From: a virus
Length of the DNA: 21,597 nucleotides
Strand: one strand, 5' to 3'
Virus record (IMG/VR): IMGVR_UViG_3300018042_000051
Coordinates: 1-21,597 of that record
This document shows positions 1 through 21,597 of this stretch, one piece after another. The notes beneath the pieces were generated by a model. That model was not told the origin of the DNA, did not search any database, and saw only the letters and a program-made list of their open reading frames with translations. A program made the position numbers and the translations under genes. Each line of letters starts with the position of its first letter. The stretch's first letter is position 1.

Positions 1-2
1 CA

Positions 3-254
3 GAGCGGACAGTCCAGCACAGCGTTAATGACCTGGCTCGGGCAGTCTGGTCTGGTCCCGCACACACTTCACCGCCTGCTGAGTTCTGCCAGGACGTGCA
101 ACGCCGGGTAGGCGCCATGTTCAGCCTTGAGGTGCGTGACCCTAACGCTCCGGTACTGACGTCTAGCCAGTTTCGCAGGGCTCGGGCGGTGCTCACTGAT
201 ACACCGCCGCTTGAGTACACGAGCGTGAACGGTAACGGTGGTGGTCACGCATGA
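3..254 (+). CDS. C-terminal fragment of a phage protein, probably portal protein
   Basis: An open frame enters from the left edge and runs 83 residues to TGA at 252-254, so only the C-terminus is visible. I do not recognise a domain. The fragment has a mixed, probably helical stretch (LARAVWSG, DVQRRVGAMFSLEV) and a flexible end rich in Gly and Asn. Its identity rests on position: in HK97-type head modules the portal gene usually precedes the prohead protease and capsid genes, and both follow here on the same strand. The last 10 bases overlap the 3' end of the HNH gene on the other strand. Codon use is less GC-biased than in the protease gene. It could also be another head or packaging protein. 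Confidence 0.45.
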   Translation, partial: ERTVQHSVNDLARAVWSGPAHTSPPAEFCQDVQRRVGAMFSLEVRDPNAPVLTSSQFRRARAVLTDTPPLEYTSVNGNGGGHA

Positions 255-919
255 ATAAGACAGTTCGTGCGAGCTGTGCGGATCTCTTCTGCCGGGATCA
301 GGCCAAGATCGAACATTCGGTGATGGTTCGGGCACAGCATGACGACGTTTTCCAGGTCGTCTGTGCCACCGGCTTTGCGGGCAACGATGTGTGCAACGTC
401 GCACGGTGCTTCAGCCCAGTTGCACAGCGCACAGCGGTCGATAAATCCAGGACGGATCATCCGCCGGAAGGTGCTGGGGCTGGTGTAGACGCCGTTAGCA
501 GGTCGGCGGCCAGTCATGGTCTGCGAGTGGCCGATTCCAAAGCACGTCCGATTGCAGTAAACAGCGCCTTCGCGCATCTGCGACGGCAGGCGTTCAACGG
601 GTTTTCCGCAAGTACCGCACGGCGTGGTCGTTCGGGCTACCCGGGCGCGCCCTGGGTGAGCCTTCTGATGCGCGAACTTGCAGGGATTTCCGCAAAATCT
701 CGCTTTGGCGCGTGCAGCCTGGCCTTCGCGCCAAGGAAGTGGTCGACCGCACTGTTCGCACGACGGCGGTGCATTATCACGCCCGGCTGTGCGGCGGCAT
801 GTTTCGCTGCACCACCGTGCTCGTGCACGGGCCTTAATGCCAGGACGCCAAGGGATCTTCGCGGCGCAATTCGCGCAGGTCTTGCCAGGTATGTACCGAG
901 GGCTAGCGCTGCTGGTCAC
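245..919 (-). CDS. HNH endonuclease with three zinc-ribbon repeats
   Basis: Predicted 224-residue HNH-family nuclease, probably a free-standing homing-type endonuclease that nicks or cuts DNA using a divalent metal. The N-terminal half holds three similar cysteine modules of the form CxxC-x(17-18)-C-x3-C (C15/C18/C37/C41, C54/C57/C76/C80, C101/C104/C122/C126), likely zinc-binding DNA contacts. The C-terminal HNH core has C163/C166, AHI around H177, N191 and CPNHH at 196-200. The GTG at 919 was chosen because the cysteine modules begin just after it, a TATACT -10 element lies 6 bases upstream, and an earlier start would run into the protease gene. It is the only minus-strand gene in the head module, which suggests insertion of a mobile gene. 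The family call is firm; a homing role is inferred from family and position. Confidence 0.85.
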   Translation of the reverse strand: MTSSASPRYIPGKTCANCAAKIPWRPGIKARARARWCSETCRRTAGRDNAPPSCEQCGRPLPWREGQAARAKARFCGNPCKFAHQKAHPGRARVARTTTPCGTCGKPVERLPSQMREGAVYCNRTCFGIGHSQTMTGRRPANGVYTSPSTFRRMIRPGFIDRCALCNWAEAPCDVAHIVARKAGGTDDLENVVMLCPNHHRMFDLGLIPAEEIRTARTNCLIHA

Positions 920-920
920 G

Positions 921-932
921 GTATAAGTATAC
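921..932 (-). promoter_or_regulatory. AT-rich palindrome with probable -10 of the HNH gene
   Basis: The 12 bases form GTATA-AG-TATAC, a 5-bp inverted repeat in the 26-base gap between the divergent HNH and protease genes. Read on the minus strand it contains TATACT at 931-926, a good -10 hexamer. Its distance to the GTG at 919 would place transcription start at or next to the start codon, so the HNH mRNA may be leaderless. No convincing -35 is visible. The palindrome could also bind a regulator. Confidence 0.4.
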
Positions 933-945
933 AGGGAGTTTAGCA

Positions 946-1956
946 GTGGCACCTTTGACTGGCCAGGCCGAAAACGACCTCCCCGACAGCGTTTTTGCCC
1001 ACATCGAGGCCGGCGGATCGAAGGACGCGAGCGGAAAGACCGTTCCGCGGTCCAAGCGGCATTTCCCGATTCATGACGCGGCGCATGTCCGCAACGCGCT
1101 GGCTCGCGCACCGCAGTCGCCGTTCGGCAAGCCGGCCATGCCGAAGATTCTGGCTGCCGCGCGCAAATACGGCGTCAAGGTCTCCGGCGCGGAGCGGGCT
1201 ATGTTCGGCGAGGTCACGCTCGATGGTTTCCCCGAGCGGCGGTTCACCCGGTTCCCGCCGGAGATCCGCTCGGCGCCCAACGGCAGTACCGCGAAGCACA
1301 TCTTCGGGTACGCCGCGTGCTTCGGCAAGCTGTCCCGGCGGCTCGGCGGTTTCGTGGAGCAGGTCGGGGAGACCAGCTTCAACGAGAGCCGCACCGAGGG
1401 CTGGTCGAACGTGGTGTGCCGGTACAACCACCGCGATGACGGCCTGCTGGGCACCACCTACGCCCGCACGCTACAGCTGGCGATCGATGAGACCGGGCTG
1501 TCGTATGAGGTAGAGCCGCCCAACGCCCGCTCTGACGTGCTCGAATACGTGCAGCGCGGCGACATCCGGCACTCCAGCTTCGCGTTCCGGGTGCTGCCCG
1601 GCGGCGACGAGTGGGGCGTGTCCGAGTTCAACTACCCGATGCGCACCCTGCATTCGGTGGAACTGGTCGACGTCGCGCCCGTGCTTGATCCCGCCTACCC
1701 GGACGCCACCGCGGGGGCGCGTGCGATCGACGGCGCGGTCGTGTCGCTGGCCGGCTGGGTGCAGGGCGATGTGGAAGAGGTCCGCTGCCGGCTGGACGAG
1801 GGCCGCGCGATGGAGTTCTTCAAGGTCACCAGCCGCGATGGCGGGCGGCCGAAGCCGCAGACCAAGCCGGCCCCGCCGAAGCCCGTCATGACCGGCGCCA
1901 ACGCGCTGCTGGACCTCATGAACAACCAGGACGATCCCTACAAAGACGAGGGCTGA
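946..1956 (+). CDS. HK97-type prohead protease with N-terminal DUF6582-like domain
   Basis: A 336-residue serine protease expected to cleave the capsid precursor and scaffold domain during head maturation. Residues about 85-270 match the HK97 prohead protease family (peptidase U35): the catalytic His is in YNHRDDGLLGT (H162) and the catalytic Ser in RGDIRHSSFAF (S210 or S211), with the usual strand pattern ending HSVELVDVAPVLDPAYP. Residues about 10-80 (LPDSVFAHIE, RHFPIHDAAHVRNALAR) form a separate domain that I recall as DUF6582, seen in many actinophage proteins; the fusion makes this protein longer than the roughly 200-residue stand-alone proteases. The C-terminal 50 residues are Pro/Lys-rich and probably flexible. 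The GTG start has GGGAG about 8 bases upstream. The capsid gene follows after a 101-base leader. Confidence 0.9.
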   Translation: MAPLTGQAENDLPDSVFAHIEAGGSKDASGKTVPRSKRHFPIHDAAHVRNALARAPQSPFGKPAMPKILAAARKYGVKVSGAERAMFGEVTLDGFPERRFTRFPPEIRSAPNGSTAKHIFGYAACFGKLSRRLGGFVEQVGETSFNESRTEGWSNVVCRYNHRDDGLLGTTYARTLQLAIDETGLSYEVEPPNARSDVLEYVQRGDIRHSSFAFRVLPGGDEWGVSEFNYPMRTLHSVELVDVAPVLDPAYPDATAGARAIDGAVVSLAGWVQGDVEEVRCRLDEGRAMEFFKVTSRDGGRPKPQTKPAPPKPVMTGANALLDLMNNQDDPYKDEG

Positions 1957-1968
1957 CCAGCCGGTCAG
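1953..1968 (+). other. short hairpin at the protease stop codon
   Basis: CTGACC (1953-1958) and GGTCAG (1963-1968) form a 6-bp perfect stem with a 4-base loop, overlapping the TGA stop of the protease gene and followed by TT. It may be a weak terminator or an RNA processing or stability element separating protease and capsid expression. There is no U-tract. Confidence 0.35.
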
Positions 1969-1983
1969 TTCACACAAGTAAAT

Positions 1984-2033
1984 ATCTGCCGTGGCCGTAG
2001 CTGCGTAAGCGTACGGACGGAGCCGGTGCAGAT
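1984..2033 (+). promoter_or_regulatory. structured leader in front of the capsid gene
   Basis: Two nested inverted repeats lie between protease and capsid: outer ATCTGC (1984-1989) with GCAGAT (2028-2033), and inner CCGTA (1995-1999) with TACGG (2012-2016). The 8-mer GGAGCCGG at 2019-2026 recurs in three other gene leaders of this window. An AT-rich stretch, TAAATATCT, at 1979-1987 could hold a -10 element. The arrangement suggests a folded 5' leader controlling capsid translation or mRNA stability. Only base pairing is shown; function is inferred. Confidence 0.35.
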
Positions 2034-2057
2034 GCCATTCACAGAAGGGAAATAAAA

Positions 2058-3335
2058 ATGGCATCAGAAGTCGCGAAGCGACTGCGGGACCGGCGTATGA
2101 ACGTGTGGAATGACGCCAAGAAAATCGCTGAGGACGCGGCCAACGAGAACCGCGCCTTCACGCCGGAGGAGCAGGGCAAGTGGGACGCCTACAACGAGGA
2201 GATGACCACCCTCGACACCCGGATCAAGGCGGTCCTGGACACCGAGGGCCGGGCCAAGCAGGCGGATGACGCCTACGACGCCCTGTCCGGCCGCAAGAAG
2301 GAAGGCCCCGAGGGCACCCCGGCCCAGCGCGACACGCTGGCAGAGGTGCGCAAGTGGGCCCGCGGTGACGAGGGGGCGTCCCGGGCGCTGGAGATCCGGC
2401 ACGGCGCTCCCGGGCCGATCAACTACCGCATCCTGACCACCGCCGGCGCGAGCAGCAGCACTAATGCCAGCTCCGTTATCCCGACCGACTTTTACGATAT
2501 GCTAATTTCGCACCTAATCGAAGTATCCGGGATTATGCAATGTGGTCCCACGGTGCTTAATACAGGGGGCGGAGAGACGCTCCAGGTGCCTAAGACCACC
2601 GCGCACTCCTCTCCGGGTAACCCGCCATCACCGTCCCTTACCGCAGCGCAGAACGCAACGCTGCCGACGAGCGATCCTGCCTTTTCCATGATCTCGCTGA
2701 GCGCCTATAAATATGGCGTTCTTTTGCAGGTCGCGAGAGAATTGATAGACGATACGGCCGTGGATCTCCTTGGGTACTTGGCTATGCAAGCTGGCCGGGC
2801 GCTCGGCAACAACTTCGGAAACGCCCTGGTCAACGGCACGGGCTCTGGTGGGCCCAACGGCCTGATCAACCTGGCTACCCTCGGCGTTACTGGTGCCACG
2901 ACTGGCGTTTCCGGTGCGCCGTCTTATGCCAATCTCGTGGACATGGAATACTCCGTGATAGCGCCCTATCGCCAAAGCCGTTCGTGCTATTGGCTGGCTG
3001 CCGATAAAACAATTGGCGGCTTTAGGAAAATCACGGACACCGTGGGGCGCCCGATCTGGGAGCCGAGCGCAGTTCTGGGATCTCCGGACCTTCTTCTCGG
3101 CAAGCCGCTGGTCGCGGACCCGTTCATGCCGGCAATGGCGACTTCGGCGAAGGCGATTTGCTTCGGCGACTTCAGCCAGTTCTTCGTGCGCCTGGTCGGC
3201 GGGGTCCGGTTCGAGCGGTCCGACGACTTCGCGTTCGGCAGCGACCTGGTGACGTTCCGCGCGATCCTGCGTGGTGACGGCACCCTGGTCGACCAGACCG
3301 GAGCCATCAAGTACTACGCTGGGGCATCGACGTAA
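2058..3335 (+). CDS. HK97-family major capsid protein
   Basis: A 425-residue capsid protein of the HK97 fold, forming the icosahedral head. Residues 1 to about 115 are charged and helical (RRMNVWNDAKKIAEDAANEN, TPEEQGKWDAYNEEMTTLD), the typical delta/scaffold domain that the upstream protease would remove. The mature part starts around residue 120 and shows the family pattern: VIPTDFYDMLI, LLQVARELIDDTAVDLLGYL, a Gly-rich E-loop/P-domain region with NGTGSGGPNGLI, and a C-terminal FGDFSQFFVRLVGGVRFERS followed by LVTFRAILRGDGTLVD. Length is normal for the family. The ATG has GAAGGGA about 8 bases upstream. Codon use changes inside the gene: bases about 2455-3175 use AT-ending and rare codons (CTA, ATA, TTG, AGA), unlike both ends. 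Confidence 0.95.
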   Translation: MASEVAKRLRDRRMNVWNDAKKIAEDAANENRAFTPEEQGKWDAYNEEMTTLDTRIKAVLDTEGRAKQADDAYDALSGRKKEGPEGTPAQRDTLAEVRKWARGDEGASRALEIRHGAPGPINYRILTTAGASSSTNASSVIPTDFYDMLISHLIEVSGIMQCGPTVLNTGGGETLQVPKTTAHSSPGNPPSPSLTAAQNATLPTSDPAFSMISLSAYKYGVLLQVARELIDDTAVDLLGYLAMQAGRALGNNFGNALVNGTGSGGPNGLINLATLGVTGATTGVSGAPSYANLVDMEYSVIAPYRQSRSCYWLAADKTIGGFRKITDTVGRPIWEPSAVLGSPDLLLGKPLVADPFMPAMATSAKAICFGDFSQFFVRLVGGVRFERSDDFAFGSDLVTFRAILRGDGTLVDQTGAIKYYAGAST

Positions 3336-3361
3336 TACAGCGAGTAACCGAGGGAGAGGCC

Positions 3362-3703
3362 ATGCCACCGGAGGCGTTCCTGATGACGGGCGGCGCACAG
3401 CCGTTCCGTGAGGCGGAAGCGTGCCCGGTCATGGCCGGCCCGCACTGTGCGCCGCGGGATAAGCGGTCCTTCATGGTGGCCGACGCCGCCGTGGCGGACG
3501 GCACGGCAGCGGTACGGATCGCGATCTGGCGCTGCCAGTTCTGCAATGCGCTGCTGATCGGGATTGGGCGCCCGCTGGCGGAGATCGCCGGCAAGCCCGG
3601 TACCGGCGTGCACAGTCAGGAGTTCGCGTGGCTGGAAGAGGTTCCCGTGCGGCCGGAGGGGGCGGCACGGGAACCCAGCCACGCGGGCAGGGCACATGAG
3701 TAA
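3362..3703 (+). CDS. small hypothetical protein with cysteine pairs
   Basis: A 113-residue protein of unknown function, first gene behind the capsid gene. It has a cysteine pair in ACPVMAGPHC (C21, C28) and a CxxC in WRCQFCNALL, which could make one zinc site, followed by a hydrophobic strand (LLIGIG) and a flexible Pro/Glu-rich end. The start ATG at 3362 is preceded by GAGGGAGAGG, a strong ribosome binding site. Its last 8 bases overlap the next gene, so the two are probably translated together. It does not resemble the head-tail connector proteins usually found here. Confidence 0.65.
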   Translation: MPPEAFLMTGGAQPFREAEACPVMAGPHCAPRDKRSFMVADAAVADGTAAVRIAIWRCQFCNALLIGIGRPLAEIAGKPGTGVHSQEFAWLEEVPVRPEGAAREPSHAGRAHE

Positions 3704-3962
3704 CCGCAAACGGCTGCTCGCCGTCAGAGAGCGCATTCGGTGCGGGGCCTGCAACGGGTCCGCCGGGGGCCGCGCCACCGTGCTGCCGGACGGCCAGCAC
3801 ATCTGCCCGCGCTGCGTAGATACCGGGGTGCTGGCGCAGCGGCTGCCCTGCGGGCATGTCGGCATCCCCGGCACGATGGTCATCTCCGACAGCGCCGACC
3901 GGGGCAATTTCCAGTGCATCCAGTGCTCAGCGGAATCCACGCTGCCAGGAAGGGCGAACTGA
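3696..3962 (+). CDS. small zinc-ribbon-like protein
   Basis: An 88-residue protein of unknown function with four cysteine clusters: CGAC, CPRC, PCGH and CIQC. This looks like a compact double zinc-ribbon fold. The ATG at 3696 was chosen because it lies 8 bases inside the preceding gene's end, has GGGCAGGG upstream, and the conserved-looking cysteine region begins soon after it. The stop codon shares its last base with the next start (TGATG). The fold suggests nucleic-acid or protein binding, but no function can be assigned. Confidence 0.7.
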   Translation: MSNRKRLLAVRERIRCGACNGSAGGRATVLPDGQHICPRCVDTGVLAQRLPCGHVGIPGTMVISDSADRGNFQCIQCSAESTLPGRAN

Positions 3963-4390
3963 TGTGGGTCGCTATGGTGATCTCAATTTCCGGCGGGCGC
4001 GCGGATGGCCGGCCGTGGCCGAACGCGGGGTACCTGCTGGAGCTGCCGGATGCTGAGGGCGAGGACCTGATCCGCGGCCGGATGGCGGTACAGGTGCCGG
4101 TGCCCCAGCCCGTGCAGGCTCCGGTATCCGCGCCGCCGCCTGCCGCGCCGCCCGTGCAGGCTCCGGTATCCGCGCCGCCGCAGACCGCGGCCGGGCCCGT
4201 TCCCGCGGAGCCCGGGACGGCCAGCGCGGCGGAACCGGCTGCCGCGGCGGGGCAGGAGATGGAGCAGCCGAAGCCGGCTGACCCGAAGCAAGCCTGGGTC
4301 GATTACGCGGTCAGCCAAGGAGCGGACCTGTCGGCTGTCGCGGACGTGACCAAGCAGCAGCTGATGCAGGCTTATGGCGGGCGGCTTTGA
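3962..4390 (+). CDS. hypothetical protein with Pro/Ala linker and C-terminal helical motif
   Basis: A 142-residue protein in three parts: a short N-terminal domain (about 1-45, ending near LIRGRMAVQ), a long Pro/Ala/Val-rich linker (about 48-110) that contains a duplicated PVQAPVSAPP unit, and a C-terminal helical motif (QAWVDYAVSQGADLSAVADV, then TKQQLMQAYG). That last part resembles the small helix-extended-loop or SAP/HeH-like ends I recall in several actinophage proteins, but I cannot name the family surely. The start overlaps the previous stop by one base and has GGAAGGG upstream. The linker suggests a two-domain adaptor. Confidence 0.65.
   Translation: MWVAMVISISGGRADGRPWPNAGYLLELPDAEGEDLIRGRMAVQVPVPQPVQAPVSAPPPAAPPVQAPVSAPPQTAAGPVPAEPGTASAAEPAAAAGQEMEQPKPADPKQAWVDYAVSQGADLSAVADVTKQQLMQAYGGRL
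4109..4180 (+). repeat. 30-bp direct repeat encoding PVQAPVSAPP twice
   Basis: The 30 bases at 4109-4138 recur exactly at 4151-4180, with a 12-base spacer encoding Pro/Ala. The repeat lies in the flexible linker of the surrounding gene. Exact identity at the DNA level points to a recent duplication, and the linker length may vary between related phages. Confidence 0.85.
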
Positions 4391-4396
4391 CCCGCG

Positions 4397-4465
4397 TACG
4401 ATAAGAGCAGGTACACACACGCCCGCGGCCTCCTGGGGAGCCGGGCTCCAATCATGAGGAGCCCG
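4397..4465 (+). promoter_or_regulatory. putative promoter and leader with two competing hairpins
   Basis: A TACGAT -10-like hexamer lies at 4397-4402, 71 bases before the ATG at 4468. The leader can fold in two exclusive ways. GGAGC (4437-4441) can pair with GCTCC (4445-4449). Alternatively CGGGCTCC (4442-4449) can pair over 8 bp with GGAGCCCG (4458-4465), which would bury the ribosome binding site GAGGAG (4457-4461, extending upstream). This is the layout of a translational switch or attenuator. The 8-mer GGAGCCGG (4437-4444) is shared with other leaders here. Pairing is visible; switching is inferred. Confidence 0.45.
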
Positions 4466-4467
4466 CG

Positions 4468-5043
4468 ATGGCTATCGCTCCCACCCAGAAGCCGGACGAC
4501 AACGCCGGGGGCGGCAACGTTTCCGGCACCGATCCCACCAGTGCGTTTTCCGGGCAGCGGCCCAAGGGCAGCGACACCACCAACATGCCGGGCCAGTACC
4601 CGCCGGGCGGCTGGGGCGACGCGCTGTTCGGCGGCACCCTGCCGGTGGGCACCGGGGCGCCCGGCACCCAGGGCGCGGTCGACGGCTCGACCGCCGACGT
4701 GACCAATGAGCCGGGCCAGACCGATGACGGTTTCACCGGACTGCCAGAATCCGACATCGTGCAGTCCGGCGCTCCGGGTACGCCGACCACGCCCAACACC
4801 GCGGGCGGCGGCACCTCCATCTCCTACACCCAGCCCGGGTCCTACAGCTCCGGCACCTACCAGAGCGAGACCGTGCAGGATGACCTGTCCGGCCCGCGGG
4901 ACTCCACCCAGGCCAACGACATCGGCTACGCCAGCAGCGGGCCGAAGCTGCCGGGCATGTCCGAGCCGGAGGCGGGCAACAGCGCCTTCCAGCCGGGCGG
5001 CGGCGGGCACGTGCTGCGCGGCGGCCGGGATGTGCGGCCCTGA
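4468..5043 (+). CDS. low-complexity Gly/Pro/Ser/Thr-rich protein
   Basis: A 191-residue protein of unknown function made almost entirely of Gly, Pro, Ser, Thr, Asp and Ala, with scattered aromatic residues (QYPPGGWGDALFGG, SYTQPGSYSSGTYQSE). It has no cysteine, no signal peptide, no membrane segment and no recognisable domain, and is probably intrinsically disordered. The ATG has GAGGAG 6 bases upstream. It shares one base with the next gene (TGATG). Two further proteins of similar composition follow at 5043 and 5361. The high Ser/Thr content and the nearby glycan operon make it a possible glycan acceptor, which is speculation. Confidence 0.65.
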   Translation: MAIAPTQKPDDNAGGGNVSGTDPTSAFSGQRPKGSDTTNMPGQYPPGGWGDALFGGTLPVGTGAPGTQGAVDGSTADVTNEPGQTDDGFTGLPESDIVQSGAPGTPTTPNTAGGGTSISYTQPGSYSSGTYQSETVQDDLSGPRDSTQANDIGYASSGPKLPGMSEPEAGNSAFQPGGGGHVLRGGRDVRP

Positions 5044-5345
5044 TGAAAGACCTGTCGCCGCTGGCTAAAAACAGCATGTGGCCAACCAGCCAGTCCGGCG
5101 GCAACCGGATGTGCTCCAACTCCGAAGCGATGACCGCACCGGGGTCCTCACCGGTTGACCCGGAGATACCCAGCGCCCAGCAGTCGGACCCGTCCGTAAC
5201 CATCCCTGCACCGATGCCGTCCGGAACCAGCGGGAAACCGCAGGCCAGCAAGCAGGACAGCTATCACCCGGCCCGCCCTGCCTGGGGGGCCACCACCATC
5301 CCGGACGTCATCCGGGGCGGCGCCAATGGGTCCGCGGCAACCTGA
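5043..5345 (+). CDS. small Ser/Pro-rich hypothetical protein
   Basis: A 100-residue protein of unknown function, rich in Ser, Pro, Ala and Thr (SSPVDPEIPSAQQSDPS, IPAPMPSGTSGKPQ), probably disordered, with one short more ordered start (LSPLAKNSMWP) and end (GATTIPDVIRGG). Its ATG overlaps the stop of the preceding gene by one base, so translation is likely coupled; no clear independent ribosome binding site is seen. It belongs to a run of three similar low-complexity genes. No family recognised. Confidence 0.6.
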   Translation: MKDLSPLAKNSMWPTSQSGGNRMCSNSEAMTAPGSSPVDPEIPSAQQSDPSVTIPAPMPSGTSGKPQASKQDSYHPARPAWGATTIPDVIRGGANGSAAT

Positions 5346-5360
5346 TAAGGAGCACATCTC

Positions 5361-5615
5361 ATGCCCAGCGCACCGAAGCCCATCACCTCCCCGCCACCCA
5401 CCAGCCCGGACCAGCCGTACGACAGCGACGGTTCCGGCAGCGCCGACACCCAGCTCACCAGCCAGCACGCCTACGACGCGGCCGGCGGCGTGGCCAAGGC
5501 CGACCCGTGGCCGAAGGTGCAGCAAGGCGGCGCCGCGGACTTCCGGACCGGCAGCATCACGGGCGAGTGGCCTTCGAATGGCGCCTCGTCTGCCGGGCCG
5601 TGGAAGCAGGCGTGA
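5361..5615 (+). CDS. small low-complexity hypothetical protein
   Basis: An 84-residue protein of unknown function with a Pro/Ser/Asp-rich N-terminus (ITSPPPTSPDQPYDSDGSGS) and a C-terminal half with more mixed sequence (AYDAAGGVAKADPWPKVQQG, DFRTGSITGEWPSNG). The start is well supported by AAGGAG about 9 bases upstream. It follows the previous gene by 15 bases. It is the third member of the low-complexity run behind the capsid and zinc-ribbon genes. Confidence 0.65.
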   Translation: MPSAPKPITSPPPTSPDQPYDSDGSGSADTQLTSQHAYDAAGGVAKADPWPKVQQGGAADFRTGSITGEWPSNGASSAGPWKQA

Positions 5616-5618
5616 CCC

Positions 5619-5771
5619 GTGAGTGACATCGCCAAGGTAGCCGTCAACGGCAAAGAGCTGGCGCTCGGCAATCAGGACGTCACCAAGGTGGCGGTTAACG
5701 GCAAAGAGACCGCCGTTGTGCGGGCCAATGGGTCCGAGCTGGCCAAGGGCAACCAGGACCTGGCCAAGTAG
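5619..5771 (+). CDS. 50-residue repeat protein
   Basis: A short gene starting at GTG 5619, three bases after the previous stop, with GGAAGCAGG upstream. Its 50 residues are almost wholly repetitive: KVAVNGKE occurs at 6-13 and 23-30, and the 14-residue pattern NG(K/S)ELA(L/K)GNQD(V/L)(T/A)K occurs at 10-23 and 37-50. The alternating hydrophobic pattern with NGKE turns suggests beta hairpins. The codons differ between copies (AACGGC against AATGGG), so the protein repeat is kept while the DNA drifts, which supports real translation. Function unknown. Confidence 0.6.
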   Translation: MSDIAKVAVNGKELALGNQDVTKVAVNGKETAVVRANGSELAKGNQDLAK

Positions 5772-5786
5772 GGCCGGGAGCGCCGG

Positions 5787-5972
5787 ATGCACAATCACAT
5801 CGTGGCCGCCTCGTTCAATGTCAGCGGCCTGCACGGTGTGCTGCTGATCCTCGCGGTCATCCTGTTTTTCATCGCCGCGGTCATCGCCTGGTTCGTTTCG
5901 CCGCGGACGCACTGGGCGACGCTGGTGGCGGCCGGGCTGTGCCTTGCCGCACTCTCCGCACTGGTGACCTGA
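5787..5972 (+). CDS. small membrane protein, two transmembrane helices
   Basis: A 61-residue protein with two hydrophobic helices: about residues 18-37 (VLLILAVILFFIAAVIAWF) and about 43-60 (ATLVAAGLCLAALSALV), joined by a short loop SPRTHW. This hairpin topology fits small phage membrane proteins, including some holins, but no lysin gene is adjacent and no holin family is recognised. The ATG is preceded by GGGCCGGGAG. The next gene starts 82 bases downstream behind its own putative promoter. Confidence 0.6.
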   Translation: MHNHIVAASFNVSGLHGVLLILAVILFFIAAVIAWFVSPRTHWATLVAAGLCLAALSALVT

Positions 5973-5979
5973 TCGGGCG

Positions 5980-6025
5980 TACGCTGGGGGTCACAGTCTG
6001 AGGCCGTCGCAGCTGGCGGAGCCGG
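5980..6025 (+). promoter_or_regulatory. putative -10 and leader motif of the sugar operon
   Basis: TACGCT at 5980-5985, followed by GGGG, resembles the actinobacterial TANNNT -10 and lies 75 bases before the ATG of the first sugar gene. The leader carries GGAGCCGG at 6018-6025, 37 bases before the start codon, as in three other leaders of this window. No convincing -35 element is visible. Confidence 0.35.
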
Positions 6026-6054
6026 TCCGTTTCGCATGAGACGACGGCGATGCC

Positions 6055-7023
6055 ATGCGCTATCTAGTGACCGGCGGTGCCGGGTTCATCGGTTCTAATC
6101 TGGTGGATGCCCTGGCCAACGCCGGGCACGAGGTCCGGGTGCTGGACAACATGTCCCGGGGGCGGGCTGACCGGCTCGACGGCCTGGGCGCCACGCTCAT
6201 CACCGGGGATATCCGCGACCCGGATGCGGTGACCGATGCCATGCAGGGCTGTGACCGGGTGATCCACGCCGCCTACGTGCAGGGCACTCAGACGTTCTAC
6301 GCCGAGCCCCGGGAAGTGCTCGACGTGGCCGTGCGCGGCATGCTCGCGGTGCTGGCGGCGTGCGAGGCCACCGGCTGCGGCCAGCTGATGCTGATCTCCT
6401 CCTCCGAGGCGTACCAGGTCGCCCCGGTGACGCCCACCCCGGAGAACGTCCCGCTGGTGGTCCCGGACGTGCTCAACCCGCGCTACAGCTACGGCGGCGG
6501 GAAGATCACGTGCGAGCTGATGGCGCTGGCCTGGCAGCGTACCGGCGTGCTGGACCGGGTGATCATCGCCCGGCCGCACAACATCTACGGGCCGGACATG
6601 GGCCGTGAGCACGTCATCCCCGAGTTCTGCCTGCGGATGAACCGGCTGGTGGCCGAGTACCCGGACCCTTCAGGCGTTGTGACGTTCGGCATTCAGGGAA
6701 CCGGTCAGGAGACCCGCTCGTTCTGCTGGGTCGATGACTGCGTGGATCAGCTGATGCTGCTGTGGGACAGGGCAGAGGAGCCGGTCAGCGTCTGCCACGT
6801 CGGAACGATGGACGAGCACACGATCGCGGACGTCGCCGGGGCGGTGGCGGCCTGCTACGGGCGGCAGATAAAGGTGGTCCCGGGCACGCTGCCGAAAGGC
6901 TCCCCGCCGCGGCGGCTGCCGGACACGGGCAAGATCCGCGCCATGGGCTGGGACCGCAGCAAGGAACGGCGGTTTGAGGCCGGCCTGGCGGATACCGTCG
7001 CCTGGTATCGCTCGCATGGCTGA
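6055..7023 (+). CDS. NAD-dependent nucleotide-sugar epimerase/dehydratase (extended SDR)
   Basis: A 322-residue extended short-chain dehydrogenase/reductase acting on a nucleotide-activated sugar in the cytoplasm. The N-terminal NAD-binding motif is GGAGFIGS (7-14); the acidic residue binding the adenine ribose is D31 after strand 2; the catalytic Ser lies in LISSSEAY (115-117) and the Tyr/Lys pair in YGGGK (Y146, K150). ARPHNIYGP and the C-terminal DTGKIRAMGW fit the UDP-glucose 4-epimerase/sugar 4-reductase group. The exact reaction (4-epimerase, dehydratase or 4-ketoreductase) cannot be read from sequence. It opens the glycan operon and overlaps the C-methyltransferase gene by 8 bases (ATGGCTGA). 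The start is set by the family's conserved N-terminus; the ribosome binding site is weak. Confidence 0.88.
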   Translation: MRYLVTGGAGFIGSNLVDALANAGHEVRVLDNMSRGRADRLDGLGATLITGDIRDPDAVTDAMQGCDRVIHAAYVQGTQTFYAEPREVLDVAVRGMLAVLAACEATGCGQLMLISSSEAYQVAPVTPTPENVPLVVPDVLNPRYSYGGGKITCELMALAWQRTGVLDRVIIARPHNIYGPDMGREHVIPEFCLRMNRLVAEYPDPSGVVTFGIQGTGQETRSFCWVDDCVDQLMLLWDRAEEPVSVCHVGTMDEHTIADVAGAVAACYGRQIKVVPGTLPKGSPPRRLPDTGKIRAMGWDRSKERRFEAGLADTVAWYRSHG

Positions 7024-8158
7024 CGTTGAGGTCACCCAGGTCCGCTACTGCGGCATCTGCCGCGGCGAGCAGCTGAAGCTGATCCTGGACCTGGGGGAGC
7101 AGCCGCTGGCCGAGCGGGAGACCGGCGGCGTGTACCCGCTGGCGCTGATGGAGTGCACCACCTGCGGCCTGGTGCAGCTGAGTCATATTGTGGACCCGGC
7201 GCAGATGTTCCCTTGCGACCACCCGTATGCCACCGGCAACACCCGGTTTCTGCGGGAGCACTTTGCGAAGCTGGCTGTCATCCTCACCCCGCGGGTCAGT
7301 TCCGGTGATCTGATCGTAGACATCGGCGCCAATGACGGCACGTTCCTGGACGCTTTCCGGCACGTCAACCGCGATGCCCGTCTGCTGGCTATTGAGCCGA
7401 CCGGGCAGGCCGCGGCGTGCCGGGCCAAGGTCATTCCGGTCGAGCAGGAGTTTTTCACCGCGGCCCTGGCCCGCAAGATCGCCCGCTACATCGGCGAGGC
7501 CAAGGTGATCGTGGCTACCAACGTGCTCGCGCACGTCCCGGACCCGCATGACTTCCTGTCCGGCGTCAGCTCGCTGCTGGCCGATGACGGAGTGTTCGTC
7601 ACCGAGAACCATGACTGGGCGTCGGTGGTCAACGGGCTCCAGGTCGACACCATCTACCACGAGCACTTGCGTTACTACTCGATCAGCTCGCTGGGTTACC
7701 TGCTGGCCATGCACGGGTTCCTGATCAGCGGCGCCGAGCCGATTGCCGCCCACGGCGGCAGCTTCCGGATCAGCGCCGTGCGCCAGCACCGGGCGTTCGG
7801 CGCCCGCGCGGGCCGGGCGCGCGACGAGCTGCGCGAGCTGATGGAGGCCAGCGCCGCGTCCGGGCCGGTGTACGGGATCGGCGCGTCCACCCGCGCGACG
7901 CCGCTTATCCATTACACGGGCATCGCGCCGCACCTGTCCAAGGTGTGTGAGGTGGCTTCCAGTGCCAAGATCGGCACGTGCATCCCGGGCACGTCCATCC
8001 CCATCGTGGATGAGAAGGCGCTGATTGAGGATCAGCCGCCGCACGCGCTGCTGCTGTCCTGGCACCTGAAGGACCACCTGGTGCCTAAGCTGCGCGCGGA
8101 CGGATATGAGGGCCGCTTCATCGTCCCGCTGCCCAAGCCGAAGGTGATTTATGGCTGA
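7016..8158 (+). CDS. deoxysugar C-methyltransferase (TcaB9/NovU-like)
   Basis: A 380-residue SAM-dependent C-methyltransferase of the family that adds a branch methyl group to 4-keto-deoxysugars linked to dTDP. Three parts are visible: an N-terminal zinc site (C12, C15, C47, C50 in YCGIC and ECTTC), a Rossmann SAM-binding domain with VDIGANDGTF (101-110), and a C-terminal domain with KPKVI near the end. The active-site signature YHEHLRYYS (214-222) is as expected for TcaB9-type enzymes, in which Tyr, His and Glu act in catalysis. The ATG at 7016 lies inside the previous gene's end, and its own end overlaps the cupin gene, so all three are likely co-translated. The part after residue 260 seems shorter than in antibiotic-pathway homologues of about 410 residues. 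Confidence 0.9.
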   Translation: MADVEVTQVRYCGICRGEQLKLILDLGEQPLAERETGGVYPLALMECTTCGLVQLSHIVDPAQMFPCDHPYATGNTRFLREHFAKLAVILTPRVSSGDLIVDIGANDGTFLDAFRHVNRDARLLAIEPTGQAAACRAKVIPVEQEFFTAALARKIARYIGEAKVIVATNVLAHVPDPHDFLSGVSSLLADDGVFVTENHDWASVVNGLQVDTIYHEHLRYYSISSLGYLLAMHGFLISGAEPIAAHGGSFRISAVRQHRAFGARAGRARDELRELMEASAASGPVYGIGASTRATPLIHYTGIAPHLSKVCEVASSAKIGTCIPGTSIPIVDEKALIEDQPPHALLLSWHLKDHLVPKLRADGYEGRFIVPLPKPKVIYG

Positions 8159-8507
8159 CAGATTTGAGGATCATCGCGGCGTCATCCAGGACCTGATCAC
8201 CCGGCGGGTCGATTCGGTCACTGAGATATTCACCAGGGCCGGGGCTGTCCGGGGTAACCACCGGCACGATTTCACTACGCAGTGGGTGTACGTGGTATAC
8301 GGGAAAATGCTGTTCGTCACTCTGGAGGACGATGGCCGGCATGAGCGCACCGAGGGCAACTCCGGCAAGCTGATCACCGAGCACGCCGGGATACCGCACG
8401 CCTGGCGCGCGATTGAGGACACGCTGGTGCTGGTGTTCACCCGCGGGCCGCGAGCCGGGGAGAACTACGAAGCGGACACCCAGCGGCTGGCGGTGCCGCT
8501 GCTGTGA
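8151..8507 (+). CDS. cupin-fold sugar isomerase/epimerase-like protein
   Basis: A 118-residue single-domain cupin. The core motif GNHRHDFTTQWVYVVYGK (about 35-52) gives the metal- or substrate-binding histidines, and a second half motif follows in ITEHAGIPHAWRAIEDTLVL. Small cupins of this pattern include dTDP-4-keto-sugar 3,4-isomerases (FdtA/WxcM type) and sugar 3,5-epimerases, which fits the neighbouring deoxysugar genes. The first codons overlap the C-methyltransferase end by 8 bases through ATGGCTGA, the same junction used one gene earlier. The substrate and the choice between isomerase and epimerase are inferred from context. Confidence 0.75.
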   Translation: MADRFEDHRGVIQDLITRRVDSVTEIFTRAGAVRGNHRHDFTTQWVYVVYGKMLFVTLEDDGRHERTEGNSGKLITEHAGIPHAWRAIEDTLVLVFTRGPRAGENYEADTQRLAVPLL

Positions 8508-8532
8508 ACTTCAATACCCGGAAGGGGTCACA

Positions 8533-8886
8533 ATGAGCTGGACAATCCCGGCTGCGAGCCTGAATTCTGCTAGCGTCCCGTCAGACGGCTCAGCAATTGA
8601 TCTGGGAAATGTGCGATCGTCTCACGGTATCGAGGTCGTGCTTGATCTGACGACGGCTAATGACACGCCGCAAGTCTGGCTGGAAGGCTCACTTGATGGC
8701 GTCAATTGGTACAGCATGAACACGCCCGCCGGTATGCCCATTTATCAGGTGCCGTCTAGCCAGCCGGCAGGGACTTACATCGTGCTGGTTATGGTTGCTA
8801 ACCAGCCTGCGCAGTACGTGCGGGCTACCAGCGACGGCCCGTCAGGCTGCGCCACCGTGACGACGCTGCATACAGCGACCGCCTGA
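8533..8886 (+). CDS. beta-rich hypothetical protein, possible virion protein
   Basis: A 117-residue protein with alternating strands and the pattern VWLEGSLDGVNWYSM, which recalls phage virion or decoration proteins built as small beta sandwiches (VTLEGSLDG...W). The N-terminus (SWTIPAASLNSASVPSDG) and Thr/Ser-rich C-terminus (CATVTTLHTATA) are consistent with an exposed structural protein. I cannot name a family. The ATG at 8533 has GAAGGGG 5 bases upstream; the frame is open further upstream into the cupin gene but without a ribosome binding site. Codon use is more AT-rich than in the sugar genes before it. Its place inside the glycan operon suggests that it is modified by, or works with, those enzymes. 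Confidence 0.55.
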   Translation: MSWTIPAASLNSASVPSDGSAIDLGNVRSSHGIEVVLDLTTANDTPQVWLEGSLDGVNWYSMNTPAGMPIYQVPSSQPAGTYIVLVMVANQPAQYVRATSDGPSGCATVTTLHTATA

Positions 8887-8892
8887 ATCGCC

Positions 8893-9432
8893 ATGACCCA
8901 GTTCAATACCGACAAGGACGTCCCGCACGGTTATCTGCCGGACTACCGGATGCTGGCTGCCCAGCTCGGCCCGGCGGCCACTGTGTGTGAGGTGGGGGTG
9001 CTGCAAGGCGGCTCACTGGACATGTGGCAGGAGCTATTCCCGGACGGCAGGGTAATCGGCGTCGACAACGACCCGGCCAGCCGGTGGCCGGACGGTACTC
9101 ACCGGATTGTCGCGAACCAGGACCATCCGCAGCTTGGGCGGCTAGTTGCCGCTGAGGCACCACAAGGCTGTGACCTTATCGTGGATGACGCCAGCCATAT
9201 TGGGCACCTGACCGCGGCGACATTCGCGCTGCTGTGGCCGCTGATCCGGCCGGGCGGCTTCTACGTGGTAGAGGACTGGGCCGATCCGTGGGTGTCGCCT
9301 GAAGTAGGCGTAGCCGATCCGGGTGACCGCCTGGTGGACTACGTGCCCGCACTGATTTCCGCGCTGCGCGAGGGAGCTGACCGGGTGACGTACACCTACG
9401 AGGGCCTGGTCATTATCCGGCGGCGGCCATGA
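8893..9432 (+). CDS. class I SAM methyltransferase, MycE/macrocin O-methyltransferase-like
   Basis: A 179-residue methyltransferase. Motif I is CEVGVLQGGSLDMW (32-45), with GVDND (56-60) as the acidic SAM-ribose position and DLIVDDASHIGH (94-105) followed by IRPGGFYVVEDW (118-129). The order EVGVxxGGSLxMW, then VDDxSH, then PGGxYVxEDW, is that of sugar O-methyltransferases such as MycE, where the DD/H residues bind metal and base. It lacks the N-terminal domain of MycE. The start is preceded by no clear ribosome binding site, 6 bases after the previous stop, so coupling is likely. The end overlaps the next gene by ATGA. A role in methylating a transferred sugar is inferred. Confidence 0.8.
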   Translation: MTQFNTDKDVPHGYLPDYRMLAAQLGPAATVCEVGVLQGGSLDMWQELFPDGRVIGVDNDPASRWPDGTHRIVANQDHPQLGRLVAAEAPQGCDLIVDDASHIGHLTAATFALLWPLIRPGGFYVVEDWADPWVSPEVGVADPGDRLVDYVPALISALREGADRVTYTYEGLVIIRRRP

Positions 9433-10037
9433 TTTCGGTGCTGTTGCCGTCCCGGGGACGGGCAGAGCTGCTGGCGCGCTCTGCCGGTTCGCTGAAGGAC
9501 ACCGCGGTCCAGGCACCGGAAATACTGGTCGCCGCCGACGATGACGATCCGGCGACCGTCCGCGCTGCCCGGCAGCTAGGCGCCCGTGTACAGGTGTGCC
9601 AGCGTGCGGGTTATGCGGGGCTGCACCTGTACTATCAGCAGCTTGCGGCTCTCGCAACGGGTGACTGGCTGCTGATCTGGAATGACGACGCGACCATGAT
9701 GACGGCCGGCTGGGATGTCCTGATCGAGACGGTGCCGGCAGGCGTCCTGGTCGCGGACGTGCCGTCCACTCAGTCCCCGTTGTGCTGTTTCCCGGCAATT
9801 CGCCGGGAGGCCGTTACGGCGCTCGGCCGGTTCAGCAGCGCTAATCCGCACGTCGACACGTTCTGGCAGGACGTCGGCCGCGCCACCGGGACGATATTTA
9901 CAGTGACGGGGTGTTTTGCCCGCCACGATGCCCCGGTGAAGCCAGATCAGGCGTACGGCTTCTACGAGCCGGGACACCAGGCGGAACTGACAGCCTGCGC
10001 AGACATTATCCGCGCCGCGTTTGCCCCGGTGGGCTGA
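9429..10037 (+). CDS. GT-A (family 2-like) glycosyltransferase
   Basis: A 202-residue single-domain glycosyltransferase. The N-terminus ISVLLPSRGRAELLARSAGS is the classic GT2 nucleotide-binding start, followed by ILVAADDDDP (32-41) and the DxD-type metal site IWNDDATMM (83-91). The C-terminal half (FWQDVG, YGFYEPGHQAE) would hold the acceptor site. It has no membrane anchor, so it acts in the cytoplasm. It starts within the previous stop (ATGA) and ends 2 bases before the next gene, which is also a GT-A enzyme. Donor and acceptor are unknown. Confidence 0.8.
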   Translation: MISVLLPSRGRAELLARSAGSLKDTAVQAPEILVAADDDDPATVRAARQLGARVQVCQRAGYAGLHLYYQQLAALATGDWLLIWNDDATMMTAGWDVLIETVPAGVLVADVPSTQSPLCCFPAIRREAVTALGRFSSANPHVDTFWQDVGRATGTIFTVTGCFARHDAPVKPDQAYGFYEPGHQAELTACADIIRAAFAPVG

Positions 10038-10039
10038 TC

Positions 10040-10666
10040 ATGCCACCGCGCTGGCAGATCCTGATTCCGACCATCCCGCACCGGCACGCCAAATTGTCTG
10101 GCCTGCTGCGCCAGCTGGATGCGCAGATGCAGCTGGGCGTACAGGTGGTGGTTTACCGGGACAACCTGGAGACGAGTTACGCGGGCAAGCTGCAAGCGCT
10201 GATGGACGCGGCGACGGGAGTGTACGTTTCCGTGCTATCTGATGATGACGGCGTGTGCCCGGATTTTCTGCCGCGGGTGTATGCGGCGATGGACAGCGGC
10301 CCGGATCAGGTGGGCTTCCGGGTCCGGTACACCGAAGCGGGGGTACGCCAGCAGCCCGTCATTCACTCGCTGACGTGCGGCGGCTGGTCTGACGACGCTG
10401 CGGAATTGCGGCGCGACATTATGTACTTCAATCCGGTTCGCCGGGAGCTAGCGCAGCGAGCCCGGTTCCGCGGGCCATACTGCGATGCTGAATGGGCAGA
10501 AGACCTGCGGGCGCTCGGCTGTATCCAGACAGAGGTATTCATCGACGCGGAAATGCTGTACTACCAGCGCGATGCCGCGGATAATTTCCACACTCCCCGT
10601 CAGCCGGCAGCCGCCGGGCAGATTTTGCCGCTGCCGCGTTATTGCTGGCTGGCTGAACTGCGATGA
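10040..10666 (+). CDS. GT-A type glycosyltransferase
   Basis: A 208-residue protein with the GT-A pattern: QILIPTIPHRHAKLSGLLRQ at the N-terminus, a Lys/Ala helix (AGKLQALMDAATG) leading into the metal site VSVLSDDDGVCPDFL (63-77), and a later acidic EWAEDLRALG stretch that fits the acceptor or catalytic-base region. The ATG at 10040 was chosen because the fold begins right there; the frame is open upstream but carries no GT features. A weak GGTGGG precedes it. The last four bases overlap the next gene (ATGA). It is shorter than most GT2 enzymes. Confidence 0.75.
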   Translation: MPPRWQILIPTIPHRHAKLSGLLRQLDAQMQLGVQVVVYRDNLETSYAGKLQALMDAATGVYVSVLSDDDGVCPDFLPRVYAAMDSGPDQVGFRVRYTEAGVRQQPVIHSLTCGGWSDDAAELRRDIMYFNPVRRELAQRARFRGPYCDAEWAEDLRALGCIQTEVFIDAEMLYYQRDAADNFHTPRQPAAAGQILPLPRYCWLAELR

Positions 10667-11352
10667 CCAGAATCCGGCAGTTCTATCATCTAGGCGCCGA
10701 CACTTTGTGGAAACCCGCGGCCCGGCAGCATATTGCCGCTTGCCACGAGGCGGCTTTGCCCGGCGCAGTCACCGTAGGGGTCACCGGAACACCCGGGCGA
10801 TCCGCACTGGCCCGGGACTGGCTAGCTGAGCAGTGGCCGCTGGCTCGCGTAAAGCTGCTTGATGGTGAGTTCGAGCAGCCGACGTTGCGGCTGGCCCGGG
10901 ATTGGGCGCTAGTGAACCCGGATGGAATGGTGCTGTACGCGCACGCCAAGGGCTCGGCAAATTTGTCCCCGGTACAGGAGGCGTGGCGGGAGTCGATGAC
11001 GATCGACGTGATCACCCGATGGCGGGAGTGCATCGCTCAGCTGTCCGCGGGGTATGACGTCGCGGGCGCGCACTGGCTGGACCCTGTGGTCTATCCGAAC
11101 ATGCTGATTGCCACCCAGGCGAACGGCGGCAGCCAGACCCCATTTTTCGGCGGGAACTTCTGGTGGGCAACCGCGGCGTATCTGATCAGCTTGCCCGTGC
11201 CCAGCGCGCTGACTCGCTGGGGCGCTGAGCGCTGGATCGGGCTCGGTCACCCGAAAGCCGCCGACATGCGGCCCGGCTGGCCCACCATCATGCTGTTCGC
11301 GGGCCCGGCTGCGGAACGAATGCTCCAGCGGGACTTCTGGTGGAGCGGATGA
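10663..11352 (+). CDS. glycan-cluster protein with HxKG and GNFWWA motifs, putative glycosyltransferase
   Basis: A 229-residue protein with two motifs that recur in an otherwise poorly characterised glycosyltransferase-like group: YAHAKGSANLS (H94, K96, G97) in the middle and FFGGNFWWATAAYLISLP (161-178) later. I recall these in bacterial and viral glycan clusters (YxHTKG and GNFWWA patterns). No metal-binding DxD is obvious in the usual place. The start overlaps the previous gene by ATGA, which makes a shared function likely. Assignment to glycan synthesis rests on the motifs plus context; the catalytic role is not established from sequence. Confidence 0.65.
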   Translation: MTRIRQFYHLGADTLWKPAARQHIAACHEAALPGAVTVGVTGTPGRSALARDWLAEQWPLARVKLLDGEFEQPTLRLARDWALVNPDGMVLYAHAKGSANLSPVQEAWRESMTIDVITRWRECIAQLSAGYDVAGAHWLDPVVYPNMLIATQANGGSQTPFFGGNFWWATAAYLISLPVPSALTRWGAERWIGLGHPKAADMRPGWPTIMLFAGPAAERMLQRDFWWSG

Positions 11353-11371
11353 CTAGCTGAGGAGAAAAATC

Positions 11372-11410
11372 GTGTTTCTGATCGGCACGGTCAGTCCCGG
11401 CTCGCCATGA
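11372..11410 (+). CDS. 12-codon leader ORF coupled to the next glycosyltransferase
   Basis: A GTG at 11372 with a strong GAGGAG site 7 bases upstream opens a 12-codon frame (VFLIGTVSPGSP) that stops at TGA 11408-11410, overlapping the ATG of the next gene (ATGA at 11407). The downstream gene lacks a good ribosome binding site of its own. The simplest reading is a leader peptide that delivers ribosomes to the next start. It may have no function as a peptide. Confidence 0.45.
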   Translation: MFLIGTVSPGSP

Positions 11411-12069
11411 TGCTGCCCGGACCCACCCCAGATTCCGCCGCGGGCATTCCCGCGGACCGCCCGCCGGCCGTCTCGGTGATCACCCCCACCTGGGGGCGGC
11501 ACGAGATGCTGATGAGCCGCTGCATTCCTTCGGTGCTGGCCCAGGAGTTCAAAGGTACCGAGCACATCATCGTCAGCGACGGCCCGGACCCGCAGCTGGC
11601 CTACCGGCTGGGGCCGAACGGGCCGGACGGGCGCCGGAACCTGCTGTACTACGAGCTGGCCTCCCACAGCCCGGATAAGCACTATGGGCACCTGGCCCGG
11701 CTGGCCGGGATTGAGTACGCCAGCGCCGACCTGATCACTTACTGCGATGATGACGACGCGCTGCGCAAATCCCACGTCAGCGAGATGGCCCGCGCGCTGA
11801 ACAACAGCCCCGAAGCCGGGTTCGCGGTCTCCCGGATGATGAGCCACGGCCCGTCCGGCCCGGCCGTGGTCGGCTGGGGCGCGCTTGGCTGCGGGAACGT
11901 CGGCACGCCGATGCTGATGCACCACCGCTGGGTGCTGGAGCACGGTACCTGGGGGCCGGCCAGCCAGTACGAGGACTGGGAGCTGGTGGAGCGCTGGCTG
12001 CACGCGGGCATCCGGTACGTGAACGTGGACGCGGAGACTTCCGACGTGTGGCCATCCGTCTTCCGCTGA
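11407..12069 (+). CDS. family 2 glycosyltransferase
   Basis: A 220-residue cytoplasmic GT2 enzyme, the clearest of the set. After a Pro-rich N-terminal tail of 20 residues comes AVSVITPTWGRHEML, then HIIVSDGPDP (53-62), the metal-binding motif TYCDDDDALRKSH (111-123) and a C-terminal EDWELVERW (189-197), the usual ED-x-D/E catalytic-base position. Donor sugar unknown. It is the last gene of the glycan operon and starts at the stop of a 12-codon leader frame. An ATG three bases further in would give nearly the same protein. Confidence 0.9.
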   Translation: MMLPGPTPDSAAGIPADRPPAVSVITPTWGRHEMLMSRCIPSVLAQEFKGTEHIIVSDGPDPQLAYRLGPNGPDGRRNLLYYELASHSPDKHYGHLARLAGIEYASADLITYCDDDDALRKSHVSEMARALNNSPEAGFAVSRMMSHGPSGPAVVGWGALGCGNVGTPMLMHHRWVLEHGTWGPASQYEDWELVERWLHAGIRYVNVDAETSDVWPSVFR

Positions 12070-12087
12070 GCTTAGAGTCCATTACGG

Positions 12088-12093
12088 TAGTGT
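12088..12093 (+). promoter_or_regulatory. putative -10 for a leaderless small gene
   Basis: TAGTGT at 12088-12093 ends 6 bases before the ATG at 12100, the spacing expected if transcription starts at the start codon. No ribosome binding site is present in between, which fits a leaderless mRNA, common in Actinobacteria. TACGGT at 12083-12088 is an alternative hexamer. Confidence 0.35.
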
Positions 12094-12099
12094 GGTGTC

Positions 12100-12291
12100 A
12101 TGCTGCCGCGAGACCAGCGCCCCGCAGAGTGCGTTTGCAAGTCGTGCGAGGAACCCATCCACCCGATGCACCCGCAGGGGATCGGCCCGGATGGCGTCGT
12201 GCGCTGGGTGTGGGCGCATAGCACCAAGGGCGGCACCACGCGCTGCATCGTGGACGGCCAGTTCGCGAAGACAATCGCGGAACCCCGCTGA
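12100..12291 (+). CDS. small cysteine-containing hypothetical protein
   Basis: A 63-residue protein with a CVCKSC cluster (C11, C13, C16), WVWAH (H39) and a later RCIVDG (C48), together a possible zinc knuckle. It has no recognised family. It lacks a ribosome binding site and seems to be leaderless. It lies between the glycan operon and the XRE/DUF5753 regulator. About 77 bases separate its stop from the regulator's start, where a good promoter is found, so it is probably its own unit. Confidence 0.6.
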   Translation: MLPRDQRPAECVCKSCEEPIHPMHPQGIGPDGVVRWVWAHSTKGGTTRCIVDGQFAKTIAEPR

Positions 12292-12303
12292 GCTTGCCCG
12301 GGA

Positions 12304-12333
12304 TTGTGCGCCGGCAATTGCCCGTGTTATTCT
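12304..12333 (+). promoter_or_regulatory. promoter of the XRE/DUF5753 regulator
   Basis: TTGTGC (12304-12309) and TATTCT (12328-12333) are separated by 18 bases, the best sigma-70-type match in the window. Transcription would start near 12340, just upstream of the AGGAG site and the GTG at 12369. This supports the shorter start chosen for the regulator gene. Confidence 0.55.
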
Positions 12334-12368
12334 CAGCCAGTTGTTACCGCAATATGCAGGAGCTGCCG

Positions 12369-13241
12369 GTGTCCCCGAGATTCAGTGAGCCAGTGCTGGA
12401 CCGCACGATCGGCCGCGATCTGCGCCAGCTGCGCCGGTCGGCGAATATTTCCGTCAGTGCGATGCAGCGGTGCATGAAGTGGTCGGAGTCCAAGGTCTCC
12501 CGGGTGGAGAACGGCCGGTCCCCGCTGGAGCTGGACCAGATCCGCGATCTGCTGGACCTGTACGGCGTCACCGATTTCCGCCGCGAGGAGCTGCTGTCGC
12601 GGGCGGCCCGGCTGGTGATGCCCTCGGGGGAGGCCAGGAACCGCGAAGGCATGCTCGGTGCCGCGTCCCAGCTGATGACCTGGGGACCGCAGCTGGTGCC
12701 GTGGGTGCTGCAAACCACGGACTTCGCCTGGGCCGCGCAGCAGGCCGCTCAGGACATCACCCGCGCCCCGCACGACGTCATCACCCGGCGCATCAGCTCG
12801 ATCCTCGCTCAGCAGGCCCGGCTGTCCGGGGACCCGCCGCTGGAGGTGCAGGCGCTGATCGGCGAGGCCGCGCTGCATCAGCGCTGCGGGACGCCGGGGG
12901 TGATGGACGCCCAGTGGGAGCAGCTGCTCGCGTTCAGCAAGCTGCCGAATGTGGCGATCCGGATTCTGCCCTGGGACGCGGAAGCCCCGTCCTGGGCAGG
13001 TGCGTTCACCTACGCCGCCTTCCCCGGCCTGCACGGGCTGCCTTCGGCGGATGCGGTGCTGACTGAGCCGCTGTACGAGGGCACCGTGCTGGCCATCGAG
13101 TCGCAGGTGCACGTCTACCGGGCCACGTTCCGGGCGCTGTGGGCGGCGGCGCGAAACGAGATGGCCAGCCGGGATCTGCTGCGGTTCCCGCCGGGCCAGC
13201 GTCAGGCGGCCGGTATTTCCTTACCGCCTGCCGCGGGGTAG
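12369..13241 (+). CDS. XRE-family regulator with DUF5753 domain (Scr1/WhiJ type)
   Basis: A 290-residue DNA-binding regulator of a family abundant in Actinobacteria, often paired with DUF397 proteins and linked to development or toxin-antitoxin-like control. Residues about 13-68 form the helix-turn-helix (IGRDLRQLRRSANIS, then KWSESKVSRVENGRSPL). Residues about 95-280 match DUF5753: VPWVLQTTDFAWAAQQA, R-x2-S-x9-R, QALIGEAALHQRCG, VMDAQWEQLLAFSKLPNVAI, IRILPW, and a C-terminal ALWAAARNEMASRDLL. The GTG at 12369 has AGGAG 7 bases upstream and gives the usual family length; the frame is open for 25 more codons, but those lie in the promoter. The small gene at 13434 has a DUF397-like end, and a true DUF397 gene lies at 16901. 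Confidence 0.9.
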   Translation: MSPRFSEPVLDRTIGRDLRQLRRSANISVSAMQRCMKWSESKVSRVENGRSPLELDQIRDLLDLYGVTDFRREELLSRAARLVMPSGEARNREGMLGAASQLMTWGPQLVPWVLQTTDFAWAAQQAAQDITRAPHDVITRRISSILAQQARLSGDPPLEVQALIGEAALHQRCGTPGVMDAQWEQLLAFSKLPNVAIRILPWDAEAPSWAGAFTYAAFPGLHGLPSADAVLTEPLYEGTVLAIESQVHVYRATFRALWAAARNEMASRDLLRFPPGQRQAAGISLPPAAG

Positions 13242-13263
13242 TCTCGGTCTGCCCGCGTCTGGA

Positions 13264-13375
13264 GGTACAGGCGGGGGGCATCGGTGGAGTAAAGAACGGG
13301 CTCGCTGGTACAGGCCGGGACAATCAAATCTGTTACAAAACCACTGTTCATACGAGGTCAGCGGCCTGCTGTAAC
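13264..13375 (+). promoter_or_regulatory. regulatory-looking intergenic region downstream of the XRE gene
   Basis: The 192 bases between the regulator and the next gene hold no plausible reading frame. Visible elements are two copies of GGTACAGGC (13264-13272 and 13307-13315), a lower-GC stretch, and an inverted pair TGTTACA (13331-13337) and TGTAAC (13370-13375). A TAGTCT -10-like hexamer at 13239-13244 lies just before them. These could be operators for the adjacent regulator; no direct support exists. Confidence 0.3.
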
Positions 13376-13433
13376 GGATCTGCTTGCCGGCACTGGCCAG
13401 CGGGCCTGTTCCTTCTCACCGAAACGAGCGCTG

Positions 13434-13715
13434 ATGCCCGGTTATCTCACCGCTGGCGTCTTCCCCGGTGGCGGGGTCCGCGTCTGGCACACCGTGGGGC
13501 GGCCCTATGAGCCTGGTGACCTGTGCATCTGGCTGCCGCGGCATGAGTGGCGCGAGTTCATCGCCGCGGTGCGGGCAGGCCGGTACGACTACGAGGACCT
13601 GCCCGAGCTGGATATCCCCGGGCCTATTATTCTGCCGAACCCGCCGGACCCGGCGCCGGCAGGCGAAGACGAGCCGGAGGATCAGGCCAGCGGTCCTGAG
13701 CAGGATGAGCCGTAG
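13434..13715 (+). CDS. small acidic protein with DUF397-like helix, possible partner of the XRE regulator
   Basis: A 93-residue protein. The middle part (PGDLCIWLPRHEWREFIAAV, then RAGRYD) resembles the end of DUF397 proteins, where a Trp/Phe helix of the form W-x2-F-x2-V-(R/K)-AG-x-(Y/F)-D is typical. The N-terminal DUF397 signature (WRKSS...NCVEVA) is missing. The C-terminal third is Pro/Glu/Asp-rich and probably disordered. Its place directly downstream of an XRE/DUF5753 gene is where a DUF397 partner normally sits. The start ATG at 13434 has only a weak GAAACGAG upstream. The resemblance is short, so a degenerate or diverged partner is a hypothesis. Confidence 0.55.
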   Translation: MPGYLTAGVFPGGGVRVWHTVGRPYEPGDLCIWLPRHEWREFIAAVRAGRYDYEDLPELDIPGPIILPNPPDPAPAGEDEPEDQASGPEQDEP

Positions 13716-13750
13716 ACTGGCCTGACTCAGCGTGCGAGCGGATAACGCTC
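13713..13750 (+). promoter_or_regulatory. putative -10 and operator-like palindrome before the PLD gene
   Basis: TAGACT (13713-13718, followed by GG) resembles an actinobacterial -10 and overlaps the stop codon of the preceding gene. Downstream, GAGCG (13736-13740) and CGCTC (13746-13750) form an inverted repeat around GATAA, about 10-25 bases after the expected transcription start, a normal operator position. The PLD-like gene starts at 13793, 80 bases after the -10. Confidence 0.4.
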
Positions 13751-13792
13751 CGGTAGCCGCCTCCCGGCGCATGCAGCCACGGAAGGCTGGCT

Positions 13793-14449
13793 GTGGACGA
13801 CAACCGCCTGGTCGCGCTTGGCACGTACACCCCGGAGGGATACCTGACCCCCGGCTACGGGGACCACTACCTGTTCTTCGTGGGCCGCGACGACGTGCAC
13901 GGAATTCTGCTCTGGCTGCTGACCCGCGAGACCATGGGCCTGAAGTTCAACATGTTCGGCTACGACGACGATGAGCTGAACGACGCCATTCTGGCGCTGA
14001 TGGCCAGCCCGAACGTCGCGGTGCAGGGCACGCTGGACCGGTCCCAGGCCGGCGGCGTGCACGAGCGGGCCATCCTGGCCAGCGACCTGAAAGACAACCC
14101 GGATTTCTACAACAGCTTCGTGATCACCACCTCGGCCACCCACCAGATCAGCCACACCAAGGGCGGCGTGCTGATCGCGCAGGGGCTGTGGTTTGAGGGG
14201 TCCGCCAACTGGTCAGGCAGCGGTGAGGGCACCGGCATCAAGCTGGCGGCCGGCACCGGCCTGAACGCGGCGCGGGACACGCCCGCACCCGGCTTCAAGG
14301 CGCAAAATAATACGCTGCTGGTCTCCGCCAACCCGGTGGGGCTGACCCGGTTCGGCGCCCGGCTGGACGTCGAGCACCGGACCGGTATGCAGCAGCAGGC
14401 CGCCCGGGACGCGAAAGCCGCGGCGGCAAAGGTAACGGAGGGACAATAG
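13793..14449 (+). CDS. phospholipase D-superfamily protein, single motif (Nuc-like)
   Basis: A 218-residue protein of the PLD fold, a group that includes non-specific nucleases and phosphodiesterases. The N-lobe pattern LKFNMFGYDDDELNDAILAL and VAVQGTLDRSQAGG (about 50-88) matches the strand-helix-strand region of Nuc-type enzymes. The active-site motif is HTK (H121, K123) followed by GSANWS (136-141). The Asp expected after HxK-x4 is replaced by Ile or Ala, so activity may be altered. One motif per chain implies a dimer. No signal peptide is seen. The C-terminus is an Ala/Lys/Gln helix. The GTG start has GGAAGG 7 bases upstream. The tiny membrane protein gene follows after 4 bases. Defence, counter-defence or DNA processing are all possible. 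Confidence 0.8.
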   Translation: MDDNRLVALGTYTPEGYLTPGYGDHYLFFVGRDDVHGILLWLLTRETMGLKFNMFGYDDDELNDAILALMASPNVAVQGTLDRSQAGGVHERAILASDLKDNPDFYNSFVITTSATHQISHTKGGVLIAQGLWFEGSANWSGSGEGTGIKLAAGTGLNAARDTPAPGFKAQNNTLLVSANPVGLTRFGARLDVEHRTGMQQQAARDAKAAAAKVTEGQ

Positions 14450-14453
14450 GCAC

Positions 14454-14609
14454 ATGATCATTCTCGGTGTCATCCTGCTGGTCGCGGGGTTCCTGCTCAA
14501 GATCGCCGTCCTGTGGCTGATCGGCGTGGTCGTCCTGGTGGTGGGCCTCATCCTGCTGCTGCTCGGCGCGATCGGGCATCAGGCCGGCACCCGCCGGCAT
14601 TACTGGTAA
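14454..14609 (+). CDS. tiny membrane protein, DUF6131-like
   Basis: A 51-residue gene starting at ATG 14454, 4 bases after the PLD gene, with GGAGGG about 11 bases upstream. It is almost entirely hydrophobic: two helices (about 2-17, IILGVILLVAGFLLKI, and about 19-38, VLWLIGVVVLVVGLILLLLG) joined by a very short turn, then a polar tail GHQAGTRRHYW. The sequence closely fits the actinobacterial small membrane family I recall as DUF6131 (MIILGxILLxxGFLL...GGRRHYY). Function of that family is unknown. Co-translation with the PLD-like gene is likely. Confidence 0.8.
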   Translation: MIILGVILLVAGFLLKIAVLWLIGVVVLVVGLILLLLGAIGHQAGTRRHYW

Positions 14610-14625
14610 CCGCACCCGCTGAGCG

Positions 14626-14694
14626 ACCGCCGCGGCGGTATCCTGGCCGCGGCAGGTAGCAGGGCCGGGCACGTGGCCGGCAGCGCGGGCACGT
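14626..14694 (+). promoter_or_regulatory. putative promoter with 14-bp palindrome and spaced direct repeats
   Basis: ACCGCCGCGGCGGT (14626-14639) is a perfect 14-bp palindrome that touches a TATCCT -10-like hexamer (14639-14644). Downstream, CGGGCACGT occurs at 14666-14674 and again at 14686-14694, exactly 20 bp apart, which would place two proteins on the same DNA face. The next gene starts at 14710, 71 bases after the -10. This looks like a controlled promoter for the five-gene operon that follows. Confidence 0.4.
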
Positions 14695-14709
14695 CTGCCG
14701 GGATGTGTC

Positions 14710-14958
14710 ATGAGCGCTGAGCAAAACCAGGGAATCACCGCCCTCGCGGACTGGATGGCCGGCCGTGAGGTGGGCGACCGGCACAAGAGCCTGTTCTGGG
14801 CCGGCTGCCGGGCCGCTGAGCAGGGCCTGGAACCGGGCCCGCTGATCGCCGCCGCGGTGACGGCCGGGCTGGGGGAGAGCGAGTCCCAGCGGGCGGTCGC
14901 CGGCGCCGCGGCCACCATTGCGGCGGGCCGCAAAGACCACGGGAAGATCAGCTCGTGA
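14710..14958 (+). CDS. small helical protein resembling a prim-pol C-terminal segment
   Basis: An 82-residue, mostly helical protein. The stretch HKSLFWAGCRAAEQGLEPGP and LIAAAVTAGLGESESQRAVA resembles the short C-terminal helical segment of phage bifunctional primase/polymerases (NxxLFWAACRAAE...AAVxAGLxExEAxRTIxSA), where it follows the catalytic domain. Here it stands alone, without any catalytic residues. Function unknown; a DNA-binding or regulatory helper is possible. The ATG has no strong ribosome binding site, but a putative promoter lies upstream. It is the first of five genes joined by GTGA overlaps. Confidence 0.65.
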   Translation: MSAEQNQGITALADWMAGREVGDRHKSLFWAGCRAAEQGLEPGPLIAAAVTAGLGESESQRAVAGAAATIAAGRKDHGKISS

Positions 14959-15185
14959 GCGCGGCCAGGCACCCGGCCACGCAGCAGATCATGCAGTGGT
15001 TCAGCTACCGTCACCTGCCGGCGGGCGTGCCGCGCGAGGTCAGCGAGCGCTTCACGGTTTTTGCCGGGGAACTGCTCGGCCAGCTGGGCGACGGGCCGGA
15101 GCTGACGGCTGGCCTGCGCAAGCTGCTGGAGGCGAAAGACTGCCTGGTCCGGCAGGCTCTCGCGGACGGGAAAGACGCCCCGTGA
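14955..15185 (+). CDS. Acb2/Tad1-type hairpin protein, candidate cyclic-nucleotide sponge
   Basis: A 76-residue protein predicted as a two-helix hairpin: IMQWFSYRHLPAGVPREVSE, a helix ERFTVFAGELLGQLG, then ELTAGLRKLLEAKDCLVRQA. The second helix, with the pattern (E/L)T-x2-LRKLLEAKD-x2-VR-A, matches what I recall of small actinophage proteins assigned to the Acb2/Tad1 hairpin family. Characterised members form oligomers that bind cyclic di- and trinucleotides or gcADPR and so block CBASS or Thoeris immunity. The GTG start overlaps the preceding stop (GTGA) and the end overlaps the next start the same way. The family call is from memory of the pattern, without a search, and ligand preference cannot be read here. 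Confidence 0.65.
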   Translation: MSAARHPATQQIMQWFSYRHLPAGVPREVSERFTVFAGELLGQLGDGPELTAGLRKLLEAKDCLVRQALADGKDAP

Positions 15186-15475
15186 GCGCGCCGCGGGAAG
15201 CCCAGCTGGTGGACACCGGCAATTCGCTGCTGGCCAAGGTCGAGAGCACGCTGTCGATCGGGACCGTCGAGTCCCCGGACGGCCAGCTGGCCCTGCTGAC
15301 GTTCCGGACCGCGAGCACCACCTTCACCACGATGGCAAGCGCGGTGGAGCTGAAAGGCTGGCTCGACCTGCTGAACGGCCTGTGCGCCAGCATGAGCAAA
15401 AGCGGCCTGGTGGTGGCCCGGGGTGCCCTGCCGCCCGCGCAATTCCCTCAGCGCGGCCCTGGTGGCCGTACGTGA
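15182..15475 (+). CDS. small hypothetical phage protein
   Basis: A 97-residue protein of unknown function. Two to three beta strands are suggested by STLSIGTVES and GQLALLTFRTASTTFTTM, followed by a helix ELKGWLDLLNGLCASMSKSG and a flexible Pro/Gly-rich end. The strand pair followed by an amphipathic helix is reminiscent of short actinophage proteins that accompany the Acb2-like gene, but I cannot name a family. The GTG start lies in the preceding stop (GTGA), and its stop holds the next GTG, so it is translationally coupled on both sides. Confidence 0.65.
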   Translation: MSAPREAQLVDTGNSLLAKVESTLSIGTVESPDGQLALLTFRTASTTFTTMASAVELKGWLDLLNGLCASMSKSGLVVARGALPPAQFPQRGPGGRT

Positions 15476-15837
15476 GCAAGCCATGGGAGACCTCAGCGCG
15501 GGTCAGTGCCGACTGCATGCCGGATGATCTGCTGGACGCCTGCCAGGATGAGGCCCGGGATCTGTGGGGCGACCTGTCCAGTGCCCGCAGCGCCGCGCTG
15601 GACAGGTCGCTGCGCTGGTCGATGCACTGCGACTGGCTGACCACCCGGATCGTGATCCTGTCCCGGCTGGCCGGGGTGACCAGCTGGGAGGAGGTCCCCA
15701 CCGACCTGCTGCTGGACGGCACGTACGCGGGCATCTGCGCCGCCGCCGGGCTGGACCCCGGGCCGCAGCCGGACTCCGCACAGCTGCTGGCGCTGATCCA
15801 GGCCACCAACGGCAGTATCGGGCTGGAGCACAAGTGA
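15472..15837 (+). CDS. hypothetical helical protein
   Basis: A 121-residue, probably all-helical protein with many Asp, Leu and Trp residues (DDLLDACQDEARDLWGDLSS, RWSMHCDWLTTRIVILSRLA, TSWEEVPTDLLLDGTYAGIC). No membrane segment, cysteine cluster or known motif is present, and no family is recognised. The GTG at 15472 was chosen over an upstream in-frame ATG because it forms the same GTGA overlap as its neighbours. Fourth gene of the coupled operon, directly before the GT4 glycosyltransferase. Confidence 0.65.
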   Translation: MSKPWETSARVSADCMPDDLLDACQDEARDLWGDLSSARSAALDRSLRWSMHCDWLTTRIVILSRLAGVTSWEEVPTDLLLDGTYAGICAAAGLDPGPQPDSAQLLALIQATNGSIGLEHK

Positions 15838-16877
15838 AGCCGCTGAAGATTTTCGCCGCCCACGACGGCGGCTCAGGATGCGCTTGGTATCGCATGACTA
15901 TGCCCTTGCAGGAGCTGGCCAGGCACCCCGGGTTCGAGGTCACCTTCGCCGACGCCGGGGACTCCAATGGCCCGCACACGGTCACCGCGCGGCATCTGGA
16001 GGGCTACGACATCATCGTCGGTCAGCGGCTGTCCAAGCACGACGGGCTCCAGGTCTGGCGCGGCGCGCGGACCCCATTCTCCCGGCTGGTGTATGAGACC
16101 GATGACGACGTGTGGACCATCAACCCGGAGAACTGGCAGGCGTACACCCATTTCCGGGATGAGACGATCCGGGACGCGATCACGCACGGCGCGCAGGTGG
16201 CCGACCTGATCACCGTGAGCACCCCGCATCTGGCGCAGGTGATGACCGGGCACACCGGCAACGCCAATGTGGCCGTGCTGCCCAACTGCATTCCGGCCTG
16301 GGTGACGCAGGGCCCGCGTGCGGCACGCGCCCGGCCGGCGATCGGCTGGCAGGGCGGCGCCAGCCACGGCGTGGACGTGGGCATTATCGTGCAGCCCGTC
16401 AGGCGGTTCCTGAAGCGGTTCCCCGCCTGGGACCTGCGACTGTGCGGCACCGACTACCGGCCCACCTTCAGGCTGCCGGGAAACCGGGCGGATTTCAGCA
16501 CCTGGGTGCGGGTGAACGACGACCCCCGCGGCTACTACGCCACGATGGACTTCGGCATCGGGCTGGCGCCGCTGGCCGACAATGACTTCAACCGGTCCAA
16601 GTCCATGATCAAGTGCCTGGAGTACAACGCCCTGGGTATCCCGGTGATCGCCTCAGATGTGGAACCGTACCGGGACTACATCACCGATGGCGTGAACGGG
16701 TTCCTGATCCGGTACGAGCACGACTGGCTGAAGCGGATGAGTGAGCTGGCCACCGACCCCGGGCTGCTGGAGCAGATGAGCGTCAGCTCGCGGGAGGTGG
16801 CGAGAGCGCACACGATCGAGGGCAGCTGGAGCAGCTGGGCCAGTGCCTACGCCGGCATGTTTCCCGCGCGGGCGTAG
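15834..16877 (+). CDS. GT-B (family 4) glycosyltransferase
   Basis: A 347-residue GT-B glycosyltransferase. The N-terminal Rossmann domain opens with LKIFAAHDGGSGCAWYRMTM (4-23), the usual acceptor-side loop. The C-terminal domain shows the donor-binding region: SMIKCLEYNALGIPVIASDV (257-276), with the Glu of the E-x7-E type site at E263, then GVNGFLI (286-292). Inside is VYETDDDVW (87-95). It is cytoplasmic and has no membrane anchor. The GTG start overlaps the preceding stop (GTGA). The last 40 bases form one arm of an 18-bp perfect hairpin. It is well apart from the main glycan operon but likely acts in the same pathway. Donor and acceptor unknown. Confidence 0.88.
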   Translation: MKPLKIFAAHDGGSGCAWYRMTMPLQELARHPGFEVTFADAGDSNGPHTVTARHLEGYDIIVGQRLSKHDGLQVWRGARTPFSRLVYETDDDVWTINPENWQAYTHFRDETIRDAITHGAQVADLITVSTPHLAQVMTGHTGNANVAVLPNCIPAWVTQGPRAARARPAIGWQGGASHGVDVGIIVQPVRRFLKRFPAWDLRLCGTDYRPTFRLPGNRADFSTWVRVNDDPRGYYATMDFGIGLAPLADNDFNRSKSMIKCLEYNALGIPVIASDVEPYRDYITDGVNGFLIRYEHDWLKRMSELATDPGLLEQMSVSSREVARAHTIEGSWSSWASAYAGMFPARA

Positions 16878-16888
16878 GCACTGGCCCA
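16836..16888 (+). terminator. 18-bp perfect inverted repeat at the end of the five-gene operon
   Basis: TGGGCCAGTGCCTACGCC (16836-16853) and its exact complement (16871-16888) are separated by 17 bases. The stem includes the last codons and the TAG stop of the GT4 gene, and lies 12 bases before the 3' end of the convergent DUF397 gene. No U-tract follows, as is common for terminators in high-GC Actinobacteria. It is well placed to end transcription from both sides. Confidence 0.6.
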
Positions 16889-16900
16889 CTGCGTCACCGG

Positions 16901-17188
16901 CTAACTGGGGCAGCGGCCGGCCTTGACGTCCGCGATGAAGGCGGCGTAGGCGGCCGGGGTGACCGTCAGCACCTCCTGCTGCGCGGCGGGGCGGTGGTCC
17001 TGTGTGGTGTCGCCGATGCCGATCACCCGGCGGCCCTGGCCGACCTTGACGCACTCCCCGTGGCTGCACTTCCTGGTCTTGCGCCAGCGCTGGATGCCGT
17101 GGCTGACCTTGACGCAGTTGCCGTCTGGATTGCTCTTGCTGGACTTGAACCAGCCGGTGAATTCGGTGCTGACATGCGTGCTGTCCAT
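16901..17188 (-). CDS. DUF397 protein with duplicated N-terminal motif
   Basis: A 95-residue DUF397 protein, a family usually encoded next to XRE/DUF5753 regulators in Actinobacteria and described as their small partner in Scr1-type systems. The signature WFKSSKSNPDGNCVKV (13-28) is followed by a second, similar copy WRKTRKCSHGECVKV (35-49), which most members lack. The C-terminus LTVTPAAYAAFIADVKAGRC (75-93) is typical. The usual length is 60-70 residues. The ATG at 17188 has GGAAGAGGG upstream. It lies alone on the minus strand, 3.7 kb from the XRE/DUF5753 gene and convergent with the GT4 gene. Partnership with the regulator is inferred. Confidence 0.85.
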   Translation of the reverse strand: MDSTHVSTEFTGWFKSSKSNPDGNCVKVSHGIQRWRKTRKCSHGECVKVGQGRRVIGIGDTTQDHRPAAQQEVLTVTPAAYAAFIADVKAGRCPS

Positions 17189-17222
17189 GTGCCCTCTTCC
17201 GCAGGATCGGGTGTGGCGGCGG

Positions 17223-17229
17223 TAGATTA
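17223..17229. promoter_or_regulatory. overlapping divergent -10 elements
   Basis: TAGATT (17223-17228) reads as a -10 for the plus-strand gene at 17256. On the other strand the same bases contain TAATCT (17229-17224), a -10 for the DUF397 gene starting at 17188. The two would compete for RNA polymerase. No clear -35 elements are visible on either side. Confidence 0.35.
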
Positions 17230-17255
17230 CTGTAAACGACCCGAAGGGACCGTGT

Positions 17256-17579
17256 ATGCCCTGGTTCAAGGTGTCCGTGGTCATCTGGACGGAGCTGGAC
17301 GGCGGCGAAATCGACGCGCTCACCGCGGTGATGGACGCGATGCCCGTGGTGGGGGAGCACGAGCCGCTGCGGCTAGTCGACGGCGGCCCGGCCGAGGAGC
17401 TGGATGAGGCTCAGGTGCAGGAACTGCTGGAGTTCATCGCCATGCTCACCGCCGCGAAGGCCGATGCCGCCAGCGGGATCGTGGTGACTGACCCGGCTCA
17501 TCCCGGGGTGGCGTTCTCCCCGGCCGCGGCAGCGGAGCTGATCTCGCTGGAAGCTGAGGACATCACCGGCCAGGACTGA
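17256..17579 (+). CDS. hypothetical acidic protein
   Basis: A 107-residue acidic protein of unknown function. The start (WFKVSVVIWTELDGGEIDAL) looks like a beta strand plus helix, the middle (DEAQVQELLEFIAMLTAAKA) is a helix, and the end (FSPAAAAELISLEAEDITG) another. No cysteine or membrane segment. The ATG is preceded by GAAGGGA at good spacing and by a TAGATT -10-like element. It is the only plus-strand gene in this stretch, and its last 17 bases overlap the 3' end of the minus-strand gene at 17563. Confidence 0.6.
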   Translation: MPWFKVSVVIWTELDGGEIDALTAVMDAMPVVGEHEPLRLVDGGPAEELDEAQVQELLEFIAMLTAAKADAASGIVVTDPAHPGVAFSPAAAAELISLEAEDITGQD

Positions 17580-17766
17580 CCGGCCCGTCTTCCATCGCGT
17601 TCGCCCAGCCGTCGCAGTACCCCAGGCCGTAAGCCAGCTGATTACCTTCGGTGCCGGTGGCGCCGTCGCGCGGCCGGTAGTCCCGGTCAGCCAGCGCGTC
17701 GTTCTCGCCGTTCTTCCAGCCCGCCAGATACGCGGCCCGGTGGATGATGTGCAGCTGGCTGTCCAT
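17563..17766 (-). CDS. small hypothetical protein with paired GW motifs
   Basis: A 67-residue protein of unknown function with two related helical motifs, AYLAGWKNGENDA and AYGLGYCDGWANA, linked by a polar segment RPRDGATGTEGN. The repeated aromatic-Gly-Trp pattern suggests two packed helices. The ATG at 17766 was chosen because GAGG lies 8 bases upstream; the GTG six bases earlier is too close to it. It is last in the minus-strand operon led by rtcB and starts 2 bases after the preceding stop (TGATCATG). Confidence 0.6.
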   Translation of the reverse strand: MDSQLHIIHRAAYLAGWKNGENDALADRDYRPRDGATGTEGNQLAYGLGYCDGWANAMEDGPVSPGR

Positions 17767-17768
17767 GA

Positions 17769-18053
17769 TCACGTCCTCTGCTGCTGGATTGCCGCGGTGC
17801 GGGCGGCGTGCACCTCTGGCTCGATATCGACCTCGAAGACCTTGCCGTCCAGCTTGCGCCGGATCAGGATCACGTTCTCATCCTCACCGTAGCCGGGCAC
17901 CTCTTCCCCGCCGGCGACCTCGAAGTCCTCGCTGCCGAGCCGCAGCGTGCCGTGGTGGTTCCACAGGTACTCGGTGAGGTGCTGGCTTAGCTCTCCCTCG
18001 ATGCTCATCCGCTCGCGGAATTCGTCCAGATCCCGGTTGATGTCGCTGCCCAT
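17769..18053 (-). CDS. small hypothetical protein of the rtcB operon
   Basis: A 94-residue protein of unknown function. It has an N-terminal charged helix (INRDLDEFRERMSIEGELSQ), a middle part with EYLWNHHGTLRLGSEDFEVA, and strands VILIRRKLDGKVFEVDIEPE. No recognised domain. The ATG at 18053 follows the upstream stop by 2 bases in TGATCATG and has GAGGGGAC as ribosome binding site, nearly identical to that of its neighbours. Co-transcription with rtcB is likely; a role in RNA repair is only suggested by position. Confidence 0.62.
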   Translation of the reverse strand: MGSDINRDLDEFRERMSIEGELSQHLTEYLWNHHGTLRLGSEDFEVAGGEEVPGYGEDENVILIRRKLDGKVFEVDIEPEVHAARTAAIQQQRT

Positions 18054-18055
18054 GA

Positions 18056-18316
18056 TCACGTCCCCTCTGCCGTCACCACGCGGCACGCCACGTACTCGCC
18101 CTCGGGCAGGTCTTCCTCTTCGGCCGCCACCTCCGTGCATGCCGGGCAGCACACGCCCGCGGGGGTGAGCAGGCACACCCGCTCCCCCTCGGTGCCCCAC
18201 GGGTGGTCGGCGTCCCACTCGTCCCGCTCCGGTGCGTCCTCGGGAGGCTCGGGATGGCCGCAGCCGTACGCGCCCTCGTACCACGGGACCGCGCCGTGCC
18301 TGGTGACGGCAGCCAT
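18056..18316 (-). CDS. small acidic cysteine-rich hypothetical protein
   Basis: An 86-residue acidic protein with YGCGHPEPP and VCLLTPAGVCCPACTE, giving five cysteines plus a histidine that could bind zinc, between runs of Glu and Asp (EVAAEEEDLPEGE). No family recognised. The ATG at 18316 starts 2 bases after the rtcB stop (TGATCATG) with AGGGGAC upstream. Immediate neighbour of rtcB in the same operon. Confidence 0.62.
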   Translation of the reverse strand: MAAVTRHGAVPWYEGAYGCGHPEPPEDAPERDEWDADHPWGTEGERVCLLTPAGVCCPACTEVAAEEEDLPEGEYVACRVVTAEGT

Positions 18317-18318
18317 GA

Positions 18319-19509
18319 TCAGGTCCCCTTCACGTTGACGAGCTGATGCAGCTCGTGCCGGATATCCACCAGGCCGCGCGAGTCCGCCATCACGACGCCG
18401 ATGTCCTTGTATGCGCCGGGGATCTCATCCAGGAACGTGCGGCCGGAGGCGGCATCCCACTCGATCCCCTTCATCGATTCCTGGAGGTCGGCCTCGGTGA
18501 AGTGCGCCTTGGCCGCGCTGCGGCTGAACTGGCGGCCGGCGCCGTGCGGGCTGGAGTGCAGCGCCCACTGGTTGCCCCGGCCGGTCACCACGTAGGACGC
18601 CGCGGCCATCGACCCGGGGATCAGCCCCGGCACGCCCTTGTGAGCGTCGATCGCGCCCTTGCGGGACAGCCACACCAGCTCATCGCCGTGGGTCTCCTGC
18701 TCGGTGTAGTTGTGGTGGCAGTTAACCTTCTCGGTGACGCGGAAATCGATGACGTGCCCGGCGCCCAGCCAGTCGCTGAAGCAGGCATTGACCCGCTCCA
18801 TCATCTCGTCCCGGTTCAGCCACGCGAACCGCTGCGCCCAGCGCAGGTCCCGGATGTAGGCGTTGAATTCCCGGGTGCCCTCGGTCAGGTACGCCAGATC
18901 CGGGTGCGGCAGCTTCGTCCCATTGGTCTTGCAGGCCAGCTGCGCGAGCTTGATGTGCCGGAACGCCAGCTTGTTGCCGACGCCACGGCTCCCCGAATGC
19001 AGGAACAGCCAGAGCCGGCCGTCCTCATCGGCGGTGATCTCGATGAAGTGGTTGCCGCCGCCCAGGCTGCCCAGCTGAAGCCGCCAGTTTGGCGCGACGG
19101 CCTCAGCGGCGCCGTAGCCGTCCAGGCCCTCCAGCTCGATGATCCGCGCCCGGGTGCCGAACCGGCTGTTCCACCAGCGCTGGTTGTAGTTGCCCGGCGA
19201 CAGCGGAATAGTGTGCTCGATCATCCGGCGCAGCGCGGCCAGGTCCATGCCCTCGATGGCGTCCCGGTGCACGTCAGTACGCCAGGCACACATTCCGCAG
19301 CCGATGTCCACCCCGACCGCGGCGGGCATGATCGCACCCAGCGTAGGGATAACCGAGCCTACTGTCGAGCCTTTGCCGAGGTGGGCATCCGGCATCAGCG
19401 CCAGGTACGGGTGAATGAACGGCATGGCCGACGTCATGATCGCCTGCTGGCGTGTCGGCTGGTCCAGGATCGACGCCCAGGACTTCAGCTTCGGGGTGAT
19501 CTCTTCCAT
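18319..19509 (-). CDS. rtcB: RNA-splicing ligase RtcB
   Basis: A 396-residue RtcB ligase, which joins RNA 2',3'-cyclic phosphate or 3'-phosphate ends to 5'-OH ends using GTP and Mn. All core motifs are present: PDAHLGKGSTVGSVIPT (40-56), VGVDIGCGM (65-73, metal D68 and C71), LGGGNHFIEI (149-158, H154), HSGSRGVGN (171-179), NCHHNY (263-268) and the guanylation site HSSPHGAGR with H322. Length is normal (E. coli about 408). The ATG has GAGGGAGG upstream. It heads a four-gene minus-strand operon and is divergent from the RmlB-like gene. In phages the likely role is to repair tRNAs cut by host anticodon nucleases or toxins, an inference. No RtcA or archease gene is nearby. Confidence 0.96.
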   Translation of the reverse strand: MEEITPKLKSWASILDQPTRQQAIMTSAMPFIHPYLALMPDAHLGKGSTVGSVIPTLGAIMPAAVGVDIGCGMCAWRTDVHRDAIEGMDLAALRRMIEHTIPLSPGNYNQRWWNSRFGTRARIIELEGLDGYGAAEAVAPNWRLQLGSLGGGNHFIEITADEDGRLWLFLHSGSRGVGNKLAFRHIKLAQLACKTNGTKLPHPDLAYLTEGTREFNAYIRDLRWAQRFAWLNRDEMMERVNACFSDWLGAGHVIDFRVTEKVNCHHNYTEQETHGDELVWLSRKGAIDAHKGVPGLIPGSMAAASYVVTGRGNQWALHSSPHGAGRQFSRSAAKAHFTEADLQESMKGIEWDAASGRTFLDEIPGAYKDIGVVMADSRGLVDIRHELHQLVNVKGT

Positions 19510-19554
19510 GATGCCTCCCTCGTTAAGACTCTATGATACTGCAACCAAGGGACA

Positions 19555-19606
19555 GCCCGGGGTTATTTCCCGGGCACCTGCTGAGCGCGGCAGGCGGGCG
19601 TAGGGT
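19555..19606. promoter_or_regulatory. inverted repeat and -10 between divergent rtcB and RmlB-like genes
   Basis: The 168-base gap between the divergent genes carries GCCCGGG (19555-19561) and CCCGGGC (19569-19575), a 7-bp perfect inverted repeat around GTTATTT. TAGGGT (19601-19606) is a -10-like hexamer 77 bases before the ATG at 19678. For rtcB, TAGAGT or TATCAT on the minus strand just upstream of its ribosome binding site are candidates. The inverted repeat lies between the two start regions and could be an operator serving both. Confidence 0.35.
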
Positions 19607-19677
19607 GACCGCAAGGCACGGCCCTGCCGCCGCGGTGCGGGAGCTGCCCCGTCTTTCCCGGGCGGGGGAGTTTTCTC

Positions 19678-20682
19678 ATGGCGCGCATACTCATAACCGG
19701 CGCGGGCGGCTTTGTGGCGCATCACCTGCTGGAGCACGTGCTGGCCACCACCAGCTGGGATGTCGTGGCCACCGACAGCTTCCGGCACCGTGGCAAGACT
19801 GACCGGATCGCCCAGGTGCTGACCGGGCACCCGGACTGGCGTGCCCGCACCACCGTGTTCACCCATGACCTGTCCGCGCCGTTCAGCGACCAGGCCACCA
19901 TCTCGATCGGCGCGGTGGACTACATCATGGCGATGGCGTCCGAGTCCCACGTGGACCGGTCGATCTCCGATCCGGTGCCGTTCATCCGCAACAACACCGA
20001 CGTCATCTGCAACACCCTGGAGCTGGCCCGCGAGCTGGAGCCAGCCATGGTGATCGTGGTGTCCACCGATGAGGTGTACGGCCCGGTCCGCGGCGGCTAT
20101 GCCTGCCCGGAGTGGTCCACCATCCTGCCGTCCAACCCGTACGCCGCCTCCAAGGCCGCCCAGGAGGCCATCGCCATCTCCTACTGGCGGACCTACGGCG
20201 TGCCGGTGGTGCTGACCAACACGATGAACATCATCGGCGAGCGCCAGGACGCGGAGAAGTTCCTGCCGATGGTGATCCGGCAGGTGGCGGCGCGCGAGCC
20301 GGTGACCATTCACGGCACGCCGGAGCACATCGGCACCCGGCACTACCTGCATGCCCGCAACGCCGCTTCGGCGTGGACGTTCCTGCTGGACCGCGGCAAC
20401 CCGGCGATGTACCCGGATGCGGACAGGCCGGATCGCTGGAATGTGGCCGGGTCTGAGCAGGTATCCAATCTGGACCTGGCCCAGCGGGTCGCCACCATCA
20501 TGAGCCAGCCGCTGCTGTACGAGCTGGCCGACTTCCACTCCGCCCGGCCCGGTCACGACGCGCACTACGGCCTGGACCCGCGCAAGCTGGCCGCCGCCGG
20601 GTGGAAGCCGCCGGTCGACTTCAGTGAATCACTGGAGCGGACGGTGAACTGGTCGCTGGCCCATCCAGCCTGGCTGCACTGA
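19678..20682 (+). CDS. dTDP-glucose 4,6-dehydratase-like protein (RmlB type)
   Basis: A 334-residue extended SDR enzyme most like dTDP-glucose 4,6-dehydratase, which makes the 4-keto-6-deoxy sugar from which most deoxysugars derive. Visible are the NAD motif GAGGFVAHH (8-16; the third Gly is Ala), SESHVDRSISDP (88-99), the STDEVYG motif (129-135) with T130-D131-E132, and YAASK (Y155, K159). NTMNIIGERQDAEKF and GWKPPVDFSESLERTVNW also fit. The TDE triad is the hallmark of dehydratases as opposed to epimerases. The nucleotide carried by the substrate is not certain. The ATG has GGGGGAG upstream. It lies 7.6 kb from the other sugar genes but supplies what they lack, a 4-keto intermediate for the C-methyltransferase and cupin. 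Confidence 0.88.
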   Translation: MARILITGAGGFVAHHLLEHVLATTSWDVVATDSFRHRGKTDRIAQVLTGHPDWRARTTVFTHDLSAPFSDQATISIGAVDYIMAMASESHVDRSISDPVPFIRNNTDVICNTLELARELEPAMVIVVSTDEVYGPVRGGYACPEWSTILPSNPYAASKAAQEAIAISYWRTYGVPVVLTNTMNIIGERQDAEKFLPMVIRQVAAREPVTIHGTPEHIGTRHYLHARNAASAWTFLLDRGNPAMYPDADRPDRWNVAGSEQVSNLDLAQRVATIMSQPLLYELADFHSARPGHDAHYGLDPRKLAAAGWKPPVDFSESLERTVNWSLAHPAWLH

Positions 20683-20693
20683 GGACGCCCCGC

Positions 20694-20711
20694 TACTCTG
20701 TTGCTGGCAAC
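20694..20711 (+). promoter_or_regulatory. putative -10 with palindrome at the transcription start
   Basis: TACTCT (20694-20699) is followed directly by GTTGC-TG-GCAAC (20700-20711), a 5-bp inverted repeat covering the expected transcription start. The next gene begins at 20732, preceded by ATAGGAG. The arrangement fits a short repressible promoter. Confidence 0.4.
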
Positions 20712-20731
20712 GACGGCGATAGGAGACGGTC

Positions 20732-20935
20732 ATGGCGCAGCCCGAGCAGCCGGAACCACCAGAGACCCGCGGCGGGGAGGACATCGACAGGCAGGACGCC
20801 GAGCCGGGCGAGCCACTGCCGCAGCGAACGCCCCGCGACCCCGCGGACTGGCTGGACGATGAGGCGGCTCGTGACCCGGTGCTGGCTGCGGCACTGAAGC
20901 GCCAGCAGGCGGCGGCAGCGCGGGGGCACGCATGA
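20732..20935 (+). CDS. small charged hypothetical protein
   Basis: A 67-residue protein of unknown function: an acidic, Pro/Glu-rich N-terminal half (AQPEQPEPPETRGGEDIDRQ) that is probably disordered, and a helical C-terminal half (DPADWLDDEAARDPVLAAAL, then KRQQAAAARG). The ATG has ATAGGAG 7 bases upstream, one of the better ribosome binding sites here. Its last four bases overlap the methyltransferase gene (ATGA), so the two are likely co-translated. Confidence 0.65.
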   Translation: MAQPEQPEPPETRGGEDIDRQDAEPGEPLPQRTPRDPADWLDDEAARDPVLAAALKRQQAAAARGHA

Positions 20936-21483
20936 GGAGCTACCGGCAGGCGCAGATCGCTCTTGCGCTTTCCACCGCCACTGAGCAGGAGCGCAGCTGG
21001 CAGGGGAAGGTGCCCGAAGCCAATGACGAACGGCACATCCCGTGGCTGCCGTTCCCGATTCCGGAATTTGTGGCGCTGACCGCACTGGCGGCTGCCGAGG
21101 CGGACGGGCCCCGGTTCCTGGAGATCGGCTGCGGAATCGGCACAAAAATGCTGCTCGCGCAGGCGATCTTCCAGCTGGATGTCACGGGGTTTGACCGGGT
21201 GCCTGAATTCGTGGAGCAGGCTTGCGGCAACGGGCTGAATGCCGTGCGAGCCGACGCCGCCACCTGGGACGGCTACGGCGAGTTCGACATCGTATGGTTC
21301 AACCGGCCGCTGCGCGAGGCAGCCGAGGAGGCCGCGCTGGAGACGCGGGTGTGGGAGTTTACTGCGCCCGGCACAGTGGTGATGTGCGCGAACCTGGAAG
21401 CCCGGCCGCCGTCTTCGTGGTACCTGATCGAGGACGACTGGGAGGCCCGCCGGGGCGTGTGGCAGAAACTGCCCGTCAGCTAA
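20932..21483 (+). CDS. class I SAM-dependent methyltransferase
   Basis: A 183-residue methyltransferase. Motif I is RFLEIGCGIGTKMLLA (61-76), followed by VTGFDRVPEFVEQA with the acidic SAM-ribose residue, and the motif IV-like region GEFDIVWFNRPLREAAEEAA. The post-motif strand APGTVVMCANLEA is also typical. WFNRP in place of the common (D/N)PP(Y/F) leaves the substrate open. An N-terminal helical extension of about 55 residues (RSYRQAQIALALSTATEQER) may bind the substrate. The ATG lies inside the preceding stop (ATGA). A protein, sugar or small-molecule substrate is possible. Confidence 0.8.
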   Translation: MRSYRQAQIALALSTATEQERSWQGKVPEANDERHIPWLPFPIPEFVALTALAAAEADGPRFLEIGCGIGTKMLLAQAIFQLDVTGFDRVPEFVEQACGNGLNAVRADAATWDGYGEFDIVWFNRPLREAAEEAALETRVWEFTAPGTVVMCANLEARPPSSWYLIEDDWEARRGVWQKLPVS

Positions 21484-21561
21484 ACTGAGGCCAGAAGCCG
21501 AGGCCAGAGGCCGCTCCCAGGTGCGGAGCCAGGAGCCGGGGCAGTTCCGCCCGCCTCCTGG
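21481..21561 (+). promoter_or_regulatory. putative promoter, tandem repeat and hairpin before the last gene
   Basis: TAAACT at 21481-21486 overlaps the methyltransferase stop and could be a -10. It is followed by a 13-base near-perfect tandem repeat, GAGGCCAGAAGCC (21487-21499) and GAGGCCAGAGGCC (21500-21512). Then CCAGGAG-C-CGGG (21529-21540) pairs with CCCG-C-CTCCTGG (21550-21561) around a 9-base loop. The 3' arm runs into the ribosome binding site GGAAGG (21560-21565) of the next start, so the hairpin may limit its use. GGAGCCGG at 21532-21539 is the shared leader motif. Confidence 0.4.
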
Positions 21562-21570
21562 AAGGCCCCT

Positions 21571-21597
21571 GTGAGCCTACTGAATTACGTGACGCTG
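21571..21597 (+). CDS. first codons of a further gene, possibly a virion protein
   Basis: A GTG at 21571 with GGAAGG 5 bases upstream opens a frame reading MSLLNYVTL before the window ends. Several actinophage structural or tail-associated proteins begin with a similar (A/S)xxNYVTVT strand, so this may be where the virion genes resume. Nine codons are too few for more than a suggestion. Confidence 0.4.

Follow-up and report, generated by a model that had tools for sequence, protein, structure and literature searches.

The stretch of DNA analysed here, in the following called the window, is a virus record of 21.6 kb (21,597 nucleotides) in which a head maturation protease and the major head protein are encoded close to the left end. 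The open reading frame of interest codes for 76 amino acids. It starts with a GTG at position 14955 and stops with the TGA at positions 15183-15185 of the + strand. The reading frame, its immediate surroundings and the two head genes are arranged as follows.

946..1956, + strand: gene for the phage's own head maturation protease, as context (phrog_80, E 3.1e-27)
2058..3335, + strand: gene for the phage's own major head protein, as context (phrog_10, E 7.6e-57)
14710..14958, + strand: upstream gene for 82 amino acids, overlapping by four bases with the start of the 14955-15185 gene (open reading frame)
14941..14947, + strand: GGGAAGA, purine-rich and possibly a ribosome-binding site just 5′ of the GTG (read from the sequence)
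14955..15185, + strand: gene for the 76-amino acid protein of the phrog_5120 family with three predicted helices (open reading frame and PHROG matches)
15182..15475, + strand: downstream gene for 97 amino acids, overlapping by four bases with the stop of the 14955-15185 gene (open reading frame)

The 14955-15185 reading frame is a genuine coding gene. Its GC content at the three codon positions is 0.75/0.48/0.88, as in the neighbouring genes, and an identical gene is present on a second virus contig (L002) within a region of 98% identity. Because of the four-base overlaps on both sides, the three consecutive genes are probably translationally coupled. The upstream protein of 82 amino acids has no match in Pfam, PHROGs or NCBIfam.

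Some other reading frames of the window deserve mention. At 13793-14449 (+ strand) an open reading frame of 218 amino acids contains an H-x-K-like segment (HTKGGVLIAQGLWFEGSANWSGSGEGTG) and resembles a phospholipase-D-type nuclease; no match was found for it in Pfam, PHROGs or among the PDB sequences. Downstream of the head genes, at 6055-12069 and 19678-20682 (+ strand), inspection of the translations by eye revealed sugar-nucleotide epimerase-, methyltransferase- and glycosyltransferase-like reading frames, a run which suggests glycan or surface-modification functions. An RtcB-type RNA ligase is encoded at 18319-19509 on the − strand, that is, opposite to most phage genes, and matches the tRNA-splicing ligase RtcB in the PDB with E 1.8e-30.

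The 76-amino acid protein has no match in Pfam or NCBIfam. In the PHROGs collection it is matched by phrog_5120 with E 2.9e-27, residues 3-75 of the protein being aligned to positions 5-76 of the 79 positions of the profile and thus over the full length, and by phrog_1761 with E 5.3e-20. Judged by its sequence the protein is a member of phrog_5120. Both PHROGs carry the label "unknown function". With tblastn, relatives were found in 335 annotated-phage records, and among the best matches listed all are hypothetical proteins. One branch of the relatives was found in more than 580 viral contigs, which is a lower bound, and relatives are also present in bacterial genomes from many phyla. The hosts of the phages include Vibrio, Erwinia, Acinetobacter, Gordonia, Mycobacterium and Brevibacterium. 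Among 198 sampled genomes of one actinobacterial class the phrog_5120-type family was found in seven and the curated Pfam family PF24729 (Acb2_Tad1_hairpin) in one.

We counted the alignment columns in 172 non-redundant family sequences with at most 75% identity. R55, L57, K61, D62, V65 and R66 are 100% invariant, and L54, K56, L58 and E59 as well as H20 in the N-terminal part are conserved to 99%. In the N-terminal segment F16 is found in 98% and L21 in 100% of the sequences, and the position of Y18 is occupied by Y, F or W in 89%. These two segments and the helices of the AlphaFold2 model discussed below correspond to the following positions of the window.

14973..15002, + strand: helix 1, short and N-terminal, residues 7-16 (AlphaFold2)
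15000..15020, + strand: codons of F16-x-Y18-x-H20-L21-P22 (column counts and hhalign alignment)
15027..15083, + strand: helix 2, residues 25-43 (AlphaFold2)
15096..15164, + strand: helix 3, residues 48-70 (AlphaFold2)
15105..15152, + strand: codons of the signature T51-x2-LRKLLEAKD-x2-VR66 (column counts, 172 sequences)

The original prediction regarded the protein as a probable Acb2/Tad1-family sponge, based on a two-helix layout and the motif T-x2-LRKLLEAKD-x2-VR-A. The motif is indeed nearly invariant in the relatives, and its VR-A ending occurs in 80% of them; the exact string in the window protein reads T-x2-LRKLLEAKD-x2-VR-Q-A. As a mark of Acb2/Tad1 proteins, however, the motif does not hold. 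It is the signature of phrog_5120, and that of PF24729 reads P-x-SREKSLAxTKLEEAvMWANAxIAR.

The two-helix layout has to be corrected as well, as the AlphaFold2 monomer of the 76-amino acid protein (pLDDT 94.1) has three helices at residues 7-16, 25-43 and 48-70. Acb2 is described as consisting of a short helix and two long ones that run antiparallel (PMC10419184), and the window protein is predicted to have such an Acb2-like protomer. For a true PF24729 member AlphaFold2 gives helices at residues 2-10, 20-41 and 46-69. The helix order of the two predicted structures is thus the same and the lengths of their loops are nearly equal. In a fold search of BFVD a predicted structure from Providencia phage PS3, annotated as Acb2/Tad1 hairpin, appears at rank 8, behind the family's own members (prob 0.90, E 0.49). 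When the window model was used in a PDB fold search and with VIA-align, no Acb2 or Tad1 chain was listed, and all PDB fold matches were weak (E ≥1.6); short helical hairpins match many things. The PDB fold search is able to find Acb2 structures, since a true PF24729 member, used as positive control, retrieves T4 Vs.4 (7uq2) in first place with probability 1.00. Going by the models, the fold of the window protein is similar to Acb2 but not close. The PDB was also searched at the sequence level with the protein and two family profiles, and these searches returned nothing but helical design proteins and matches due to chance.

We then turn to the question whether the protein belongs to PF24729, whose cut-off is 27 bits. 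This profile does not match the window protein even at E values up to 10, nor does it match any of 72 close relatives. In a more diverse set of 90 relatives no Pfam family is matched more often than PF24729, with 11 proteins, the best of which reaches E 3.1e-4 and 21.3 bits and is therefore sub-threshold. None of the relatives tested exceeds the cut-off. As positive controls T4 Vs.4 and PaMx33 Acb2 score 71.4 and 66.1 bits with the same profile. A set of 40 phage records with relatives also yielded sub-threshold PF24729 matches (E 8e-5 to 6e-3), and the two best of these places were confirmed by their coordinates to lie inside the family gene. Eleven PF24729 places were listed in this set; one of them contains stop codons and was excluded as support. 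The helix-3 signature SREKSxAxTKLEEAxMWANAxIAR is not found in the 172 family sequences, as its T is replaced by R in 100% and WANA is absent. True Acb2 proteins are assigned to phrog_717, a PHROG other than phrog_5120. As the profile fails for the window protein and its relatives and true Acb2 proteins have their own PHROG, the 76-amino acid protein is not to be filed under PF24729. In this strict sense the proposed membership in the Acb2/Tad1 family was not borne out.

A distant relationship is nevertheless visible when profiles are compared with each other. The 172 relatives were aligned with 81 PF24729 proteins using hhalign; this is the comparison of a single pair and not a database search. 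PF24729 proteins had been collected with a consensus query, which scored 100.8 bits on Pfam and served only to fetch real sequences. The two families align with 85-90% probability (P 2-6e-6) over 35-50 collinear columns, which comprise the F-x-Y segment, helix 2 with its A, the P-xx-E-x-S/T turn and the K-L-x-E-A of helix 3. As a yardstick we compared the main branch of PF24729 with the T4 Vs.4 group, both of which belong to one accepted Pfam family, and obtained a probability of 84.5% with P 7e-6, the alignment covering 26 columns. As the scores of the two pairs are on the same level, the distance of phrog_5120 from the main branch appears to be roughly that of T4 Acb2. The link to PF24729 runs only through this main branch; when T4 Vs.4 or PaMx33 Acb2 was compared by itself, hhalign found no direct link between the profiles.

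One could argue that the resemblance to Acb2/Tad1 is a chance likeness of short helical hairpins, which are common, and that the function of phrog_5120 is an unrelated one. The weak matches that the window model gave in the PDB fold search would agree with such a convergence, and the hhalign probability stays below the usual 95%. The match is, however, collinear over all the elements named above, and its score of 32.6 was attained by none of 400 column permutations (maximum 17.1) and by none of 90 decoy windows, which had been cut from real protein families of the neighbourhood and scored 15.7 at most. Moreover, the probability climbed as the alignments were broadened. A first comparison with narrower alignments gave 39%, and broadening both alignments raised the value to 84-86% and finally to 85-90%. 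One column permutation of the narrower alignments got to 26, and none did after broadening. We regard convergence as improbable. That phrog_5120 is a distant sister family of PF24729, with a kinship at the profile level, is in our view well supported by these sequence comparisons. Of the Acb2/Tad1 identity proposed at the outset, the distant kinship and the similar predicted protomer thus stand, and the recognised membership does not.

The alignment via the main PF24729 branch also allows the residues of the binding site to be compared. In T4 Acb2 the mutation Y8A leads to a binding-deficient protein and T68M reduces the affinity (PMC12657230). Y18 of the window protein aligns with the tyrosine of the FxYH motif in PF24729 proteins and hence with Y8 of T4 Acb2. 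On this alignment the Y8-equivalent aromatic residue is retained in 89% of the 172 family sequences. The position of T68 is taken by the invariant R55, and helix 3 of phrog_5120 ends in KDxxVRAAL where PF24729 proteins have WANAxIAR. Since the PF24729 residues of helix 3 are exchanged for an invariant set of Arg, Lys and Asp, any ligand of phrog_5120 probably differs from the usual Acb2 ligands or is held in a different binding mode.

A sponge function is plausible for the protein. From sequence and predicted structure we consider the sequestration of a nucleotide immune signal to be the most likely function, and would give it an even chance of being correct. The kinship, the predicted protomer and the retained aromatic residue speak for it. 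Against it count the sub-threshold PF24729 scores of all relatives tested, the absence of solved Acb2 structures from the PDB matches of the window model, the altered helix 3 with its invariant Arg at the T68 position, the lack of a direct profile link to T4 Vs.4 or PaMx33 Acb2, and the fusion of one relative to a polyprotein of head protease and capsid, described below. The Acb2/Tad1 hairpin family is marked by homo-hexamers with pockets between the protomers and by the binding of CBASS or Thoeris nucleotides, which protects the phage. In phrog_5120 sequestration could proceed in the following steps. The protomers would assemble into an oligomer as in Acb2. Pockets would then form where the F-x-Y-x-HLP segment of a given protomer faces helix 3 contributed by others, and these pockets could hold a small nucleotide signal from an abortive-infection system of the host. 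With the signal sequestered, the host effector would finally not be activated.

The almost frozen signature of helix 3 can also be read in another way. R55, K61, D62 and R66 are invariant in all 172 sequences and the PF24729 residues of helix 3 are missing, as might be expected if the protein were related to Acb2/Tad1 without being a sponge and used its charged helix-3 face to bind either a nucleic acid or a protein of the host, for instance in host takeover or as inhibitor of a defence protein. The location of the gene in early or replication regions of some phages would suit such a role. However, six positions which are invariant over phages and prophages of many phyla would argue against a fast-evolving host protein as partner and would fit a chemically fixed ligand better. 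We hold this explanation to be possible but rather unlikely, and sequestration of a nucleotide signal is kept as the preferred reading.

The genomic context was also considered. The genes that directly flank the relatives include those for terminase, portal, head morphogenesis, endolysin and holin as well as early genes. The family gene is placed between minor tail genes in Gordonia phage Gustav and behind the holin in Brevibacterium phage AGM2. Other annotated phages have it close to the gene of the major head protein, or else in early or replication regions. True PF24729 genes are similarly scattered and in Microbacterium phage Quhwah, for example, such a gene is located between the portal and the major head protein. 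Thus, the genome context does not separate the hypotheses. The scattered positions fit an accessory gene and the role of a sponge but are no proof.

In a prophage of Rhodococcoides fascians (L218:8004-9878) the hairpin domain shares one open frame of 630 amino acids with a head maturation protease of the HK97 type and with a region that resembles a capsid protein. The protease part matches phrog_80 with E 1.5e-23; the capsid resemblance is a judgement by eye, and the protease may have a start of its own inside the frame. Two Rhodococcus loci (L209 and L035) show the same beginning of a fusion up to the end of the contig. Nothing else speaks as strongly for a role connected with the head, or for a protein delivered with the virion, as this fusion in the prophage. 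It would agree with a small protein that serves virion assembly or is packaged, for example a scaffold-like or an ejected domain, and so would the many copies which adjoin terminase, portal, head or lysis genes. The position of the gene varies, however, as seen in Gustav, in AGM2 and in the early regions of other phages, and true PF24729 genes adjoin head genes too, as in Quhwah. In the window the gene is about 12 kb away from the head maturation protease of its own phage. A function in the head module appears improbable to us and is given about the same weight as convergence.

The sponge reading can be extended to include the fusions. In this more far-reaching form phrog_5120 would be a new and very widespread sponge family whose pocket is built on the invariant Arg/Lys/Asp signature of helix 3 and binds a nucleotide signal unlike the ligands of Acb2 and Tad1; in some phages the sponge would be fused to the capsid polyprotein and could enter the host together with the DNA. 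We put this forward tentatively, as a possibility and not as a probable scenario.

In Curtobacterium phage Yotsuba, gene 61 (L445:2950-3447) is PF24729-like and annotated as 'cyclic nucleotide sequestering protein'. It adjoins a gene annotated as nicotinate ribosyltransferase, and the two could possibly form an anti-defence pair against NAD-based immunity.

The phrog_5120 family is large, occurs in phages of many bacterial groups and is without assigned function. Phage sponges are reportedly the subject of recent studies by Hadary (2025) and Tal (2026), to which PMC13232231 refers. If phrog_5120 is a sponge family as well, a common counter-defence would have been overlooked by current profiles, and its ligand could reveal a host signal so far unrecognised in actinobacteria and beyond.

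How does the window protein compare with known systems? The closest ones are phrog_5120 and phrog_1761 themselves. The LRKLLEAKDxxVR signature is common to both and to the window protein, no difference is apparent and no function is recorded for either. T4 Acb2 (Vs.4) and the Acb2 proteins of PaMx33 and PaP2 are sponges for cyclic di- and trinucleotides. Acb2 gives off its ligand in intact form when heated, and the Panoptes defence operon responds when its decoy cyclic nucleotide is sequestered by a phage sponge (PMC12657218, PMC12657230). The window protein is like T4, PaMx33 and PaP2 Acb2 in the predicted succession of a short N-terminal and two long antiparallel helices and, by way of the main PF24729 branch, in the Y8-type aromatic residue, but there is no direct sequence or profile match and they were not listed in the PDB fold search of the window model.

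Tad1 is a sponge for gcADPR, and its C-terminal hairpin is placed in the same Pfam family as Acb2. In addition Tad1 bears an N-terminal beta-sheet domain (PMC12043709), which is absent from the window protein with its 76 amino acids, all helical in the model. Gene 25 of Gordonia phage Sting (L446:4719-5225) codes for a relative in which some 95 additional residues precede the hairpin; by eye this N-terminal part looks like a small domain rich in beta structure (SH3-like). This order of a beta domain followed by the hairpin recalls Tad1; the likeness is one of order only.

The stand-alone proteins of the main PF24729 branch (FTYHPP...SREKSLALTKLEEAVMWANAAIARNE) share with the window family the helix order and nearly the same loop lengths in the AlphaFold2 models, a similar size and the scattered genome positions. 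The differences are found in helix 3 and in the turn. Where TKLEEA has its T, phrog_5120 invariably has R, MWANAxIAR is replaced by KDxxVRAAL and the S/R/E turn by GPE.
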